From Chloroflexota bacterium (GTDB taxonomy: Bacteria > Chloroflexota > Anaerolineae > Anaerolineales > Villigracilaceae): 64,000 nt of DNA. The DNA lies in contig JACRLC010000033.1 of NCBI GenBank assembly GCA_016235425.1, positions 62,001 to 126,000 on the forward strand. The letters run 5' to 3'. Every line of letters begins with the position of its first letter. The stretch's first letter is position 1. Shown piece after piece: positions 1-64,000 of this stretch. Below the pieces are notes generated by a model. The model ran no database searches. It saw only the letters and a list, made by a program, of their open reading frames with translations, and was not told the DNA's origin. The position numbers were made by a program, and so were the translations under genes.

Positions 1-1132
1 TTTCCCCAGAAGAAACAACACCTGCCAATTGACCGCATCCCGCCTGAATATCCACTCCCCGACGCATACGAATCGTGCATGGGACCCCGGCCTGCTCCAG
101 CGATTCTTTGAATTGCGCAGCCCTTTCACGGGACGTCGCCTGGCCGGAGTATCCTGTGGTGGGGTTGAGGGGGATGGCGTTCACGTGGATCATTCCGCGC
201 TGAGCGTAGTCGAAGCGGGTGAATAGCCGCGCGGCGAGTTTCCTCGCAACCTCGGGCGTGTCGTTGACTCCGTTGATCAGCGCCCATTCAAAGGTCACGC
301 GGCGATGCGTTTTTTCGACGTAGTATTTGCACGCCTCGATCACTTCGTCAATCCTGTAGCGCTTGTTGACCGGCATGATCGCGAGACGTTCGCTGTCCTC
401 CGCGGCGTGGAGGGAGATAGCTAAATTCACCTGCCGCTGTTCATCCGCGAAGCGCTTGATCTGCGGGACGAGCCCGACGGTTGAAATCGTAAACCGACGC
501 GCTCCGAAGTTGTAGCCGTCGGAGTCGTTGAGCCGGTCAATGGCGGCCATCGTGTTCTCGTAGTTGTGGAAGGGTTCGCCCATGCCCATCAAAACGACGT
601 TCGTGACGTTCTGATTCTCTTCCTTCAACATGCGCGCGTAGTAAATGACCTGCGCCACGATCTCGCCGCTCGTGAGGTGACGCTTGAATCCCATCTGTCC
701 CGTCGCGCAGAAGACACAGCCCATCGCGCAACCGGCCTGCGTGGAAATGCAGAGCGTGCGGCGATCTTTAGCCCCTCTCCCGCCGGGAGCCCCACTGGGG
801 TGCTTCGCGAAGGGGTTGGGGTGAGGGCCATCCGCAGAATCGCCGTAGCGCATGAGCACGGCTTCGATGACCTGCCCATCATGGAGCTCGAACAGGGTCT
901 TGCGCGTTTGTTTATCGGATGAATCGAGGTAGAGCTTCGGCTTGAGAGGCGAGAAGTTGAGATTCTCCGCCAGCTTGTCGCGCAGTGATTTCGGTAAATT
1001 GGTAAATTGATCGGGTGAGGTGTAGAGATGCTGGTACAGTCCCTGCCAGATTTGTTTTGCGCGGTAGGCGGGTTCGTCCCAGCCTTTGAGAATGGACGTG
1101 AGGGTCGGGAGGTCTAAATCGCAGATGAGCAT
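1..1132 (-). CDS. rlmN: 23S rRNA (adenine2503-C2)-methyltransferase RlmN, 3' end outside window
   Basis: Radical SAM methyltransferase that methylates C2 of A2503 in 23S rRNA (and A37 of some tRNAs in known homologues). The reading frame runs from ATG at 1132 (MLICDLDLPTLTS) past the left edge. It shows the radical SAM motif CAMGCVFCATG (C-x3-C-x2-C), the GMGEPFHNYEN motif, SLHAAEDSERLAIMPVNK, PLNPTTGYSG, and a C-terminal QAGCGQLAG holding the second catalytic cysteine. About 377 codons are visible and few are missing. Odd: roughly 20 codons just before the radical SAM motif (771-829) come from a palindromic repeat, inserted in frame where the family normally runs from Tyr-Gly straight into R-x-T-L-C. 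It precedes no co-oriented partner in view; the HAD phosphatase gene lies 33 bp upstream on the same strand. Confidence 0.95.
   Translation of the reverse strand, partial: MLICDLDLPTLTSILKGWDEPAYRAKQIWQGLYQHLYTSPDQFTNLPKSLRDKLAENLNFSPLKPKLYLDSSDKQTRKTLFELHDGQVIEAVLMRYGDSADGPHPNPFAKHPSGAPGGRGAKDRRTLCISTQAGCAMGCVFCATGQMGFKRHLTSGEIVAQVIYYARMLKEENQNVTNVVLMGMGEPFHNYENTMAAIDRLNDSDGYNFGARRFTISTVGLVPQIKRFADEQRQVNLAISLHAAEDSERLAIMPVNKRYRIDEVIEACKYYVEKTHRRVTFEWALINGVNDTPEVARKLAARLFTRFDYAQRGMIHVNAIPLNPTTGYSGQATSRERAAQFKESLEQAGVPCTIRMRRGVDIQAGCGQLAGVVSSGE
771..829. repeat. Palindromic repeat, CCCTCACCC/GGGAGAGGG family, in frame inside rlmN
   Basis: This is a degenerate copy of the CCCTCACCC...GGGAGAGGG element also seen at 23241, 40152, 43220 and 56911. 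Read with rlmN it encodes a Pro/Gly-rich stretch (PHPNPFAKHPSGAPGGRGAK) without stop or frameshift. Confidence 0.8.
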
Positions 1133-1165
1133 GGGGAGTATGATACCAGACTGGCGCGTTCCAGT

Positions 1166-1951
1166 TTATCCTATCAATGAGGCTAAATCGTCCGCAATCA
1201 AATCCATCTGCGGCCTCCACGCTTCCGCCTGCTCCCGCGTCGAGACCCCGCTCAACACCAACGCGGTGGGACATCCCACGGCCTGGCCTGCGGCGATGTC
1301 CGTTTCGAGGCGGTCGCCAACGATGAGCGTCTCTTCTTTCTTCGCGCCGAGCCGTTCGAGCGCGAGTTCCATCATGAACGGACGCGGCTTGCCCGCCACG
1401 ATCGGGTCAACGCCGGTTGCGGTGGTGATGACCGAAATCCACGCGCCCGACCCGGGGATTTCCCCGCGCGGGGTGGGGAAGGTTCTGTCGGTGTTGGTTG
1501 TGTAGAAAGGAATGCCGGCGCGGACGAGCAGCGTCGCTTCGGCGATCTTTTCAAAATTGACCCCGCGGTCAATGCCCATGACGACGGCTTGGGCCTGCGC
1601 GGCGGTTTCCACCGGAAGGATTTCGAATCCGCGTTCCTCCAGCGCCAGCCGGATTCCGTCCTCGCCGATCATGAATATCTTCGTGCTGGGTGCATATTTT
1701 TGCGCGAGCATGAAGGCGATGCCCATGGCCGAAGTGACCACCTGCCACGGTTCGATCTCCACGCCAAGCTCGGCCAGCTTCTGGCAATACTCTTCGGGTG
1801 TTTTCGTCCCGTTGTTGGTGGCAAAGGCAAATTTCAGTCCGCGTTCCTTGATGCGCGCAAAAATGGAGGGCAGGTCGCCGATCGGCGCGTCGGAGCGCCA
1901 GATCACGCCGTCCATGTCAAGGATGAGTGCTTTGATGTTTGAAGGAAGCAT
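1166..1951 (-). CDS. HAD-IIA family sugar/nucleotide phosphatase (NagD-like)
   Basis: Predicted cytosolic phosphatase of the haloacid dehalogenase superfamily, subfamily IIA (NagD / p-nitrophenylphosphatase type), 261 residues, the usual length. Motif I is LDMDGVIW with the nucleophile Asp12 and acid/base Asp14; motif II is FATNNGTK; the motif III lysine lies in GKPRPFMMEL; motif IV is VGDRLETDIAAG. The cap domain sits between motifs II and III, as expected for class IIA. The ATG at 1951 gives the standard short N-terminus before strand 1. The DUF1028 gene ends 12 bp upstream and rlmN starts 33 bp downstream, so the three may be cotranscribed. The substrate cannot be read from sequence. Confidence 0.88.
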   Translation of the reverse strand: MLPSNIKALILDMDGVIWRSDAPIGDLPSIFARIKERGLKFAFATNNGTKTPEEYCQKLAELGVEIEPWQVVTSAMGIAFMLAQKYAPSTKIFMIGEDGIRLALEERGFEILPVETAAQAQAVVMGIDRGVNFEKIAEATLLVRAGIPFYTTNTDRTFPTPRGEIPGSGAWISVITTATGVDPIVAGKPRPFMMELALERLGAKKEETLIVGDRLETDIAAGQAVGCPTALVLSGVSTREQAEAWRPQMDLIADDLASLIG

Positions 1952-1963
1952 TGAACTTGAATC

Positions 1964-2824
1964 TCATTTCTCGAATTTCTTGAAAAGGTATTTGAGCACG
2001 GGTTTATCCACCCAGCCCGCGGAGGGATCGGAACGTTCTTCAAAGTTTTCGTTGCCGATGAATTCAGTGAAGGCTTTTTTCGCCCTGTCGTCGAATTTAC
2101 CGGAAGGCCCGCCTCTCAGATATTTTTCGTTGATCAGGATCTGCTGAATCCGTTTCAGGTTATTCCCTTTCAACGTCACGCGCTCGGCTTCAGGGCTTTT
2201 ACCGAAATACAAATTGTGTAGTTCCAGCAGTTCCCCGAGCCGCGTCACCGGGTCTTCGTGATCGTCCACGCGGTAGTCAACCCAGCGGTCAACGAATCCG
2301 CCGTAACCGCCCTTTGGTTTCACCACGTAAATCGCCGCGGACTGGCGTCCGCGTTTGTCGCCTCCAGCGCGGTCACCTGCGTAAAGCGCGGCGTGCAGGC
2401 GGGAGGGCAGGCTGCCTTTTGTTTTCAGGAATGCATCCTTCATCGCAGGGACAACCTTCGCACTCTTCAAAATATTTCCCTGAATGGCATAGCCTTTGCC
2501 TTTCACGCCGCCCGCCCAATTAAAACAACCATTCCCGGAATATGTCGCCGCGCCGCCTTTCGCATCCACGAGGCCGACCTGGCGCAATTCCCGATCCGGA
2601 TCATCCTGCAACAAACGGGCGAGAGTCTCCTCTGCGGAGAGTCCCTGCGCCATAAACTCAAGTCCGCGCGGGCCAAAGGATGTATTCGCAAACGATTGCG
2701 TAGCCACTGCGCCGGCTCCCGCCTGCGCCCATGGCGCCACCGCGCCCACCGCCGGAAACTTCGACGCGACCGCGATGCCCCATGCCTGTTCCTTCAAATC
2801 ACATGCGACAATTGAAAATGTCAT
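1964..2824 (-). CDS. DUF1028 family protein (Ntn-hydrolase-like fold)
   Basis: 286-residue DUF1028 protein. It begins MTFSIVACDLKEQAWGIAVAS and continues with the glycine-rich stretch of that family (VGAVAPWAQAGAGAVATQS, YSGNGCFNW, YAIQGNIL). The fold is thought to be Ntn-hydrolase-like and the function is unknown. The C-terminal third (about residues 205-286, with helices around WVDYRVDDHEDPVTRL and LNLYFGKSPEAE) resembles the peptidoglycan-binding-like extension found in some members; that part is inference. The start is supported by AAAGGA six bases before ATG and a TATAAT at 2845-2850. No signal peptide is visible, so it is probably cytosolic. Confidence 0.85.
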   Translation of the reverse strand: MTFSIVACDLKEQAWGIAVASKFPAVGAVAPWAQAGAGAVATQSFANTSFGPRGLEFMAQGLSAEETLARLLQDDPDRELRQVGLVDAKGGAATYSGNGCFNWAGGVKGKGYAIQGNILKSAKVVPAMKDAFLKTKGSLPSRLHAALYAGDRAGGDKRGRQSAAIYVVKPKGGYGGFVDRWVDYRVDDHEDPVTRLGELLELHNLYFGKSPEAERVTLKGNNLKRIQQILINEKYLRGGPSGKFDDRAKKAFTEFIGNENFEERSDPSAGWVDKPVLKYLFKKFEK

Positions 2825-2859
2825 ACCAAAATCCTTTCCCGCCCATTATAAATGCAAGA

Positions 2860-2884
2860 CCCCGAAGGTTCATTGCCTTCGGGG
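2860..2884 (-). terminator. Hairpin downstream of clpP
   Basis: CCCCGAAGG and CCTTCGGGG form a perfect 9-bp stem with a 7-nt loop. On the minus strand it lies after clpP and before the DUF1028 promoter and is followed by a modest T-rich stretch. It is a likely but weak intrinsic terminator. Confidence 0.5.
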
Positions 2885-2895
2885 TTAATGTTGAT

Positions 2896-2970
2896 TGGAG
2901 CCCGAAGTCTCCCGACTTCGGGTAAGCCAACGTCAGGTCCCCTACGGGGATGATAAGACGTTGGACTCCA
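2896..2970. repeat. Palindromic repeat at clpP 3' end (TGGAGTCC family)
   Basis: Imperfect inverted-repeat element bounded by TGGAGCCC and GGACTCCA, with an inner CCCGAAGTC/GACTTCGGG hairpin and ACGTC...GACGT arms. A related copy lies at 39108-39166, also at a gene 3' end. It begins a few bases after the clpP stop codon. Confidence 0.7.
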
Positions 2971-2974
2971 GTGC

Positions 2975-3586
2975 CTACTTCAACACCTTCTCCGGCGTCT
3001 CGATCACTTGATCTACCAGGCCATAATCCACAGCCTGTTGGGCTTCGAGATAGAAATCGCGGTCGGCATCGCGCTCGATCACTTCCAGCGGCTGGCCAGT
3101 GTGCCTTGCCAGCACGTTATTTAACAATGCCTTCAATCGCAAAATCTGGCGGGCCTGGATTTCAATATCCGTGGCCTGGCCTTGCGCGCCGCCGAGGGGC
3201 TGGTGCATGTGGATGGTCGCGTGGGGCAGGGCGTAGCGTCTGCCCTTCGTGCCGGCAGTCAGCAAAACGGTCCCGAAAGAAGCGGTGACGCCCACGGCCA
3301 CAGTGCTGATCGGATTCGAGATGATCTGCATCGTGTCGTAGATCGCCAGTCCCGCGTAGATTTGTCCGCCGGGTGAATTGATGTACATGCGGATTTCTCT
3401 TTCCGGGTCTTCGTGATTAAGAAACAATAATTGTGCCACGATCACATTCGCGACCTGGTCGTCAATGGGTGTGCCGAGAAAAACGATGCGCTCTTTGAGC
3501 AGGAGTGAATAAATGTCGTAAGCGCGTTCGCCGCGGCCGGTATTCTCAACCACCATCGGAACTACGTTATTGAAATTTGGGATCAT
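2975..3586 (-). CDS. clpP: ATP-dependent Clp protease proteolytic subunit
   Basis: Serine protease subunit that forms the tetradecameric degradation chamber fed by ClpX/ClpA/ClpC. It has 203 residues, the normal length. The catalytic triad reads Ser103 in [11 protein letters not shown], His128 in IHMHQPLGG and Asp177 in ADRDFYL; YINSPGG and the substrate-binding strand are intact. The usual GxxASMG is GVTASFG here, a tolerated variation. It lies 130 bp downstream of tig on the same strand, the standard tig-clpP arrangement, but the next gene is a DUF1028 protein rather than clpX, so the unfoldase must be encoded elsewhere. The start ATG at 3586 is preceded by an AAGGAG-like site. Confidence 0.97.
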
Positions 3587-3716
3587 GTTGTCTCCTTTTT
3601 TGTTGGGACAATCTTATCCAACCCGCGTTGGATTTTTGTTAATTTTTTCTTTTCGTTGCGGATGACGAACCGTCCTTCGACACATCGCTTCGCGCGCCGC
3701 CTCATCCTGCTTCCGC

Positions 3717-5138
3717 TTATTCGGCCTTCTCTTCACTTTCAGCGGGTTCCGTTTCCACGCCGCTTTCGGGTGAGGTCTCAGCCGCATCTTCAACTTTTTC
3801 CTGCTCTTCGACCTTTTCTTCGGGCTTTTTGTATTCGCCCACAGCAATGGACTTCAACGTATTGAGCGCGCGGCGCGTCATCACGCGGCTGGCCGATTCC
3901 ATCGCAACGGCCTGGGCAAGCTGCTGCTGACCCTGGCGTCCGCCGCGGATTTTTCCAAAGTCAAGCCCCTGCATGGCAAGGTTGTTGAGGGTGTTGTTGA
4001 ACTCGGCATCCAGTTCTTCATTTTGAACGTTGATCTTTTCCTTGCTGACAATTTCATCCATGATAAGCGAGCGTTCGAGCCGTTTCTTCGCGACCGGCAT
4101 GGCTTCCTCTTCGATAAACTTTTCGCGCGTGGTGTTGCGGACTTTGAAGTAGGTTTCCAAATCCATGTTTTGCTGAGCCAGCCGGTTCGACAGGTCTTCA
4201 AGCACGTGCTCGCTCTCATGTTCCACGGCATGTTGGTGATACTTGAGTATCGCGCCTTCCTTTACCTTTTCGATCAGATCAACGAAATACTTGTCGTCGT
4301 AGTCAGCTTTGGAACGCGCTTCCACGTCCCTGGTCACGGCTTCCTTGAGCGCCTCAAACGTTTCGCCCGCGCCGGCCATTTTGGCAAACGCATCGTCGAG
4401 GTCGGGCAGGGTCACACCGCGTACGGTCTTGACCGTCACTTCGATTTCCGCGGTCTTGCCTTTGAGTTCTTCCACTTCCCAATCCGCGGGAAATTCGTGT
4501 GTAATGGTCTTGCTATCGCCGGGTTTCAACCCTGCCAACTCTTTGGCGAATCCGTTATACGGCCATTCGGTGTCTCGTTCCTCCTTGCGGACGAAGGTCG
4601 CGAAACCGGTGCGGTTCAATTCAGTAGTCTCGGATTTCACGTCAACCATGACGTAATCGCCGAGTTCCACTGCGCGGTCAACGGTCTCGGTTGAGGCGTA
4701 CATTTGCCGGAGTTCCTCCAGGGCGGCGTCCACTTCCTTTTCGCCGGGAGCAGTCCACTCGTACGGCAGTCGAATCGAGTGATAGTCGCCCAGATCCACT
4801 TCGGGGGCGAGGGGAACCTTGAAGGTGAACTTCGGCGGCTGGAGGTTGTCAATTGATTCGAGTGAACCTGCCGCGCCGGGGTTGATATCCGCTTCCTTGA
4901 GAATGTTGGAATATTGCTCGTCAATCAAAAAGTCAACGGCCTGTTCAACGATGGCCTGTTCCCCATACGTGCGAACGATCATTTCGTACGGCGCCTTGCC
5001 TGGCCGGAACCCCGGAATCTTGCCGCGCTCGGAGATCTTGCGCGCCGCGCGGCGTTTGTAGGCTTCGAATTTTTCCTGCTCGAACTCAACCACTAATCTG
5101 GCTTCGTGGTTATCCTGAATGGTCTTTTCGATGTTCAA
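3717..5138 (-). CDS. tig: Trigger factor (ribosome-associated chaperone / prolyl isomerase)
   Basis: Ribosome-bound chaperone with peptidyl-prolyl isomerase activity that shields nascent chains at the exit tunnel. 473 residues. The N-terminal ribosome-docking domain carries the signature GFRPGKAPYEM (about residue 43). The FKBP-type domain follows at about 155-245 (GDYVMVDVKSE, PGDSKTITHEFP), then the helical arms. The last 30 residues are very acidic (EEKVEEQEKVEDAAE), common in trigger factors. The start codon is TTG at 5138 with GGAG about eight bases upstream; the nearby ATG at 5151 opens a frame that stops after two more codons. It is the first gene after tRNA-Leu on this strand. Confidence 0.97.
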   Translation of the reverse strand: MNIEKTIQDNHEARLVVEFEQEKFEAYKRRAARKISERGKIPGFRPGKAPYEMIVRTYGEQAIVEQAVDFLIDEQYSNILKEADINPGAAGSLESIDNLQPPKFTFKVPLAPEVDLGDYHSIRLPYEWTAPGEKEVDAALEELRQMYASTETVDRAVELGDYVMVDVKSETTELNRTGFATFVRKEERDTEWPYNGFAKELAGLKPGDSKTITHEFPADWEVEELKGKTAEIEVTVKTVRGVTLPDLDDAFAKMAGAGETFEALKEAVTRDVEARSKADYDDKYFVDLIEKVKEGAILKYHQHAVEHESEHVLEDLSNRLAQQNMDLETYFKVRNTTREKFIEEEAMPVAKKRLERSLIMDEIVSKEKINVQNEELDAEFNNTLNNLAMQGLDFGKIRGGRQGQQQLAQAVAMESASRVMTRRALNTLKSIAVGEYKKPEEKVEEQEKVEDAAETSPESGVETEPAESEEKAE

Positions 5139-5197
5139 ATTATTTCTCCATGCAGACCATAAAGGTTTTCAAAACTTTTACAGTCTAAAAATTTTTG

Positions 5198-5279
5198 TGG
5201 GGACGGAGGGGGTCGAACCCTCACGCCTCGCGGCACATGATCCTAAGTCATGCCTGTCTGCCAGTTCCAGCACGTCCCC
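5198..5279 (-). tRNA. tRNA-Leu (anticodon UAG)
   Basis: Class II tRNA. The acceptor arms GGGGACG/CGTCCCC pair over 7 bp. The anticodon stem-loop CATGA-CTTAGGA-TCATG presents TAG. A long variable arm (TGCCGCGAGGCG region) and the T-arm AGGG-TTCGACC-CCCT follow. The discriminator is A73 at 5198 and CCA is not encoded. No other tRNA was seen in the window. Confidence 0.96.
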
Positions 5280-5293
5280 GTAAACGCGGCAAG

Positions 5294-5322
5294 ATTATAT
5301 AACAGGGGGTGAGAGGCGTCAA
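5294..5322 (-). promoter_or_regulatory. Sigma70-type promoter of tRNA-Leu
   Basis: Minus-strand TTGACG (5317-5322), 17-bp spacer, TATAAT (5294-5299). Transcription would begin close to the tRNA 5' end at 5279 and may continue into tig. Confidence 0.8.
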
Positions 5323-5336
5323 CACAAATAAGCTGA

Positions 5337-5364
5337 TTGACGATTTTGGATTGGGCGGTATAAT
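5337..5364 (+). promoter_or_regulatory. Sigma70-type promoter, divergent from tRNA-Leu
   Basis: TTGACG (5337-5342), 16-bp spacer, TATAAT (5359-5364). The predicted start near 5371 lies downstream of a GTG at 5368, which rules that GTG out as the start of the next gene. Confidence 0.8.
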
Positions 5365-5397
5365 CCCGTGCTTGAAACCCAATCCTGGAGCATATCA

Positions 5398-5814
5398 TTG
5401 AGCCGCGTTATCAATATCGATTCAGCAGGAAAAGAACGAACCCGTTTATCCAAGGCAATTGTGCTGGCAGTGCGTGAACTGGCAAAGCAATCGCAGGTGA
5501 CGCAGGAAACAAAAGACCTGGCCGCGTTCATTGCCATCGCCCTGCAAACCATCTCCGAAGGCATTGACGCATCCGTCGCGGCGTGGGAAAAACGCGATTA
5601 CTGGGTGAAAGCCGACAAATTCCGCATGGAATGGCTGTGGGCTGGACAATCCGCACAGAAGATGAAGACGGCCGTCCTCTCAAGCGACTGGCCGACGGTC
5701 GCCATGCAGTCCGCGCTGATTGCGCAGAAATTCAGCAAGATCGTCGTCTCTGAAAATCACCGTCTGGGCAGGCCGTGGGTGGGGGCGTTCAGGCAACTAT
5801 CCAACGGGAAATAG
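5398..5814 (+). CDS. Small alpha-helical protein of unknown function
   Basis: 138-residue protein, not assigned to a family I recognise. It reads as soluble and mostly helical (RLSKAIVLAVRELAKQ, TKDLAAFIAIALQTISEGIDASVAAWEKRDYW, then WLWAGQSAQKMKTAVLS). There is no signal peptide or metal motif. The start is the TTG at 5398, with CTGGAG seven bases upstream and 27 nt after the predicted transcription start; an in-frame GTG at 5368 would lie before that start. The C-terminus (RLGRPWVGAFRQLSNGK) is basic. The gene stands alone with its own promoter and terminator. Confidence 0.75.
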   Translation: MSRVINIDSAGKERTRLSKAIVLAVRELAKQSQVTQETKDLAAFIAIALQTISEGIDASVAAWEKRDYWVKADKFRMEWLWAGQSAQKMKTAVLSSDWPTVAMQSALIAQKFSKIVVSENHRLGRPWVGAFRQLSNGK

Positions 5815-5842
5815 GCTGCGTCAGACTTACCAAATAAACATT

Positions 5843-5870
5843 GCGGGTGGACATTAGAATGTCCACCCGC
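5843..5870. terminator. Bidirectional intrinsic terminator
   Basis: GCGGGTGGAC/GTCCACCCGC stem (10 bp, 8-nt loop) followed by TTTGCTTT on the plus strand. It lies between convergent genes (helical protein and SET protein) and probably serves both. Confidence 0.75.
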
Positions 5871-5876
5871 TTTGCT

Positions 5877-6374
5877 TTACTTGTTTTCTTCGGTTTGAGT
5901 CAGCCGCTTCAAATGTAACTCAGTGTTGTTCAACAGTTCGATCATCATCTCCCGAATGTGCTTGCTGAGGAAATGATGCTCCAAAGTGGAAAGGGGCAGG
6001 AAGCGCGCGCCTGCAACCACGTGGATGCAGTTCGATGCGCCGCACAGGCAGATGAACGGCGCGTCCATCTCCCATTCCGTGGAGGGGTAGAAGAAGGAAA
6101 GCTCTTCGCCTTTGGAGATGTCGCGGCAGGCAACCATCACCATGTTTTCAGTATCCAGAATCACGTTGGGGTTGCAGGAGTGATTCAATGCCGCCAGCTT
6201 GCCCACATCGGTATGTTCGTTGTGTCCGATCTGGACGGTGTAACGTGTTGCCTTGTCTACAACGTTTGAGCTTGGAATGTCGCAGATCACATCGCCCTTG
6301 TTGTAGGCCTGCTTTGTGATCAAGCTTCTAAATTTATTCTCCGTGCGTATTGACAATACATCCATCGAGACCAT
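5877..6374 (-). CDS. SET-domain protein (putative protein-lysine methyltransferase)
   Basis: 165 residues with a compact SET domain, best known from eukaryotic histone lysine methyltransferases and some bacterial proteins. The SAM/substrate pseudoknot motifs are visible: AALNHSCNPNV (consensus NHSCxPN) near residue 64 and GEELSFFYPSTEW (consensus GEELxxxY). A cysteine cluster FICLCGASNC follows, resembling the post-SET zinc site. The N-terminal ISRTEN/FRSL strand and AYNKGDVI fit the SET-N part. The start ATG at 6374 follows AAGGAG. The target is unknown; cytosolic action on a protein lysine is inferred from the family. It stands alone between a helical protein and a radical SAM gene. Confidence 0.8.
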   Translation of the reverse strand: MVSMDVLSIRTENKFRSLITKQAYNKGDVICDIPSSNVVDKATRYTVQIGHNEHTDVGKLAALNHSCNPNVILDTENMVMVACRDISKGEELSFFYPSTEWEMDAPFICLCGASNCIHVVAGARFLPLSTLEHHFLSKHIREMMIELLNNTELHLKRLTQTEENK

Positions 6375-6602
6375 GATGTTCTCTCCTTTTTATTTTTGAT
6401 CATCTGATTCATTGATTGCACGTTTGCTGAATCAATGAGTCTTTCTTAAACATTGTTTAGTATACGTATAATGAAAAAAAATTTCAATGGATAAACGCAT
6501 GAATTTAAAAATTTTAAGGTTCATCATTCCATAAAAATAAAACACAGGACTTCGAGAGTCGTTGCATCTTGAAGTCTTGTTAATCGTTGATCGCGTTGAT
6601 CG
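6375..6602. other. AT-rich intergenic region
   Basis: 228 bp between two minus-strand genes. It is clearly more AT-rich than its surroundings and holds a palindromic AGTATACGTATAAT segment near 6460 that could supply -10 elements for the SET gene. A loose inverted repeat (GGACTTCGAGA / TCTTGAAGTC) lies near 6547-6580. No small ORF with a convincing ribosome-binding site was found. Confidence 0.4.
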
Positions 6603-7796
6603 CTAAAACATTGATAACTGTAAACTCGCGCGCTTTCCATTCAGCAACACATACGGCGCGGCGCGTTCGGCAATGACACCCAACTTTCGCAACGATGACA
6701 GGTCACGCAGTTGATTTGTTCGCCGCGCCTGCAAGATCGCCTCGGCTCCTTTCGGACCGATTCCCGGAATCCGTAATAATTCGCGTTTCTCCGCCCGATT
6801 GATTTCCACCGGATGCTCCGACAAGTTCAATTGCGCCCACGCCAGTTTGGGATCGGTGGGGAGGGGGAGGTTGCCATCGTTCGCGAACGGCATCTCTTCC
6901 AAATCAAAGCCGTAATCGCGTAACAGGAACGATGCCTGATACAAGCGATGCTCGCGCAACGGATCAACAGCCGGTTTATTTTCAAGAGGCGTGTCTGGGA
7001 TGGGATTGAACGCGGAAAAATAAGCGCGTTTGAGCCGCACGTTTTTCATCAACCACGAAGTTGTGGTGAGCAGTTCAAGGTCACTTTCATCCGCGCCGCC
7101 GGCAACGAACTGCGTGACCGTTGAAGGCCAGCGTCCATTCCAACCTTTGTAAGCGGGCTGACTCTGGCGAATCTCTTCCACCCATTTCAACGGCCTGAAC
7201 AATTCCTCGATGAACACTTTATGAGGAGCAAGCATCGCCAGGCGTTCCGTGTTCGGCGCTTCGAGATTGATCGAGACGCGGTCCGCGAGCTGCATGGCGC
7301 GGAAGACCTGCTCCTTTTGAGCGCCCGGCATGATCTTCAAATGGATGTAACCGCGGAAGCCATATTTGTTCCGCATGATCTCGGCGGTGTCAATCAACTT
7401 GTCCTGGGTGAACACACCGCCGCCCGCGATGCCGGAACTCAGGAAAGTCCCTTCGGCGATGTTCCTGTGGTTGAGATCCATGAAGACGCGCGCGAATTCA
7501 TCCGGTTTGAACGTGGCGCGGCGGAAATCCCTCCCGGCGCGGAATGGACAGTAAAAACAATCCCGCTCACACGCGGACGTGAGCAGGGTCTTCAACAATT
7601 TGATCTGTTTGCCGTTTGGGAGTTGCGCCGAATGGACGTAAACATCCTTCTCGCGCGTGAGAGGCTTGGGCGTCATGGACGGCGCGCCAAAAGGATTGGA
7701 AGGAGTGTAGCAGGAGGGGCGCGAAGTGGTATGTTCTTCCGCGGGTTCCAAATCCATTTGCTCGGTGAGGAGACCCAGCTTGCCAATGGTATCCAT
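6603..7796 (-). CDS. Radical SAM protein with helix-hairpin-helix tail (DNA modification/repair type)
   Basis: 397-residue radical SAM protein. The iron-sulfur motif is CERDCFYCPF (C-x3-C-x2-C), followed by RRATFKPDEFARVF and the barrel motifs SSGIAGGGVF and SINLEAPN. The C-terminus carries a helix-hairpin-helix (LRIPGIGPKGAEAIL, then RKLGVIAERAAPYVL), a DNA-binding element. This matches the uncharacterised 'putative DNA modification/repair radical SAM protein' family, often found with a uracil-DNA-glycosylase-like partner. No such partner is adjacent here. The ATG at 7796 (MDTIGKLGLLTEQ) fits the family N-terminus better than an upstream in-frame start at 7889. Confidence 0.85.
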   Translation of the reverse strand: MDTIGKLGLLTEQMDLEPAEEHTTSRPSCYTPSNPFGAPSMTPKPLTREKDVYVHSAQLPNGKQIKLLKTLLTSACERDCFYCPFRAGRDFRRATFKPDEFARVFMDLNHRNIAEGTFLSSGIAGGGVFTQDKLIDTAEIMRNKYGFRGYIHLKIMPGAQKEQVFRAMQLADRVSINLEAPNTERLAMLAPHKVFIEELFRPLKWVEEIRQSQPAYKGWNGRWPSTVTQFVAGGADESDLELLTTTSWLMKNVRLKRAYFSAFNPIPDTPLENKPAVDPLREHRLYQASFLLRDYGFDLEEMPFANDGNLPLPTDPKLAWAQLNLSEHPVEINRAEKRELLRIPGIGPKGAEAILQARRTNQLRDLSSLRKLGVIAERAAPYVLLNGKRASLQLSMF

Positions 7797-7957
7797 GACC
7801 GGATTATAGAACGTAAATTCTAATAATGCAAGTCGTGAATTTGGTGCAAAGTTAGGAGACTTTGCAGTCCAATGCCCGCGCAAGATCACGGAGCAATGAC
7901 ACTATCAAACCGCATCCTCGCTGGCTATACTATTCAAAACTGCCAAAGGAGTCTGTC

Positions 7958-8764
7958 ATGTGTGAATTCTGCACGCAACACGGAGAGGGGAAGAAGTGGT
8001 ATCTGGCAATGGAAAATTATTCGCGTGATTTGCTCGACCAGGAGGAACGGCGCAAGTACGCGGCGGAATTCCTCAATGGTTTTCTCAACCGCGTGCCCCC
8101 AAGCATCAAACAATTGGACAAGATCCGCAAGACACCCTTGATGAATTTGGCGCGGCCAATCCTGATCCATAACCAAAAGCAGGATCATTACGGGCAGGTG
8201 GTGCCGATGGAAGACGTGGAGGAAATCTTCAAGATCGTCGAGGGAGCCGTGCGTCTGCCGTGTGTATGCCGCCGCGTGACCACGGGGAACATGAACGCGC
8301 GCTATTGCTACGGTCTCACGCTCGACAAGCAATTATTCGACGCACTCGATGACTCGTTTAGCCTGGAGTTCCTCTCGAAGAAGGAAGCACTCGAGTCCAT
8401 CCGTAAACTGGACCGCGAAGGACTCGTCCATTCGGTGTGGACGTTCAAGACGCCCTTCATTGGCGGTCTGTGCAACTGCGACCAGGACTGCATGGCTTAT
8501 CGTATCACACACGCCCGCAGGGATTATCCCGTGATGTTCCGCGCCGAATGGGTGGCCAATGTCTCTGCTGGCGAGTGCAACGGCTGCCGCCTGTGCATGA
8601 GACAATGCCAGTACGGCGCGATCCGGTATTCTTCCAACAACAAGAAGGTGGTGATTGACCCGACGGCCTGCTATGGATGTGGCGTGTGCCGTGCGGTGTG
8701 CCGCGAGAAGGCCATCACGTTGTCGCCGCGCGAGAGTGTGCAAGAGGCGGCAGGGATGTGGTGA
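7958..8764 (+). CDS. Iron-sulfur protein with C-terminal 2[4Fe-4S] ferredoxin domain
   Basis: 268 residues. The C-terminal 60 residues contain two [4Fe-4S] motifs, CNGCRLCMRQCQYGA and CYGCGVCRAVCREKA, typical of bacterial 8Fe ferredoxin modules. The N-terminal part holds additional cysteines (MCEFC, LPCVCRRVTTGNMNARYCYG, GGLCNCDQDCMAYR) that may bind another cofactor or cluster. The start ATG at 7958 is chosen because AAAGGAG lies 8-9 bases upstream; an in-frame start 32 codons earlier lacks one. An electron-transfer or redox-sensing role is likely, the partner unknown. No redox enzyme is adjacent and the gene ends in a strong terminator, so it is monocistronic. Confidence 0.8.
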   Translation: MCEFCTQHGEGKKWYLAMENYSRDLLDQEERRKYAAEFLNGFLNRVPPSIKQLDKIRKTPLMNLARPILIHNQKQDHYGQVVPMEDVEEIFKIVEGAVRLPCVCRRVTTGNMNARYCYGLTLDKQLFDALDDSFSLEFLSKKEALESIRKLDREGLVHSVWTFKTPFIGGLCNCDQDCMAYRITHARRDYPVMFRAEWVANVSAGECNGCRLCMRQCQYGAIRYSSNNKKVVIDPTACYGCGVCRAVCREKAITLSPRESVQEAAGMW

Positions 8765-8773
8765 GGAATTCAG

Positions 8774-8802
8774 AACTCGGAGGTTCGAAAGACCTCCGAG
8801 TT
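8774..8802 (+). terminator. Intrinsic terminator of the ferredoxin-like gene
   Basis: AACTCGGAGGT and ACCTCCGAGTT form an 11-bp perfect stem with a 7-nt loop, followed by CTTC. Confidence 0.8.
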
Positions 8803-8804
8803 CT

Positions 8805-8930
8805 TCATGCCAGCCTCAACTCTTTTTGAATGATTGGTGCAAGTTCAGGTGGTAGTGCCGACAATCCACCTTCATAGTCCAACTCGCGCACCTCCGCAGG
8901 GACACTCGAATCCGCCGCCATCTTCTGCGC
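8805..8930 (-). pseudogene. Third, divergent copy of the CHAT-gene 3' tail
   Basis: Minus-strand frame of 42 codons without a start. It opens with AQKMAADSSVPAEVREL, matching the penultimate part of the CHAT protein tail, then diverges to DYEGGLSALPPELAPIIQKEL before TGA at 8805. The divergent end still aligns in pattern with the other tails (LSALPPE versus LSSLPRE). It is most likely the remnant C-terminus of a related gene. It is separated from tail copy 2 by the palindrome at 8940-9035. Confidence 0.6.
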
Positions 8931-8939
8931 TCCCACAAA

Positions 8940-9035
8940 AGACCTGACAGGTTTCCGCAGAACCTTGATCGTCAGACTCCATTCCCATTCAAAGAAATCC
9001 GATCATCATGCGCCACGATAAAACCTGTCAGGTCT
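8940..9035. repeat. Palindromic element with 15-bp terminal inverted repeats
   Basis: AGACCTGACAGGTTT at the left end and its exact reverse complement AAACCTGTCAGGTCT at the right end, 96 bp in all, with no coding capacity. It lies exactly between CHAT tail copies 2 and 3. Confidence 0.8.
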
Positions 9036-9225
9036 GACTCTTGATTAACTCCGCCCATTCCCTCGGCAGGGACGAGAGATCAACGTTCCTATCGCCGATC
9101 ATGATTCGCTGCAACACCCTCCCCAACTCGCGCATCTCCGCAGGGACACTCGAATCCACCGCCATCTTCTGCGCGGACTTGAAATACTCCTCCGCTTCGG
9201 GACGAACCATCCACGAATGGATCAC
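9028..9225 (-). pseudogene. Second copy of the CHAT-gene 3' tail
   Basis: 65-codon open frame whose core (9049-9203) duplicates the last part of the CHAT gene (9295-9450). By eye there are about nine mismatches in some 155 bases, and the encoded segment from EAEEYFKSAQKMA to LSSLPREWAE differs by a single residue (V for A). Its start lies in the palindrome at 9204-9283 and its end (LIKSQT) in the palindrome at 8940-9035. It has no ribosome-binding site or promoter of its own, so probably it is not a gene. Confidence 0.7.
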
Positions 9226-9283
9226 GAATACTCGAATAACGCGCGCCGATTCGTTTATTCGTGGTTATATTCGTGGATGGTTC
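9204..9283. repeat. Palindromic element (CCATCCACGAAT family) at the CHAT gene 3' end
   Basis: 80 bp with perfect 15-bp terminal inverted repeats GAACCATCCACGAAT / ATTCGTGGATGGTTC and an internal CACGAATACTCGAAT. A second member is at 33302-33379. It supplies the last codons (RTIHEYNHE) and the stop of the CHAT gene and separates tail copies 1 and 2. Confidence 0.85.
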
Positions 9284-12200
9284 TTTTCACCGCCTCCGCC
9301 CACTCCCTCGGCAGGGACGAGAGATCCACGTTCCTATCGCCGATCATGATTCGTTGCAACACCCTCCCCAACTCGCGCATCTCCGCAGGGACGCTCGAAT
9401 CCGCCGCCATCTTTTGCGCGGACTTAAAGTACTCCTCCGCCTCGGGACGCTTCTCCCTTGCAGATTGAATCGCCCCCGCGATGAACTGCTCGGCGGTCAT
9501 GCCTTCCTCTTCATCGGGTTGTTGTGCGAGCCATTCAGGAACTGGTTGCCCAATTTCCTTTCGCCATAGCGCATCGAACTTTTCCGCGCCAATTTCTTTA
9601 CGCCAATTTCTAAAATCAGAAACGATAGACCGCTGAAATTGGGGCTCTATTTTTAAGTCAGCCAACATCAACAAACTGATAAAGGCGCGAGGGATTGCCT
9701 TTTCATACATTCTGTTTACCCACAAGGCTCGACTCGATACATAAAAGTTATGTGCTGTGCCTTCTTTATCATCTATTTCTTCTGATATTTCTAATGCCTG
9801 ATCAAGAAGCTCCATCGCCTTTGATGGATTGTTACGAGATACATATGTATCTGCTAAATTAACTAATATTATAGATTTGTTTCTTAGGGCCCCAAGTAAA
9901 TTAACATTTTCAAGCGCCTGCTGATATAGCTCTATCGCTCCATCTAAATCTCCACGATCCTTTAGAATAAGTGCCATATCGCCTAGTTTAATAGAATCAC
10001 GCAAAAGGTTGCCTGTTTCCGCATTTGATGCTTGCTGGTGCAACTCTATCGCTCCATCTAAGTCTCCACGGTCCCTTAGAATATTTGCCATATGCCGTAT
10101 GATTATAGACCTACCTTCTGCGCCAGCGTCACCTAGTGTGTTGTAAATTTCACGAGCTTGTTGGTAATGCTTCATTGACTTATCCAACTCTCCGCGTAAA
10201 TTGTAAATATTTCCCATTTCAACCATTGTATTTGCCTTATCTTTTACGCCTTCATCCCCAAGTGCTTCAAAAATTTCCAATGACTGACGGTATAGTTGCA
10301 ATGCCTCATCGATATTTCCTCGTATTACATGTATGCCTGCTATTGCAAATAATGTTGCTGACTCGCCTTGAAGATAATGGTAAGCTCCGCTAATTTCGTG
10401 AGCTTTCTTTAGTAGATGCAACGCTTCATCGTATAAACCTAATAATTCAAGCACCTTACCAAGCCTGAATTGCATTAGCGATGTGTCCATGTCATATTTC
10501 ATTTCTGTTGCGTGCAACAAGTCAGGCAATGCCTCCGAAACAATTCTTGCCCAAAATGGCGTTGTTGTAACATATACTTCCGCCGCATGCGCTAAATTAT
10601 TCATGGATTTCCAGTAGTTTTCCTTGACGGTTTCAATATTTGTCAAGCGTTCTTTAGCAAAGAAACCCAACACTGGGTGTAAGCGGTACATGTAATAATT
10701 TTCATTTTCTGGCGATGAGGCAAGGGCGCGTTCTAGTAATCCACGTTCCCATAAAGCATGCAATGTGTTATTTGTGCGCTCTCTGATCTCTGAGAATTCC
10801 TCGATTGTTTGAGGAAAATAGTTTTCTAAAATAGGTGCGACGATAACATCCACAAAGAACGCAGTAAACACACTCAATCTTGAAATCGCAATTTGCAATT
10901 CCTCTCCCTCTTCATTCTTAGGCAAGTTATCCATCGAGAAGGCAAAGCACGCTCTCAAACTTGTATGACGGTCTTCTTCTGTCCACTGGTCGCTGGCTTT
11001 GGGTAAAAAGGTTTGCAGTTTCTCGATAAACTGTTCCAGTGATAATCCCGCCTGTTCTTCAAAGATCGGTGCGAGCAGTTGCAGGGCAAGCGGGAGTCCG
11101 CCCACAGCGGCGCTGAGTTTTTCCAAACCGCCGTCATCCACATTAATATCGCCCTGGCGCGTGCCAGCCTTTTCATAAAACAACCTACCGCCCATCGCGT
11201 CTTCCAGACCGCGAATTTCCTCCATCTCTCCTTCGCCAGACAGGGCGGTCTTCTCGCGGCTGGTGACGCACAAGGTCACACCTGCGGCGGGTAGACTCTG
11301 GAAGAACGCGTATAAACTCTTAGCGGTTTTCTTTTCATCGTTCGTGCCATTATCGCGGGCGTGAATGAGCGTTTCAAAATTATCCAATCCCAACAACGTG
11401 CGCGCCCTCGTCAACGCGTTCCGCACCAGCGCTTCGCGTTCCTTCGTGTCATTGGAGCAGGGCGAAGGCAAACCCAAAAAGCGTTCGACCCGTCCCAGCA
11501 CGCTTTCCAGCGACGGCAGTGGATCCAGCCCGATGGCGAGAGTCAACTCGAAGGACGGGGCGAAGCGCAGGAGCGTCTGCCAGAGCAAGGCGGTCTTGCC
11601 GATCCCGCCCGCGCCGTGCAGGGTCACTGTCAGCGGCTTCTTTCCTTCGAGCAGGCGTGTGCCAATGCGCATCAACTCGCGCTGGCGTCCGATCAATCCG
11701 CTGGCAGGGGAGGGCAGGTCGCTTACGTCGGCGGGACGGAACAGGCTCACGGTCTGCGCGGTCGCGCCGCGCCAAACCAATTTTCCCACTTCATCGGGGT
11801 GCGCCGCGTATAGCGCAATCATGCCGACCATGATCTCATGAAATTCATTCTCACGCTTCACCGCGCGCCGCGCCTGCCGCGCCGCCTCGGGGACGGCGTG
11901 TCCATGCGCGAGATAGTTGTAGAACTGTCCGCTGATGTTCGGCGCAAACGGATCGGGGAGATTGAACTGCATCCCCAATGCAAACGGGACTCCCGCCTTC
12001 GCCAATTCCCGCGCCAGATTGGAAAACTCGGTTCTTTCTGGGACTGCGGACTGGCACGCGCTCAAGAAGCCGATCCACGCCTTATCCTTGATCTCCCTCA
12101 CGAATTCGCGTGCTTCAAGCGGATTCGACGCCCCGTTCTCGCGCTCGAATAACAGCATCGCGCCGTCTTTTGTCGCCGCGCCGTGACCTGAGAAATGCGC

Positions 12201-12785
12201 GATCATCCCATTTTGGAATCTCGCCATTACGCTTTGCAACGCTTCGGGCGTCGCGGGTCTCAACTCGAGCATGTCAAACGGCGCGGCGCTTTTCTCGATG
12301 AGACGTTTCATCTCCCGCCATTCGCCGTCCACATCCAACGCGCGCATCGGCTCGCCGCTCAAATCCACCAGCGGGTTGGCAGGGATGAATAACAACGGCA
12401 CGCGATCCACTCCGTTTTTCATCCGCCCATTTGCAGGGCGCTCCTTCTCTGGCAAGGCGCGCACGAAAGCGCAATCTTCCACCACGTATTCTTCTTTGGC
12501 TTTGTTGTACGCGTACTCCCATGCCACGCCGTCTAATTCAGGAGATTCCAACACCAGCACAATCGTCCGCTCGGATTGTTTGGAAAGCACGTCGAATTCC
12601 GCTCGCGCCGCATCCCTGAACAGCGCGTCGAACAACTTCTCGCCATATACGCGCGGGTTCTTGTAAAAATCCTTCCACTCCTGCTCGGATTGACTCAAAT
12701 CCAGCAGGGAAAACTGGTGGCTTTCTTTCCCGTTGGCGCGTACACTGACTTGGTTGTTGGTGATGGTGAGGTGGAGGGTGAGCAT
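9255..12785 (-). CDS. CHAT protease - NB-ARC-type ATPase - TPR protein
   Basis: 1176-residue STAND-type protein. The CHAT (caspase-like) domain covers about residues 60-310, with the His in HFSGHG (H201) and the Cys in LSACQSA (C244) forming the expected dyad. The NTPase follows with a Walker A P-loop GAGGIGKT (391-398), a Walker B-like LLGLDNFETL and a sensor-like VTSREK. The C-terminal part from about 830 holds at least six TPR-like repeats (GDLDGAIELYQQAL type). This order suggests ligand sensing by TPRs, ATP-dependent oligomerisation, then proteolysis, as in known bacterial STAND immune or cell-death effectors; that role is inference. It is the last gene of an operon with a zinc-ribbon and a membrane protein. 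The final ten codons come from a palindromic repeat and two extra tail copies follow. Confidence 0.9.
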   Translation of the reverse strand: MLTLHLTITNNQVSVRANGKESHQFSLLDLSQSEQEWKDFYKNPRVYGEKLFDALFRDAARAEFDVLSKQSERTIVLVLESPELDGVAWEYAYNKAKEEYVVEDCAFVRALPEKERPANGRMKNGVDRVPLLFIPANPLVDLSGEPMRALDVDGEWREMKRLIEKSAAPFDMLELRPATPEALQSVMARFQNGMIAHFSGHGAATKDGAMLLFERENGASNPLEAREFVREIKDKAWIGFLSACQSAVPERTEFSNLARELAKAGVPFALGMQFNLPDPFAPNISGQFYNYLAHGHAVPEAARQARRAVKRENEFHEIMVGMIALYAAHPDEVGKLVWRGATAQTVSLFRPADVSDLPSPASGLIGRQRELMRIGTRLLEGKKPLTVTLHGAGGIGKTALLWQTLLRFAPSFELTLAIGLDPLPSLESVLGRVERFLGLPSPCSNDTKEREALVRNALTRARTLLGLDNFETLIHARDNGTNDEKKTAKSLYAFFQSLPAAGVTLCVTSREKTALSGEGEMEEIRGLEDAMGGRLFYEKAGTRQGDINVDDGGLEKLSAAVGGLPLALQLLAPIFEEQAGLSLEQFIEKLQTFLPKASDQWTEEDRHTSLRACFAFSMDNLPKNEEGEELQIAISRLSVFTAFFVDVIVAPILENYFPQTIEEFSEIRERTNNTLHALWERGLLERALASSPENENYYMYRLHPVLGFFAKERLTNIETVKENYWKSMNNLAHAAEVYVTTTPFWARIVSEALPDLLHATEMKYDMDTSLMQFRLGKVLELLGLYDEALHLLKKAHEISGAYHYLQGESATLFAIAGIHVIRGNIDEALQLYRQSLEIFEALGDEGVKDKANTMVEMGNIYNLRGELDKSMKHYQQAREIYNTLGDAGAEGRSIIIRHMANILRDRGDLDGAIELHQQASNAETGNLLRDSIKLGDMALILKDRGDLDGAIELYQQALENVNLLGALRNKSIILVNLADTYVSRNNPSKAMELLDQALEISEEIDDKEGTAHNFYVSSRALWVNRMYEKAIPRAFISLLMLADLKIEPQFQRSIVSDFRNWRKEIGAEKFDALWRKEIGQPVPEWLAQQPDEEEGMTAEQFIAGAIQSAREKRPEAEEYFKSAQKMAADSSVPAEMRELGRVLQRIMIGDRNVDLSSLPREWAEAVKRTIHEYNHE

Positions 12786-12802
12786 GAGGCTCCTGTGAGA
12801 GG

Positions 12803-12890
12803 GTGCGTCGCACCTTACTTAACGGGACGAATCTAATCGTTTAGATTCGTCTGCTTATCGGATTTTTCCTGCCGGTCAGGTGCGACGCAC
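12803..12890. repeat. Palindromic element (GCGTCGCACC family) in the CHAT operon
   Basis: 88 bp with 13-bp inverted ends GTGCGTCGCACCT / AGGTGCGACGCAC and an inner ACGAATCTA/TAGATTCGT hairpin. It lies between the membrane-protein gene and the CHAT gene. An equally long relative is at 13705-13792, on the other side of the operon. Confidence 0.85.
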
Positions 12891-12900
12891 TCGCGCACCG

Positions 12901-13368
12901 CTATATTCTGCAAATCAAAATAACCAGCGCGGCGGACAGCATCAACAGCGCGCCCGCGCCGAACGTCCACGAAGCCAGACCCACAAATTTGTGTTTGCGC
13001 GCCAGCATTTCGTTCAGAATATCACGTTTGGCTGTTAGGCTTGCACGCGGAAAGTCGTAGCGTTTTGGAGAAACCGCGATCAGCGCAAAGAACAGTGCGA
13101 TGAAAAATGCCAGCAAAGCTCCCGCGCCGATAACCTTAATCTCTACAAATCCCAAATACGCGGGTGCATCCTTCAATGCCAGCAGTCCAAAGAACGCGCC
13201 GAGCAACGCCGTGGACAGTGTGATGATCTGTCGCGCCGCGTCCTCCAGCGTTTTGAGCGAGCCTGTCTCCATCTCGTCGAACAACTTGTCCAGCCGCTCA
13301 TCCTCTGAAGAGAGAGGGGAGGACTCCACGTAAATTTCATCGTCTGCGGGTTTACTTTTTCTTGCCAT
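12901..13368 (-). CDS. Small membrane protein of the CHAT operon
   Basis: 155 residues: an acidic N-terminal cytosolic stretch (about 1-45, DDEIYVESSPLSSEDERLD), two adjacent hydrophobic helices (about 46-66, IITLSTALLGAFFGLLAL, and 78-101, IGAGALLAFFIALFFALIAV), a basic loop, and a last helix (about 132-154, ASWTFGAGALLMLSAALVIL). I do not recognise the family. It overlaps the 3' end of the zinc-ribbon gene by 17 bp and lies 115 bp before the CHAT gene, so all three are probably one transcript. A membrane anchor, sensor or pore partner of the CHAT protein is possible but not shown. Confidence 0.75.
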   Translation of the reverse strand: MARKSKPADDEIYVESSPLSSEDERLDKLFDEMETGSLKTLEDAARQIITLSTALLGAFFGLLALKDAPAYLGFVEIKVIGAGALLAFFIALFFALIAVSPKRYDFPRASLTAKRDILNEMLARKHKFVGLASWTFGAGALLMLSAALVILICRI

Positions 13369-13561
13369 TGTTCCCGCCTTTCACTGGAAACTTGAACTTC
13401 CTGCCGCAATGCTGGCAGGTTTCTTCAAACACCTCATCCTCCTTGTCCCCGCGATAGACAACGCCTTTGACCAGGCTTCCGTCGTTCTTGCGCAACTCGG
13501 CAAGGTCAAAGCGATTGGGCTTTCCGCAATGAGTGCAGTCCATGTTGATGAAGGGCGGCAT
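13352..13561 (-). CDS. Zinc-ribbon protein, first gene of the CHAT operon
   Basis: 69 residues with two CxxC knuckles, CTHCGK near residue 9 and CQHCGRK near 50, the spacing of a zinc ribbon. The Lys/Gly-rich C-terminus (VKGGNNGKKK) could contact nucleic acid. The start ATG at 13561 has a perfect AGGAGG site 6-7 bases upstream and a good promoter (13588-13616). The gene overlaps the next by 17 bp, indicating translational coupling. The function is unknown. Similar small ribbons act as adaptor or nucleic-acid-binding subunits, so it may sense or recruit something for the CHAT effector. Confidence 0.75.
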   Translation of the reverse strand: MPPFINMDCTHCGKPNRFDLAELRKNDGSLVKGVVYRGDKEDEVFEETCQHCGRKFKFPVKGGNNGKKK

Positions 13562-13587
13562 GGTTAACCTCCTGACTGGTTTTCAAT

Positions 13588-13616
13588 AGTATAGAGGCGA
13601 ATCCATAATTATTCAA
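13588..13616 (-). promoter_or_regulatory. Sigma70-type promoter of the zinc-ribbon/membrane/CHAT operon
   Basis: Minus-strand TTGAAT (13611-13616), 17-bp spacer, TATACT (13588-13593), then a leader of about 20 nt with AGGAGG before the ATG at 13561. Confidence 0.75.
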
Positions 13617-13980
13617 GTGAGAGACAACATCATGAAGATTCTGAATTCAAAATCTTCCGTGCCGGCTTTCCGGGGCAGGGGAGGCGGGACACAGGGCAAA
13701 GAGAATGCGTCGCACCTTGACCAGCAGGAGAATTCGTTAAACGGAGGAGTCTCAATGAGTGGCTTCATCCCGTTTAACATGGTGCGACGCATCCGCACTC
13801 GGCAGGGCAGGGGAGGCGGGAAAACGCTCGAGGGGGTAATGATTCGCGAAACGGAATCAACCTCAAGTCCCCGCGTGAAGCGAATTTTGTCTGGTGGCTT
13901 TTAGCCCATCAATCATGTTCAATATTTGAGTGGGGGGATTGTCCTCGACTTCTTCGCTGCGCTCCGCTCAGGACGAAATT
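13617..13980. other. Non-coding stretch with repeats
   Basis: About 360 bp without a credible gene. Besides the palindrome at 13705-13792 it contains the direct repeat GCAGGGGAGGCGGGA near 13676 and 13806, flanking that palindrome. A 95-codon plus-strand frame here is composed of repeat sequence and lacks a ribosome-binding site. Confidence 0.6.
13705..13792. repeat. Palindromic element (GCGTCGCACC family)
   Basis: 88 bp with 12-bp inverted ends ATGCGTCGCACC / GGTGCGACGCAT and inner GTTAAACG/CGTTTAAC arms. It has the same length and ends as the element at 12803-12890. Confidence 0.85.
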
Positions 13981-13982
13981 TA

Positions 13983-14040
13983 TGCTTTCGATAAGAATTA
14001 TTATCAAAAGCATTGACAGGTCGTCAAAACTTCGTATAAT
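13983..14040 (+). promoter_or_regulatory. Promoter and possible operator of the tyrosine recombinase
   Basis: TTGACA (14013-14018), 16-bp spacer, TATAAT (14035-14040). Just upstream, 13983-14012 is an imperfect palindrome (TGCTTT-CGATAA...TTATC-AAAAGCA) that could bind a dimeric regulator. The ATG lies only 7 bp after the -10 box. Confidence 0.75.
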
Positions 14041-14046
14041 GGTCAC

Positions 14047-15060
14047 ATGATCAAGCAATCCAGCCCTGAAACCGAACCTACGGTCACTTCTGCCATTGCA
14101 ATGTACCTTGACATGGTGAAGCTGGCGCGCAGCGAGCATACTGCACGCGCGTACAAAAATGCACTGCTCGCGTTTCAAAAAGTGATGGCGGAAAACTCTT
14201 CCGATCCTGAGAAATCCCCCGTCACTACAATTTCAGAAGACATGATATCCAAATTCGCGACGTATCTCAAAACGTTCTCGCCCGCGACCGAGCAACTTTA
14301 CGTTCAGGCTGTGGCCGGTTTTTATAAGTTTCTCGCGGCCGAGCAACTGGCTGACGTCAACCTGCCGCGCCTGAAACTGCTGATTGAGCAGCGTATCCGC
14401 AAGCCAGGCATTCGCCTGCCGCAATTCCCCGCCGGTGAGATTGAGCGCGTACTGGATTTCGTGTCTGACGCGTCTCTGATTGCATCGGATTCTGAAAACG
14501 AACGGTTACGCGCAGTGCGTGATCGCGCCTTTCTGCTGACTTTGGCAGATACCGGGCTACGCGTCCACGAGGCCTGCAACCTGCGGCGCGGCGATATTGA
14601 CTGGAATGAAGGCCGGGCAATGGTGATTGGCAAAGGCGACAAGCAGGCCATCGTGCGATTTTCGACCCGGGCAATGCAGGCGATCAAAGATTACCTCTCG
14701 CTTCGCGCGGGACTGGACGGCGGGTCGGGAAAACAATTATCATCCCTGCCCCTCTTCGCCCGGCACGACAAAGGAGCGGGCAGGAAGATCAAGCCGATCA
14801 CGCCCACCACGGGACGCAACATTGTAGATGAACGGGTAAAACAAGCGCTTGGCGATCAAGCGGAGGGAAACATTACCCCCCACTCTTTCCGCCACTACTT
14901 TGTAACGACGGTTTTGCGCGCCTCAGGAAACCTGAAACTGGCGCAGGAATTGGCGCGGCACAAAAATATCCAGGTGACGCAACGGTACGCACACCTCAGC
15001 GACGATGAGTTGGACAAGGGTTACTACGAAATATTCGAGGGGAAAACCAAGCCGGAGTGA
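14047..15060 (+). CDS. Tyrosine recombinase (XerC/XerD or phage-integrase family)
   Basis: 337-residue site-specific recombinase. The N-terminal SAM-like core-binding domain (about 12-100) is followed by the catalytic domain. The active-site set is visible: Arg172 (DTGLRVHEACNL), Lys197 (GKGDK), His279 and Arg282 (HSFRH), His305 (LARHK) and the nucleophile Tyr314 (QRYAHLS). The length is close to XerC/D, slightly longer because of an insertion around 225-250. The ATG sits 7 bp after TATAAT, implying a leaderless mRNA. It lies alone, with no tRNA or direct-repeat attachment sites recognised nearby. Whether it is the host Xer or acts on local elements cannot be decided; palindromic elements flank it on both sides. 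Confidence 0.9.
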   Translation: MIKQSSPETEPTVTSAIAMYLDMVKLARSEHTARAYKNALLAFQKVMAENSSDPEKSPVTTISEDMISKFATYLKTFSPATEQLYVQAVAGFYKFLAAEQLADVNLPRLKLLIEQRIRKPGIRLPQFPAGEIERVLDFVSDASLIASDSENERLRAVRDRAFLLTLADTGLRVHEACNLRRGDIDWNEGRAMVIGKGDKQAIVRFSTRAMQAIKDYLSLRAGLDGGSGKQLSSLPLFARHDKGAGRKIKPITPTTGRNIVDERVKQALGDQAEGNITPHSFRHYFVTTVLRASGNLKLAQELARHKNIQVTQRYAHLSDDELDKGYYEIFEGKTKPE

Positions 15061-15071
15061 GTTTGTTCCTT

Positions 15072-15144
15072 GCACGGATTCCACGAATCCTACCGCCTCT
15101 TTCTGCCCGTGGAAAGAGGCCGGTCTCATCCATGGAATCCGTGC
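15072..15144. repeat. Palindromic element at the recombinase 3' end
   Basis: 73 bp with perfect 12-bp ends GCACGGATTCCA / TGGAATCCGTGC and an inner CTCTTTC/GAAAGAG hairpin, starting 11 bp after the recombinase stop codon. Confidence 0.8.
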
Positions 15145-15162
15145 GCACCAGAGAAGGAAGTT

Positions 15163-15534
15163 TTACTTGTAGTACGCCTGGTTGACCATGATGCTTTCCC
15201 TCAAGTCGATCACTTCGCCAGCCGCAAGTTCGCGCGTGGTCTCCAGCACGACATCGTTGCCGTGATGGTTGGCGGCTTTGTAACGTCCGTTCAAGCCGAT
15301 GCGGTTGATGAACTCTCCGCCTTTTGCCGTGTATGCTGAAGGCACCTCTTCTTCGGGGTAGATTGCGTGGAATGGACATTCCGGCACGCATGCGCCGCAA
15401 TCAATGCAGGTTCCGGCATCTATGTAAAACGTCGGCCACTGCTCCACCGGCATGCCTGCCTGAATGCACTCAACCGGGCAAACCGCGATGCAGCCATTAT
15501 CGCGCAAACACAAACTGGTAATCACGTGAGTCAT
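15163..15534 (-). CDS. Ferredoxin with two iron-sulfur clusters
   Basis: 123-residue electron carrier. The first cluster motif is CLRDNGCIAVCPVECI, with the wider C-x5-C-x3-C-x3-C spacing of 7Fe/8Fe ferredoxins; the second is CIDCGACVPECPFHAI, a standard [4Fe-4S] motif. A C-terminal extension of about 55 residues (EFINRIGLNGRYKAANHHG) follows. The start at 15534 (MTHVITSLCL) is supported by AAGGAG eight bases upstream; an in-frame start 15 codons earlier has none. It stands alone. It probably supplies low-potential electrons in the cytosol; partners are not adjacent. Confidence 0.9.
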   Translation of the reverse strand: MTHVITSLCLRDNGCIAVCPVECIQAGMPVEQWPTFYIDAGTCIDCGACVPECPFHAIYPEEEVPSAYTAKGGEFINRIGLNGRYKAANHHGNDVVLETTRELAAGEVIDLRESIMVNQAYYK

Positions 15535-15634
15535 GGGAATTCTCCTTGTTAAAGTATTACCATTAATGTCGTTCTTCACTTTCAGAAGTTACGGCCAAAA
15601 AGTAGTTCTCAGGGTCTATTAATCGGGTGGGAAA

Positions 15635-15645
15635 TGCTATATAAT
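15635..15645 (+). promoter_or_regulatory. Extended -10 promoter element
   Basis: TGC-TATATAAT lies about 40 bp before the ATG at 15683. No clear -35 box is present, consistent with an extended -10 promoter for the 804-residue protein and kinase pair. Confidence 0.45.
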
Positions 15646-15682
15646 TCCCGCCCATGATATTCCGCCTCACCAGTGACCGGTC

Positions 15683-18097
15683 ATGGATTCAGAACTAGAG
15701 TACCAGCGCGCGACCGAACAGACCGTCAAAGACCTCCGCAAGGTTGCGAAGACATTATCTGTCCAGCAGCTTTCAAAGCTTTCCCTGCCGGAAGTGGATG
15801 CGGTTGTGGATTTGGTCGCAAAGATCATCCCTGCCGGGAATGTGCCCGGAATGATCCTGAGCGGCCTGGCGCGGATTTCCGGTGGAAGTATCCTGCCTCA
15901 AAAAGTAAAGCAGGATATCAATGTTTTATTCAAAGTCATCGACCAGGCAAAATACAGCGCTTTATTTGCCACTCCTGCGGCAATCATCTGGGGATATCAG
16001 AATCTTCTTCGATTGGCGGGCAAAGACCCGGAATCTTCCTTCCCGGAAGGAACCTGGCAGTTCTACGTGGACTACGCCCTGCGCGAGGACAGCGCCCGTC
16101 ACGCAAACGAAACTCACGGGTTCGACACTCTTCTCAAGCAGAACAAAATCCACCTGAGTTCTGTGGACCGTCTCACATCCTGGGTCATGGCGGCCATAAT
16201 GACCCTGCACCAATACGACGCTTTACTCGCAAATGAATGGCGTGAACGCACATCCACGTCGCTTTTGCAGGATTTCACACATGGATTGCCAGGCTCGGCG
16301 CGCTATTCACGCCTCCTTCGCGAATGGGAAATGCAGCGTCCGTATGGGCGTGATGAAGATGCCGCAGGCTACGATTATCCAACCTACCGCCGACGCCGGT
16401 TCAACGAGTTTTTGAATAAGAATTTACACACCCTGCCCGTGCCGGTTTATATGAAATGGGAAACTCATTTGAAAACCGCCGCCGAGGAATATTTATCGGC
16501 GTACCAGCGGCAAATGTCCATTCTTGCTTATCTCGATCCCGGTGTATATGGCGAATCGCGTGTTCCCTATTTCATCGAGAGAGCGCATATCGGCGTCATT
16601 CACAACGGGAATTATTTTTTGCTTCCTGCCTGCGAAGCCAACATGTCCAAGCCGCTCGATGTTTTGCAGGTACGCGAACGGATTGCCAGCCTGTTGGAAA
16701 TGAAGCCTGCCTCTCCGGCAAATTTATCCTCCCTGGCGAAGATACAGCGCACATCCCTCCAGGTATTGCGCGCCAGCCTATCCCCAGCCTTGCGCGCGGA
16801 CATTGAAAGATTACGTTTCGCACCGATCCTGATCAATGCGGACCTGTGCGCCCGCTCACAGCCGCTTTCCGAATTGCGGCAGGCTGAACGCGGCGTCGGC
16901 GATCATGCACTGACGATCTTCGACACCGGCGAGACATTCGTATTCGACCAATCGCACATCTTTTTCGACGGCGCATGGGGCGCGGCGCTGGCAGAGATCA
17001 TGACGAACGAAGCCCTTTCCTGGGCCGCTTACCTGAATATGTTGCCCACTGCTGCGCCAGCCTCCAAAACAACCGTCACGCGCCTGGCGTTTCACTTTGA
17101 GGTGTCTGATCGAAAACTCATTGACCAGGCCCCGCGCGCATCAATCGAGGCCGGCGCGGAGACGACCGCGGCCAATCTTAAAGCGTGCATGGCGTTACGG
17201 AAATTATTCAAGCAACGCAATGACCTGTTGCAGTTGACGATCAATGATTTGCTCGTGTTGTACAGGGCGATCCATGCCGTCAGTTATCAACCATCTTTGT
17301 CTGTTGTCACTGAAGTCAACACGCTCAAAAAGACTCATCCCGAAATCTTTGAAATGGTCCAGCAAGTGTGGAGCGATTCGCGGCGGGTTAACCCTTCCAT
17401 CCTGATTCCCGTCGATGCCAGCAAACGCGTCCCGCGCGACCGCCTGTATCCACTGAATCTCGAAGTCCCCCTGGCCGAACTGGACCTGCTCAACCTGCAC
17501 ACAGAGACGGTCAAGGCGCTGGACGCGTACCAGTTATCGTCGCGCGGCCGCTCGGAGCTTTATACCCGCTTCGACATTTTGCAAAGGCTTTACCTGGCGA
17601 CCATCGCCGGGTTTGGTACAATATCGGGCAAGGCCAAACAGATTGCCATTCAAGGTGAAAGCGCAAGTGTGGGCGCCATCCGGTTACTTGCGCACCTTCC
17701 CCTCCCCCTCCAAAGATTGCTGGACAAAGTCCCAGAGCGCTTTGAAGTGCTCAACAACCTGATAAAAGGAAGCGAAGTGTTTTCCAATCTTGGCGCGGTT
17801 TCAAAATCAAGTTCCCTCACCCGCTTTATCACTGCCAAGGATGATAACAATCAAAAGCAGTTGGCCTGGGGGGTAATGACAGATGCGGCCGGAAAGATGC
17901 GCATCAGCCTGCGCGATTTTCGTCCGCACGTTCCGGCGTTGCAAAAGATCGGCAGGAAGGATATTGCCGTGCTCCTCGCCCAGGATTACCTGGATTCCTA
18001 CGCCAAAGGGCTGAACAAATACGTGCAGGATATTTCGCACATCACACTTGCCAGCCGCGAAACACAACAAACAGACAGGACAAAGAAGAGACTGTGA
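15683..18097 (+). CDS. Large protein of unknown function coupled to a Ser/Thr kinase; possible acyltransferase-like motif
   Basis: 804 residues, no family assigned with confidence. It reads as soluble and mixed helical, without signal peptide or membrane segments. Around residues 410-450 the segment FDTGETFVFDQSHIFFDGAWG contains His425-x3-Asp429-Gly430, the HxxxDG motif shared by CoA-dependent acyltransferases (carnitine acyltransferase, CAT, condensation domains). This makes a distant acyltransferase relationship possible but unproven. The ATG at 15683 lacks an obvious ribosome-binding site. The stop codon overlaps the kinase start (GTGA at 18094-18097), so the two proteins are translationally coupled and probably work together, for example as kinase substrate or partner. 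Confidence 0.7.
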   Translation: MDSELEYQRATEQTVKDLRKVAKTLSVQQLSKLSLPEVDAVVDLVAKIIPAGNVPGMILSGLARISGGSILPQKVKQDINVLFKVIDQAKYSALFATPAAIIWGYQNLLRLAGKDPESSFPEGTWQFYVDYALREDSARHANETHGFDTLLKQNKIHLSSVDRLTSWVMAAIMTLHQYDALLANEWRERTSTSLLQDFTHGLPGSARYSRLLREWEMQRPYGRDEDAAGYDYPTYRRRRFNEFLNKNLHTLPVPVYMKWETHLKTAAEEYLSAYQRQMSILAYLDPGVYGESRVPYFIERAHIGVIHNGNYFLLPACEANMSKPLDVLQVRERIASLLEMKPASPANLSSLAKIQRTSLQVLRASLSPALRADIERLRFAPILINADLCARSQPLSELRQAERGVGDHALTIFDTGETFVFDQSHIFFDGAWGAALAEIMTNEALSWAAYLNMLPTAAPASKTTVTRLAFHFEVSDRKLIDQAPRASIEAGAETTAANLKACMALRKLFKQRNDLLQLTINDLLVLYRAIHAVSYQPSLSVVTEVNTLKKTHPEIFEMVQQVWSDSRRVNPSILIPVDASKRVPRDRLYPLNLEVPLAELDLLNLHTETVKALDAYQLSSRGRSELYTRFDILQRLYLATIAGFGTISGKAKQIAIQGESASVGAIRLLAHLPLPLQRLLDKVPERFEVLNNLIKGSEVFSNLGAVSKSSSLTRFITAKDDNNQKQLAWGVMTDAAGKMRISLRDFRPHVPALQKIGRKDIAVLLAQDYLDSYAKGLNKYVQDISHITLASRETQQTDRTKKRL

Positions 18098-19866
18098 AAG
18101 GCTCATCAAAAGGCTCATCGCTGATCGGCCAAAAACTGGCTAACTTCCAAATCAAACGACTGCTTGGGCGCGGCGGCATGGCTGAGGTTTACTATGGGTG
18201 GGACGTAAAACTCCAGCGCCCGGTCGCGGTCAAGATCATTGAATCGAGTCCAGCCCACGCACATAGGTTTGTCCGCGAAGCGCGCATGATGGCGAAGTGG
18301 CGGCACGAAAACATTGTCCAGATTTACTACGCCGACGACACAAACCGCCTGTATTACTACGTCATGGAATACATTGACGGCAAAGACCTGGCTTCGGTGC
18401 TGTCCACGTACGCCAAAGACGGCGAGTTGATGCCCGTCAAGGATGTTTTGAGAATCGCTCGTTCGGTCGCACACGCGCTGGACTATGCCCACAAGCACGG
18501 CGTCATCCATCGGGATGTGAAGCCTGCCAACATTCTCCTCGCCGATGACGGGCGCGTCGTTCTCGGGGACTTTGGGCTGGCTCTCGACCTACAGGATAAA
18601 TCCCAGGGTGAGGCTTTCGGGACGCCACACTACATTTCACCGGAGCAGGCCCGTCGGTCGGCAGATGCGGTTCCTCAGTCCGATTTATATTCTTTGGGCG
18701 TGATCCTGTACGAGATGCTGACCGGCATTGTCCCATTCAACGATCCGTCCCCTGCCAGCCTGGCGCTTCAGCACATCACACAATTACCGCCGCCACCGCG
18801 GACCATCAACCCGGATCTATCGCTTGAGATGGAAGCCGTTCTCCTGAAAGCGCTGGAAAAGAATCCGAAGGATCGTTATCAAAGCGGCGAAAAATTATTG
18901 GTCGCCCTCGAAAAGGCGCTGACCGTCCCCAAAAAACCGGTGAGGGTGAAACTCTCCATGCCGCCCATTCCCGTGAGCGCGCCGACGATTCGACGAAGTG
19001 AAGCTGCGCTCGATGAATATAAAAAACGGAAGGAACAAAAGCCGGAACGAAGTGTGAAGGTTGTTCCTTCGCAAAGGCCTGCCACACCATCGAATAAGAA
19101 ACCCGCTTCCAGGAAAGGACTGGACCCCGAATTTTCATGGATGCTTTCAAGCATTCTATTTGTCGTTGTGTTGGTGCTCGCGTTGGGATGGCTGATTAAC
19201 CGGACATTCTTTTCAAAGAATGCTCCCCCAACACCGGTTTCCCCAAGCGTGGGAACTACCGCGACCGCTCAACTTGTCGTTGTCCCGCCTGCCGCTTTTA
19301 CAAACACAGCCATATCCGATTTAACGGCAACACCGATTGCAATCATCCCTTCGCAGACAAGCACCAACCCACTGCCGACCATGACCGCGACGAAAAGCCA
19401 GCCGACCCCAACCTCGATTCCGACAGAGACACCGGCCCTCATCATCCCAACGCCGACGATCAATTATCCGAACGGCCTCCCTTTTATCCTGTATTACAAC
19501 GAGAGCAGTTTTTATTTATACAACAACTCGGCTGAGATACGCAGTCTTTCCGGATTTAGCTTTGAACGCGTCAACAACGACGGCACATTTCAGGATCGTT
19601 TTGAGGGCTGGCAGTGGGAGGTGTACTTTGCCGACAGCCAGCCCGACAGGTGCGTGCGGCTTGAAATTTATCAAAGCAAAGTGACGTATCTCAATCCCGT
19701 CATTTGCAAGAACAGGTATCACAGCACCCTGCAACCGAACAAGGATTCTCCGAGTCTATTCTGGATACCGAAAGAAAACAGTCACCAATTCAGGGTCCTG
19801 TGGCAGGAAGAGGAAATTGCCCGTTGTGAAATTGCAGAGGGATTATGTGAAGTGTTGGTTCCGTAG
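18094..19866 (+). CDS. Membrane-anchored Ser/Thr protein kinase (PknB type)
   Basis: 590 residues. The kinase domain spans about 17-275: glycine loop GRGGMAEVY, Lys47 in VAVKI, catalytic HRDVKPANI (Asp141), DFG (Asp159), and FGTPHYISPEQ in the activation segment. A basic Pro-rich linker leads to a transmembrane helix at about 349-371 (LSSILFVVVLVLALGWLI). Outside, a Thr/Pro-rich stalk precedes a C-terminal domain of about 125 residues (NGLPFILYYNESSFYLYNNS) that could sense a ligand. The start is GTG at 18094, overlapping the previous stop. This is a Hanks-type receptor kinase; signal and targets are unknown, with the upstream 804-residue protein the obvious candidate. Confidence 0.93.
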   Translation: MKGSSKGSSLIGQKLANFQIKRLLGRGGMAEVYYGWDVKLQRPVAVKIIESSPAHAHRFVREARMMAKWRHENIVQIYYADDTNRLYYYVMEYIDGKDLASVLSTYAKDGELMPVKDVLRIARSVAHALDYAHKHGVIHRDVKPANILLADDGRVVLGDFGLALDLQDKSQGEAFGTPHYISPEQARRSADAVPQSDLYSLGVILYEMLTGIVPFNDPSPASLALQHITQLPPPPRTINPDLSLEMEAVLLKALEKNPKDRYQSGEKLLVALEKALTVPKKPVRVKLSMPPIPVSAPTIRRSEAALDEYKKRKEQKPERSVKVVPSQRPATPSNKKPASRKGLDPEFSWMLSSILFVVVLVLALGWLINRTFFSKNAPPTPVSPSVGTTATAQLVVVPPAAFTNTAISDLTATPIAIIPSQTSTNPLPTMTATKSQPTPTSIPTETPALIIPTPTINYPNGLPFILYYNESSFYLYNNSAEIRSLSGFSFERVNNDGTFQDRFEGWQWEVYFADSQPDRCVRLEIYQSKVTYLNPVICKNRYHSTLQPNKDSPSLFWIPKENSHQFRVLWQEEEIARCEIAEGLCEVLVP

Positions 19867-19872
19867 CAACAA

Positions 19873-20529
19873 TTATCTCTGCACCACAAAATTGAAATAC
19901 GCGGCCAGATAACCGTCACGCTCCTCCAGCGTGGCGGTTTGTTCTTGAATCGGTTGGTCGGGAAAATAGATTTGTGTCGTCATCAACTGGCCCTCCGGCG
20001 GCTGGACTTTGACGTGGATGTGAATGATCGGCCTGCCTGGGTATAAACCGGGCGCGATGGTCTCCAGGAAATATCGTCCCTGTTCGTCTGTGAATTGGTG
20101 GCCGCGCAGGGTGTAGCCGGAATTATCGAAATTGCCGTTTGCGTCGGCCTGCCAGAAATCGAGCCAGTCATTGGGGACGGGCTGGCAATCTTGATCCAGC
20201 ACGCAGCCGGCGAGGATAAGACGTGTGCCTGTCATGCCTTCTTCAAAAAGGGAGTTGCGTTCGGGTGTGCCTGCCTTGTAATATGGCCCTTCCTGATCGG
20301 TCGGCGTGAGACCGGTTTCGCAGGCAGGCGCGGGGAGCGTGATCCCTGCGCCGGTGAATGGATCACTCTCGGGCACAGAGGTGGGAGAGGATGTTTCAGT
20401 GGAGGAAATACCTATTGGGGATGAATCAGTTACCGGGGCGGTCGGAAGCGTGCCTGTCGTCGGTGTGCTGGAAACACTGCTGCATGCCGTCAAAGCGATG
20501 GATAACAATAAGGTCAAAAGTCGTTTCAT
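19873..20529 (-). CDS. Lipoprotein related to intradiol ring-cleavage dioxygenases
   Basis: 218 residues. It has a lipoprotein signal (MKRLLTLLLSIALTAC, Cys16 lipidated), then a Ser/Thr/Pro-rich linker to about residue 70. The rest matches the core of intradiol dioxygenases such as protocatechuate 3,4-dioxygenase: TDQEGPYYKAG, WLDFWQADANGNFD, TLRGHQFTDEQGRYFLETI and GRPIIHIHVKV. These supply the Tyr, Tyr, His, His residues expected to bind non-haem Fe(III). Secreted single-domain homologues are common and their substrates are mostly unknown. It is convergent with the kinase gene (6 bp apart) and divergent from the MATE gene. Confidence 0.87.
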   Translation of the reverse strand: MKRLLTLLLSIALTACSSVSSTPTTGTLPTAPVTDSSPIGISSTETSSPTSVPESDPFTGAGITLPAPACETGLTPTDQEGPYYKAGTPERNSLFEEGMTGTRLILAGCVLDQDCQPVPNDWLDFWQADANGNFDNSGYTLRGHQFTDEQGRYFLETIAPGLYPGRPIIHIHVKVQPPEGQLMTTQIYFPDQPIQEQTATLEERDGYLAAYFNFVVQR

Positions 20530-20559
20530 CAGTTCTCCTTTCGTTCGCAGACGGAAAAA

Positions 20560-20586
20560 TTGACGAGCATCTTACTCAGGTATAAT
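20560..20586 (+). promoter_or_regulatory. Promoter of the MATE exporter gene
   Basis: TTGACG (20560-20565), 15-bp spacer, TATAAT (20581-20586), 17 bp before the GTG start. Confidence 0.65.
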
Positions 20587-20603
20587 GACCGCCCGGAGGC
20601 AAC

Positions 20604-21986
20604 GTGATTCGCAAACTCATTGAGTTTTATCGTGACCCTGAATATTTCACCAACATTCGCAAGATCGCGTTGCCGATCATTGCCCAGCAATTTATGTTCT
20701 CTGCTTTGAACATGGCCGGTGTCGTTTTCGTTGGGCAAAAGGGAGAGACGGCGGTGGCCGCAGTGGGGCTTGCGAACCAGCTGGCATTCCTGCTCAACCT
20801 TGTGCATTTTGGGATCGTGAGCGGCGCGGCGATGTTTACTGCACAGTTTTGGGGGCGGCGCGATATTCCAAACCTGCGGCGCGTGCTTGGCCTGTGTTTA
20901 TTTCTTGCGGTTTCTGTGAGTTTGATTTTTCTCGCGCTCTCGCAATTCATGCCCGCAGGCATCCTGCGGATTTATTCCAACGACCCCGCCGTGATCGAAC
21001 TGGGCACAAATTACATCCGCATCTTTTCGTGGACGTTTATTTTTCTCGCGGTCACATTCAGCTACGCGTTCGTGATGCGGTCAACGGGCGACGTCAAAAC
21101 GCCAACGTTCATCAGTGTGGGCGCGCTGGCATTGAGCACGTTCCTTTCGTATTCGTTGATCTTCGGGAAATTCGGCCTGCCCGAAATGGGGATTGAAGGC
21201 GTCGCGACCGCCACGCTGATCGCACGCGCGCTGGAATGCCTGACCTTGCTCGCTATTGTTTACACACGCGCCGAATCGCCTGTGGCGGCGAACCTGCGCG
21301 ATCTGACGAGTATCAATCGCGGTTTTCTTGGGAAGGTCTTTCATTCGATGTATCCCGTGATCCTGAATGAGTTGTTCTGGTCGCTGGGCATTACCACGTA
21401 CAATGCGATTTACGGACACATCAGCACAGATGCCATCGCAACGATCAACATTATCGGCGCGGTCGAACAGGTTGCATCTGTGATTTTTATCGGCATTTCC
21501 AATGCCACTTCTGTTTTGGTCGGCAATCGCATTGGCGCGGGAGAAGAGCACGAAGCCTACCTTTACGCGGGGCGCTCGCTTGGGCTTGGATTCGCGGGCG
21601 GCATTCTTATCGGCCTGATCCTTCAACTCGTCAAAGCACCGGTGCTTTCGTTATTCAACGTTTCACCCGAAGTCATCGAGAATGCAAGCCGGGTGATGAT
21701 CATCGTGAGCCTGTTCATCGCCGTCCGCATCAACAACATGACCATCGTCGTCGGCATCCTGCGCGCGGGCGGCGACACACGCTTCTCACTTTTCCTCGAT
21801 GGCATCATCATTTGGCTGGTCGGCGTTCCGATGGCCGCGCTTGGCGCGTTCGTATTTCATCTCCCCGTCTATTTTGTTTATCTGTGCGCGATGAGCGAAG
21901 AACTCGCCAAATGGCTGATTGGCATCAACCGCTATTTCTCGCGCAAGTGGATCAATAATTTGGCCGCGCAGGTGGAGGGGATTTAG
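20604..21986 (+). CDS. MATE family multidrug/cation antiporter
   Basis: 460-residue inner-membrane exporter with about 12 hydrophobic helices in two homologous halves, the usual MATE length. Typical elements are the opening IALPIIAQQFMFSALNMAGVVFVGQKGETAVAAVGLANQ, FWGRRDIPNLRRVLG, and the second-half INIIGAVEQVASVIFIGISNATSVLVGNRIGAGE. It exchanges Na+ or H+ for drugs or metabolites. The start is GTG at 20604 with GGAGG five bases upstream. Its stop codon lies inside a long perfect hairpin. The neighbours do not hint at a substrate. Confidence 0.93.
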   Translation: MIRKLIEFYRDPEYFTNIRKIALPIIAQQFMFSALNMAGVVFVGQKGETAVAAVGLANQLAFLLNLVHFGIVSGAAMFTAQFWGRRDIPNLRRVLGLCLFLAVSVSLIFLALSQFMPAGILRIYSNDPAVIELGTNYIRIFSWTFIFLAVTFSYAFVMRSTGDVKTPTFISVGALALSTFLSYSLIFGKFGLPEMGIEGVATATLIARALECLTLLAIVYTRAESPVAANLRDLTSINRGFLGKVFHSMYPVILNELFWSLGITTYNAIYGHISTDAIATINIIGAVEQVASVIFIGISNATSVLVGNRIGAGEEHEAYLYAGRSLGLGFAGGILIGLILQLVKAPVLSLFNVSPEVIENASRVMIIVSLFIAVRINNMTIVVGILRAGGDTRFSLFLDGIIIWLVGVPMAALGAFVFHLPVYFVYLCAMSEELAKWLIGINRYFSRKWINNLAAQVEGI

Positions 21987-22027
21987 CAGTTGTGCCGGCA
22001 GTTCAACTGCCGGCACAACTGCTAAAT
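21981..22027. terminator. Very long perfect hairpin over the MATE stop codon
   Basis: A 23-bp stem with a one-base centre (TTTAGCAGTTGTGCCGGCAG and its complement), then CTTTT. It includes the stop TAG at 21984-21986. It may act as a terminator and may itself be an inserted palindromic element. Confidence 0.7.
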
Positions 22028-22028
22028 C

Positions 22029-22145
22029 TTTTGGGTGCGTTTCATTTCAGTTGAACAACCGTCCCGAAGGTTTTCTTGAAGACTTTGGCCGTTTTCTAAA
22101 CCTTCGGGACGCTCTTCCCTTCAATTCATTTGAAACACACCCAAA
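22029..22145. repeat. Palindromic element at the aminotransferase 3' end
   Basis: Ends TTTGGGTGCGTTTCATTT and GAAACACACCCAAA are inverted, with an inner CGTCCCGAAGGTTT/AAACCTTCGGGACG pair. The direct repeat AAATCTTTT flanks it on both sides (22025 and 22143), like a 9-bp target duplication. It contributes the last codons of the aminotransferase. Confidence 0.75.
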
Positions 22146-22989
22146 TCTTTTCCGCCTTCTTGAGCACATACGCTTCATACGCCGCCGATAACTGCCGTGT
22201 GATAGCTCCCACTGCTTCGACAGGCTCAGCACGGCGCCCGCCCTCCCCCACCGTTACCTCGTCAATTTGGATGACCGGCACAATGCCGCGCGAACTCGAT
22301 GTGATAAACGCCTCCCGCGGGACTTCAAGTTGATCCCGTCTCAACGGCTGATACTTTACATCAAGCCCCATCCCCCGCCCCACCCGAATGACAGTCCGCC
22401 GCGTAACGCCGAGCAGGATGTCGCGTTGGGCGGTGCATAATACGTCCTTCGACTTCGCAGGACGTGCCACATAAAAGAAATTGCTCGTCATTCCCTCCAG
22501 TATTTTCCCATTCTTCACCATCAACGCTTCAAATATTCCCTCACGCACGATGTGCTTTCTTTCGTCCTGGCTGGCTGAAATGAATGCTGTTGATTTCAAG
22601 CGCGGACTGTTGCGCGCCATTTCGACTGTTTCCACGCGTACACCCTTTTCGTAAATTTCGCTCGGTAATTGCTTGAGCGGTTCGATCGCAACGTAAAGCT
22701 GGCCCTGCTTTGTCATGATCAGGCGCACGCGCGCTTCGTGTGAATAGGGTTTGAGTAATTCGGCGAGATGATTTCGCAAATGAGTTTCATTGATGTGGCG
22801 CGACTTAATCGGCTGAAAGAGCCTTTGCAAATGCGCTTTCAAACCAATCACGCGCGTGCCTTGTCCATAAGTTCGGAAGGTGCTGTAGAAACCGTCCGGC
22901 AGCTGGCGGGTGATGATGTCAAGGGATGAATGTTCGGGAAATTCAATCTGTTCCATGCGTTCTGCCGTGATGTGCCATGTTCGAATCAT
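22126..22989 (-). CDS. Class IV PLP-dependent aminotransferase (branched-chain/4-amino-4-deoxychorismate lyase type)
   Basis: 287 residues. The class IV fold is shown by PDGFYSTFRTYGQGTRVIGLKAHLQRL, the PLP lysine in SPRLKSTAF, KILEGMTSNFFYV, LLGVTRRTVI and ITSSSRGIVPVIQID. Such enzymes act on branched-chain amino acids, D-alanine or 4-amino-4-deoxychorismate; sequence alone does not decide. The start at 22989 (MIRTWHITAERM) is preferred over one four codons upstream. Two repeat-derived parts are visible: a GRRAEPVEA stretch from a CTGAGCCTGTCGAA-type repeat (about 22213-22234), and the last residues (IWVCFK) encoded in the palindrome at 22029-22145. Confidence 0.85.
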   Translation of the reverse strand: MIRTWHITAERMEQIEFPEHSSLDIITRQLPDGFYSTFRTYGQGTRVIGLKAHLQRLFQPIKSRHINETHLRNHLAELLKPYSHEARVRLIMTKQGQLYVAIEPLKQLPSEIYEKGVRVETVEMARNSPRLKSTAFISASQDERKHIVREGIFEALMVKNGKILEGMTSNFFYVARPAKSKDVLCTAQRDILLGVTRRTVIRVGRGMGLDVKYQPLRRDQLEVPREAFITSSSRGIVPVIQIDEVTVGEGGRRAEPVEAVGAITRQLSAAYEAYVLKKAEKIWVCFK

Positions 22990-23089
22990 GTTACGCTCCA
23001 ATTTGAATTATAAGCCTTGACACTTCCGGCTTGCGCGGTGTAAACTCGGCAAAGCATTAACTAAATTCCAAGAAAGGAGGCGCACTTCG

Positions 23090-23170
23090 ATGATTTTCAT
23101 GTATTGCTTCACAACACCTGTTTTTGCCGGCATTTTGCCTTGTCGTAGTGCGCCTGTTGACCGAACATAG
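23090..23170 (+). CDS. Putative 26-residue leader peptide upstream of the ABC exporter
   Basis: ATG at 23090 follows a consensus AAAGGAGG (23073-23080) at 9-nt spacing. The encoded peptide starts MIFMYCFTTPVFAGILPC and ends before TAG at 23168-23170. A TTGACA with TGTAAA-like -10 lies about 50-70 bp upstream. The site AGGCGCACT next to the ribosome-binding site is complementary over 9 bp to AGTGCGCCT near the ORF end, and an intrinsic terminator follows. This layout (strong RBS, tiny ORF, terminator, drug-exporter genes) resembles translation-coupled attenuation such as Bacillus subtilis bmrB-bmrCD. Expression is not demonstrated. Confidence 0.55.
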   Translation: MIFMYCFTTPVFAGILPCRSAPVDRT

Positions 23171-23194
23171 GTCTACCTTCCCCTTGTCTTCACG

Positions 23195-23226
23195 GGCTGT
23201 GGTGCACTCTGCGCCACAGCCTTTTT
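23195..23226 (+). terminator. Intrinsic terminator / possible attenuator before the ABC exporter genes
   Basis: GGCTGTGGTGCA and TGCGCCACAGCC pair over 12 bp (one G-U) with a 3-nt loop, followed by TTTTT. It lies between the short ORF and the ABC gene with no promoter visible after it, so full-length transcription would need read-through. Confidence 0.75.
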
Positions 23227-23240
23227 GTTTCCCACACCGG

Positions 23241-23277
23241 CCCTCACCCCTAGCCCCTCTCCCAAAGGGAGAGGGGA
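23241..23277. repeat. Palindromic repeat (CCCTCACCC/GGGAGAGGG family)
   Basis: CCCTCACCCC...CCCCTCTCCC-AAA-GGGAGAGGGG. Its right arm lies just upstream of the ABC start codon and provides the only purine-rich ribosome-binding site there. Confidence 0.85.
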
Positions 23278-23285
23278 ACCAAGAG

Positions 23286-25160
23286 ATGAACATGACCACA
23301 TTAGAAACCATACACGAACCCGCTCTCACATTTGATTTCCGCCCGACCCTGCAAAAGAATCGTCTCAAAGGGTTGTGGCAGATGATGGCTGACTATCGCC
23401 TGTCTTATTTGGGCGCGACCGCCGCGCTGGCGATTTCGGCCCTCTCGAAGACGATGACCTATCTGCTCCTGCGCTACTTCGCGGATAACGTCCTGACCCA
23501 AAAGCAATATTTTGGGACGATTACCCAGACATTCATCTGGATTGGACTTGGCTTTGTCGGCCTGGCCGCGTTCGAAGGCGGGTTTGCGTTCCTTTCTGGA
23601 CGATTGGCGGCCTACACCGCCGAGGGCATTACCCGCCGTTTGAGAGACTTTCTCTTCGATCACATCCAGCGCTTGAGTTTCTCCTACCATGCCAAAACCC
23701 CAACCGGCGACCTGATCGAACGCGTCACTTCGGATGTGGATGCCCTGCGCCGCTTCTTCTCAGAGCAAGCCATCGGTGTTGGACGTATCATCCTGCTCTT
23801 CGTGATCAACTGGGTCGCGATCCTCAACTTAAATGTCACGCTGGGATGGGCCTCGATTGTTGTGATCCCATTCATCCTGCTGGTTTCGGTCTGGTTCTTC
23901 AAGAAGGTGACAAAAGCCTACGAAGAATACCAGGCACAGGAAGCGGTTCTCTCGACCACCTTGCAGGAAAACCTGACCGGCGTGCGCGTGGTCAAGGCCT
24001 TTGCGCGGCAGGAGTATGAAAAAGGCAAGTTCGAGAAGGATAACTGGAAGAAGTATCTCAAAGGCAAGATCCTGCTTTTGATGCACTCGCTTTTCTGGCC
24101 GCTCTCCGACATTGTCCTCGGTGCGCAGATGCTGTTCGGCTTTGTCTTCAGCGCCTTGATGGTCATCCGCGGCGAGATCTCAGTCGGCACGTATCTCGCG
24201 TACACGGGTCTCGTTGTCTGGTTGATCTTCCCGATCCGCAACCTGGGGCGCACCATTGTACAAACGTCCACGGGCATGGTCTCGTATGGCCGCCTGATGG
24301 ACATCGTCAAGCAGGCGCGGGAACCTCTCTTCGATGGCAAGGTCCAGCCCGAAGGCGGCGTCCTGAGCGTGTCGAAGGATCCGGTACGAGGCGATTTGGT
24401 CTTCGAGGATGTCTCGTTCATGTATTCCGACGGAGAGAGCGACGTTCTCAAGAATGTCTCATTCCATGCCAGGCCGGGACAGGCAATTGCCCTGCTTGGG
24501 TCAACCGGATCGGGCAAAACGTCGCTGGTCAATCTGCTCCCGCGCTTCCACGAATACACGGGCGGACGCATCCTGCTCGACGGCGTAGAACTGAAGGATT
24601 ACTCACGTGCCTACCTGCGCAAGCAGATTGGCATCGTGGAGCAGGAACCGTTCCTGTTCAGCCGCTCGATCCGCGAGAACATCACCTACGGTGTTGGCCG
24701 AGACGTTTCGGATGATGAAGTGGAACGCGCCGCAAAGGCCGCCGCCATCCATGACGTGATCGTGGGTTTCCCCGATGGGTACAAAACCATCGTCGGCGAA
24801 AAAGGCGTGACGCTCTCCGGCGGACAGAAGCAACGCGTGACGATTGCGCGCACCCTGCTCAAGAATCCGCGCATCCTGATTTTGGATGACTCGACATCCA
24901 GCGTGGATACCGAGACCGAAGCCGAAATCCGCGGCGCGCTGAACGAATTGATGGAACATCGCACCACCTTCATCATCGCACACCGCATCCAGTCCGTGAT
25001 GGTTGCAGATTTGATCCTGGTGCTGGATAAAGGTCAGATCATTCAAATGGGAACGCACGAGGAACTGGTTCCGCAAATCGGCGGCATGTATCGCAGGATT
25101 TACGATATCCAGACGCGGATTGATGAGGAACTTGAAATAGAAATTGCGCGTGTCAATTAA
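23286..25160 (+). CDS. ABC exporter half-transporter, degenerate-site subunit (pair 1)
   Basis: 624 residues: six-helix ABC type I exporter domain (about 25-330), then an ATPase. Walker A is GSTGSGKTSL, the signature TLSGGQKQR is canonical, and Walker B is ILILDDSTSSVD, where Asp replaces the catalytic Glu. Its partner (25346-27193) has the opposite pattern, as in heterodimeric exporters with one degenerate ATP site. The ATG at 23286 (MNMTTLETIHEP) is chosen because sequence upstream in frame belongs to the repeat and leader region. It probably exports lipids, drugs or peptides across the cytoplasmic membrane. Confidence 0.92.
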   Translation: MNMTTLETIHEPALTFDFRPTLQKNRLKGLWQMMADYRLSYLGATAALAISALSKTMTYLLLRYFADNVLTQKQYFGTITQTFIWIGLGFVGLAAFEGGFAFLSGRLAAYTAEGITRRLRDFLFDHIQRLSFSYHAKTPTGDLIERVTSDVDALRRFFSEQAIGVGRIILLFVINWVAILNLNVTLGWASIVVIPFILLVSVWFFKKVTKAYEEYQAQEAVLSTTLQENLTGVRVVKAFARQEYEKGKFEKDNWKKYLKGKILLLMHSLFWPLSDIVLGAQMLFGFVFSALMVIRGEISVGTYLAYTGLVVWLIFPIRNLGRTIVQTSTGMVSYGRLMDIVKQAREPLFDGKVQPEGGVLSVSKDPVRGDLVFEDVSFMYSDGESDVLKNVSFHARPGQAIALLGSTGSGKTSLVNLLPRFHEYTGGRILLDGVELKDYSRAYLRKQIGIVEQEPFLFSRSIRENITYGVGRDVSDDEVERAAKAAAIHDVIVGFPDGYKTIVGEKGVTLSGGQKQRVTIARTLLKNPRILILDDSTSSVDTETEAEIRGALNELMEHRTTFIIAHRIQSVMVADLILVLDKGQIIQMGTHEELVPQIGGMYRRIYDIQTRIDEELEIEIARVN

Positions 25161-25168
25161 ATGCCGCT

Positions 25169-25321
25169 GGTTGAGTAGGCCGAGCGTTCGTCGAGGGGCG
25201 TATCGCCCGCCCTGGTGTTCGGGCCAGGGAAACCAGCAACAATCTGAAAGCGAAGCATTTCAAGATAGCTTTGTATGTGGTTTCGATACGGGCTGAAAGA
25301 ATCACTCAGCCCTACTCAACC
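25169..25321. repeat. Palindromic element (GGTTGAGTAGG family) between the ABC genes
   Basis: Ends GGTTGAGTAGG and CCTACTCAACC are exact inverted repeats 153 bp apart, with CGTATCG and CGATACG inside. It fills the gap between the two exporter genes. A shorter relative lies inside the esterase gene (52996-53044). Confidence 0.8.
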
Positions 25322-25345
25322 ACCGTTTGCAACGGAGAATAAAGA

Positions 25346-27193
25346 ATGAGTGACGAACTTATCGAACTCGAAGAAGAAGAGTACGCCTCACAACTCACCG
25401 CGCCCGTGTTTTATCGAATCATGGGCCTGCTCAAACCACACTGGAAATGGGTGGTGGGCTTCCTGATCACAATTGCTCTCACGTCCGGCCTCGATGCCTA
25501 CTTTACCTATCTGAACAAACAGATCGTAGATCAGGGCATCGCGCTAAAAGATACCGGGCGCGTGATGCGCCTCGCCGCGATTTACGGCGGGTTCATCGTC
25601 CTGCAGTCGGGGTTTGTGTTCACGTTCATCTACCTTGCGGGTGTGCTTGGCGAGCGCATTCAATACGACCTGCGCAAGATGCTCTTCAACCACTTGCAGG
25701 AACTTTCGCTCTCGTACTACGCGCAGAACGCGGTGGGACGTCTCATGGCGCGCGTCACGTCGGATACGGGCCGCGTCTCGGACTTGATGACCTGGGGCGT
25801 GGTGGATACGACCTGGGCGATCATGAACATCATTACGTCCGTCACCTTCATGGCGATCATCAACTGGCGGCTGGCGATCATCGTATTTTTGATCATTCCG
25901 GTGATGATTGTGATTGCCGTGGAATTCCGCAAAAAGATTTTGGTCGAGTTCCGCGCCTCCCGCCGCGCCAACAGCAAGATCACCGGTGCGTACAACGAGA
26001 ACATCCAGGGCGTGCGCGTGGTCAAGGCTCTCGGGCGCGAAGACGAAAACACGCGCGAGTTTCAGGTGCTCACAACGAACATGTACAAAGCCTCGTACCG
26101 CGCGGCCTGGCTCTCGGCGCTCTTCCTCCCCACCGTGCAGATCATCGCCGCGGTTGCGCTGGGTATCATCGTTGGTTATGGCGGCTCACAGATCCAAATC
26201 GGTCTCATGACCATTGGCGGTATTCAAGCCTTTGTCTCGTACCTCACGTTCATGATGTGGCCTGTGCAGGATCTGGCACGCGTTTATGCGGAGACGCAGC
26301 ATTCCATCGCTTCTGCCGAGCGCATCTTCAAACTGGTGGATACCCCGCCTGAAGTCCATGACAAGCCCGATGCCATCGAAGCAACCACATTGCTTGGCGA
26401 GATCGAATTCGATCATGTGGACTTCTACTACGAGGACCGCAAACCCGTTTTGACAGACTTCACGCTGAAAGTGAATCCCGGTGAAATGATCGCTCTCGTC
26501 GGGCCGACGGGTGGCGGCAAAAGCACGATAGTGAATCTACTCTGCCGGTTTTACGAACCGCGCGAAGGCGCGATCCGCATCAATAGCCGCGACTACACGG
26601 ACTACAAGCTCGCCTCCATCCATAGCCGCATCGGGATCGTGCTTCAGACGCCGCATCTATTCTCCGGCAGTGTCCGCGACAACATCCGCTATGGACGGTT
26701 GGATGCCGCCGACGAAGCCATCGAAGAAGCGGCGAGGATCGCCGGCGCGCACGATTTCATCGTCACTCTCGAAAAGGGTTATGACCAGAACGTCGGTGAA
26801 GGGGGGAATCTACTGTCAGTTGGTCAGAAGCAGCTCATCAGTCTCGCGAGAGCCGTGCTTGCCCGCCCGGAACTGTTCATTATGGACGAAGCCACCTCCA
26901 GCGTGGACACGCTCACGGAGGCGTTGATCCAAAAAGGAATGGAAGCGTTGATGAAGGGACGAACATCCTTTGTCATCGCGCATCGTTTGTCCACCATCCG
27001 CCGCGCGAATCGAATCATCGTGATCGAAGATGGAAAGATCGCCGAGCAAGGCACGCACGCCGAACTTCTGCGCCAGCGCGGGCACTACTACCGGCTGTAC
27101 ACGCAGCAGTTCCGCCACGAGCTGGAAGTGCAGTATGGGGTTGCCGACGAACAGACCTCCGAGGTCACGGAAGAGGCGGTTGCGGCAGACTAA
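25346..27193 (+). CDS. ABC exporter half-transporter, consensus Walker B subunit (pair 1)
   Basis: 615 residues: exporter membrane domain (about 25-320) and ATPase. Walker A is GPTGGGKST and Walker B is LFIMDEATSSVD with the catalytic Glu. The signature motif is LLSVGQKQL, with Val for the usual Gly, followed by a normal VIAHRLSTIRRA switch region. In combination with the preceding gene this gives one consensus and one degenerate ATP site, the signature of a heterodimer. The start ATG at 25346 has AACGGAG upstream. The pair ends in a strong terminator at 27264-27294. Confidence 0.93.
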   Translation: MSDELIELEEEEYASQLTAPVFYRIMGLLKPHWKWVVGFLITIALTSGLDAYFTYLNKQIVDQGIALKDTGRVMRLAAIYGGFIVLQSGFVFTFIYLAGVLGERIQYDLRKMLFNHLQELSLSYYAQNAVGRLMARVTSDTGRVSDLMTWGVVDTTWAIMNIITSVTFMAIINWRLAIIVFLIIPVMIVIAVEFRKKILVEFRASRRANSKITGAYNENIQGVRVVKALGREDENTREFQVLTTNMYKASYRAAWLSALFLPTVQIIAAVALGIIVGYGGSQIQIGLMTIGGIQAFVSYLTFMMWPVQDLARVYAETQHSIASAERIFKLVDTPPEVHDKPDAIEATTLLGEIEFDHVDFYYEDRKPVLTDFTLKVNPGEMIALVGPTGGGKSTIVNLLCRFYEPREGAIRINSRDYTDYKLASIHSRIGIVLQTPHLFSGSVRDNIRYGRLDAADEAIEEAARIAGAHDFIVTLEKGYDQNVGEGGNLLSVGQKQLISLARAVLARPELFIMDEATSSVDTLTEALIQKGMEALMKGRTSFVIAHRLSTIRRANRIIVIEDGKIAEQGTHAELLRQRGHYYRLYTQQFRHELEVQYGVADEQTSEVTEEAVAAD

Positions 27194-27263
27194 CCCCGCC
27201 ACCGCCCTGTCCTCCCCCAAAATCCGAAGCACGCATTTGGGGAGGGTGAAGGTAGGTTTGAAA

Positions 27264-27294
27264 AGGCCGGGTTCAGGGGGAACCCGGCCTTTTT
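27264..27294 (+). terminator. Intrinsic terminator after ABC exporter pair 1
   Basis: AGGCCGGGTT and AACCCGGCCT form a perfect 10-bp stem with a 7-nt loop, followed by TTTT. Confidence 0.85.
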
Positions 27295-27610
27295 GCGGGA
27301 TTGCAGGATCAACTCTGCCAGGTTGAAATGGTTTTGCACTTGTACGGACAGGAGTTTCCCCCGCACCTCAAGCCACCTCCCCTGCAAGGGAAACGAATTT
27401 CCCCGGCAGGTGACAGTCATCTTTAAGATGACTGTCACCTTTCAGGTTCCTGCCGCTTGTTGCATAAATTACTTTGGTGGGATTTGTTGCAGTACTCGCA
27501 AGATGTTTGCAATAAGACAGGCAGATGCAATGCTTCTATTTTTGATGATTCTGCCGTAAAATACTTCTATTCCATGGAGAGGGGCGACCTAGCCCAAACT
27601 GGATCCATCC
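27295..27610. other. Intergenic region before the TIR gene
   Basis: About 315 bp without a gene. It contains CCTCCCCTGCAAGGGAAAC-like repeat remnants near 27370-27400, the palindrome at 27408-27440, and an AT-rich tail with TAAAAT at 27556-27561 that may be the -10 box of the TIR gene. Confidence 0.5.
27408..27440. repeat. Perfect palindrome of 33 bp
   Basis: AGGTGACAGTCATCTT, one central base, then its exact complement AAGATGACTGTCACCT. It could be an inserted element or a hairpin upstream of the defence genes. Confidence 0.8.
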
Positions 27611-29098
27611 ATGTCCCACATCTTCATCTCCTACGCACGTAAAGATATTGACTTCGCTCTGAAAATTTTCCGAGCGTTGGAAAACGACAATCTGGATTCA
27701 TGGATTGATTTGGAAGACATCCCCAAAGGTGAAGACTGGGAGCAGGAAATCTATCGCGGCATTGAAGAGGCGGATGCATTCCTTTTCCTGATCAGCCCAG
27801 ATTCTGTCGCTTCGGAGATGTGCAACAAGGAGATTGCACATGCAGTCAAGAACGGCAAGCGGATTCTCCCCATCGTTATCCGTGATGCTGACCTCAAAAG
27901 TATTCACCCCGAAATCTCAAAACGCAATTGGATTTTCTGCCGAGATGGACGGGATGATTTCAATAAAGCAATTGAAGAAACACGGACGACCATTCACACC
28001 GATTATGAGTGGCTAAAATACCATACCGAATTGCAAGTAAAAGCCCTGAAATGGGAACAGAAACAAGATGCCAGCCGACTTTTGCGGGGAAAGGAATTGC
28101 GGGAAGCTGATGAACTATTAGCTGAGGTGGGAAGTCAGAAAGATCCACAACCAACCAGCCTGCAAAGGCAGTATGTTTTGGAAGGGAGACAGGATCGGGA
28201 CAAAAGACGGCGGTGGACTACTATCGGTTTAACTATAGGCTTGGCAATTTTGCTTATCCTATTTCTATTTGCTATAGGGCAGAGAAACAATGCGGCTTCT
28301 CAGCAGGCTACGGCTCAAGCCGCAAGTATCTTCGCAGTTGCACAGCAGGCTACGGCTCAAGCCGCAAGCATCTTCGCAGTTGCACAGCAGGCTACAGCAC
28401 AGACAAATGCCGAAGAAGCCCAGCGTCAGGCAAAGATTGCCTTTGCCCGTCAGTTATCTGCACGGGCGCAATCTATTCTTGGAACTGGCGATCCAATGAC
28501 CGCCATGCTTTTGGCTGTTGAATCCATGAGCATGTTTCCATCCATTGAAGCCGCACAAGTCTTCCAGAACAATACGCTGGCATATCCAGTTTCCCGCATG
28601 ACCCATGATGGTATGGTGACCTCTGTCGCCTTCAGCCCGGATGGCAAGTACGTGGTGTCGGGAAGTGACGACAAGACTGCCCGCGTGTGGGAGGCTGCCA
28701 CGGGCAAGGAAATCGCCCGCATGACACATGATAATTATGTGATTTCTGTTGCCTTCAGCTCGGACAGCAAATACTTGGTGTCGGGCAGTGAGGATCATAC
28801 CGCCAGAGTATGGGAAGTTGCCACAGGTACTGAAATTGCCCGCTTGATTCATGATAGTTCTGTGATTTCAGTCGCCTTCAGCCTGGACGGGAGATTTGTG
28901 GTTTCGGATGGTGATGATACATACATACGCGTATGGATTTGGCGTCCCGATGATTTGATTTCCGATGCCTGCTCGCGCGTTACCCGCAATCTTACACGCG
29001 CTGAATGGCAACAGTACATTGGCGACGTTCTACCCTATCAGGCAGTTTGCCCTAATTTGCCAATTGAGCCAGAAGTTATAATAACGCCAACTCCATAA
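27611..29098 (+). CDS. TIR-domain protein with transmembrane helix and WD40 repeats
   Basis: 495 residues. The TIR domain spans about 1-130: MSHIFISYARKD, WIDLEDIPKGEDWEQEI, LFLISPDSVASEMCNKEI with Glu74 in the NADase-glutamate position, and RILPIVIRD. A linker, a transmembrane helix at about 203-222 (IGLTIGLAILLILFLFAI), a tandemly repeated Ala/Gln segment, and WD40-type blades follow (GSDDKTARVWE, GSEDHTARVWE, DGDDTYIRVW). Only about three blades are clear, so the propeller is incomplete or completed by oligomerisation. TIR proteins often degrade NAD+ or signal in antiphage defence. The hsdR gene starts 4 bp after its stop, tying it to the restriction system. Confidence 0.88.
   Translation: MSHIFISYARKDIDFALKIFRALENDNLDSWIDLEDIPKGEDWEQEIYRGIEEADAFLFLISPDSVASEMCNKEIAHAVKNGKRILPIVIRDADLKSIHPEISKRNWIFCRDGRDDFNKAIEETRTTIHTDYEWLKYHTELQVKALKWEQKQDASRLLRGKELREADELLAEVGSQKDPQPTSLQRQYVLEGRQDRDKRRRWTTIGLTIGLAILLILFLFAIGQRNNAASQQATAQAASIFAVAQQATAQAASIFAVAQQATAQTNAEEAQRQAKIAFARQLSARAQSILGTGDPMTAMLLAVESMSMFPSIEAAQVFQNNTLAYPVSRMTHDGMVTSVAFSPDGKYVVSGSDDKTARVWEAATGKEIARMTHDNYVISVAFSSDSKYLVSGSEDHTARVWEVATGTEIARLIHDSSVISVAFSLDGRFVVSDGDDTYIRVWIWRPDDLISDACSRVTRNLTRAEWQQYIGDVLPYQAVCPNLPIEPEVIITPTP
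28301..28398 (+). repeat. 42-bp tandem repeat inside the TIR gene (2.3 units)
   Basis: Units at 28301-28342 and 28343-28384 plus a partial third encode the 14-residue repeat QQATAQAASIFAVA just after the membrane helix. The first two units are almost identical, so copy number may vary between strains. Confidence 0.85.
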
Positions 29099-29102
29099 CC
29101 TC

Positions 29103-31976
29103 ATGCCTACACCCGAAGAACTCGCCCGCGTAAACATTGACAAGCAACTGACCGCCTGCGGTTGGACTGTGCAATCACGCGCGGAGATGAATCTCTACGC
29201 AGGTCGTGGTATTGCTGTGCGGGAGTTTCCGCTATCCACAGGCGAAGCGGATTATCTTTTGTTCGTGGATAAAAAAGCCGTGGGGGTGGTAGAGGCGAAG
29301 CCTGAGGGTGTGACGCTTTCGGGGGTGGCTGATCAGGCGGCGAAGTATTCGGTGGGATTGCCCAATAACATTCCGCATGTGACTCTGCCGCTGCCGTTTT
29401 TGTATGAGAGCACGGGGGTGGAGACGTTCTTCCGTGATGAGCGCGACCCTGAGCCGCGGTCGCGGAGGGTTTTCACGTTTCGTCGTCCTGAGGAGTTGGC
29501 AGATTGGATTGACGTAGGGATGGGGCTTGCCCCCGTCCAAGATGCCGCGTACACCCAAAGGGCAGGGGCAAGCCCTGCCCCGACGACATTGCGCGGAAGA
29601 TTGAAAGATATGCCGACGCAATTCCCGTTGATCACCACGGGCTTGTGGGGTGCGCAGGTTGAGGCGATCAATAATCTTGAGAAATCGTTGGCGGAGAATC
29701 GTCCGCGGGCGTTGATTCAGATGGCGACGGGGTCGGGGAAGACATTTACGGCGGTGAGTTTTGTCTATCGGCTGATCAAACATGCGAAGGCGAAGCGCGT
29801 CTTGTTTTTGGTCGATCGCAATAATCTCGGTCGGCAGGCGTTCAAGGAGTTCGATCAATATCTCACGCCCGATGATGGACGCAAATTCACCGAGTTGTAC
29901 AACGTCCAGCATTTGCAGAGCAATGTGCTCGATTCGGTCAGCAAGGTGCATATCACTTCCATTCAGCGGTTGTACTCGATGTTGAGCGGCGAGCCTGAAT
30001 TCGATGCGGAAAATGAAGAGGGGTCGCTGTTCGAGATGGGCGCGGCGCTCGATTCCCAGCCGCCGAAGGAGATCCGCTACAATCCAAACTTCCCGATTGA
30101 GTATTACGATTTTATCGTCGTGGACGAGTGCCATCGCTCGATCTACAATCTGTGGCGCGGTGTGCTCGAATATTTCGATGCCTTCCTGATCGGGCTGACC
30201 GCCATGCCTTCGAAGCAGACCTTTGGTTTCTTCAAGAAAAATCTCGTGATGGAGTATCCACGCACCCGTGCGATTGCCGACGGCGTGAATGTGCAGGGCG
30301 AGGTCTATCGCATTCGCACGCAGATCTCGGAGCAGGGCAGTACAGTGGAAGCGGGATATTTTATCGGCAAGCGCGAACGCATGACGCGCGCCGAACGCTG
30401 GGAAAAACTGGATGATGACTTTGAATACGACCCGCGTCAACTCGACCGTGAAGTTGTTTCCGTTGACCAGATACGGACTGTGCTCCGAACCTATCGCGAT
30501 AAACTGTTTACCGAGATGTTCCCTGAGCGCGAGATCGTCCCGAAGACGTTGATCTTCGCCAAAGACGACAGTCACGCGGAAGACATCGTGCGGATCGCGC
30601 GTGAGGAATTTGGCAAGGGCGATGAGTTCTGTCAGAAGATCACCTATCGCTCCACAGGAAAAAAGCCCGAAGATTTGATCAGCGACTTCCGCAACAGTTA
30701 TCATCCGCGCATTGCCGTGACCGTGGACATGATCGCCACAGGCACAGACATCAAGCCGCTCGAAGTGTTGTTGTTCATGCGCGCGGTGAAGTCGCGCTTG
30801 TTGTTCGAGCAGATGCTGGGACGCGGCACACGCGTCGTCAGCCAGACCGAGTTGCAGAACGTGACGTCGGATGCAAAGACAAAGGATCGCTTCGTGCTGA
30901 TTGATGCGGTCGGCATTGTGGAATCGGAACTCGCCGACCCGCAGACACTGGAACGCAAACGGAGCGCGTCGCTCAAGCAGTTGCTCGAGTCGGTGGCGGT
31001 GGGCGTGACGGATGAGGATACGCTCAGTTCGCTGGCGGGGAGACTCGTCAGACTGGCAAAAAGTTTGGGGACGGCAGAGCAGGCTGAGGTCAAAGAAAGA
31101 AGCGGCGGACTGTCGTTGGCAGATCTATCCAATCGCCTGCTGGATGCCATTGATCCAGATAAAATCCAGGAGGCGGAATCCCCAAATGCTTTGATCAATG
31201 CGGCGGTGCGACCGCTGGCGAGCAACCCCGAACTGCGGGCGCGGCTGACGGAGATGCAGTCGCGGCATGAGCAGGCGATTGACGAGGTGAGCCAGGATGC
31301 GGTGATCGAGGCGGGGTTCACGGATGAGGCGTCGCGGCTGCTGGTGCGGTCGTTTGAGGAGTACATCGCCGAGCATAAGGATGAGATCACGGCATTGGAG
31401 ATTATTTATTCGATCCCACAGGGTAGGGGCGGGTCTGCAATGAAAGCAAAGGCGTCGCGCGAAGATGCGTCACGTCAGACGGAGTCGACTCGCCAACCTG
31501 GGAGACCCGCCCTTACGTTCGATGTGTTGAAGCAGTTGGCGGAGACTTTGCAACAGCCGCCGCGGAGTTGGACGACGGAGGCGTTGTGGCGGGCGTATGC
31601 CCAGTTGGAGCGTGACCGCGTGCGCGGGGCAGGGACGCGGCGCGTGTTGACGGATCTGGTATCGCTGGTGCGTCATGCGGTGCAGTTGGACGATGAACTG
31701 GTGCCGTATCCTGAACGCGTGCAGAGACGTTATGCTGATTGGCTCGCTGCACAACAGAGCGAAGGACGGGCGTTCACATCCGAACAACGCTGGTGGCTGG
31801 ATCAGGTGGCGACGCACATCGGAGTCAACCTTGAGATCCATGCCGAGGATTTCAATTACGGCGAGTTCTTCAATCGCGGCGGACAGGTTGCGGCGTTGCG
31901 CACGTTTGGTCCGCAGTTGAAGAGTTTGTTGGATGAGTTGAATGAAAGGCTGAATGTTGACAGGTTAGAAGGTTGA
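29103..31976 (+). CDS. hsdR: Type I restriction enzyme, R (motor/nuclease) subunit
   Basis: 957 residues, EcoEI-like. The N-terminal PD-(D/E)xK nuclease reads GEADYLLFVDKKAVGVVEAKPEG. Helicase motifs follow: Walker A MATGSGKT (207-214), DECH box (341-344), LTAMP, ATGTDIKPLEVLLFMRAVKSRLLFEQMLGRGTR. The helical C-terminus would contact the methyltransferase. With HsdM and HsdS it cuts unmethylated DNA after ATP-driven translocation. There is no ribosome-binding site, and the start 4 bp after the TIR stop suggests coupling. Two palindromic repeats lie inside in frame (29514-29583 and 31423-31516), placed in linkers between nuclease and helicase and in the C-terminal region, so the protein may still be active. 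Confidence 0.93.
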   Translation: MPTPEELARVNIDKQLTACGWTVQSRAEMNLYAGRGIAVREFPLSTGEADYLLFVDKKAVGVVEAKPEGVTLSGVADQAAKYSVGLPNNIPHVTLPLPFLYESTGVETFFRDERDPEPRSRRVFTFRRPEELADWIDVGMGLAPVQDAAYTQRAGASPAPTTLRGRLKDMPTQFPLITTGLWGAQVEAINNLEKSLAENRPRALIQMATGSGKTFTAVSFVYRLIKHAKAKRVLFLVDRNNLGRQAFKEFDQYLTPDDGRKFTELYNVQHLQSNVLDSVSKVHITSIQRLYSMLSGEPEFDAENEEGSLFEMGAALDSQPPKEIRYNPNFPIEYYDFIVVDECHRSIYNLWRGVLEYFDAFLIGLTAMPSKQTFGFFKKNLVMEYPRTRAIADGVNVQGEVYRIRTQISEQGSTVEAGYFIGKRERMTRAERWEKLDDDFEYDPRQLDREVVSVDQIRTVLRTYRDKLFTEMFPEREIVPKTLIFAKDDSHAEDIVRIAREEFGKGDEFCQKITYRSTGKKPEDLISDFRNSYHPRIAVTVDMIATGTDIKPLEVLLFMRAVKSRLLFEQMLGRGTRVVSQTELQNVTSDAKTKDRFVLIDAVGIVESELADPQTLERKRSASLKQLLESVAVGVTDEDTLSSLAGRLVRLAKSLGTAEQAEVKERSGGLSLADLSNRLLDAIDPDKIQEAESPNALINAAVRPLASNPELRARLTEMQSRHEQAIDEVSQDAVIEAGFTDEASRLLVRSFEEYIAEHKDEITALEIIYSIPQGRGGSAMKAKASREDASRQTESTRQPGRPALTFDVLKQLAETLQQPPRSWTTEALWRAYAQLERDRVRGAGTRRVLTDLVSLVRHAVQLDDELVPYPERVQRRYADWLAAQQSEGRAFTSEQRWWLDQVATHIGVNLEIHAEDFNYGEFFNRGGQVAALRTFGPQLKSLLDELNERLNVDRLEG
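29514..29583. repeat. Palindromic repeat in frame inside hsdR (first)
   Basis: GGGGCTTGCCCC and GGGGCAAGCCCTGCCCC arms, bounded by GTAGGG. It encodes about residues 138-161 (VGMGLAPVQDAAYTQ...ASPAPT), between the nuclease and helicase domains, without disturbing the frame. Confidence 0.8.
31423..31516. repeat. Palindromic repeat in frame inside hsdR (second)
   Basis: GTAGGGGCGGGTCT and AGACCCGCCCTTAC ends (one mismatch), 94 bp, encoding about residues 774-805, rich in Ala, Arg and Ser. The frame continues normally after it into TFDVLKQLAETL. Confidence 0.8.
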
Positions 31977-32044
31977 ACCCTTCGACTAACTCAGGGCAAG
32001 CGTTGGAAGGTTCAAACGTTCAAAAGTTTATGTGGTGATGATTG

Positions 32045-33292
32045 ATGATGGTAACGATGAATAATGACGGTCAAAATGGACGCTCCCTGCCTGATGGTTG
32101 GGAATTATCAACATTAGGAGAGTCTTGCGTTGTTGTTTTAGGTCAATCGCCATCATCGGATACTTACAATACGGAAGGCGTTGGCTTGCCTTTTTATCAA
32201 GGCAAAACAGAATTTGGTGACCTATATCCGACGCCCGAAAAATGGTGTTCATTGCCAAAGAAGTTAGCGGAAAAAGATGACATCTTGATTTCTGTTCGTG
32301 CTCCCGTCGGTCCAACAAATCTATGTCCAGAAAAATCTTGCATTGGTCGTGGGTTGGCAGCGCTTCGCCCAAAGAATATGCCAACCAAGTATTTTCTGCA
32401 TTATCTTCGTTACATCGAAAAAGAATGGGATAGCAAGGCGACAGGAACAACCTTCAAAGCAATTACTGGTGATGTTTTACGAAACCAAGAAATTCCACTT
32501 GCTCCACTCGACGAGCAAGAGAGGATTGTGAACCGAATCGAGGAATTGCTCAGCGATTTGGATGCAGGCGTGGCGGCGTTGGAACGAGTCCGCGCAGGGT
32601 TGAAACGCTACAAGGCGTCCGTGCTCAAGGCGGCGTGTGAAGGAAAGTTGTTTGAGAATAAGAAAATAGAAAGTGGTCAGTTGCCAGAAGGGTGGCAGTG
32701 GGCAAAGTTAGAAAGTCTATTGTCTGAGTCTTTGGCTAATGGTAGATCCACTCAAACCACAATTGATGGATTTCCTGTTCTAAGACTTACAGCATTGAAA
32801 AATGGAAAAATCGATCTCCGCGAACGCAAAATTGGTGCATGGACAAAAGAACAGGCTCAAAATTTTCTAGTCAAGAACGGTGATTTTTTTGTGTCACGAG
32901 GAAATGGTTCCTTACATTTGGTTGGTCGTGGTGGGCTTGTAGAACAAGAACCTGATGAAGTTGCATATCCAGACACCTTGATTAGAATTCGGGTATCTCC
33001 TAATATCTGTGATATCAAATATCTTAGAACTGTTTGGGACTCTCCTTTAGTTCGAAACCAAATAGAAACAACGGCTCGAACAACAGCAGGAATTTATAAA
33101 ATCAACCAAAAAGATTTGGGTAACTTTATTATTCCCCTTCCTCCGTTGGACGAACAGCGGCGGATTGTGGCTGAGGTCGAGCGGCGGCTGTCGGTGGTTG
33201 GGGAGGTCGAGTCCGCGGTGGAGGTGGGTCTGGCGCGGTCCGCGCGGCTGAGGCAGTCTGTGTTGAGGTCCGCTTTTGAGGGGAAGTTGTGA
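32045..33292 (+). CDS. hsdS: Type I restriction-modification specificity subunit
   Basis: About 415 residues with two target-recognition domains, each ending in a conserved helical spacer. The first half runs from LPDGWELSTLGESC to LDEQERIVNRIEELLSDLDAG; the second from LPEGWQWAKLESL to LDEQRRIVAEVERRLSVVGEVE. It sets the DNA sequence recognised by HsdM and HsdR. The start is uncertain (tandem ATGs at 32045 and 32048, or 32057), as no clear ribosome-binding site is present. The stop at 33290-33292 is followed by a palindromic element and then by a second copy of the hsdS 3' end, so the present terminus (SAFEGKL) was probably created by insertion. Confidence 0.92.
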   Translation: MMVTMNNDGQNGRSLPDGWELSTLGESCVVVLGQSPSSDTYNTEGVGLPFYQGKTEFGDLYPTPEKWCSLPKKLAEKDDILISVRAPVGPTNLCPEKSCIGRGLAALRPKNMPTKYFLHYLRYIEKEWDSKATGTTFKAITGDVLRNQEIPLAPLDEQERIVNRIEELLSDLDAGVAALERVRAGLKRYKASVLKAACEGKLFENKKIESGQLPEGWQWAKLESLLSESLANGRSTQTTIDGFPVLRLTALKNGKIDLRERKIGAWTKEQAQNFLVKNGDFFVSRGNGSLHLVGRGGLVEQEPDEVAYPDTLIRIRVSPNICDIKYLRTVWDSPLVRNQIETTARTTAGIYKINQKDLGNFIIPLPPLDEQRRIVAEVERRLSVVGEVESAVEVGLARSARLRQSVLRSAFEGKL

Positions 33293-33301
33293 TGAATAAA
33301 A

Positions 33302-33379
33302 ACCATCCACGAATTTTGTCCACGAATATTCGAATGGAAGGCGGCGCATTCGTGCATTCGCGGCTTGTTCGTGGATGGT
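33302..33379. repeat. Palindromic element (CCATCCACGAAT family) at the hsdS 3' end
   Basis: 78 bp with exact 12-bp ends ACCATCCACGAA / TTCGTGGATGGT and an internal CACGAATATTCGAAT, closely similar to the element at 9204-9283. It separates hsdS from a duplicate of its last ~95 bp. Confidence 0.85.
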
Positions 33380-33405
33380 CTCTGGGCGCGGCAAAGGTCA
33401 ATGTG

Positions 33406-33507
33406 ATGCGGGAGGTCGAGTCCGCGGTGGAGGTGGGTCTGGTCCGCGCGGGGAGGTTGAGGCAGTCCGTGCTGAGGTCCGCTTTTGAGGGTAAACTATC
33501 ATCATGA
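33406..33507 (+). pseudogene. Duplicate of the hsdS 3' end
   Basis: The frame reads MREVESAVEVGLVRAGRLRQSVLRSAFEGKLSS and stops at 33507. It repeats the last 30 residues of hsdS with few changes (LARSARLRQ versus LVRAGRLRQ). Its stop TGA overlaps the ATG of the next gene (ATGA at 33504-33507), the typical coupling of operon genes, so this copy probably carries the ancestral junction. It is unlikely to be translated as a separate protein. Confidence 0.7.
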
Positions 33508-34331
33508 CAGAAAACTATCCACAACCGATTGCGCAATTGCTCACCCTGGGCGAAACGCGCATGCACGATGGACGTAATTATTTGAAAATGGGCTTTACCA
33601 GTGAGCATATCCCAGACTTGATCCGCTTGGTGGAAAATGAAGAACTGCGCGACATGCCCTGGGATGAAGACGGGAATGTGCCGCCGCAAGTTTACGCGCA
33701 GGTCCACGCCTGGCGTACCCTTGCCCAATTAGGTGCGGCAGAGGCTGTCCCATCTTTTATTGGATTGCTACACTTCATAGACGAAGACGACGATGACTTT
33801 GTCGGCGAAGAAATTCCCAGGATGCTTGGACAATTGGGCTCGCCCGCCATTGAAGCCTGTCATGATTATCTGGCTGATATAAACAACAACCTGTTTTCGC
33901 GCGTCGGCGCTGGACATGCTCTCTCTGAAATTGGACAGCAACACCCCGAAACGCGAGAAGCCTGCATTCAGGCGCTCATGTCCACTTTGCAGGATTATCA
34001 AAAAGACGATGAGACTGTCAACGCGTTTACGTTGTCCTACCTGGCAGAGTTAAAGGCAGTTGAAGCCGCGCCTCTTGCAGAAGAAATCTTCAAAGCGGAT
34101 CGCGCCGAATTGGAGATTGCTGGTGATTACGAAGATTATCAAATCCGCGTCGGACTGCTGGAGAAACGCCTTACCAAGTCAAAATTTCGCAGCATTACCG
34201 ACCTGGAGGTTAAACGACTTCTTGCAGAAAGTTCACTTACCGAAAAGAAGCGCACTTCCGAAAAAGAGAAGAAGGAAAAAAACAAACGAAAACAGGAAAA
34301 GAAGGCTCGCAAACGGCATAAGAAGAAATGA
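33504..34331 (+). CDS. HEAT-like repeat protein inside the type I RM operon
   Basis: 275 residues, not a standard Hsd subunit. Paired helices such as YAQVHAWRTLAQLGAAEAVPSFIGLL, EEIPRMLGQLGSPAIEACHDYL and RVGAGHALSEIGQQHPETREACIQAL form HEAT/PBS-lyase-like repeats. An acidic loop (IDEDDDDF) interrupts them. The last 35 residues are extremely Lys/Glu-rich (KKRTSEKEKKEKNKRKQEK), possibly nucleic-acid binding. It starts in the ATGA overlap with the duplicated hsdS tail and precedes hsdM by 67 bp. An accessory scaffold or regulatory role is inferred from position only. Confidence 0.75.
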   Translation: MTENYPQPIAQLLTLGETRMHDGRNYLKMGFTSEHIPDLIRLVENEELRDMPWDEDGNVPPQVYAQVHAWRTLAQLGAAEAVPSFIGLLHFIDEDDDDFVGEEIPRMLGQLGSPAIEACHDYLADINNNLFSRVGAGHALSEIGQQHPETREACIQALMSTLQDYQKDDETVNAFTLSYLAELKAVEAAPLAEEIFKADRAELEIAGDYEDYQIRVGLLEKRLTKSKFRSITDLEVKRLLAESSLTEKKRTSEKEKKEKNKRKQEKKARKRHKKK

Positions 34332-34398
34332 CTTTGCTTCACGTCCATTGCACTCTTCGCAATAAAAACTTCCCAACCTGATACCTGGAACCTGATAC

Positions 34399-35904
34399 AT
34401 GAGCACACAATCCTCCACCATTGTTCAACGCCTCTGGAACTACTGCAACGTCCTGCGCGACGACGGCTTGTCCTATGGCGACTACGTCGAGCAGCTTACC
34501 TACCTGCTATTCCTCAAGATGGATTCAGAAGGCAGTGCCATGCTTGGCCTGCCCAGTTCCATTCCAGAACAATTCAACTGGGCAAGTTTGCAGCGTTTGG
34601 ACGGCGACGATCTGGAAACTCATTACCGCGCCATCCTGACAGGGCTGGGTCAGGGCGCAGGGTTGATCCCCGTCATTTTCCGCAAGGCGCAGAACAAAAT
34701 CCAGGACCCTGCCAAACTCCGCCGCCTCATCGAACTGATTGACGGCGAAACCTGGATCGGGCTGGATATTGACGTCAAAGGCGATATCTACGAAGGTCTG
34801 CTCGAAAAGAACGCGCAGGATACCAAGAGCGGAGCAGGTCAATACTTCACGCCGCGTCCGCTGATCAAGGCGATTGTGGATGTTATGCGTCCCGAACCTG
34901 GTAAGACCATTTGCGATCCCGCCGCAGGCACGGGCGGCTTCCTGCTTGCTGCGCATGATGCCATCGCGCACAATAACACCCTCGACCGCGATCAGTGGGA
35001 TCACCTGCGACATCAAGCCTTGCATGGCTGGGAGATCGTCGATAACACCGCGCGCCTGTGCGTGATGAATTTATATCTGCATGGCATTGGTTCCAATGGC
35101 GATGGCACAGAACTGGGACGCAGTCCCATTCATGTTTCTGACAGTCTCGCGTCTCATCCTGGCGAATACTTTGATATGGTGCTCACCAATCCGCCCTTCG
35201 GCAAGAAGTCCAGCGTCACCTTTGTGACCGACGAGGGCGAGATCAAACGCGAGACTCAGAACATTGTCCGCGAGGATTTCTGGACTTCCACCAGCAACAA
35301 GCAACTCAATTTCGTCCAGCATGTCAAAAATATCCTGAACATGACGGGCAAAGCGGCCGTTGTTGTGCCTGATAACGTGCTCTTTGAAGGCGGGGCTGGC
35401 GAAGTTGTCCGCCGTAAACTCTTGCACGAGTGCGATGTCCATACACTTTTACGATTACCCACAGGAATCTTTTACGCTCAGGGCGTCAAAGCCAACGTTC
35501 TCTTCTTTGACCGTAAGCCTGCCTCTGAAACCCCGTGGACGAAGCAACTCTGGATCTACGACCTGCGCACCAACATGGATTTCACCCTCAAGACAAATCC
35601 GCTGGCGCGCGGAAATCTCGACGACTTCGTGGAATGTTTCCATGTTGATAACCGCTTCGAGCGCACCTCGACCTGGTCGCCGTCCAATGAAGTGGGCCGT
35701 TGGCGAGCATTCACCTACGAGGAACTCCTCACTCGTGACAAGGTCAATCTTGATATTTTCTGGCTCAGGGACGAGTCACTGGAAGACTCTGCCAATTTAC
35801 CTGATCCGAATGTGCTTGCAGCGGAAATTGTGGAGGACCTACGGTCCGCACTAACGCAGTTTGAATCCATTGAAGAAGAATTGACCGATGGGGACGTGGA
35901 TTGA
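34399..35904 (+). CDS. hsdM: Type I restriction-modification DNA methyltransferase subunit
   Basis: 501-residue N6-adenine methyltransferase. The N-terminal helical HsdM_N domain (QRLWNYCNVLRDDGLSYGDYVEQLTYLLFLKM) is followed by the SAM-binding motif I DPAAGTGGFLL (from residue 173) and catalytic motif IV NPPF (from 264), plus GAGQYFTPRPLIKAIVDVM. It modifies the site chosen by HsdS. The gene order R, S, HEAT-like, M differs from the usual R-M-S. The ATG at 34399 lies only 67 bp after the previous stop, so it may share that transcript. It closes the defence cluster. Confidence 0.95.
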   Translation: MSTQSSTIVQRLWNYCNVLRDDGLSYGDYVEQLTYLLFLKMDSEGSAMLGLPSSIPEQFNWASLQRLDGDDLETHYRAILTGLGQGAGLIPVIFRKAQNKIQDPAKLRRLIELIDGETWIGLDIDVKGDIYEGLLEKNAQDTKSGAGQYFTPRPLIKAIVDVMRPEPGKTICDPAAGTGGFLLAAHDAIAHNNTLDRDQWDHLRHQALHGWEIVDNTARLCVMNLYLHGIGSNGDGTELGRSPIHVSDSLASHPGEYFDMVLTNPPFGKKSSVTFVTDEGEIKRETQNIVREDFWTSTSNKQLNFVQHVKNILNMTGKAAVVVPDNVLFEGGAGEVVRRKLLHECDVHTLLRLPTGIFYAQGVKANVLFFDRKPASETPWTKQLWIYDLRTNMDFTLKTNPLARGNLDDFVECFHVDNRFERTSTWSPSNEVGRWRAFTYEELLTRDKVNLDIFWLRDESLEDSANLPDPNVLAAEIVEDLRSALTQFESIEEELTDGDVD

Positions 35905-36007
35905 AACGGATTACCTATTTTCTTTGAAAACGGAGATTCTTCGCTGCTACGCGGCTCACACGTGCCTGCGCGCTGTGCAGGCAGAATGACATGCAGGTAA
36001 CGATGCG

Positions 36008-36301
36008 ATGAAAAAATCATACTTTGGCCTGGCCTCCCTAAGCGCGGCAATAGTATCCGCCTCATTTTTGGGCGCGTTCTTTGGCGTCTCACAGCTGGAT
36101 ATTTCAACCGCCGCGTTCAACTTTTGGAACAACATGACGGCTGCCGTTTCGTGCCTCTTTGCTCCGCTGGCGCTTGTCCTTGGCCTGTTTGGGTTCAGAA
36201 GAAAAAACGACTCAAAGACCCTTGCCGGGATCGGGATTGGCCTGGTGGGACTGCCCTACCTGATCCTGCTTGGACAGTTCGCCCTCTATTTTCTGAAATA
36301 G
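36008..36301 (+). CDS. Small membrane protein of unknown function
   Basis: 97 residues with three hydrophobic segments: about 7-30 (GLASLSAAIVSASFLGAFFGV), 43-64 (MTAAVSCLFAPLALVLGLFGF) and 73-95 (LAGIGIGLVGLPYLILLGQFALYF), separated by a short basic loop (RRKNDSK). No known motif; the pattern resembles DUF4190-like small membrane proteins. The start ATG at 36008 has GGTAACG upstream, a weak site. It follows hsdM by about 100 bp and may be on the same transcript, but nothing links it functionally. Confidence 0.6.
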   Translation: MKKSYFGLASLSAAIVSASFLGAFFGVSQLDISTAAFNFWNNMTAAVSCLFAPLALVLGLFGFRRKNDSKTLAGIGIGLVGLPYLILLGQFALYFLK

Positions 36302-36317
36302 GTGCTCGGGCTTGAAG

Positions 36318-37166
36318 TCAGGCAACATTTTGTTTTTCTTTCGGCAGGGGGCCTTCTTTTCCATAACCGGTTCCATATTTTGCAAAGGCAAAAAGAAGCG
36401 GGATGGCAACGATCAGATACGCGCCGAAATAGAGCAGGCCGCCTGGTCTTTCGGCAAAATTGAACAACCTGAGATAAACAAATGCCGCGATGGTAATGAT
36501 GACGACCAGGGCGTAATTGGCAATGGAATGATTCAGGGTAACGGCAAGATTCCGTTCGCGGGTTAGTGGAATTGCGGCAATGGCAAGAGAGAAATAAAAG
36601 ACTGCAAAACTACGCAGGGTGAACAGCGACATTTCCTCCGGGAAGATGCCGCCACGCGTGGCAGGCCATCCGATCTGTGCGATCAATCCATACACCGACA
36701 GGAATCCCACAAAAATGACAAAAGCCACAGCCGAGCCGCGTTGCCAGCTTGTAGTTGGAGGTCCGAATGGCTCGCCGCGGATGGGGCGGATCCTGATCCA
36801 ATCCGTGAAACCGGAAAGTGCAGTCAGACCATTGACGGATAGTGTCCCCAAATACAGCCAGGCAATCGGATGATCGAGGCGGACTTTATCCTGAAAGGCA
36901 AACACCACAGCAAGCTCGAGCACTCCGAATAGCCAAAGGTAGATCAACGCTGTGTAAACCAGCCTCCATTCCCAACGGCGGGCGGAGATCCAGGCCAGCC
37001 ACGCGTTGCCCAGACACCACGCACCGATGGTCATGGTCATAAATGGCGTTACCTTCCAGGCAAAGACAGGTGAAAGACTTTCGGGAAGGAAAAAGAGAAA
37101 GACCCCCAGAATTGCATAGAGAACTGCGCAGGCATAAGTCATAGAGCGGGAAATACCGGTAAGCAT
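36318..37166 (-). CDS. Polytopic membrane protein of unknown function
   Basis: 282 residues with about eight predicted membrane helices (for example SMTYACAVLYAILGVFLFFL, MTMTIGAWCLGNAWLAWI, LIYLWLFGVLELAVVFAF, FVIFVGFLSVYGLIAQIGW, YALVVIITIAAFVYLRLF, YFGAYLIVAIPLLFAFA). There are no transporter or enzyme signatures I can name. The start ATG at 37166 has AGGAGG eight bases upstream. It is convergent with the 97-residue membrane protein and stands apart from the alcohol dehydrogenase gene. Confidence 0.7.
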   Translation of the reverse strand: MLTGISRSMTYACAVLYAILGVFLFFLPESLSPVFAWKVTPFMTMTIGAWCLGNAWLAWISARRWEWRLVYTALIYLWLFGVLELAVVFAFQDKVRLDHPIAWLYLGTLSVNGLTALSGFTDWIRIRPIRGEPFGPPTTSWQRGSAVAFVIFVGFLSVYGLIAQIGWPATRGGIFPEEMSLFTLRSFAVFYFSLAIAAIPLTRERNLAVTLNHSIANYALVVIITIAAFVYLRLFNFAERPGGLLYFGAYLIVAIPLLFAFAKYGTGYGKEGPLPKEKQNVA

Positions 37167-37202
37167 ACGACCTCCTTGTCACGAATAAAAATATTTTGGA
37201 GG

Positions 37203-37248
37203 GTTGAGGCGTCGCACCTGCCTGTTAAACCTGATACGACGCGCAACC
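37203..37248. repeat. Degenerate palindromic element (GCGTCGCACC family)
   Basis: GTTG-AGGCGTCGCACC at the left and CGACGCGCAAC at the right form inverted ends about 46 bp apart, a shortened relative of 12803-12890 and 13705-13792. Confidence 0.55.
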
Positions 37249-37288
37249 CGGGCACAGTATTTGGTTCTTAGAACACTATAACGCTCTA

Positions 37289-38239
37289 TCAGTTGTTGTT
37301 CAATAGTACCTTTAGAACACCAGGTTGGGCGGCTTGCTCAAAGGCTTTCAATGATTCCTCCAATTTGAATTGCGCGGCGATCAAAACAGTAGGGTCCGCC
37401 TCGCGTTTTTCCAGCAATCGCAGGGCAGGTTCAAACGGTCCGCATCGTGAGCCGAGGATGGTGATCTCGTCCACGACGATGGACGAGAAATTCACATTCA
37501 TCTCCCCTTTGTACGTGGACTTCATCACCAGAGTCCCGCGCGGACGGATGGCACGGCGCGCCAGGTTGAAGCCCTCCGGCGAGCCGGTCGCTTCGACGAC
37601 GACGTCCCACCTGCGCGATTGGATCTCATCGCCGGTGGTTATCCGAATCCCGCGCGCTTTCAACAGGTTCTGCGTGTGTTCATGACGCGCTACCACGCGC
37701 AGGTCACAGCCCGTCAATGCCAGCGTCTGCGCGATCAACTGTCCCAGCCGGCCCGCGCCGATCAACAGCACGCGGTCAGTCGGTTTGATTTGTATTTGTT
37801 GCTGGATTTCCAATGCGGCGGCCAGCGGTTCGGCGAAGACAGCCGCTTCATCTGGAACGGAATCAGGCACGCGATGTAAATTTTCCACGGGCAGGGTGGT
37901 GTATTCCGCGAACACGCCATCGCGGTTGACGATGCCAAGCACCGTTCGATTTTCGCAGTGAGTTGGCCGGCCATTCTTGCAAGCTTCGCACGCGCCGCAG
38001 GCGGCATTGATCTCCCCCACCACACGCTGGCCGATCCAGGCGCGGTCGGGCGCGTCCACCACTTCGCCCACGAACTCATGGCCGAGAACCCCAGTGTAAG
38101 GGTAATAACCCTTCACCAGTTCGAGGTCGGTACTGCAAATTCCAGCCTTGCGAATCCGAATCAGTGCTTCACCGGGTTTTGCCGGTTGGGGCACATCACG
38201 AAGCGCAATCTGATTTTTCTCAAGCCATACTGCCTGCAT
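37289..38239 (-). CDS. Zinc-dependent medium-chain alcohol dehydrogenase
   Basis: 316 residues of the MDR family. Catalytic-zinc motifs are GICSTDLELVKGYYPYTGVLGHEFVG; the structural-zinc cysteines appear as CGACEACKNGRPTHC. The NAD(P)-binding fold holds LIGAGRLGQLIAQTLAL. It oxidises an alcohol or polyol or reduces the aldehyde; the substrate is unknown. The start at 38239 (MQAVWLEKNQIAL) fits the family; upstream in-frame codons belong to a palindromic element and a duplicate of the SpoU gene tail. It is shorter than typical 345-residue members because loops in the substrate domain are compact. Confidence 0.92.
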   Translation of the reverse strand: MQAVWLEKNQIALRDVPQPAKPGEALIRIRKAGICSTDLELVKGYYPYTGVLGHEFVGEVVDAPDRAWIGQRVVGEINAACGACEACKNGRPTHCENRTVLGIVNRDGVFAEYTTLPVENLHRVPDSVPDEAAVFAEPLAAALEIQQQIQIKPTDRVLLIGAGRLGQLIAQTLALTGCDLRVVARHEHTQNLLKARGIRITTGDEIQSRRWDVVVEATGSPEGFNLARRAIRPRGTLVMKSTYKGEMNVNFSSIVVDEITILGSRCGPFEPALRLLEKREADPTVLIAAQFKLEESLKAFEQAAQPGVLKVLLNNN

Positions 38240-38248
38240 TATTTTCTC

Positions 38249-38262
38249 TGCCTCACTGCTTC
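38249..38262 (-). repeat. Duplicate of the SpoU gene 3' end (14 bp)
   Basis: TGCCTCACTGCTTC here is identical to 38339-38352, which encodes the last residues (EAVRQ) of the SpoU methyltransferase. The two copies flank the palindrome at 38273-38326. Confidence 0.75.
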
Positions 38263-38272
38263 TGTTGTTCAC

Positions 38273-38326
38273 CGTCCCGCAGGTTTCTTCATAGAACCGG
38301 CTTATGCCATACAAACCTGCGGGACG
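38273..38326. repeat. Palindromic element (CGTCCCGCAG family)
   Basis: 54 bp with exact 14-bp ends CGTCCCGCAGGTTT / AAACCTGCGGGACG. A second 54-bp member lies at 49613-49666. Confidence 0.85.
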
Positions 38327-38328
38327 TT

Positions 38329-39099
38329 TTACGCCCTTTGCCTCACTGCTTCATAAGTAATCAGCGCGGTCGCAATCGAAACGTTCAGCGAATTGACCCT
38401 GCCCAGCATCGGGATCCTCACCTTCAAATCCGCGTTCGACATCCATAGATCGGACAGGCCCTCGTCTTCCGTGCCGACTGCCATTGCAACGGGCTGGCTC
38501 AGGTCAACGGACGTGTACAAAGCCTCGGCAGACGGCGTGGCCGCAAGCACTCGCATCTTTCTGGACCGGAGCCATGCCAGCGCATTCAAGCTCTCAGCCT
38601 CGACGGTTGGTACCGTGAAGACCGTCCCCCGGCTGGCGCGCACCACGTTGGGATTCCACAAGTCCACGCGCGGGTCGCAGACGATGACCGCATCCACGCC
38701 CGCCGCGTCGGCTGTCCGCAGGATGGCGCCGAGGTTGCCGGGCTTCTCTACAGACTCGGCCACGATGACCAGCGGCGATTCGCCCAGCTTCAAATCGTCG
38801 AGCGAAGTCTTCGGGATGGAGAAGATGCCCAACCAGCCGTCGGGATTCTCGCGATAGGACATCTTCTCGAACACGGCGCGGTTGACGGTAACGATCTCAG
38901 CGCTGGCGCTCTCGATTTGACGCGTCGCAATTTCCGGGGCGGAAAGAAGCGTCTGCGGTTGGTGTCCCGCTGAAATGGCAAGGGAGATCTCGTCAAAGCC
39001 CTCGACCAACATCAAGCCGTCACGCTGGCGCTGGCGCTTGTCCTCGCGCAGTTTGACAATGTATTTGACTTTTAGGTTTTGGAGACTGGTGATGTCCAT
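38329..39099 (-). CDS. SpoU/TrmH-family RNA 2'-O-methyltransferase
   Basis: 256-residue SPOUT enzyme that methylates the 2'-OH of a nucleotide in rRNA or tRNA. The N-terminal substrate-binding domain (RQRDGLMLVEGFDEI) precedes the knotted SAM fold with motif 1 EKPGNLGAILRTADAAG, motif 2 AVGTEDEGLSDLW and motif 3 IPMLGRVNSLNVSIATALITYEA. The length and N-terminus resemble 23S rRNA methyltransferases of the TrmH group. The stop codon lies two bases from a palindromic element whose far side carries a 14-bp copy of this gene's end. Confidence 0.92.
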   Translation of the reverse strand: MDITSLQNLKVKYIVKLREDKRQRQRDGLMLVEGFDEISLAISAGHQPQTLLSAPEIATRQIESASAEIVTVNRAVFEKMSYRENPDGWLGIFSIPKTSLDDLKLGESPLVIVAESVEKPGNLGAILRTADAAGVDAVIVCDPRVDLWNPNVVRASRGTVFTVPTVEAESLNALAWLRSRKMRVLAATPSAEALYTSVDLSQPVAMAVGTEDEGLSDLWMSNADLKVRIPMLGRVNSLNVSIATALITYEAVRQRA

Positions 39100-39107
39100 T
39101 GAGTGTC

Positions 39108-39166
39108 GGAGTCCGAAGTCTCCTGACTTCGGAAATAGGCCAACGTCAGGAGATGTTGGAGTCCAG
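39108..39166. repeat. Palindromic repeat (TGGAGTCC family)
   Basis: GGAGTCCGAAGTC...GACTTCGG followed by CCAACGTC...TTGGAGTCC, a shorter relative of 2896-2970. It covers the last codons of the peptide-transport ATPase gene, whose final residues (LDSNIS) are repeat-encoded. Confidence 0.7.
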
Positions 39167-40138
39167 TAACAGGCACGCGGCTCGATGCGCCTGGCCGACG
39201 GTCACGTAGGCGGGGTCGGTCAATTTGCATTGGACAACCGCCACAGGGCAGCGCGGATGGAAGCGGCAGCCGCCCGGCAGGTTGATCGGGTTGGGCGTTT
39301 CGCCCTGCAGGATGAAGCGCTGTTTGCGCAGGCGCGGATTGGGGACAGGCACAACCGAAAGCAGGGCCTTCGTGTACGGATGACGCGGGTTGGAAAGGAT
39401 TTCGTGCGTCGGGCCGATCTCGACGATGCGGCCAAGATACATGACCGCGATGCGGTCCGCAAAATAGCCGCAGGTGCCGAGGTCGTGTGTGATGAGGATG
39501 ATGGAAATCTGACGCGTCCGGCGCAGGTCTGCGAGCAGGTTCAGGATCTCGGCGCGGATGGAAACATCGAGCATCGAGACGGGTTCATCCGCGATGAGCA
39601 GAAGCGGCTCGAGCACGAGCGCGCCGGCGATGACGACGCGCTGGCGCTGCCCGCCGGAGAGTTGGTGAGGAAAGCGATACATGTACGAGGCGGCAGGTTT
39701 CAACCCCGCGTCTTCCAACGCTTTGACAACTTTCGCTTCGCGTTCGGCTTTGCTGTGCGTCAGGCCATGCACGTCGAGCGGCTCAGCGACAATCTCCTCG
39801 ATGGTCTGGGTCGGGTTGAGTGATTCGTAAGGGTCCTGGAAGATCATCTGGATCTTCTGCCTGAGCAATTTGCGCGCGTGTTCGCCCGCATGCGTGATGT
39901 CTTTTGACTCGAAGGCAATTTTGCCTGCCGTCGGCTCTTCGAGTCCCATCAACGTCAGCGCGAGCGTGGACTTGCCGCATCCGCTTTCGCCGACCATGGC
40001 AACCACTTCACCGCGCTTGAGCTGCAGGTCCACCCCGTCCACGGCGTGGATTTGCTCAACGGAGCGGTTGAACAAGCCGGGCCGCCCTGCCTGGAAATAT
40101 TTTTTCAGTCCCTGCACTTCGAGGAAGTAATCCTGCAT
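39146..40138 (-). CDS. Peptide/dipeptide ABC transporter ATP-binding protein (DppF/OppF type)
   Basis: 330 residues: ATPase of a peptide importer. Walker A GESGCGKST, Q-loop MIFQDPYESLNP, signature LSGGQRQR, Walker B LLLIADEPVSMLDVS, and the OppD/F C-terminal domain with PGGCRFHPRCPVA. In this family the cysteines near the C-terminus bind an iron-sulfur cluster; FHPRCP and CKLTDP are present. It lies 3 bp after the fused permease-ATPase gene, last in the operon. Only a few residues at the C-terminus derive from the palindromic repeat at 39108-39166. Confidence 0.94.
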   Translation of the reverse strand: MQDYFLEVQGLKKYFQAGRPGLFNRSVEQIHAVDGVDLQLKRGEVVAMVGESGCGKSTLALTLMGLEEPTAGKIAFESKDITHAGEHARKLLRQKIQMIFQDPYESLNPTQTIEEIVAEPLDVHGLTHSKAEREAKVVKALEDAGLKPAASYMYRFPHQLSGGQRQRVVIAGALVLEPLLLIADEPVSMLDVSIRAEILNLLADLRRTRQISIILITHDLGTCGYFADRIAVMYLGRIVEIGPTHEILSNPRHPYTKALLSVVPVPNPRLRKQRFILQGETPNPINLPGGCRFHPRCPVAVVQCKLTDPAYVTVGQAHRAACLLLDSNIS

Positions 40139-40141
40139 GAT

Positions 40142-42172
40142 TTAACCTTTTCCCTCACCCTGGCCCTCTCCCTTCGGGAGAGGGGACAGACTCCCTTCCC
40201 CCTGCGGGGGAAGGGTTGGGGATGAGGGCTTTTCCACCAAATGACAGCTCACGAAATGCCTCTCGCTCAATTGATGAATCGCCGGCGCTTCGCCGCCACA
40301 CCGGTTGGATACGGCGGGACAACGCGGCGCAAAGCGGCAGCCTGCGGGCAGGTCATCCAGGCGCGGCGGATAGCCCGGGATCGAAGCCAGCCGTTTTTCG
40401 GGATGCGTGAGGTCGGGGAACGCCTTGAGCAGTTCCTGTGTGTAGGGATGCTGTGCCAGGTTGTAAACCGTGTCCACGTCCGAGTATTCAGCGGTCACGC
40501 CGCCGTACATCACAAGCACAGAGTCGCACATCTCGGCGACCACGCCCAGGTCGTGTGTGACAAAAATGATCGAGAGGCCGAGGCGCTTGCGCAGGCTGTC
40601 GAGCAGTTCCAATACCTGCGCCTGGATCATCACGTCCAGCGCGGTGGTCGGCTCGTCCGCGATGACCACCTGCGGGTTGCAGGCCAATGCCATGGCGATC
40701 ATGGCGCGCTGGCGCATCCCGCCTGAATATTGATGCGGATAATGGTCGCGGTGTTTGGCCGTGATTCCGACGAGGTCGAGCAGTTCATCCACGCGCGCAT
40801 CCAGCGCGGCCTCCTTCATGTCGGGATCATGCTTCACGATTGCTTCTTCGATTTGCTCGCCCACCGTCCGCACCGGGTTGAGCGCGTTCATCGCGCCCTG
40901 AAAGACAATCGAGATGCCCTTCCAACGCACAGACTCCATCTCCTGCTCGGTCAGCGCGGTCAGTTCCCTGCCGCCAAACCAGACTTCGCCGTTCACGATC
41001 TGTCCTGCCGCGGGGAGCAGTTTCAACAGGCCAAGCACGAGCGTCGTCTTGCCGCATCCGCTTTCGCCGACCAGCCCCAACAATTCGCCCTGCCGCAGGG
41101 TGAACGAGACATTTTCGACGGCCCGCGCGGGAGGCTTGCCCTCATTGATGTAGGAGATGGACAGGTCATTCACTTCGATGAGGATCGGCGCTTCGTCCGG
41201 GACCCTCTGCCGGGTCCCGCCATGAAGCGGTTTTCCCGCCGCCTCATGTCTGATCACGTCGCGGGCGCGCATCAGATGGTGAGTCTCGAGCCGCGGGTTG
41301 AGCACCTGTTCGAGGCCATGCCCGAAGAGAGTCAACGCGAGCACCACCCACACGATCCCGAAGCCCGGCGTGACCAGCGCCCACCACGCGCCGACGCTCA
41401 TCGCGCCGCGTCCGAAGGCAAAGTTCAGCATCTGGCCCCACGAGATGGCGGTTGGGTCGCCGAGACCGATGAAGCTGAGCGTGCTTTCGTTGAGGATCGC
41501 GAGAGAGATGACCAGGATGGCATTGACCACCAGCAGTGGCATGACCAGCGGCAGGATGTGATGCCTGATGATGTGTGCGTTGCCCGCGCCGATGGCGCGT
41601 GCGCGCAGGACGAACTTGCGCGATTTCACGGCCAGCGTTTGCGAACGGACGATGCGCGCGGTCGTCGTCCAGCCCAGCAGGCCAATGACGAAGATGATGT
41701 TGAGCAGGTTGGGTTTTGTCAGCGCGACGATGACGACCATCAACGGCAGGTCGGGGATGACGAGCATGATGTCGGTGAAGCGCATGAGCAGGTTTTCGGT
41801 CCGCCCGCCGTAGAAACCCGCCGCGATGCCGATCACGCCGCCGAGGATGACCGAGATGAACGCCGCGAAGAAACCGACGATCAGCGAAACGCGCGCGCCG
41901 TAGATGAAACTGGAAAACACGTCCTTTCCGGCGTCGTCCGTGCCGAACCAGCTCTGCGGACTGGGCGGCTGGTAAACGTCGGCGCTGGTCACGTCCGCCG
42001 AGACGGACGGGTCATGGGTTGCGATCAGCGGCGCAAACACGGCGACGATGACGATGACGATCAACATCCCCAGGCCGACGAGCGCCATGCGGTTCTGGCG
42101 GAATATTTTCCAGAAATCCAATAACGGTGTGGAAGGTACGGATGGTTTGAGTTCGGTGGTTTGCAATGCCAT
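40142..42172 (-). CDS. Fused permease (DppC type) and ATPase (DppD type) of a peptide ABC importer
   Basis: 676 residues joining two normally separate subunits. Residues about 1-300 are a BPD-type permease (FGTDDAGKDVFSSFIYGARVS, EAA-like loop RARAIGAGNAHIIRHHILP). From about 330 an OppD-type ATPase follows: GESGCGKTT, QYSGGMRQR, VVIADEPTTALDV and the C-terminal CRFAPRCPAVSNRC. A short linker (HEAAGKPLHGGTRQ) joins them. Natural fusions of this kind fix the 1:1 stoichiometry. The last ~28 residues (PPQGEGSLSPLPKGEG) are encoded by a palindromic repeat. It lies between the DppB-like permease and DppF-like ATPase genes, spaced 2-3 bp. Confidence 0.93.
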   Translation of the reverse strand: MALQTTELKPSVPSTPLLDFWKIFRQNRMALVGLGMLIVIVIVAVFAPLIATHDPSVSADVTSADVYQPPSPQSWFGTDDAGKDVFSSFIYGARVSLIVGFFAAFISVILGGVIGIAAGFYGGRTENLLMRFTDIMLVIPDLPLMVVIVALTKPNLLNIIFVIGLLGWTTTARIVRSQTLAVKSRKFVLRARAIGAGNAHIIRHHILPLVMPLLVVNAILVISLAILNESTLSFIGLGDPTAISWGQMLNFAFGRGAMSVGAWWALVTPGFGIVWVVLALTLFGHGLEQVLNPRLETHHLMRARDVIRHEAAGKPLHGGTRQRVPDEAPILIEVNDLSISYINEGKPPARAVENVSFTLRQGELLGLVGESGCGKTTLVLGLLKLLPAAGQIVNGEVWFGGRELTALTEQEMESVRWKGISIVFQGAMNALNPVRTVGEQIEEAIVKHDPDMKEAALDARVDELLDLVGITAKHRDHYPHQYSGGMRQRAMIAMALACNPQVVIADEPTTALDVMIQAQVLELLDSLRKRLGLSIIFVTHDLGVVAEMCDSVLVMYGGVTAEYSDVDTVYNLAQHPYTQELLKAFPDLTHPEKRLASIPGYPPRLDDLPAGCRFAPRCPAVSNRCGGEAPAIHQLSERHFVSCHLVEKPSSPTLPPQGEGSLSPLPKGEGQGEGKG
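40152..40228. repeat. Double palindromic repeat (CCCTCACCC/GGGAGAGGG family) at the fusion gene 3' end
   Basis: CCCTCACCC...CCCTCTCCC-TTC-GGGAGAGGG followed by CCCTTCCCC...GGGGAAGGG and ATGAGGG: two nested hairpins. It encodes the Pro/Gly-rich tail of the permease-ATPase fusion. Confidence 0.85.
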
Positions 42173-42174
42173 GA

Positions 42175-43203
42175 TTACACCGTCTGCACGCGCGGATCGA
42201 GGTAGGAATAGGCGAGGTCTGCAAGCAGGTTGGCGAGAATGACGCTGACGGCGATCAACAGGAACGCGCCCTGCAGCACGGGGAAGTCACGCCGCAAAAC
42301 GGCCTCGTAGATCGCACCGCCCAGTCCCGGCCAGGAGAACACAGTCTCGATTTGAATCGCGCCCGCCACGGTAAATCCCAGGTTGATGGCGATGACCGTC
42401 ACCAGCGGGAGCATCGCATTCTTCAGGGCGTGGTCCTTCAAAATCTGGAATGTGCTCAAGCCTTTGGCCTTGGCGGTCAAAATATAATCTTCGGACAGAA
42501 CGTCCAGCAGGCTGGAGCGCATGATGAGCATGTATTCGCCCATGTACACAATGGTGTACGTCAGTGTGGGCAGGAACATATGGATGGCAATATCCCCCCA
42601 TTGCTGCAGAAGCGGATAAGTACTTGCCCCTGGAAGTGCCTTGCCTCCGATGGGCAGACCGTTGTTGCTCCCCCAAAAGAGCAGGATAATACCCAGCCAG
42701 AAGGTCGGCAGGCTCCACGCCAGCAGGCTGGTGATCAATGCCGCATAATCAATGGACGTGCGCGCCTTCCACGCCGCGAACAAACCGAACAGCACGCCGA
42801 TGATGATGGAGAGGATTTGCCCCGCGCCGATCAGCAGGATCGTGTTCCACAACCTCTCCACCAAAATCTCCGCAACGGGACGGTTGGTGTGATAACTGAT
42901 CCCGAATTCCCCTTTGAAGAGATTACCGACGTAAATAAAGAACTGGGTTTCGAGCGGATTGACGCCGCACGAGCCCACCTCGATGGGATTCAGCGTTTCA
43001 AAGCAATTGATCACCGGCTTGTCCAGTCCGTAGCGGGCGCGCAAAGCCTCAATCGCTTCCTTTTTCAGACGCGGGTCATGAACCCCGGCCCGCGCCGGGT
43101 CGCCGGGCAGAACGCGAAATAAAAAGAAGTTCAGGACAAGCACGAACAGGACAGTGAAGGCGGCCCAGCCAATCTTCCCTGCCAGATAGCGAAAACGTTT
43201 CAC
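42175..43203 (-). CDS. Peptide ABC transporter permease (DppB/OppB type)
   Basis: About 342 residues, inner-membrane permease with a first helix (AAFTVLFVLVLNFFLFRVLPGDP) and the conserved DPRLKKEAIEALRARYGLD of DppB proteins. The periplasmic loop and five further helices end with the EAA region (AKAKGLSTFQILKDHALKNAMLPLVT). The start is taken as GTG at 43203, with AGGAG six bases upstream; an in-frame ATG at 43227 lies inside a palindromic repeat and is less likely. Downstream genes are almost contiguous, so the operon is SBP, permease, fusion, ATPase. Confidence 0.9.
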   Translation of the reverse strand: MKRFRYLAGKIGWAAFTVLFVLVLNFFLFRVLPGDPARAGVHDPRLKKEAIEALRARYGLDKPVINCFETLNPIEVGSCGVNPLETQFFIYVGNLFKGEFGISYHTNRPVAEILVERLWNTILLIGAGQILSIIIGVLFGLFAAWKARTSIDYAALITSLLAWSLPTFWLGIILLFWGSNNGLPIGGKALPGASTYPLLQQWGDIAIHMFLPTLTYTIVYMGEYMLIMRSSLLDVLSEDYILTAKAKGLSTFQILKDHALKNAMLPLVTVIAINLGFTVAGAIQIETVFSWPGLGGAIYEAVLRRDFPVLQGAFLLIAVSVILANLLADLAYSYLDPRVQTV

Positions 43204-43219
43204 TTTCCGCTCCTCTTTC

Positions 43220-43294
43220 ACCCTCATCCCCGGCCCTTCCCCCGAAGGGGGAAGGGAGTTTCCCCTCTCCCTTCGGGAGAGGGTAGGGTGAGGG
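43220..43294. repeat. Double palindromic repeat (CCCTCACCC/GGGAGAGGG family)
   Basis: CCCTCATCCCC, CCCTTCCCCC/GGGGGAAGGG and CCCTCTCCC-TTC-GGGAGAGGG with a terminal GGGTGAGGG. It fills the gap between the substrate-binding protein and permease genes and could reduce downstream expression. Confidence 0.85.
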
Positions 43295-43304
43295 CAATTT
43301 TCTA

Positions 43305-44936
43305 CTACTTCACCGGCTCGATCACAACCAGCGAGGTCGTATCCGCAAGCTCCACTTTCGGCTGATCGGTGATCCAGCCGGTGAAGCGGTCGGTTCGGAA
43401 AGCCTGAATATTCGGGTCGTAGTACGGGATGATGTACACGACATCGTTGTGGACGATTTCCTGCATTTGCCTGACGAGCGCAATGCGTTTGTCCTTGTCG
43501 AGTTCGGTGGCCTGCTGGGCGAACAAATCGTCAAATTCAGGATTCGAGTAACCGGTCTCGCTCGAACCGGTCGGGATCTGGTCAGTCGTCATGACGCCAA
43601 GCAACAGGTTCGGGTCAGGGTCGGAACCCCAGCCCCAGATCATGACGTCGAAGTCGAAGGCGGGACAACACTGCGCGGTCAGGGCATCCGGGTCGACTGC
43701 CTGCAATTGGAGTTCGATGCCGATCTCGCCCCACATTTCGCTGAGCAATTCCGCCGTGCGCGGAGCGTCAATGCTGTCACTGGGCCAGTTCAAACGGAAG
43801 TTCAAGGGATTCGTCCCATCGGGCATTTCACGGACGCCATCGCCATCGCTATCCTTATAACCGGCATCGTCCAGAATCTGATTGGCTTTGGCGACGTCGT
43901 ATTCATAATCGGCCAAGCCGTCGTTGAACCAGACGCCGAGGCCGTCGGGGATCAAGGTCATGCCCGGGCTGGCGAGTCCAAGCTGGACAACGTCAATGAT
44001 CTTCTTTTTATCCGTTGCATGAGCCATCGCCAGGCGGACGTTTCGGTCGCGCAGGGCCGGGTGACCGGAGCAAATGCCGCCGTCCGCGGTTGGGCAGTTT
44101 TCCGGGTCAACCTGGTTCAGGATGATATCGGTCACCGTTGGGGCAAAAGGCGCGCCGACCACGACCTCGACGTTCGATTCACCGCGCAGGCTTTCTACCG
44201 CGGTGGCCGGCATTTCGGTGATCATATCCACCTGGCCGGTCTTGATGGCCTGCACCAGGGCGTCGTTGCTCGCGAAGGTCTGGAAGATCACTTCGCTGAT
44301 CTTGGGCGGCGTCCTGAAATGATCCTTGTTCGCGGTGAGGTGGACGAATTCATTCTGTTTGTACTCCACCATCTTGAACGGGCCGCTTCCAATCATTTCC
44401 ACATTTTCGAATTCAATCGGGTCCGCGCTTTCCCAGATATGCTTGGGCAGGACGTACAGGAAAACCAGTTGCGCGTCGATGTTCGGGATCGCTTCCGTCA
44501 ACGTGATGACCACTTCGTTGTCGGGAGTCGCTTCGATGGTGTCGAAATAGATGGTGTAGCCGTTCATATACGGAAAGTCAACATTGTCCCTGTAAAAATT
44601 GTACGTGAAGGCAATGTCTTCCGCGGTCAGCGGCTGGCCATCGTGGAATTTGATCCCGTCCTTGATTTTGTAGGTGTAGGTCAGGTTATCATCGGAGACG
44701 CTTACACTATCCGCCAGGCTGAGTGTGAATGTGCCGTCCAGGTTCAACTCGTACATCGAATCATAGACCAGCTCAAAGATGATGTACGCCTCCGAAAGCA
44801 CGGCAGTGCCCGGGTTCAGTGTGTCGGGACTGCCTGCCCAGCCCACGCGCGCGGTTGCGCCTCCTCCACTCCCGCCTCCGCAAGCCGCAAGGACGAACGC
44901 GGCGACGATCAATACATACAACAGTTTTTGTTTCAT
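43305..44936 (-). CDS. Peptide ABC transporter substrate-binding lipoprotein (SBP family 5)
   Basis: 543 residues. It has a lipoprotein signal (MKQKLLYVLIVAAFVLAAC, Cys19 lipidated) and a Gly/Ser linker, then an OppA/DppA-type cluster C binding protein: TLNPGTAVLSEAYIIFELVYDSMYEL, IKDGIKFHDGQPLTAEDIAFTYNFY, ATDKKKIIDVVQLGLASPG and LNFRLNWPS. It captures oligopeptides or related ligands outside the membrane and delivers them to the permeases encoded next. It is the first structural gene of the operon, preceded by an intrinsic terminator and a 14-codon ORF. Confidence 0.94.
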   Translation of the reverse strand: MKQKLLYVLIVAAFVLAACGGGSGGGATARVGWAGSPDTLNPGTAVLSEAYIIFELVYDSMYELNLDGTFTLSLADSVSVSDDNLTYTYKIKDGIKFHDGQPLTAEDIAFTYNFYRDNVDFPYMNGYTIYFDTIEATPDNEVVITLTEAIPNIDAQLVFLYVLPKHIWESADPIEFENVEMIGSGPFKMVEYKQNEFVHLTANKDHFRTPPKISEVIFQTFASNDALVQAIKTGQVDMITEMPATAVESLRGESNVEVVVGAPFAPTVTDIILNQVDPENCPTADGGICSGHPALRDRNVRLAMAHATDKKKIIDVVQLGLASPGMTLIPDGLGVWFNDGLADYEYDVAKANQILDDAGYKDSDGDGVREMPDGTNPLNFRLNWPSDSIDAPRTAELLSEMWGEIGIELQLQAVDPDALTAQCCPAFDFDVMIWGWGSDPDPNLLLGVMTTDQIPTGSSETGYSNPEFDDLFAQQATELDKDKRIALVRQMQEIVHNDVVYIIPYYDPNIQAFRTDRFTGWITDQPKVELADTTSLVVIEPVK

Positions 44937-44978
44937 TCTTCCTCCTCTCCAAGGGTGAATGGCTGTGGGACAATCCTG

Positions 44979-45017
44979 AAAAAATAACGCGCCACAGGCA
45001 AGTGCCTGCCCTGGCGC
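44979..45017 (-). terminator. Intrinsic terminator in the leader of the peptide-importer operon
   Basis: On the minus strand GCGCCA-GGG-CAGGCA pairs with TGCCTG-TGGCGC, then TTATTTTTT follows. It lies 43-81 bases before the binding-protein ATG, after the short ORF at 45022-45066. No other minus-strand gene precedes it, so it must act within the operon's own leader. Confidence 0.7.
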
Positions 45018-45021
45018 GCCG

Positions 45022-45066
45022 CTAACAAACCTCTGGGAAATTGTAACGGTCTTTGGCGGGTTTCAA
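45022..45066 (-). CDS. Putative 14-residue leader peptide of the peptide-importer operon
   Basis: TTG at 45066 with GAGGA eight bases upstream opens a 14-codon frame (MKPAKDRYNFPEVC) that stops 5 bases before the terminator hairpin. A promoter (TTGATA-N16-TAAAAT at 45096-45123) gives a leader of about 20 nt before it. The arrangement fits ribosome-controlled attenuation of the importer genes. The evidence is layout only and expression is unproven. Confidence 0.4.
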   Translation of the reverse strand: MKPAKDRYNFPEVC

Positions 45067-45095
45067 GAAAATGTCCTCACAAAAATTGTACTGTA

Positions 45096-45123
45096 ATTTT
45101 ATTTATTTTGCTATACTTATCAA
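45096..45123 (-). promoter_or_regulatory. Promoter of the peptide-importer operon
   Basis: Minus-strand TTGATA (45118-45123), 16-bp spacer, TAAAAT (45096-45101), in an AT-rich divergent promoter region. On the plus strand TGC-TATACT (45109-45117) is an extended -10 for the S9 peptidase gene. Confidence 0.55.
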
Positions 45124-45135
45124 AAAGAAGGCATC

Positions 45136-47013
45136 ATGGACAAACCCGTCAAACTCACCGAAAAATATGAACGCAACGGCTGGCCCTCCGTCAAACGCCC
45201 CGACCTCAAACCGCCCGCGGGCTGGAACCTTTCTCTTTTGACTTCGATTGAACGGATCCGCTCCCATGCCTTATCGCCCGATGGAGGCTTGATCTCCTTC
45301 ATAAAAGACGGCGAATCACTCTCCGACGTATACCTGCTTCCGTTAAATGGACATTGGCCTGCCCGAATCACCTTTGACCGCCCCCTCGCACCCTATTGGG
45401 ATGATGAGATCCCCGAATGGTCGCCGGATGGCAAGTGGCTTGCCTTTGGGATAAAAGGTCACGTGCATATCACCCCTGCCTCCTCCCTGAGCGCAGTCGA
45501 AGGGGGCGGCCTCCCCAAAAAGATCACGGACTTCACCACCGCCGCAAGCGGCCCGCGCTGGATGCCAGATTCGAATGGAATGATCGTCACAGTTGAGCGC
45601 AACGACGCAGACCAACTCCTGCTCACCGACCGCGACGGCTCCTGGCCGCGCGCATTGACAACCGACACCATCGGCGATCACTGGGATGCGCGTCCATCAC
45701 CGGATGGCAAGTTCATCACGTATACCCTGCGCCGCTTCGATGATTTGAACAGGCTCGATATTGTCCTGCTCGAAATTGCCACAGGAAAATCCGTCACACT
45801 TTATGGCAAACCGTCCACGCGGGCGATGTCGGCAAAGTGGTCACCGGATGGTCAATGGATTGCGTTCGCATCGCAAGAGACGGGCCGCGAAGAACTGTAT
45901 CTTGTCAAACCAAACGGCGATGGATTGCATCAACTCACGAATTCAGGACACGATGTCTTTCAATTTGAATGGTCGCCAAGTTCAAAGAGGCTCGCCGCGG
46001 TCTTTAATCGGAACGGCGCGTTCGAGCTGAGTCTTGTCGAGGCGGAATCAGGTTCGGTGTCCGAATTAAGAGGCGGGGCGGGTATGCACTCGAATCCAAA
46101 TTGGGCGAAGGATGGATCATTTATCACATTCGAGTACGAGAGTCCGCTTCTCCCGCCCGATTTGTATCGAATGGATGTTGAAACAAAAAAGGTCACACAG
46201 TCGACGTTCTCGAATCCGCCCGCGATGCAGGTGAATAAACTGGTTCTGCCTGAGGTCGTCAGCTATAAAAGTTATGATGGGTTGGGAATTCCGGCGTTTT
46301 TGTACAAGCCTGCAAAATCAAACGGCGCGGCGATTGTGTATCCACACGGCGGGCCGAAGGATCAATATGGTTTCATTTGGGATGAACTTGCGCAATATTT
46401 TGTGGCGAAGGGATATACCTATCTTGCGCCGAACTATCGCGGCTCAACCGGCTATGGCCGCGACTTTGAGCGCGCCAACTACGATAATTGGGGTGTCGGT
46501 GATACGCAGGATTGCCTGCACGCCGCGAAATATCTGCGAACGATGAAAGACGTGAAGCCTGACCGCATCGGCATCATGGGTGGAAGCTATGGCGGCTACA
46601 TGACTTCATGCTCGCTGTCGCGCGACCCCGAATATCTCTTTGCCTGCGGCGTGATGAAGTATGGCGATTCGAACCTGGTCAGCTCGTGGGCCGAGTGCGA
46701 GAAACGCCTGCGAATTTACACCGAAATTTTCCTCGGCCACCCTGCGGACAAATTCGACATCTATCTCAAAGGCTCCCCCATTACCGACGTGAAAAACGTC
46801 CAAAAGCCGATTTTGATTTTACACGGACTGCTCGATACCGTCGTGCCGCCCGAAGCATCGGAAGAATGGGTTGAGGGACTCAAACGTCACGACAAAGTCT
46901 TCGAATACAAAACCTACGACGATGAGCCGCACGGCTTCCTGCGCCGCGAGAATCAACTCGATGCCTACGAGCGGATCGAGAGGTTTTTGGATTGGTATTT
47001 GTTGCCCAAATGA
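45136..47013 (+). CDS. S9 family serine peptidase (acylaminoacyl/dipeptidyl peptidase type)
   Basis: 625 residues. The N-terminal half is a TolB/DPP-like beta-propeller with repeated WSPDGKWLAF/WSPDGQWIAF blades. The C-terminal alpha/beta hydrolase has YPHGGPKDQYG, the nucleophile Ser484 in GGSYGGYMT, Asp in HGLLDTVVP and His in DEPHGF. No signal peptide, so it acts on short peptides in the cytosol. Divergent from the peptide importer and adjacent to it, it may process imported peptides. A small SSLSAVEGGG stretch (about 45483-45508) comes from a CTGAGCGCAGTCGAA-type repeat in a propeller loop. The start ATG at 45136 has AGAAGG upstream. Confidence 0.93.
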   Translation: MDKPVKLTEKYERNGWPSVKRPDLKPPAGWNLSLLTSIERIRSHALSPDGGLISFIKDGESLSDVYLLPLNGHWPARITFDRPLAPYWDDEIPEWSPDGKWLAFGIKGHVHITPASSLSAVEGGGLPKKITDFTTAASGPRWMPDSNGMIVTVERNDADQLLLTDRDGSWPRALTTDTIGDHWDARPSPDGKFITYTLRRFDDLNRLDIVLLEIATGKSVTLYGKPSTRAMSAKWSPDGQWIAFASQETGREELYLVKPNGDGLHQLTNSGHDVFQFEWSPSSKRLAAVFNRNGAFELSLVEAESGSVSELRGGAGMHSNPNWAKDGSFITFEYESPLLPPDLYRMDVETKKVTQSTFSNPPAMQVNKLVLPEVVSYKSYDGLGIPAFLYKPAKSNGAAIVYPHGGPKDQYGFIWDELAQYFVAKGYTYLAPNYRGSTGYGRDFERANYDNWGVGDTQDCLHAAKYLRTMKDVKPDRIGIMGGSYGGYMTSCSLSRDPEYLFACGVMKYGDSNLVSSWAECEKRLRIYTEIFLGHPADKFDIYLKGSPITDVKNVQKPILILHGLLDTVVPPEASEEWVEGLKRHDKVFEYKTYDDEPHGFLRRENQLDAYERIERFLDWYLLPK

Positions 47014-47073
47014 TCGCGCTGAGCAACCCCGTGCTGTTGGAGTGTGTTTGTTTGAGTGTAAGGAGATGGAAGA

Positions 47074-48270
47074 ATGAGGTTTAATGAAATGGCTACACGC
47101 AGCAATGTTGGCTTTTTTAACTTTGACGACTTAACCTGGCCTGAAGTCGCGGACCTGCCGCGCGACATACCTCTCGTACTTCCGCTCGGATCATCCTACG
47201 ACCTGGATTTGCTCGCTGACCAATTGAGTAATCCTCCCCGAATCGGACTCCTGCCATCCTTTCCATTCGGCTGGCGCGGCAGTGGATTGGAAGTACCTGA
47301 CCAGGTTTTTGCTCAATATATTTCAAACCTGCTCGACAGCCTGCGCGATGATGGGTTTTCGCGCGTCTATTGTCTCGCTTCACAGGGATTTGACCCTCAA
47401 TCTACATTCATCCTTCAGCATTCATCCGCCATCCTTCGCTTACCTCACGCTTCCCATTATTTACCAATTACTCAATTACCACCTGACAGTGAGCGCGGTA
47501 AAGTGATCCTCATTCCAATCGGCCATACCGAACAACACGGCTATCACCTGCCCCTCTCGGTTGATACCATCATTATTGATGCCATAGCAAGAGGCACTGT
47601 TGCTAAAGTGCCTACACGCAGTTGGGCGATGCCGGTCATGCCTTATGGGGTCAGCACACATCGCTCCTCGTTTGCCGCGACGATGAACGCAGGCGGACGA
47701 GCCTTTGAGGACTTTTGGGTTGCAGTAATTGATGTGCTTGCATCGCGTGGCTTTGACCGCTTCTATTTCATGAGCGGGCATGGCGGCAACACCTCATTTT
47801 TAGTCAATGTTGTGAAGTATGCAGGAGAACGTCATCGCAGAATTTTCTGCGCAACGGCTTGGTTGCACACATCGGGAAAGATCGGCGCGGCCGCGCTGGA
47901 AAAATATCGCACATCCCCCATCGGCGGCATGGGGCACGCCTGCGAACTGGAGACCGCATATTTGCTCCATCTGCGCCCGGACCTCTGCCACATGGAACGC
48001 GTGGTGGACGAAATGGATTTTGTGTCCACGCCTGATTACTACATGGATTGGATCGAAGGCGGCTCACTCATCGCGAATCCGCCCTGGGATGACGATACGA
48101 AGACCGGCGCATACGGCGCGGGCAGTCACGCGACTGCTGAAAAAGGCCGCCTCTGGCTGGAGGCGGCCATTGAAGAGAAAGCCGCGCACGTGGAGGAGAT
48201 CCACGAACAGCATGAGCGGCGCGAGAAGAGACGAAATGAAGGCTACGGCTTGTGGGGAAAGTTGCAGTAG
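47074..48270 (+). CDS. Creatininase-family amidohydrolase with a degenerate N-terminal duplicate
   Basis: 398 residues. The C-terminal half (from about 148) is a creatininase-type metallohydrolase: LIPIGHTEQHGYHLPLSVD (metal Glu, His, Asp), SGHGGNTSF and GHACELET. The N-terminal ~140 residues look like a second, inactive copy: NFDDLTWPEVADLPRDIPLVLPLGSS matches the opening of the family, and LLPSFPFGW...LLDSLRDDGFSRVYCLASQG the middle, but the metal ligands are lost. The true family members are about 250 residues. The substrate (creatinine or another cyclic amide) is unknown. The start at 47074 follows AAGGAG at a suitable distance. It lies downstream of the S9 peptidase, possibly cotranscribed. 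Confidence 0.85.
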   Translation: MRFNEMATRSNVGFFNFDDLTWPEVADLPRDIPLVLPLGSSYDLDLLADQLSNPPRIGLLPSFPFGWRGSGLEVPDQVFAQYISNLLDSLRDDGFSRVYCLASQGFDPQSTFILQHSSAILRLPHASHYLPITQLPPDSERGKVILIPIGHTEQHGYHLPLSVDTIIIDAIARGTVAKVPTRSWAMPVMPYGVSTHRSSFAATMNAGGRAFEDFWVAVIDVLASRGFDRFYFMSGHGGNTSFLVNVVKYAGERHRRIFCATAWLHTSGKIGAAALEKYRTSPIGGMGHACELETAYLLHLRPDLCHMERVVDEMDFVSTPDYYMDWIEGGSLIANPPWDDDTKTGAYGAGSHATAEKGRLWLEAAIEEKAAHVEEIHEQHERREKRRNEGYGLWGKLQ

Positions 48271-48339
48271 ACCTCTTGCAAAAGTATCCAAATCCCCGCT
48301 CTGCCGGGCATCAAAAAACAAGCACGTCCTGCACCGGCA

Positions 48340-48546
48340 TCAGCTCAACGACTGGTGAATCTTCTCCACCTCCTGCTCTTGCAGTTTTTCCAGGATACTG
48401 CTCAGAGTCTCCTTGCGGCGTTTCAACGCGTTCTTGAAATCCAGACGATCGGTGCTCACAATCTCCACGCGTAAGTCCGAAAGGTCCGCTTCGATGATTT
48501 CGCGAAGCATACGTTGTTCCTCCCGGGTCAGTTGTAACTTGATCAT
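48340..48546 (-). CDS. Small helical protein of unknown function
   Basis: 68 residues starting MIKLQLTREEQRMLREIIEA at the ATG at 48546, which has AAGGAG 7-8 bases upstream; upstream in-frame codons lack a site. It is a charged, two-helix protein (TREEQRMLREIIEADLSDLRVEI, then FKNALKRRKETLSSILEKLQEQEVEKI), probably coiled-coil. Small proteins of this type are common in the phylum but have no known function. Convergent with the creatininase-like gene. Confidence 0.65.
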   Translation of the reverse strand: MIKLQLTREEQRMLREIIEADLSDLRVEIVSTDRLDFKNALKRRKETLSSILEKLQEQEVEKIHQSLS

Positions 48547-48712
48547 ACGCTTCTCCTTTCTCAAACGTACGAACAACCTGTAAAAGCCTGCCCCACTACA
48601 GAATAGCACGAAAAGGGACATGCTTCAATACGCATGCATGGCGCGAGAAGAGACGGAACAAAGGTTATGGCTTGTGAGGAAAGTTTAGGTGAGCGACAAC
48701 TGTGATCGTTGA

Positions 48713-49519
48713 TTATGTTTCATCGCTCGCGTTTTTTGCGCCAAGGGGTGCCGATGGATGAGCACTGGTCAACTCGCGCAGGAATTCACGCCTGTCTTCG
48801 ACCTTTTGTGCTTCCATCTTTGTCGCAAAATAAAAGATTGCCGAGACCATCAAGGCAAAGGTGTAGTCATGTTCGCGTATTTCATGCACTCCTTTTGCGA
48901 TAGGCATGGTCGGGTGCAGATAGAGTTCGGGAAACATTGGAAGAATTCTTACTGCCAACTTTTGAAAGACATACGTCGCCGCAACCAATGTGCCAGCATA
49001 TAGAGGCATTACTGGAAATATCGGGCTTAGGAATCTTTCAAGCTTCGGGAAGAATCTGCAAACAAGCGGAATGATCAATGCAAAGACAAAGGCGAAACCT
49101 GTAAATAGCTGGCTTACACTCACAGGAAGAATGGCGTCATCGCCTTGAAAATACTTCAGGTTATGGATCGTTATTTCGTCCTGGACGTTTATCCCCTTAA
49201 TATAATTATGATCATCCCAATTGAAAATCCGCTCACCCCAGCTTATTTCCTCGCCAGCGCCTACAAAGAAAAGCAGTGCGAAGCCCAGGTACGACAACTT
49301 TAATAATATTGACGACTTTCGAAAACGAAAAAAACCAGCCGCAAACACAAAGGACATTACGAGCAAATAAACTACCGTCAGATCCTCGAAGACACCGTCT
49401 TCCCTTACAAACGCGTCGAGGGTCCTTTCATCTGATAAAAGAGGAAGGAAGGTAATGCCAAGGAGGACAACTGCGAAAACCAAAAAAACAACGTGGGACC
49501 TATAAGATTTTGTCACCAT
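48713..49519 (-). CDS. Membrane protein with conserved EEISWGE motif
   Basis: 268 residues with about six membrane helices (VVFLVFAVVLLGITFLPLL, LTVVYLLVMSFVFAAGFF, KLSYLGFALLFFVGAGEEISWGERIF, FTGFAFVFALIIPLVC, PLYAGTLVAATYVF, FALMVSAIFYFAT). The GAGEEISWGERIFNW motif recurs in uncharacterised bacterial membrane proteins; the acidic pair inside a helix could bind metal or act catalytically, which is speculation. The last 20 residues are polar and repeat-like. The ATG at 49519 has AGGAGG upstream. Alone on its transcript as far as can be seen. Confidence 0.65.
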   Translation of the reverse strand: MVTKSYRSHVVFLVFAVVLLGITFLPLLSDERTLDAFVREDGVFEDLTVVYLLVMSFVFAAGFFRFRKSSILLKLSYLGFALLFFVGAGEEISWGERIFNWDDHNYIKGINVQDEITIHNLKYFQGDDAILPVSVSQLFTGFAFVFALIIPLVCRFFPKLERFLSPIFPVMPLYAGTLVAATYVFQKLAVRILPMFPELYLHPTMPIAKGVHEIREHDYTFALMVSAIFYFATKMEAQKVEDRREFLRELTSAHPSAPLGAKNASDET

Positions 49520-49612
49520 TAGGGCCTCCTACCAAATAGGATGATTTTCGTCCATAATTATAGTTGGATTTTGGAATCAAACATTAAAATTAATTACCCG
49601 CTTTACGCAGAA

Positions 49613-49666
49613 CGTCCCGCAGATTGGAATGAGTCAATCGCGCTTTGCCAGGAAACCTGCGGGACG
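49613..49666. repeat. Palindromic element (CGTCCCGCAG family)
   Basis: 54 bp with CGTCCCGCAG and CTGCGGGACG ends, identical in length to 38273-38326. It lies between a membrane-protein gene and the 3' end of the MttB-like gene. Confidence 0.85.
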
Positions 49667-49697
49667 GTACGCAACAAGGTTATAAAAGCCGCAGGTC

Positions 49698-51116
49698 TTA
49701 TTTCACGAAACGCTTTTGTATAAACTCTTCCCCCCTGCCCAACAACTCAGCATGATCCCCAGGAACCGGCAAATTTGACAACAGTTCCTGCGTCTTCTCG
49801 CGTAAGACCTGGCGCGCAGACGGTTCTCCAGCCTTCTGCCAATTCTCCATGCTGTAACGCGGATACACGCGGCTGACATAATATCCGTTCCTGTAATTTT
49901 TCAGCGTGGACGGCTGGTTGAGGAAGCTCCTGCCCGGCCCAACCTTGAAAATTTCATCCACAGCCGAATTGACATCATCCAACTGGAAGCCATTGTGGAG
50001 GCGCAAAGCCTGGTCAATGATCTCGTGGACGTGGACGATGGTGGTTGGCGCGATGGACTTCGAGCCGAGGGAATCTCCGATAAACGGAGCCAGATGTCCG
50101 TGCGAGAGAAGAAGCGAGAGGGTGTTCATCCAATAGGTGTCCGCGGCGATCAAGTCCATGCCCCAGCCGGTACCGCTTCCCGAAGTCGAACAATGCGGGA
50201 TGCCGTAGTGTTTCATCATCTCGGAGCAGGCTACGCTGATGAGGATGCTTTGCGGGTCGTAGAAGTTGAGCATGGTACGCATGTCAAAATAGACGGGCAA
50301 CATACCGAGTAAAATTTTCGCGCCCTTTTTGATCGTCTGGCTGATGACGAGACCTGCAAGCAGTTCGGCCATGAGGAGGGTGAGTGTGCCCGCGGGTGTG
50401 AGCGGCGTGGACGCGCCCGCCATGCTGTAATTGGAGAAGATGATCGGCAGGCCGCGTTCGATGGCAACCTTCATCTTGTCCACTGTGCCCGCATTCATGA
50501 CCAGCGGCGAGACGGGGTTGAAATATGGGATGATGAAGGGCTTGCTTCCGAGGTCGCCGTGAAGAAGTTCGAACATCTCCAGCACGGCGGGGAACTTGTT
50601 TTCGTCCGAAACGAGCAGGACAAGCGGCTTGGTTGTGTTGGCGATATGCTCAAGCGAGCCGACCAGGTCGCTCAATTCTTCGGGCACGTCGCGGACAATC
50701 CCAACTGTTGAGATCACATCATACAGAGGCAGGGCCGAGCCAAGCCGGACAAGATCCTGAAAATTCCGGCGCTTGAATAGATCCAATTTTTCGTCAAAGG
50801 GATTTTGATAGAACAACGCGGTCACGCCCACGCCGAAACGGAGACGGTCCTCCCCCAGATTGAATTTGAACTCGCCGCGGCGGTCATAAATGTCAATTAT
50901 CTTCGGCGTGGAGTTGATGGATTCTTCCACCACTTCCGGCGGAAATTTGATGACGCGATCCTGGGATTTGAGTCCGAGTTTCAATTCAAGCAGCTGGAGA
51001 ATTTCAGGGGAATCAACGCGCACGCCGGTTTCGTTCAACACCCTCAAAACATTTTTGTGCGCTTCCTGGATTTGTTCTTCATTCATTAAAGTCAATCGCG
51101 GGCGGATGTTGTTCAT
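49698..51116 (-). CDS. MttB-family corrinoid protein methyltransferase (non-pyrrolysine)
   Basis: 472 residues resembling trimethylamine methyltransferase MttB and its pyrrolysine-free relatives such as MtgB. It opens RPRLTLMNEEQIQEAHKNVLRVLNETGVRVDSPEIL and continues with the barrel segments FGVGVTALFYQNP, FNPVSPLVMNAGT, GASTPLTPAGTLTLLMAELLAGLVISQ and GWGMDLIAADTYWMN. No in-frame TAG is present, so it is not a pyrrolysine enzyme. Such proteins move a methyl group from a quaternary amine to a corrinoid protein. No corrinoid-protein gene is adjacent, so the substrate and partner are open. The ATG at 51116 follows AAGGAG. Confidence 0.88.
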   Translation of the reverse strand: MNNIRPRLTLMNEEQIQEAHKNVLRVLNETGVRVDSPEILQLLELKLGLKSQDRVIKFPPEVVEESINSTPKIIDIYDRRGEFKFNLGEDRLRFGVGVTALFYQNPFDEKLDLFKRRNFQDLVRLGSALPLYDVISTVGIVRDVPEELSDLVGSLEHIANTTKPLVLLVSDENKFPAVLEMFELLHGDLGSKPFIIPYFNPVSPLVMNAGTVDKMKVAIERGLPIIFSNYSMAGASTPLTPAGTLTLLMAELLAGLVISQTIKKGAKILLGMLPVYFDMRTMLNFYDPQSILISVACSEMMKHYGIPHCSTSGSGTGWGMDLIAADTYWMNTLSLLLSHGHLAPFIGDSLGSKSIAPTTIVHVHEIIDQALRLHNGFQLDDVNSAVDEIFKVGPGRSFLNQPSTLKNYRNGYYVSRVYPRYSMENWQKAGEPSARQVLREKTQELLSNLPVPGDHAELLGRGEEFIQKRFVK

Positions 51117-51168
51117 AAAATAATCTCCTTGCAGGTAATTTTACAAGAAAACGCCATCAATAAATGGA

Positions 51169-51237
51169 GAGACTTCGGAATTCTCTTTTGATGACTCCCC
51201 ACCTAAAGCGATGCGGAAAGGAATTCTGAAGTCTCTA
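51169..51237. repeat. Palindromic element at the RIO kinase 3' end
   Basis: AGAGACTTCGGAATT at the left and AATTCTGAAGTCTCT at the right, inverted with one mismatch, 69 bp, beginning 8 bp past the RIO stop codon. Confidence 0.8.
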
Positions 51238-51244
51238 TGAATTG

Positions 51245-52258
51245 TTATTTTTGTTTCGCCCAGATGCGGCGGTCTTCAGCCTTGTCGGGGTCCAAATATC
51301 TCGGATCCACCTCCTTGACGATCCTGTGTCCATGCGAAACCCACAACTCAGAGGCGAGTTTTCGGGCATTACATCTGACGCCCTGCGTCGAAAAATACTG
51401 GCAGATGCGGGTCACGTCGCGCAGGAAGATACTCCACGAGGCGGGATTCGATTCGGGTATCACAACCTGCGGAAAATCAATCAGGGCGATGTCGCCTTCC
51501 CAATAGAGAATGTTGAACGCCGAGAGATCGCCGTGAATGCGGTCGTGCGCGAGCATCAGGTCAATGTTGCGGAGGACGCGGTCGAATAAGGTTTTTGCCT
51601 CATCCAGTTCCAGGGTCAGGGAATGAAGCGTTGGTGCGGCATTGGCGAGGTCGCCGACAAAGCCCATCAGGATCGCATTCCTCTCCATCGCATACGGCCT
51701 GGGCACGTCCGCGCCCGCCTGGTGCAGGATTTCGAGGGTCTTGAACTCATACGCGATCCAGGACTGATGCCGCACTTCCTCGCCGTAAGCCGTGCGCTTC
51801 TGCATGGCATACAGCGCGCCATCGTCCACGATGACGTTGCCATTTTCGTCCAGGTCGGCGCGCCCCGCGCGATATTGATGGTCGTTCTTGAGATTACGAA
51901 GCGAACGCGGACGATAGACCTTCGCGGCGACCAAAGGCGCATCCACCCCGCCCCCGGACCTGCATAGGTAAACCGAGGCTTCCTTGCCGCTTTTGACCTT
52001 GCGAAGCACATCCGAGATCCACTGGTGCTCGGCGATTTCGACCAGGGAGTCCAGCAGCCAGGCTTCCTCGAAGCGGGCGGCCTTGTAGGTGAACTGGAAT
52101 TCGCGCGAGATTTCCTGGGCATGGACAAATAACCTTGCATCCATCTCAAGTTTCCTCGACTCGCGCCTTTGGGAGGTGCGCTTCGGCGATGACCGCGCAT
52201 CTTCATCATTGGAGTCGTCAAGCTCTTCAAAGAACTTAATGTAATCGTTTGTATTCAT
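51245..52258 (-). CDS. RIO-family atypical Ser/Thr kinase
   Basis: 337 residues of the RIO family, mainly known from archaea and eukaryotes (ribosome assembly) and present in some bacteria. It shows the nucleotide loop VKSGKEASVYLC, the lysine in LVAAKVYRP, the catalytic loop RIHGDLSAFNILYW and the metal-binding ALIDFPQ. The N-terminal ~60 residues are charged (FEELDDSNDEDARSS). Start ATG at 52258 (MNTNDYIKFFEEL) rather than the upstream in-frame GTG/ATG within the terminator region. It lies downstream of a 21-codon ORF and two intrinsic terminators, so its expression may be controlled by read-through. Confidence 0.9.
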   Translation of the reverse strand: MNTNDYIKFFEELDDSNDEDARSSPKRTSQRRESRKLEMDARLFVHAQEISREFQFTYKAARFEEAWLLDSLVEIAEHQWISDVLRKVKSGKEASVYLCRSGGGVDAPLVAAKVYRPRSLRNLKNDHQYRAGRADLDENGNVIVDDGALYAMQKRTAYGEEVRHQSWIAYEFKTLEILHQAGADVPRPYAMERNAILMGFVGDLANAAPTLHSLTLELDEAKTLFDRVLRNIDLMLAHDRIHGDLSAFNILYWEGDIALIDFPQVVIPESNPASWSIFLRDVTRICQYFSTQGVRCNARKLASELWVSHGHRIVKEVDPRYLDPDKAEDRRIWAKQK

Positions 52259-52276
52259 TTTGTTAGTTTGCCTACA

Positions 52277-52309
52277 ATAAAAAACCACAGGATATGACTT
52301 CCTGCGGTT
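52277..52309 (-). terminator. Intrinsic terminator immediately before the RIO kinase gene
   Basis: Minus strand AACCGCAGGA and TCCTGTGGTT pair (one mismatch/wobble), followed by TTTTTATT. The RIO ATG at 52258 lies about 20 bases downstream. Confidence 0.65.
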
Positions 52310-52311
52310 AT

Positions 52312-52339
52312 GTAGGACAAGATACCCATCTTGCCCTAC
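52312..52339. repeat. Short palindrome (GTAGG.CAAGAT family)
   Basis: GTAGGACAAGAT and ATCTTGCCCTAC inverted (one mismatch), 28 bp, between two terminators of the RIO leader. Confidence 0.6.
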
Positions 52340-52342
52340 GGC

Positions 52343-52379
52343 GAAAAAAGAAAACCGCAGGCCAAGCGCGCCCGCGGTT
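52343..52379 (-). terminator. Intrinsic terminator after the 21-codon ORF
   Basis: Minus strand AACCGCGGGC and GCCTGCGGTT pair over 10 bp (one G-U) with a short loop, then TTTCTTTTTT. It is 27 bases after the small ORF's stop codon. Confidence 0.8.
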
Positions 52380-52405
52380 GATGCGTAATCAGAGAATTAA
52401 CGAGA

Positions 52406-52471
52406 TTACAACCACTCACCTTCGGGAGGCGCGCTAAACACAAAGTTGGCATATACTGATTTGGCTTGCAT
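52406..52471 (-). CDS. 21-residue peptide: leader peptide or small secreted/signalling peptide
   Basis: ATG at 52471 has a perfect AAAGGAGG (52481-52488) 9 bases upstream and a consensus-like promoter (52509-52537) at the right distance. The peptide begins MQAKSVYANFVFSAPPEGEW and ends Leu. A strong terminator follows, so the transcript can be a complete small mRNA. It may be a stand-alone peptide, a precursor of a modified peptide, or a leader that controls the RIO kinase gene downstream. No known family recognised and no export signal. Confidence 0.6.
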   Translation of the reverse strand: MQAKSVYANFVFSAPPEGEWL

Positions 52472-52508
52472 GTTTTCGAGCCTCCTTTCAAAATGAGATA
52501 GTGACGGG

Positions 52509-52537
52509 ATTCTAGCCCTGGAAAACAAGTTCGTCAA
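52509..52537 (-). promoter_or_regulatory. Promoter of the 21-codon ORF
   Basis: Minus-strand TTGACG (52532-52537), exact 17-bp spacer, TAGAAT (52509-52514). The -35 box overlaps the stop codon of the esterase gene. Confidence 0.8.
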
Positions 52538-53682
52538 GGAGCATTTTTCACGTATTCGTCAAAGAACCGGCTGGTGCGTTCCATGAAGGCAAACCACGCG
52601 TCCTCCTTGAACGAATGGCCCTGCCCATCATAAGCAAAAATTTCGACGTTTTGTCTATCTGCCGCCATGAAGGCATCATATAGATTCCGTGACCATTCAG
52701 GAGGAGTGCCGCTCAATTCTTTTCCATCTTCCGTTCCGTAATTGATTTGAATGGGGGTAGTGATCGAGCCGAGATAATTGATCGGAGATACCTTTTTCAA
52801 TTGGCTCTCATCCGCCACAGCAAACATATACGCGTCCTGCAAGCCGCGCGGCAACAACTCAGGGATGATATCGGATGAGTTGCAGCCATACAATAGCTCA
52901 CCTGCGGCGACGTCGCCATAACAACCCGGTCCCCAGCGTTCGATCAAATCCGAAAAATCTGCGCTGACGGTTGAGTACAGCACTGCGGCTTTGATGGTGG
53001 TCTCGATACGGGCTTCGCTTTCGCTCAACCCTGCTCGACCACCGAGGATAGTAAGCACCTTCATTGTCACACCGCCACCCATGCTGTGACCCCATATCCC
53101 AATCCGCTCCGGGTCTGCTTGTGAAATGGAAGGGATGGCGTTCAGCAGGTTGACCACGTCAATTGCCAGACCCGAATAAAAGAAACTTTGACCGGTATCC
53201 GAATCTCCCCAACTGCGGTAATCGGGTGAGATCGTAATATAGCCGCGCTTGACGAGCACTTCCGCGGCGCGATCTGTGCCATCGCCGGAGAAGTAATTGC
53301 CGCGGTTGAAATAGCCATGATTCATCACAATGACCGGAAAGGGGCCCTCCCCCGCCGGGACGTACATGACGCCCGTGATGGTCAGGCCGTCACTGGGATA
53401 GTCAATGTAGTAGACAGTGTAAGACTCATTCTGGACAAGCGCTTCGCGGATGCGGATCTCGCCGCTCTGGAAATGATGCTCGCGCAATCCTTCGATTGTG
53501 TAGGGATGGATCAATTCCTTGAGAGCGGGTGTCGGAGTTGGAAGAGGAGTTTTTGTAGGCGTGGGTGTATCAGGAACAATCACTGCGGCAGGAGTGGACG
53601 ACGTTGCAGTTGGAGAGGCCGTCTGCGAAGTTGTGCAGGCGGATAGAAGAATGGCAATTAGAAGAGTAAAGTTTTTTTGCAT
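52534..53682 (-). CDS. Alpha/beta-hydrolase lipoprotein (esterase/peptidase type)
   Basis: 382 residues. Lipoprotein signal (MQKNFTLLIAILLSAC, Cys16), then a Thr/Pro-rich stalk to about 55. The hydrolase core shows the oxyanion strand VIVMNHGYFNRG, nucleophile Ser in GHSMGGG, Asp in NYGTEDGKEL and His in YDGQGHSF, consistent with a prolyl-oligopeptidase/dienelactone-hydrolase-type fold. It is anchored outside the membrane and hydrolyses an ester or peptide. After the nucleophile elbow a stretch of about 16 residues (GGRAGLSESEARIETT) is encoded by a palindromic repeat (52996-53044) in frame. Confidence 0.88.
   Translation of the reverse strand: MQKNFTLLIAILLSACTTSQTASPTATSSTPAAVIVPDTPTPTKTPLPTPTPALKELIHPYTIEGLREHHFQSGEIRIREALVQNESYTVYYIDYPSDGLTITGVMYVPAGEGPFPVIVMNHGYFNRGNYFSGDGTDRAAEVLVKRGYITISPDYRSWGDSDTGQSFFYSGLAIDVVNLLNAIPSISQADPERIGIWGHSMGGGVTMKVLTILGGRAGLSESEARIETTIKAAVLYSTVSADFSDLIERWGPGCYGDVAAGELLYGCNSSDIIPELLPRGLQDAYMFAVADESQLKKVSPINYLGSITTPIQINYGTEDGKELSGTPPEWSRNLYDAFMAADRQNVEIFAYDGQGHSFKEDAWFAFMERTSRFFDEYVKNAP
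52996..53044. repeat. Palindromic repeat in frame inside the esterase gene
   Basis: GGTGGTCTCGATACGG and GCTCGACCACC ends; the inner CGATACGGGCTTCGCTTTCGCTCAACC matches the GGTTGAG...CGTATCG element family also at 25169-25321. Confidence 0.75.
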
Positions 53683-53769
53683 TCGGGGAATGATAAACTA
53701 AAATCAATCAAACGGGCCGCCCAATTAAGTTGATTGATTGTGGATGCCCTCACAGTGAACCCATACAAA

Positions 53770-53791
53770 GCAGTTTAGTTATAATAACTGC
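53770..53791 (+). promoter_or_regulatory. TATAAT overlapped by a small palindrome
   Basis: GCAGTT-N10-AACTGC (53770-53791) encloses TATAAT at 53780-53785, upstream of the AlkZ-like gene at 53822; a binding dimer here would block the -10 box. No clear -35 is present. Confidence 0.4.
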
Positions 53792-53821
53792 TATGAATGA
53801 CCAACACATAAAGGATTAGAA

Positions 53822-54961
53822 ATGACTGTGAAATCATTGAGTTGGCACCAGGTGAATGCCTGGCGCTTGTCACAACATGGCTTATCGCCGCGGTCGAAGC
53901 GCCGCGATTTCGTCAAAGCCGTGACGCGCACCGGCGGCATCCAGGCCCAGGTGATGTCCGCGGCCGAGATGGCGCTAGGGATGCGCGTGGACGGGCTTTC
54001 GCCACAGGATGTGCAGTCCGCGCTCTGGCAGAAACGGACACTGATCAAGACCTGGGCGATGCGCGGCACGTTACACCTGGTCTCCTCCAGTGACCTTCCC
54101 CTGTACGCGGCGGCTCGCAGTGTGCATGACAACCGCAACTGGGAAGGTTACTTTACCTATTACGGCATCACGCCAAAGCAATCCGATGCCTTTATCGCCG
54201 CCGTCCCTGAGGTGCTGGGCAGTGAAGCGATGACTCGCGAAGAACTCGCAGCCGCCATCGCCAGGCATACCGGCATTCCCAGGCTGCGCGAATTAATCCT
54301 TTCTTCAAGCTGGGGTTCCCCTTTAAAACTATCGGCGTTTCGAGGCGACTTGTGTTTCGGGCCAAGCCAGAGCCAGAATGTCACGTTTGTTAATCCCAGA
54401 AAATGGATTGGCAAATGGCAGACCGTTGAACCACAACCGGCGCTACAGGAAATAGCCCGCCGTTATCTGTGTGCATACGGCCCGGCCACCCTGAAAGACT
54501 TTGCCCTGTGGTGGTGGGGAGGGTCGGGGATGATTCCGGCAAAAAAGCTCTTCCAGTCAATGGAAGATGAGCTCGAAGAAGTTGATGTGGAAGGCTGGCG
54601 CGCATTCGCCCTGCGTGCAACGCTTGAGCCAATGCAAAGGCTCGAAGCGGCGCGCACGGTACGATTGCTGCCATTGTTCGATGCTTATACATTGGGGCTT
54701 GGACGTGATATCGGGCCCTGGCTGCCTAAAGCATACAAGAACCGGGTCTTCCGTCCTCAGGGTTGGATCTCAGCCGTCGTATTGGTTGATGGGTATATGA
54801 AAGGCGTCTGGGAACATAAAATCCAACGCTCGCAAACGATCGTCAAAGTTCGCATGTTCGCATCGCCAACGGCACCGGTCAAGAGGGGCATTGAAGCCGA
54901 AGTGGAGCGGCTGGGCGCTTTCTTAAACGCAAAGGTTGCACTTGAGTATGAGGATCATTGA
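53822..54961 (+). CDS. Winged-helix protein of the AlkZ/YcaQ DNA glycosylase superfamily
   Basis: 379 residues of the HTH_42 family. The N-terminal catalytic-type motif is Gln41-Ala-Gln43 in GGIQAQ, the QxQ motif of AlkZ-type interstrand crosslink glycosylases. Winged helices follow (TREELAAAIARHTGI, YGPATLKDFALWWW), and the C-terminal half with LLPLFDAYTLG and VFRPQGWISAVVLVDGYMKGVWE is typical. AlkZ relatives remove bulky alkylpurine and crosslink adducts; here the substrate is not known. The start ATG at 53822 has AAGGAT 7-8 bases upstream. It precedes a minus-strand ABC exporter pair; both could serve resistance to toxic compounds, an inference from neighbourhood only. Confidence 0.85.
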   Translation: MTVKSLSWHQVNAWRLSQHGLSPRSKRRDFVKAVTRTGGIQAQVMSAAEMALGMRVDGLSPQDVQSALWQKRTLIKTWAMRGTLHLVSSSDLPLYAAARSVHDNRNWEGYFTYYGITPKQSDAFIAAVPEVLGSEAMTREELAAAIARHTGIPRLRELILSSSWGSPLKLSAFRGDLCFGPSQSQNVTFVNPRKWIGKWQTVEPQPALQEIARRYLCAYGPATLKDFALWWWGGSGMIPAKKLFQSMEDELEEVDVEGWRAFALRATLEPMQRLEAARTVRLLPLFDAYTLGLGRDIGPWLPKAYKNRVFRPQGWISAVVLVDGYMKGVWEHKIQRSQTIVKVRMFASPTAPVKRGIEAEVERLGAFLNAKVALEYEDH

Positions 54962-54970
54962 CCGGGGTGC

Positions 54971-56869
54971 CTATTCCTGAAATCCCGTCCGATACAACTC
55001 GTAATACATCCCCTTCCTCTCCAGCAACTCGGCGTGCGTGCCCTGCTCGACGATCTTCCCCCCGTCCACAACCACAATCCGATCCGAGTTCGTGATCGTT
55101 GACAGGCGATGTGCGATCACAAAAGACGTGCGTCCTTTCAGCAGGGTTGCGAGTGCGCGCTGAATCACTTGTTCCGTCTGAGTATCCACAGAAGAAGTCG
55201 CTTCGTCCAAAATCAAAATGCGCGGGTCGGCCAGCAAGGCACGCGCGAACGAGATCAACTGCCGTTGTCCAACGCTCAACAGCACGCCGCCTTCCTCCAC
55301 CGTTGAGTCATATCCATTTTTCAAATGCACAATAAAATCGTGCGCACCTACAGCCTTTGCCGCGGCGATCACTTCTTCATCGGTCGCATCCAGCCGCCCG
55401 AATAAAATATTTTCCTTCACCGTCCCGTTGAACAGGAACGGATCCTGCAAAACCATGCCCATCTGTTTGCGAAGCGACCCCTGAGTCACAGTCCGCAGGT
55501 CAACTCCGTCCACGCGCACGCAGCCCGAAGTCGGGTCGTGGAAGCGGGCCAGCAGTTTAACGATGGTCGTCTTCCCGGCGCCCGTCTCCCCCACCAACGC
55601 GACCGTCTCACCGGCGCGGACATCCAAATCAATTCCGTCGAGGACTAAATTTTCGTCCTGCGAAGTCCCAGTGTTCTTCTGGGGAGCGGAGGACGGAGCG
55701 TCTGTTGCGAAGTCCGCAGCGCCGCCCTGAGCCTGTCGAAAGGTCGAAGGACGTGGATCATCGGAATAATGGAACGAGACGGACTCGAATCGCACCGCCC
55801 CGGTAATTGATCCCATTTCACGGGCATTGATCTCGTCCCGAACTTCGACCTCCGTATCCAGCAAAGCGAGAATCCTCTCGCCGCCCGCCATCGTGGATTG
55901 AAGCGTATCGAAGCGGCGGCTCAAGTCGCGGATGGGATCGAAGAAACGGTCAATGTAAAGGACAAATGCAACAAGCACGCCGGCAGTGATCTGCTCGCCG
56001 AGCACAGCCGTGCCGCCCAACCAGATCACCGCGGCAGTTGCCAGCGCGCCAAGAATATCCACAACCGGCAGGAAAGACGCGGCCACTTTCGCGGCGTTGA
56101 TGACCGTCTGCAAATGGTAGCGGTTGGTGTAATCGCGAAAATCGGAATAATTACGCGCCTGCCTGCTGAAGGCCTGCACCACGCGAATGCCATTGACATT
56201 TTCCGCCAGCACCGAGTTCACCCACGAAATCGCGGCGCGGACTTTTCGATAGGCAAAGCGCGCCGTGCGGCGATACAAGACCGTGGCCAGGATCATGAAG
56301 GGGATGGTGATAAATGTAAGCAGGGAGAGCCGCACATTAAGCGCAAGCATCGCGACGACGATTCCGACAATCGCAAACAGGTCGCGTGCAATCGCCAGCA
56401 CCGCCCAAATGACAAACTCGCGTACCGTCTCCACATCGTTGATGACGCGGGTGATCACACGCCCAACGGAATAACGGGAATAAAAACCCAGCGAGAGTTT
56501 CTGCAAGTGCTCGAAGAGAGCCTTCCGCAAATCATAGATCACCGATTGCCCGACGTGCGCCATGATATTGACACGATAATAGATAAATACCCAGCGGACA
56601 ACCGCCGCAATGAGATACAACAAAACAGCATTCCGAAGCGCGGCAGTATTTCGCGCGGCCAGCCCCGAGTCAATTGCCACTTTGACGAGATAGGGGCCGA
56701 TCACAGAGGAAGCCGTGGCTCCAAGCATGAGCAAGGCTGAAACGAACATCTGCCATTTATACGGCGCAATAAATCCGATCAATCGCCGCGCGATGGTGGG
56801 ATCGAGCGGCTTGTCGTACAGTTCTTCGGACTGAGTCACGTAGGCAGGAGGGGTGATGGTTTGTGTCAT
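54971..56869 (-). CDS. ABC exporter half-transporter, consensus Walker B subunit (pair 2)
   Basis: 632 residues: exporter membrane domain (about 30-335), then ATPase with Walker A GETGAGKTT, signature-position LLSVGQRQL (Val for Gly) and Walker B ILILDEATSSVD with catalytic Glu. The neighbouring gene has the complementary set, giving one active and one degenerate ATP site as in pair 1. Odd: between HYSDD and ENLVLDGID, normally joined directly, sit about 34 residues (RPSTFRQAQGGAADFATD...) encoded by repeat sequence at 55656-55757. The loop lies before Walker A and may be tolerated. The start is ATG at 56869. Confidence 0.92.
   Translation of the reverse strand: MTQTITPPAYVTQSEELYDKPLDPTIARRLIGFIAPYKWQMFVSALLMLGATASSVIGPYLVKVAIDSGLAARNTAALRNAVLLYLIAAVVRWVFIYYRVNIMAHVGQSVIYDLRKALFEHLQKLSLGFYSRYSVGRVITRVINDVETVREFVIWAVLAIARDLFAIVGIVVAMLALNVRLSLLTFITIPFMILATVLYRRTARFAYRKVRAAISWVNSVLAENVNGIRVVQAFSRQARNYSDFRDYTNRYHLQTVINAAKVAASFLPVVDILGALATAAVIWLGGTAVLGEQITAGVLVAFVLYIDRFFDPIRDLSRRFDTLQSTMAGGERILALLDTEVEVRDEINAREMGSITGAVRFESVSFHYSDDPRPSTFRQAQGGAADFATDAPSSAPQKNTGTSQDENLVLDGIDLDVRAGETVALVGETGAGKTTIVKLLARFHDPTSGCVRVDGVDLRTVTQGSLRKQMGMVLQDPFLFNGTVKENILFGRLDATDEEVIAAAKAVGAHDFIVHLKNGYDSTVEEGGVLLSVGQRQLISFARALLADPRILILDEATSSVDTQTEQVIQRALATLLKGRTSFVIAHRLSTITNSDRIVVVDGGKIVEQGTHAELLERKGMYYELYRTGFQE
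55656..55757. repeat. Repeat-derived insertion inside the ABC exporter gene
   Basis: About 102 bp with CGTCCT/AGGACG ends and an internal CCCTGAGCCTGTCGAA motif of a common bacterial repeat. It adds about 34 residues in a loop before Walker A without changing frame. Confidence 0.7.
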
Positions 56870-56910
56870 GTGTCAAAGTGTCAAGTTTCAGGCGTCAAGT
56901 GTCATGTATC

Positions 56911-56944
56911 CCCTCTCCCAAAGGGAGAGGGCCAGGGTGAGGGG
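56911..56944. repeat. Palindromic repeat (CCCTCACCC/GGGAGAGGG family)
   Basis: CCCTCTCCC-AAA-GGGAGAGGG followed by AGGGTGAGGGG, between the two ABC exporter genes. TGTCAAGT-type direct repeats precede it (56870-56905). Confidence 0.85.
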
Positions 56945-56947
56945 AGG

Positions 56948-58747
56948 CTATCCCAAATCCTGCGTGTGGTAAGTTCGCTTTTCGGGTACTTCCACCTCTT
57001 CGACTTCTTCCACAAAGACCGCGTGCTGGGTTAACTGCAAATCGTGGATTTCGCGGTAGAGGCCGCCCTCGCTAAGCAATTCTTCATGTGTGCCTTGTTG
57101 AACGATGTGACCCTTGTTCATGACGAGGATCATGTCGGCGCGGCGGACGGTGGCGAGGCGATGCGCGATGACGAAGGTGGTGCGTCCCTCCATGAGACGA
57201 TCCAGCGCTTCCTGGATTAGCTTTTCGGTTTGCGTGTCTACGCTGGAAGTGGAGTCGTCGAGGATGAGGATGCGCGGATTCATGAGCAGGGCGCGCGCGA
57301 TTGCCACGCGCTGGCGCTGGCCGCCGCTCAAGGTCACGCCGCGTTCACCGACCATGGTTTCGTATCCCTCGGGAAAACCGACGATGAACTCGTGTGCCTG
57401 CGCGGCTTTGGCGGCGGCAATGACTTCCTCTTCGGTTGCGTCGGGGCGGCCATAGGCAATGTTGGCTTTGATCGAGTCGGAGAACAGCAATGACATTTGC
57501 AGGACGATGCCGATCTGTTTTCGGAGTGCGAGCAGGTCGAGCGCACGGACATCGTGTCCATCCACGAGGACCGAGCCGGAGGTGACATCGTAAAAACGCG
57601 GGATCAGGTTGACGAGGCTGGTCTTACCGGAGCCGGTTTGTCCTATCAGCGCAATGATCTGATTGGGTTGTACGAGCAGGTTGAGGTCCGAGAGTGAAGC
57701 GTGCTCTTCGTCCTGGTAAATCAAATTAACGCCTCGAAATTCCACCCGGCCGCGCATGTCGGTTAGTTGGATTGCATCCACAGGGGAAACGATTTCAGGC
57801 TTTGTATCCAGCACTTCGAGCACGCGGCGCGCACCGGCAGAGGCTTCGCCCGCGGCATTGACCAGCCAGGTCAACTGCTGGGCAGGCGCGGCGAGCATGA
57901 GCACGTAGGCATTGAAGGCCACGATCTCGCCGATGGTCATCGTGCCGTTGAGAACCATCGAGCCGCCGAACCAGAGGATCAGGATCGTGCAGAGCGTGAC
58001 GAGAAAATCGGTGGACGGCATCACCTTCGACCATTCGCCGATGACGCGCACGCGCGCCTTGTAATAAGCGCGGTTGGTTTCGTCGAAGCGCTGGATCTCG
58101 TGCGGCTCACGCGCAAAGGCGCGCACCACCTGAACGCCGGTGACATTTTCCTGCAAGCGCGCCGATAGATCGCCGAGCACATTATCCACGTGGAAGAACA
58201 AGGCGGTGATGCGGTTTCCAAAAGTGAAGGTGAGCCAGACGAGCGGGAAGATGGGCAGGATGGCGATGAGGGTTAATTTCCAGTTGGCAAACAGCATCAC
58301 GCCCAACGCACCGAAAAGCAGAAATAACAGTTGGGCAAGTTCCACGATGGAACTGCCGACGAAGTTCTGCACAGAGCGCACGTCTTCGATACAGCGCGAG
58401 ATGAGCTGGCCGGTCTGGGAATGATCGTGATACGAGAAGGAAAGATTCTGGATGTGATCGTAAAGCCGGTTTCGCATGTCGTAGCCGATGTGGCCGCCAA
58501 TCCATTCGGAGAGAAATCGCTGGGAGGCAGTGAGGGCGGCGGTGAGCAGTCCCATGCCAAGCAGAAGCAAAGCCGAGCGGACGATGAATCCCGTGTCGCG
58601 CTGGGCAATGCCCATGTCGATCACCTGTTGAATGATGCGCGGGATCACGAGACTGAGTCCTGTGATGGACAACAGGATCAAAAGATTCGCGAGAATCTGC
58701 CAAAGATATGACGTGAGGAAGGAAGCGGTACGCAGGAGATGTTTCAT
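56948..58747 (-). CDS. ABC exporter half-transporter, degenerate-site subunit (pair 2)
   Basis: 599 residues: exporter membrane domain (about 10-310), then ATPase with Walker A GQTGSGKTS, canonical signature TLSGGQRQR and Walker B ILILDDSTSSVD, where Asp replaces the catalytic Glu. It pairs with the following gene as a heterodimer. The start at 58747 (MKHLLRTASFLTSYLWQ) fits family N-termini; an in-frame start ten codons upstream lies in a hairpin (58769-58786). The gene follows the SH3 lipoprotein gene closely. Transport substrate unknown; drug or lipid export is common. Confidence 0.92.
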   Translation of the reverse strand: MKHLLRTASFLTSYLWQILANLLILLSITGLSLVIPRIIQQVIDMGIAQRDTGFIVRSALLLLGMGLLTAALTASQRFLSEWIGGHIGYDMRNRLYDHIQNLSFSYHDHSQTGQLISRCIEDVRSVQNFVGSSIVELAQLLFLLFGALGVMLFANWKLTLIAILPIFPLVWLTFTFGNRITALFFHVDNVLGDLSARLQENVTGVQVVRAFAREPHEIQRFDETNRAYYKARVRVIGEWSKVMPSTDFLVTLCTILILWFGGSMVLNGTMTIGEIVAFNAYVLMLAAPAQQLTWLVNAAGEASAGARRVLEVLDTKPEIVSPVDAIQLTDMRGRVEFRGVNLIYQDEEHASLSDLNLLVQPNQIIALIGQTGSGKTSLVNLIPRFYDVTSGSVLVDGHDVRALDLLALRKQIGIVLQMSLLFSDSIKANIAYGRPDATEEEVIAAAKAAQAHEFIVGFPEGYETMVGERGVTLSGGQRQRVAIARALLMNPRILILDDSTSSVDTQTEKLIQEALDRLMEGRTTFVIAHRLATVRRADMILVMNKGHIVQQGTHEELLSEGGLYREIHDLQLTQHAVFVEEVEEVEVPEKRTYHTQDLG

Positions 58748-58768
58748 TTTTATAGGGTAGAAAGACAG

Positions 58769-58786
58769 CCCCGCCATTTGGCGGGG
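58769..58786. terminator. Perfect hairpin between SH3 and ABC genes
   Basis: CCCCGCC-ATTT-GGCGGGG, a 7-bp GC-rich stem without a clear T-run. It may attenuate or stabilise rather than terminate. Confidence 0.4.
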
Positions 58787-58792
58787 AGCATC

Positions 58793-59302
58793 TTACGGTA
58801 TCGGCCTGCCCTGGTTATCGAACCTGGGCAAGTCGAAGGGATCGCCATTGACAAAGTTGACAAAACCGGAAGCCACCCAGGCATGGCCATCAGGCCCCTC
58901 GGCATATTCAATTTGATACCAGAGGTTGCCCAGGGCGCGGCCGGTCAACTTGACCAGGTCATCGGGATTTAGCATTCCGATGGATGGATAATGTTGGGCG
59001 GGCCCCGTGCGAACGTTGAGCGGCGCAGTGACAAGACCCAACATGCCCATGGGAGCAAATTGGAAAAGCGCCGTGGGCGATGCAGTGCCAGACGCGCTCG
59101 TCGAGTCGGGCACAGGCGTAATCATTTCCCCGGTCGGAATGGTAAGCGTGACAGCCGGGAACAAAGTCCGTGAAATTTTGGGGGTGGGCGTCTCTGAAGG
59201 CAGGCTCAAAACCGTCGGTGTGGATTCTTTCGCGGCCGGATAAGAACAGCCCGTAAGAATGAGAAGGAATAAATGGGAAATGAATTTACGAGGAGGGATC
59301 AT
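58793..59302 (-). CDS. Lipoprotein with SH3-like domain
   Basis: 169 residues from ATG at 59302 (MIPPRKFISHLFLLILTGC), which begins a lipoprotein signal with lipobox LTGC; upstream in-frame codons would bury that signal. A Thr/Pro/Ser-rich linker (about 20-75) leads to a bacterial SH3 domain: LNVRTGPAQHYPSIGMLNPDDLVKL and WYQIEYAEGPDGHAWVASGFV. Such domains bind peptidoglycan or peptides at the cell surface. It lies directly upstream of the ABC exporter pair 2 on the same strand, so coexpression is possible. Confidence 0.82.
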   Translation of the reverse strand: MIPPRKFISHLFLLILTGCSYPAAKESTPTVLSLPSETPTPKISRTLFPAVTLTIPTGEMITPVPDSTSASGTASPTALFQFAPMGMLGLVTAPLNVRTGPAQHYPSIGMLNPDDLVKLTGRALGNLWYQIEYAEGPDGHAWVASGFVNFVNGDPFDLPRFDNQGRPIP

Positions 59303-59419
59303 ATTTTCCGCCGCAGCCGACATTACCCGGTAAGGTGAACCTGTAAGCGAAACGATTTTGCCAGCGCCGTACAAAGATTGTAACTGGAAATCCATTTGAG
59401 AACAAATGATTTTCGTCAA

Positions 59420-59448
59420 TTGCGCCCGCCCGGGATTTCTTCTATACT
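59420..59448 (+). promoter_or_regulatory. Promoter of the panB cluster
   Basis: TTGCGC (59420-59425), 17-bp spacer, TATACT (59443-59448). The leader to the panB ATG is about 115 nt, with no recognised riboswitch. Confidence 0.6.
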
Positions 59449-59571
59449 ACAAGTGCCGCATGAATAACTAAACCAAAATTATCATTTTTACTCGAAATTT
59501 CTACCAACAAGTTTAGTGATTTATGCAACAAGCGGTAATTCTGCAATTCCAAATTTCACCACGGAGGAAGA

Positions 59572-60438
59572 ATGGCTGAAGCTCGTAAAAAGATCACGCT
59601 GCCTTATTTGTTCAAAAAGGTGGCGGACGGTGAGCCGATCACATGGCTCACCTGTTACGACTATCCAACCGCCTACCTGCAGGAGCAGGCGGGCATCGAG
59701 ATGATCCTCGTCGGCGATAGCCTCGGCATGACCATGCTCGGATACGAATCCACCCTGCCGGTGACAATGGACGACATGATCCGTCACAGCCAGGCAGTGC
59801 GCCGCGGCGCTCCGACTGCTTTCGTCGTCGGCGACATGCCCTACATGACCTACCAGCCTTCGGTGGAGACTGCCATCCGTAATGCGGGACGATTCATGGC
59901 CGAAGCGGGATGCGACGCCATTAAACTGGAGGGCGGCGCGGTGATGGCGGATCGCATCAAAGGGATAGTTGATTCCGGTATACCGGCCATCGGCCACCTT
60001 GGGCTGACTCCGCAATCCGTCTCTGCTTTGGGAGGGTTCCGCGTTCAGGGCAAATCCGCCGAGTTGGCGAAGAAGATCGTGGACGATGCCAAGGCGCTCG
60101 AACAGGCCGGCGCGTTCATGATCCTGCTGGAGATGGTCCCTGACCGGCTGTGCAAGATCATCACCGAGCGGGCGGAGAACTGCATCATCATGTCGCTGGG
60201 GTCGGGGCCGGACGCGCACGGTCAATTATTGATCTATCACGACATGTTTGGGTTGTATCCCAGGTTCAAACCGAAAATGGCGAAGGTTTTTGGGAACGCA
60301 GGCGAAGTGATTCTCAATGGTCTCACCGCCTATCACGATGAAGTCATCAGCAGGAAGTTCCCACAACAAGAGAACTGGTTTGGGATGCCCGATGAAGAAT
60401 ACAACGAGTTGGTGAAAATGCTTGGCCGGATCAAATAA
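59572..60438 (+). CDS. panB: 3-methyl-2-oxobutanoate hydroxymethyltransferase (ketopantoate hydroxymethyltransferase)
   Basis: 288 residues, first step of pantothenate synthesis: transfers a hydroxymethyl group from 5,10-methylene-tetrahydrofolate to 2-oxoisovalerate. Hallmarks are LTCYDYPTAYLQEQAGIEMILVGDSLGM (metal-binding Asp), TMDDMIRHSQAVRRG, GGFRVQGK, the catalytic Glu in LLEMVPD, and HDMFGLYPRFKPKM. The ATG at 59572 has GGAGG seven bases upstream. Other pantothenate genes (panC, panD) are not next to it; instead an unknown 421-residue protein and a MetE/UroD-like protein follow on the same strand. An alternative substrate cannot be excluded. Confidence 0.92.
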   Translation: MAEARKKITLPYLFKKVADGEPITWLTCYDYPTAYLQEQAGIEMILVGDSLGMTMLGYESTLPVTMDDMIRHSQAVRRGAPTAFVVGDMPYMTYQPSVETAIRNAGRFMAEAGCDAIKLEGGAVMADRIKGIVDSGIPAIGHLGLTPQSVSALGGFRVQGKSAELAKKIVDDAKALEQAGAFMILLEMVPDRLCKIITERAENCIIMSLGSGPDAHGQLLIYHDMFGLYPRFKPKMAKVFGNAGEVILNGLTAYHDEVISRKFPQQENWFGMPDEEYNELVKMLGRIK

Positions 60439-60450
60439 AGGGACAAAACC

Positions 60451-61716
60451 ATGAGCAACGACTTACGAAAATTACTCACCATTCCCGGCAACCGTCTCGA
60501 CGCGATCAACGAAGTACTGTTCAACGCGGACATGAAGGTCATCAACGCGTTTTTGGACGTGGTCGCAAAATACGGCACACCGGAGGAGATCAACCGCAAG
60601 CACCGCGAATCCCGCAAGCTGGAGAATCTGCTCAAGCAGGTCGAAGCCAAAGCGCCCGGCCATGTCAAAGACCTGAAATGGTTAATGGAACAACGCGAGG
60701 GCGGCAGATTCATTTCGGTGGCGGAATACAGGCAGAAGGTCCTGGGAGAAGCGGCGAAGGGGATGAAATTCAAGGATGAGTCAGCCGTCACACTGGAAGT
60801 CTCCGCACTTCAATATTTTCCGTGGGTGCGCGAGATGGCCGAGTGCGCCATTCAGGATGGGACGCTTGTGCCGGGTCGTTTTATCGCAGTCCGCAAGATG
60901 AAGGAATCCGAGGCCGATGGCGACCTGCCCGCCATCGTCGCCGCGCTCGACATCATGGGCGCGTCGTTTGTGGAAACGCTCGACACGAAAGGCACCGACG
61001 GCTCGAACCCGCATCTTGGCGGACCTGAGACCATCACCGGCTACTTTGGCGGCATCGGCCAGCCAAACGAGCACGCGCTGATGTGGCTGGATGAATTCCT
61101 GTATTACTACACCAATTACGGTGTGCAACACGTTCTGAATTTCAACGCCGGGACGATCCTGCTGGGCTTCCTGCTCTATCGCCTCGGCGTGGACATTCAG
61201 TTCAAGATTTCCGTTTTCTTCGGAAGCGACAATCCCTACCACGCGTTGTGGATCATGATGGCCGCCAAACTGTTCAGCCGCGACGACGGCACTTCGCCGC
61301 TCATCGGCTTCAACTGGTCGAACTCGATCAATAACGAGACGATGGAACTGAGCGCACAATTCAGAAAGCAACTCGGCTTTGAGGACGTTGTCCGTTTTGA
61401 ACACCACATCACCGAGACGTGGAAATCCATCGTCAAGCAGCCGTACGACCGCCGCGCCGAACTCGTGGAGATCGCTGGCCGCGTTGCGAATATCTCCGCC
61501 AAACACGAAGGCGGCGACCCTGAAGTGGAGCCGACTCTCGCGCACCCGTCCGATCTCCTCGATTACTTCCGCGAAAAAAAGGAAGTGATCGACTCCGGCG
61601 ATTGGGACGCGCTCAAGAAAAACTTCATGGAAAAAGTCGCGGCCTGCAATCACACCGCCTGCGACCTGACCAGAAACGGCTTGAGCTTTATCGCCGCACA
61701 AAATTTGCACAGGTAA
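60451..61716 (+). CDS. Conserved-looking protein of unknown function in the panB cluster
   Basis: 421 residues, no family recognised. The first ~115 residues are helical and charged (KLLTIPGNRLDAINEVLFNADMKVINAFLDVV). From about 130 alternating strands and helices suggest an alpha/beta barrel: LDIMGASFVETLDTKG, HVLNFNAGTILLGFLLYRLGVDIQFKISVFFG, LIGFNWSNSINNETMEL. Histidine-rich segments (RFEHHITETW, CNHTACDLT) near the C-terminus could bind metal. The ATG at 60451 follows AAAGGGAC and is 12 bp after panB, so the genes are cotranscribed. A role in one-carbon or branched-chain keto-acid metabolism is inferred only from position. Confidence 0.7.
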   Translation: MSNDLRKLLTIPGNRLDAINEVLFNADMKVINAFLDVVAKYGTPEEINRKHRESRKLENLLKQVEAKAPGHVKDLKWLMEQREGGRFISVAEYRQKVLGEAAKGMKFKDESAVTLEVSALQYFPWVREMAECAIQDGTLVPGRFIAVRKMKESEADGDLPAIVAALDIMGASFVETLDTKGTDGSNPHLGGPETITGYFGGIGQPNEHALMWLDEFLYYYTNYGVQHVLNFNAGTILLGFLLYRLGVDIQFKISVFFGSDNPYHALWIMMAAKLFSRDDGTSPLIGFNWSNSINNETMELSAQFRKQLGFEDVVRFEHHITETWKSIVKQPYDRRAELVEIAGRVANISAKHEGGDPEVEPTLAHPSDLLDYFREKKEVIDSGDWDALKKNFMEKVAACNHTACDLTRNGLSFIAAQNLHR

Positions 61717-61737
61717 ATTCGCCGGTTTTTCGTTCGG

Positions 61738-61794
61738 AGCGCGACATTCATGTCGCTTTGCCTTTTCGGCACGGTGCGACATGAATGTCGCGCT
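61738..61794. repeat. Palindromic element within the panB cluster
   Basis: AGCGCGACATTCATGTCGC and its exact complement GCGACATGAATGTCGCGCT (19-bp arms), 57 bp, between the unknown gene and the MetE/UroD-like gene. Each arm is itself partly palindromic. Confidence 0.85.
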
Positions 61795-61822
61795 ACACTT
61801 ATGCACAAAGGAAATGAGATTA

Positions 61823-62866
61823 ATGTCCAACTTTAACTTCTTGACGACCCATGTCGGTTCCGTACCCCACACCACCGCTTCCGGCCTGACCGATAAACTG
61901 TCCGCCGTTTTAGACGTCCCCGCCTGGCCCCAGCTTCCGCGACGCAATTTCCGCGAGAGCATGTACGTCCAATATTCGGCCACACTACCGTCCGTCGAAG
62001 TGGACGAGAAGAAGCAGAAGATCATCCTCTCCACGCGCGGCGATCTCTCCCCCGCGCTGGAGAGTTTTTACACTCCCTATCTCGCCGATGACGTGGACGC
62101 GTTCGCCATCAAACCGGAATACTCCACCGGATTTTTTGCCATGCTTGAAACGCTTCGCGCCTCGCCCGGCAAATGGGCCAAAGGACAAGTCACTGGCCCA
62201 ATCTCATTCGGGCTGACCGTCACCGATCAGGACCTGCGCTCAGTCCTTTACAACGACCTGCTCGCAGATGCAATCGTCAAAAACATGGCAATGGTCGCAC
62301 GCTGGCAGGCGAGACAGTTGAAAACCGTCAGACCGAATGTGATCATCTTTGCAGACGAGCCCTACATGGCTTCATTCGGCTCGGCGTTTATCAGCCTCAG
62401 CCGCGAACAGGCAGTGACCTATCTCGATGAAGCCTTCGACGCGATCCACAGCGAAGGCGCGCTGGCCGGTGTCCATTGCTGTGCGAACACGGATTGGGGC
62501 GTCCTGCTTTCCACGAAGGTGGATATTTTGAATTTGGATGCCTATGGGTTTATCGAAAACCTGGCGTTATATCCTGCCGAGTTGCGCGGCTTTTTGGATC
62601 GCGGCGGCGCGGTCTGCTGGGGCATCGTTCCAAACAACGAGGAGATCACGCGTGTCACTCCCCTGGGACTGGCCCAACGCCTGCGCGACGGGATCGGGAT
62701 GATCTGCGAGAAAGCCGCGTCACGCGGTTTTGACATAAAGCCGGATGAGCTTGCCGGACGCAGTCTAATTTCCCCGGCGTGCGGACTTGGTTCCACCACG
62801 ATTGAAATTGCGGACCAGGTTTTCGATACACTCTCCGAAACAGGAAAGATCCTGCAAAAAGGATAA
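61823..62866 (+). CDS. MetE C-terminal-domain/UroD-like methyltransferase
   Basis: 347 residues with the barrel of cobalamin-independent methionine synthase (catalytic domain) and UroD relatives: FLTTHVGSVPHT, GQVTGPISFGLTVTD, VIIFADEPYMASFGSAF, GVHCCANTDWGVLLSTKVDILNLDAYGF, GAVCWGIVPNNEE and the C-terminal SPACGLGS. The zinc-type ligands His (GVHCC), Cys (HCC) and Cys (PACGL) are present, while a full MetE N-terminal half is absent. It may methylate a thiol or corrinoid. The start at 61823 (MSNFNFLTTHVGS) has AAAGGA upstream; earlier in-frame codons lie in the palindrome. Confidence 0.82.
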   Translation: MSNFNFLTTHVGSVPHTTASGLTDKLSAVLDVPAWPQLPRRNFRESMYVQYSATLPSVEVDEKKQKIILSTRGDLSPALESFYTPYLADDVDAFAIKPEYSTGFFAMLETLRASPGKWAKGQVTGPISFGLTVTDQDLRSVLYNDLLADAIVKNMAMVARWQARQLKTVRPNVIIFADEPYMASFGSAFISLSREQAVTYLDEAFDAIHSEGALAGVHCCANTDWGVLLSTKVDILNLDAYGFIENLALYPAELRGFLDRGGAVCWGIVPNNEEITRVTPLGLAQRLRDGIGMICEKAASRGFDIKPDELAGRSLISPACGLGSTTIEIADQVFDTLSETGKILQKG

Positions 62867-64000
62867 CAATAACGCAGACCCTAACTCGGACGAGCCGAAA
62901 AAGTTTTACCGCGAAGCCCGCTAAGAGCGCAAAGATTTTAAAGGTTTTTCTTAGCGGCCTTTGCGTGCTTGGCGGTTCAAAAATTCTTGCACAAAAAACA
63001 AGGAGTTCACTTGTCAGGTATTCCGCGGCGACGGTGTAAAGGTTGAGTCTTTTAAAGGCCAGGCGGATCAGGGTTGAAAACACCAGCATCATAAACCAAT
63101 CGAGTAAAAGCACGCTACGCGGGAATCCCTCCAGCCAGCCCAGCGAAGAGAAGGTCAACATCAAGGCGCTGACGATGACTGAGCCAACCGTCACCGAAAC
63201 AAAGACGGGTCTCATCATTTGAGCGAAGGGTAGTTTGAGGATCGCTGGATTGCTTCCGTTGAAGATCACCGGAACCGCCGTCCGCACGATGAACGCACAC
63301 CAGAACATCGCGTACGCCTCAGACCGAAACTCGAACAGGTCTCTTCCCGAAGTAAACCTGAATTGAAAACCCAGGTAAATCGAAACGGCAGCAGCCAAAA
63401 GGTCCAGAAGAAGAAGCGGCATGCTCACTCGTTTCAAAACGTTTTTCAGCCATTTGCGAATCGGCCGGTCAATATACAAGTGGCCGAGAGGCCCAACCAG
63501 CAGGATCACCGGCAGGAATGTCGCTTCGAGAACGGCCTGGGGATCGCGCAGGGAGGATGATTCCAACGTCCGCGTGTAGAACCAAAGCACCGGCACGTGC
63601 AGGATATACAAGGCATACGCGGTTTCGCCAAGCATTACAAGCCACGAATGACTCATGACAGTGGAAAGGCGCGTTTTATCCAGCGCAAGTGCAACGATGA
63701 TGACGGTAAAAATGGGCGAGTACAAACCGGCCATCGGTTGAAGATCGCGCGGCAAGTTGGGAAACGAATCGCCGATGATGAGGAAGGCGCACACGAGGAG
63801 CACGCTCCCCACAAGGATCGAAAGATTGACGGATGGCTTTATCTCCAACTTCGATCCCTCGCGCAAAAACCAAATCCCGCCAACCACGCCGAGGATAAAA
63901 GAATTCAAATGGAAGATCGGGTTGTAAACGATGAACAATTCCCACTCCGGGAAATGATACATCCACAGAAAATAATGGGCGACTTGACTCACCGCCCATA
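62655..64000 (-). CDS. Acyltransferase-3-type membrane protein with altered 3' end, partial at window edge
   Basis: The frame is open to the right edge, so the N-terminus is missing. The visible first ~165 residues form helices 7-10 of an acyltransferase-3 protein (FILGVVGGIWFLREGS, MLGETAYALYILHVPVLWF). Next comes a four-helix part (LLLLDLLAAAVSIYLGFQFRF, PRSVLLLDWFMMLVFSTLIRLAF) like the membrane domain of CapD/WbpM-type polysaccharide enzymes. After about 63005 the frame passes through a palindromic repeat (62908-62986) and then runs antisense to the 3' end of the MetE/UroD-like gene until 62655. That tail (RRSSRSRRAGVGPVPGE) is not family sequence, so the gene was probably truncated and its natural end lost. 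Confidence 0.75.
   Translation of the reverse strand, partial: WAVSQVAHYFLWMYHFPEWELFIVYNPIFHLNSFILGVVGGIWFLREGSKLEIKPSVNLSILVGSVLLVCAFLIIGDSFPNLPRDLQPMAGLYSPIFTVIIVALALDKTRLSTVMSHSWLVMLGETAYALYILHVPVLWFYTRTLESSSLRDPQAVLEATFLPVILLVGPLGHLYIDRPIRKWLKNVLKRVSMPLLLLDLLAAAVSIYLGFQFRFTSGRDLFEFRSEAYAMFWCAFIVRTAVPVIFNGSNPAILKLPFAQMMRPVFVSVTVGSVIVSALMLTFSSLGWLEGFPRSVLLLDWFMMLVFSTLIRLAFKRLNLYTVAAEYLTSELLVFCARIFEPPSTQRPLRKTFKIFALLAGFAVKLFRLVRVRVCVIVILFAGSFLFRRVYRKPGPQFQSWWNQVRTPGKLDCVRQAHPALCQNRVTRLSRRSSRSRRAGVGPVPGE
62908..62986. repeat. Palindromic repeat between converging genes
   Basis: ACCGCGAAGCCCGCTAAG at the left and CTTAGCGGCC...GCTTGGCGGT at the right, imperfect inverted arms with a CGCAAAG/CTTTGCG inner pair, 79 bp. 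It lies between the MetE/UroD-like gene and the truncated acyltransferase gene. Confidence 0.75.

Follow-up and report, generated by a model that had tools for sequence, protein, structure and literature searches.

The hsdS gene of a type I restriction operon in a Chloroflexota bacterium is followed by a small palindromic element with an hsdS tail on either side, and sequence comparison indicates that the two tails differ in ancestry. A CHAT gene in the same 64,000-nucleotide stretch of DNA (the whole stretch analysed, hereafter the window) is arranged in the same way, with a copy of that element between its tails. The explanation that we lean towards for both loci is tail displacement, in which a gene would have received a new end by recombination and kept its old end behind the element. 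As the tail-element-tail layout recurs at hsdS and CHAT genes of three genera and with two element families, an exchange of the gene end is more likely than its simple duplication.

The hsdS operon and its two tails

The operon carries, in this order, hsdR, hsdS, a HEAT-repeat gene and hsdM, all assigned by Pfam and all on the plus strand. Its first gene, hsdR (29103..31976), matches ResIII and EcoEI_R_C. The specificity subunit hsdS (32042..33292) is an open frame of 416 amino acids with two stretches of Methylase_S and a TGA stop at 33290-33292. It is separated from hsdM (34399..35904; N6_Mtase and HsdM_N) by the HEAT-repeat gene (33504..34331; HEAT_2). Eight bases past the end of hsdS lies an imperfect palindrome (33301..33382) with inverted 12-nt arms at 33302-33313 and 33368-33379, a member of a hairpin family that we call E; it scored 76.4 bits against the family model R1 (C9:95301-95382). 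The tail attached to hsdS at present, T1 (33194..33292, plus strand), recurs behind the element as T2 (33403..33507, plus strand). The repeat, 33194-33285 against 33403-33494, spans 92 nt without gaps at 85% identity, and a BLAST comparison of the flanks of the element with each other returned 85 nt at 87% (expect value 5e-27). The duplicated tail around a palindrome, as reported in the preliminary description, is therefore real.

T2 ends in ATCATCATGACAG, where the TGA shares bases with the ATG that starts the HEAT gene at 33504. In a relative (G072), a homologue of the HEAT gene (51% identical) immediately follows a lone hsdS tail, and an E-family element is absent there. The retained ATGA overlap and this lone tail support the earlier proposal that T2 holds the older junction, and we read T2 as the displaced tail. 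A mini-ORF (33292..33507, plus strand) reads in frame through E and T2, with 71 amino acids before its stop, and overlaps the hsdS stop as TGATG and the following start as ATGA. Since this frame is open throughout, translational coupling from hsdS to the HEAT gene could persist. Among 54 distinct copies of E, none but the one at hsdS is open in all six frames.

The CHAT locus

The second locus is a CHAT/NB-ARC/TPR gene on the minus strand (9255..12785; ORF and Pfam), whose stop lies inside a copy of E at 9204..9283. This copy has perfect 15-nt arms, can be aligned with 13 other copies and scored 81.8 bits (C9:71205-71284). It lies between two 156-nt copies of the CHAT tail, T1 (9294..9449, minus strand) and T2 (9049..9204, minus strand), which share 94% identity. 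Membership in the same family and the same position relative to the tails, both noted in the preliminary description, were confirmed. Beyond T2 there is a palindrome unlike E, P2 (8940..9035), recognized as an inverted repeat with the arms AGACCTGACAGGTTT. It is followed by a third copy of the CHAT tail, T3 (8879..8930, minus strand; 52 nt), which runs on into a different C-terminus, so that the whole array reads tail-E-tail-P2-tail. P2 has five exact-arm copies in the genome; tail copies flank two of them, and there is no flanking duplication at the other three.

Tail arrays in related genomes

At least two hsdS tails within 500 nt occurred in 4 of the 24 genomes with hsdS-tail matches (G000, G102, G117, G138), and at least two CHAT tails within 1.2 kb in 6 of the 34 genomes with CHAT-tail matches (G000, G005, G122, G128, G158, G167). 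For G005, G122 and G167 the CHAT copies were counted from the match list, with the sequence read for G005 and for parts of G167. G138 carries four consecutive hsdS tails behind an hsdS of 467 codons, with one spacer present twice, and G102 carries two behind an hsdS of 401 codons and two more 900 bases further. The preliminary description had tied the doubled tail to the element, and this holds only in part: the tails of G138 and G102 are separated by other spacers, and the E model had no match in those tail-array stretches. Two spacers that we folded from these genomes gave z scores of -0.6 and -1.0 and no hairpin, which argues that hairpins are not required for tail arrays. A motif from one spacer occurs a single time in the genome of the window.

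Other relatives carry the hairpins themselves. In G117, which belongs to another genus, an E-family element lies at an hsdS frame of 445 codons whose attached tail is of another type, and the joint between E and T2 equals that of the window for 13 identical bases past the inverted arms. Behind another hsdS type, E occupies the same place in G008 and at an hsdS gene on contig C82 of the window's own genome, where a shift of one base puts the tail (L131) out of frame with the gene body. As G008 shows the same layout at its hsdS gene within one contig, an assembly artefact is unlikely. At the CHAT genes, G128 reads tail-P2-tail-P2, with a P2-tail joint that by eye is nearly that of the window, and G158 reads tail-E-palindrome-tail-E.

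Among the genomes compared, we did not find a pair of strains from before and after a tail event, and hsdS had no match in viral contigs. In G072 (L147, contig C72), what by eye is an HsdR-like start is fused in frame to the hsdS tail just before the HEAT homologue; judged from its sequence, this fusion is the deletion scar of a restriction operon. A further tail that by eye resembles that of hsdS (L127:1080-1247, G000:C51) lies about 600 bases from the tail pair flanking E on that contig.

Ancestry of the attached and displaced tails

The preliminary description had treated the two tails as copies of each other around E. This is not supported: the differences between tails are mostly synonymous, and the hsdS tail at the rear clusters with that of another genus. 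Between the CHAT tails T1 and T2, 8 codon changes are synonymous and 1 is not (P 1e-4), and the tails behind a gene fragment at L262 differ by 10 synonymous and 2 other changes (P 7e-5). For the hsdS pair the counts are 6 against 3 in the aligned part and 8 against 3, plus the stop codon, across the whole tail. Summed over eight tail pairs, 42 changes are synonymous and 29 are not, with about 18 synonymous changes expected; a second set of six partly overlapping comparisons gave 19 to 11, with 9.2 expected. No such bias was seen at L272a (2 to 5), in G158 (2 to 5), in G128 (9 to 13), in G008 (1 to 1) or between CHAT T2 and T3 (0 to 2). As the tails are just 7-52 codons long, every single codon test is weak. 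The counts cover tail pairs other than the one on C51, which has a frame break, the gene starts on C62 and the pair at 48210. No identical T1/T2 pair was present among the tail pairs compared.

The nearest relatives of the tails point the same way. The hsdS T2 is 94.3% identical to the single, working tail of an hsdS in another genus (G044, 427 codons) and 83.9% identical to T1; in a FastTree phylogeny of 16 hsdS tails, it groups with the G044 tail at a support of 0.87. The tail phylogeny covers tails other than those of G158 (equal to that of G122), G113, G016, G117 T2, C51 and C82. The CHAT T1 is closer to a tail of G167 (96.2%) than to T2 (94.2%), and the nearest tail to CHAT T2 is its own T1 (94.2%), barely above G135 (93.6%). 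The attached and displaced ends therefore differ in ancestry at hsdS by both tree and identity, and at CHAT by the codon pattern and the nearer kinship of T1 to G167. Given the synonymous bias and the foreign kin of hsdS T2 and CHAT T1, exchange between lineages is, on these comparisons, needed at hsdS and likely needed at CHAT.

A proposed route for tail displacement

Under tail displacement, T1 and the small dispersed element behind it would have arrived together from another lineage and, as the tails are homologous, have entered the resident gene by recombination. The resident gene would thereby have gained a functional end, while T2, the end it had before, would have been left behind the element, joined to the next gene. 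Serial displacement of this kind would be the simplest account. The likeliest route, we infer, would be a single crossover with a small circle of tail and element, or a one-sided variant, in which a fragment that ends at the hairpin on its far side integrates by homology. The hairpin may have acted as a border of the incoming piece. Whole element-tail units may later have been swapped between arrays, which would account for arrays of mixed composition, for instance tail-E-tail-P2-tail at the CHAT locus. A dedicated role for E alone in tail displacement is not supported.

A broader version is tentative and, in our judgement, rather doubtful: element-tail units may travel as cassettes between genomes and renew 3' ends, with the hairpin marking the far end. 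Homologous recombination would pass the units on, and the targets would be defence genes and other accessory genes.

The element family and alternative explanations

Each half of E contains three blocks of the CGAAT type with variable spacers, and an alignment of 14 copies shows near-invariant paired blocks and variable loops. Folded as single-stranded DNA, the hsdS copy had a z score of -3.84 (1 of 200 shuffles as good) and the CHAT copy one of -7.64 (0 of 200). A model built from the 14 copies gave 51 matches in the 5.0-Mb genome of the window (both strands counted, expect values up to 0.1) and matches in 22 of the 41 genomes searched, this genome included. E is short, dispersed, hairpin-forming and present in many copies, as are MITE- and REP-like repeats. 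Y1_Tnp, the sole transposase family sought, had four matches in the genome, and E is absent from all four loci. We rejected a structured RNA as the identity of E: no base pair is altered on both sides in the 14 copies and most pairs are invariant, so covariation support is absent, and Rfam had no match to E or within the window.

Seven of 23 places of E in its own genome are at gene stops, against 164 of 1150 random placements, which amounts to a weak tendency. Five copies of E lie together at G000:C76:44985-46067 (L130), and the first of them supplies the final codons and the stop for a TPR frame of 80 codons. In G015, 14 of the 20 copies read are, as judged by eye, nested within a larger inverted-repeat element. 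These larger elements (L082-L095) have the palindrome as core, and since several copies are identical, E has probably moved there recently. Searching by exact arm for an empty copy of the inverted-repeat element around E (C18, C87) returned none.

Such mobility lends some weight to the strongest alternative, which we nevertheless consider unlikely, that E inserted into a gene end, duplicating 50-160 bp of its target, and that the tails, identical at first, later diverged or were overwritten by allele exchange. Where tails are involved, the repeats lie within about 40 bases of E on both sides, and on contig C62 a duplicated gene start shows the same arrangement (head-E-head-E-head). A BLAST-visible direct repeat flanks E at 11 of the 23 places in its own genome; among these, two repeats are merely 16 and 28 nt long, two (L130) are adjacent copies of E rather than gene tails, and two (L125, L126) lie in non-coding repeat. 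In relatives, 3 of 41 places had a flanking direct repeat by BLAST and 38 had none, and in G015, where E was apparently mobile, none of the 20 places had one, a search that a duplication of a few bases would escape. Shifted control windows gave a direct repeat in 15 of 348 cases, several of them within the same arrays. That insertions of E generally come with a long target duplication is not supported. Moreover, the synonymous bias and the foreign kin of hsdS T2 and CHAT T1 would demand a second process, and tail copies are also separated by elements of unrelated families. Nonetheless, an ordinary insertion that duplicated its target, with allele exchange afterwards, would look much like tail displacement.

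Less probable still is that E already lay behind the gene and that unequal crossing-over or slippage at the hairpin built the arrays locally. This would account for array growth and for repeats of single units, as in the gene-start array on C62 and in the G138 array with one spacer twice, but it leaves unexplained both the different ancestry of the two tails and the persistence of the old junction between the rear tail and the next gene. Finally, it is very improbable that a second complete hsdS once stood behind the first and was deleted down to its tail, which would yield two diverged tails, as the deletion in G072 left one fused to an HsdR start, since such deletions must have left about equal lengths at both hsdS and CHAT and have ended at a small element in each case, and a double hsdS locus was not seen in the stretches read.

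Comparison with known systems

Tail displacement has its closest parallel in the rhs genes, for whose tips Jackson et al. 2009 (PMC2935791) describe C-terminal displacement by homologous recombination, with circular intermediates proposed. There, too, a new C-terminus is joined by recombination, the old end is shunted downstream and arrays of leftover ends result. An old C-terminus downstream of the new one is likewise what the ATGA junction of T2 and the lone tail in G072 indicate. In contrast, the rhs tips described there are non-homologous alternatives, whereas the hsdS and CHAT tails are homologous, 84-94% identical and encode nearly the same protein; a small dispersed element between the tails and the genes concerned, hsdS and CHAT, also set our loci apart from that account.

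The proposed crossover also has a laboratory counterpart in Escherichia coli. After conjugation, according to PMC3240628, 56 of 60 clones gave a PCR product for duplication of a homologous end, and 14 sequenced duplications of 109-950 bp were ascribed to a single crossover of a circle. Homology-facilitated illegitimate recombination or circle crossover likewise integrates a short fragment and leaves a homologous-end duplication, but that study concerns a laboratory construct, with no natural element or gene-tail array, unlike the hsdS and CHAT loci. Transformation can also create duplications through repeats, of 100-900 kb (PMC3784515).

Like E, the REP/REPIN and MITE palindromic repeats (see PMC3116915 and PMC10969869) are short dispersed hairpins at or near gene ends. 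This likeness is one of general features. To our knowledge, tail displacement is no part of the definition of REP/REPIN or MITE repeats.

Phase-variable hsdS loci with silent fragments (see PMC6265443 and PMC4948785) also have extra hsdS pieces beside hsdS. Unlike those, the extra piece here consists of the last ~30 codons with no target-recognition domain, which does not fit a silent piece for a phase-variable switch, and T2 should therefore not alter specificity. Published gene-tail arrays separated by elements were not found among the literature matches listed.

If tail displacement is correct, leftover tails would document allele replacement in a form legible from a single genome and would show in which order events took place at defence loci. 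When a gene end is duplicated around a repeat, this is not necessarily a target-site duplication. If element-tail cassettes also exist, short hairpin repeats would act as borders of gene exchange.

Hairpins between other tail copies

We scanned the window, together with the first 20 kb or less of 40 other contigs of the same genome (775 kb in all), for direct repeats that are 35 bp or longer, have a spacer of 15-450 bp and do not lie inside one ORF. A hairpin with an arm of at least 12 was present between 7 of 16 such pairs, and outside the window between 3 of 11. In a relative with no match to the E model at 0.001 (G014), 0 of 9 pairs in 376 kb were spaced by a hairpin. The pairs are not independent, as arrays were counted several times in both genomes; the third CHAT tail takes part in two of the seven pairs spaced by a hairpin, and another of the seven (L272 4250/4566) is an element plus flank repeat, not a gene tail. 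A true tail pair at L272 4425/4613 has an imperfect hairpin with 13 of 14 arm bases and was not counted by the test.

The cases beyond the window are tails behind gene fragments, not whole genes, and the fragments ahead of the L262 and L272 tails span 89, 116 and 100 codons between stops. The L262 fragment has no Pfam match, and one palindrome family there supplies its stop codon. L272 holds two DUF488 fragments, which match the rear half of DUF488, with P2 and another family as spacers. Besides E, hairpins of a second family thus lie between tail copies at CHAT genes and those of two more at gene fragments, and together with the other spacers they rule out E as the sole spacer in tail arrays.

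Two further features of the window were noted. The tail of a creatininase-family gene is repeated (48210-48263 and 48632-48685; 54 nt, 83%) with a small minus-strand ORF and no palindrome between the copies, and an inverted repeat with a perfect 24-nt arm (21980-22028) lies at the end of the ORF 20604-21986.
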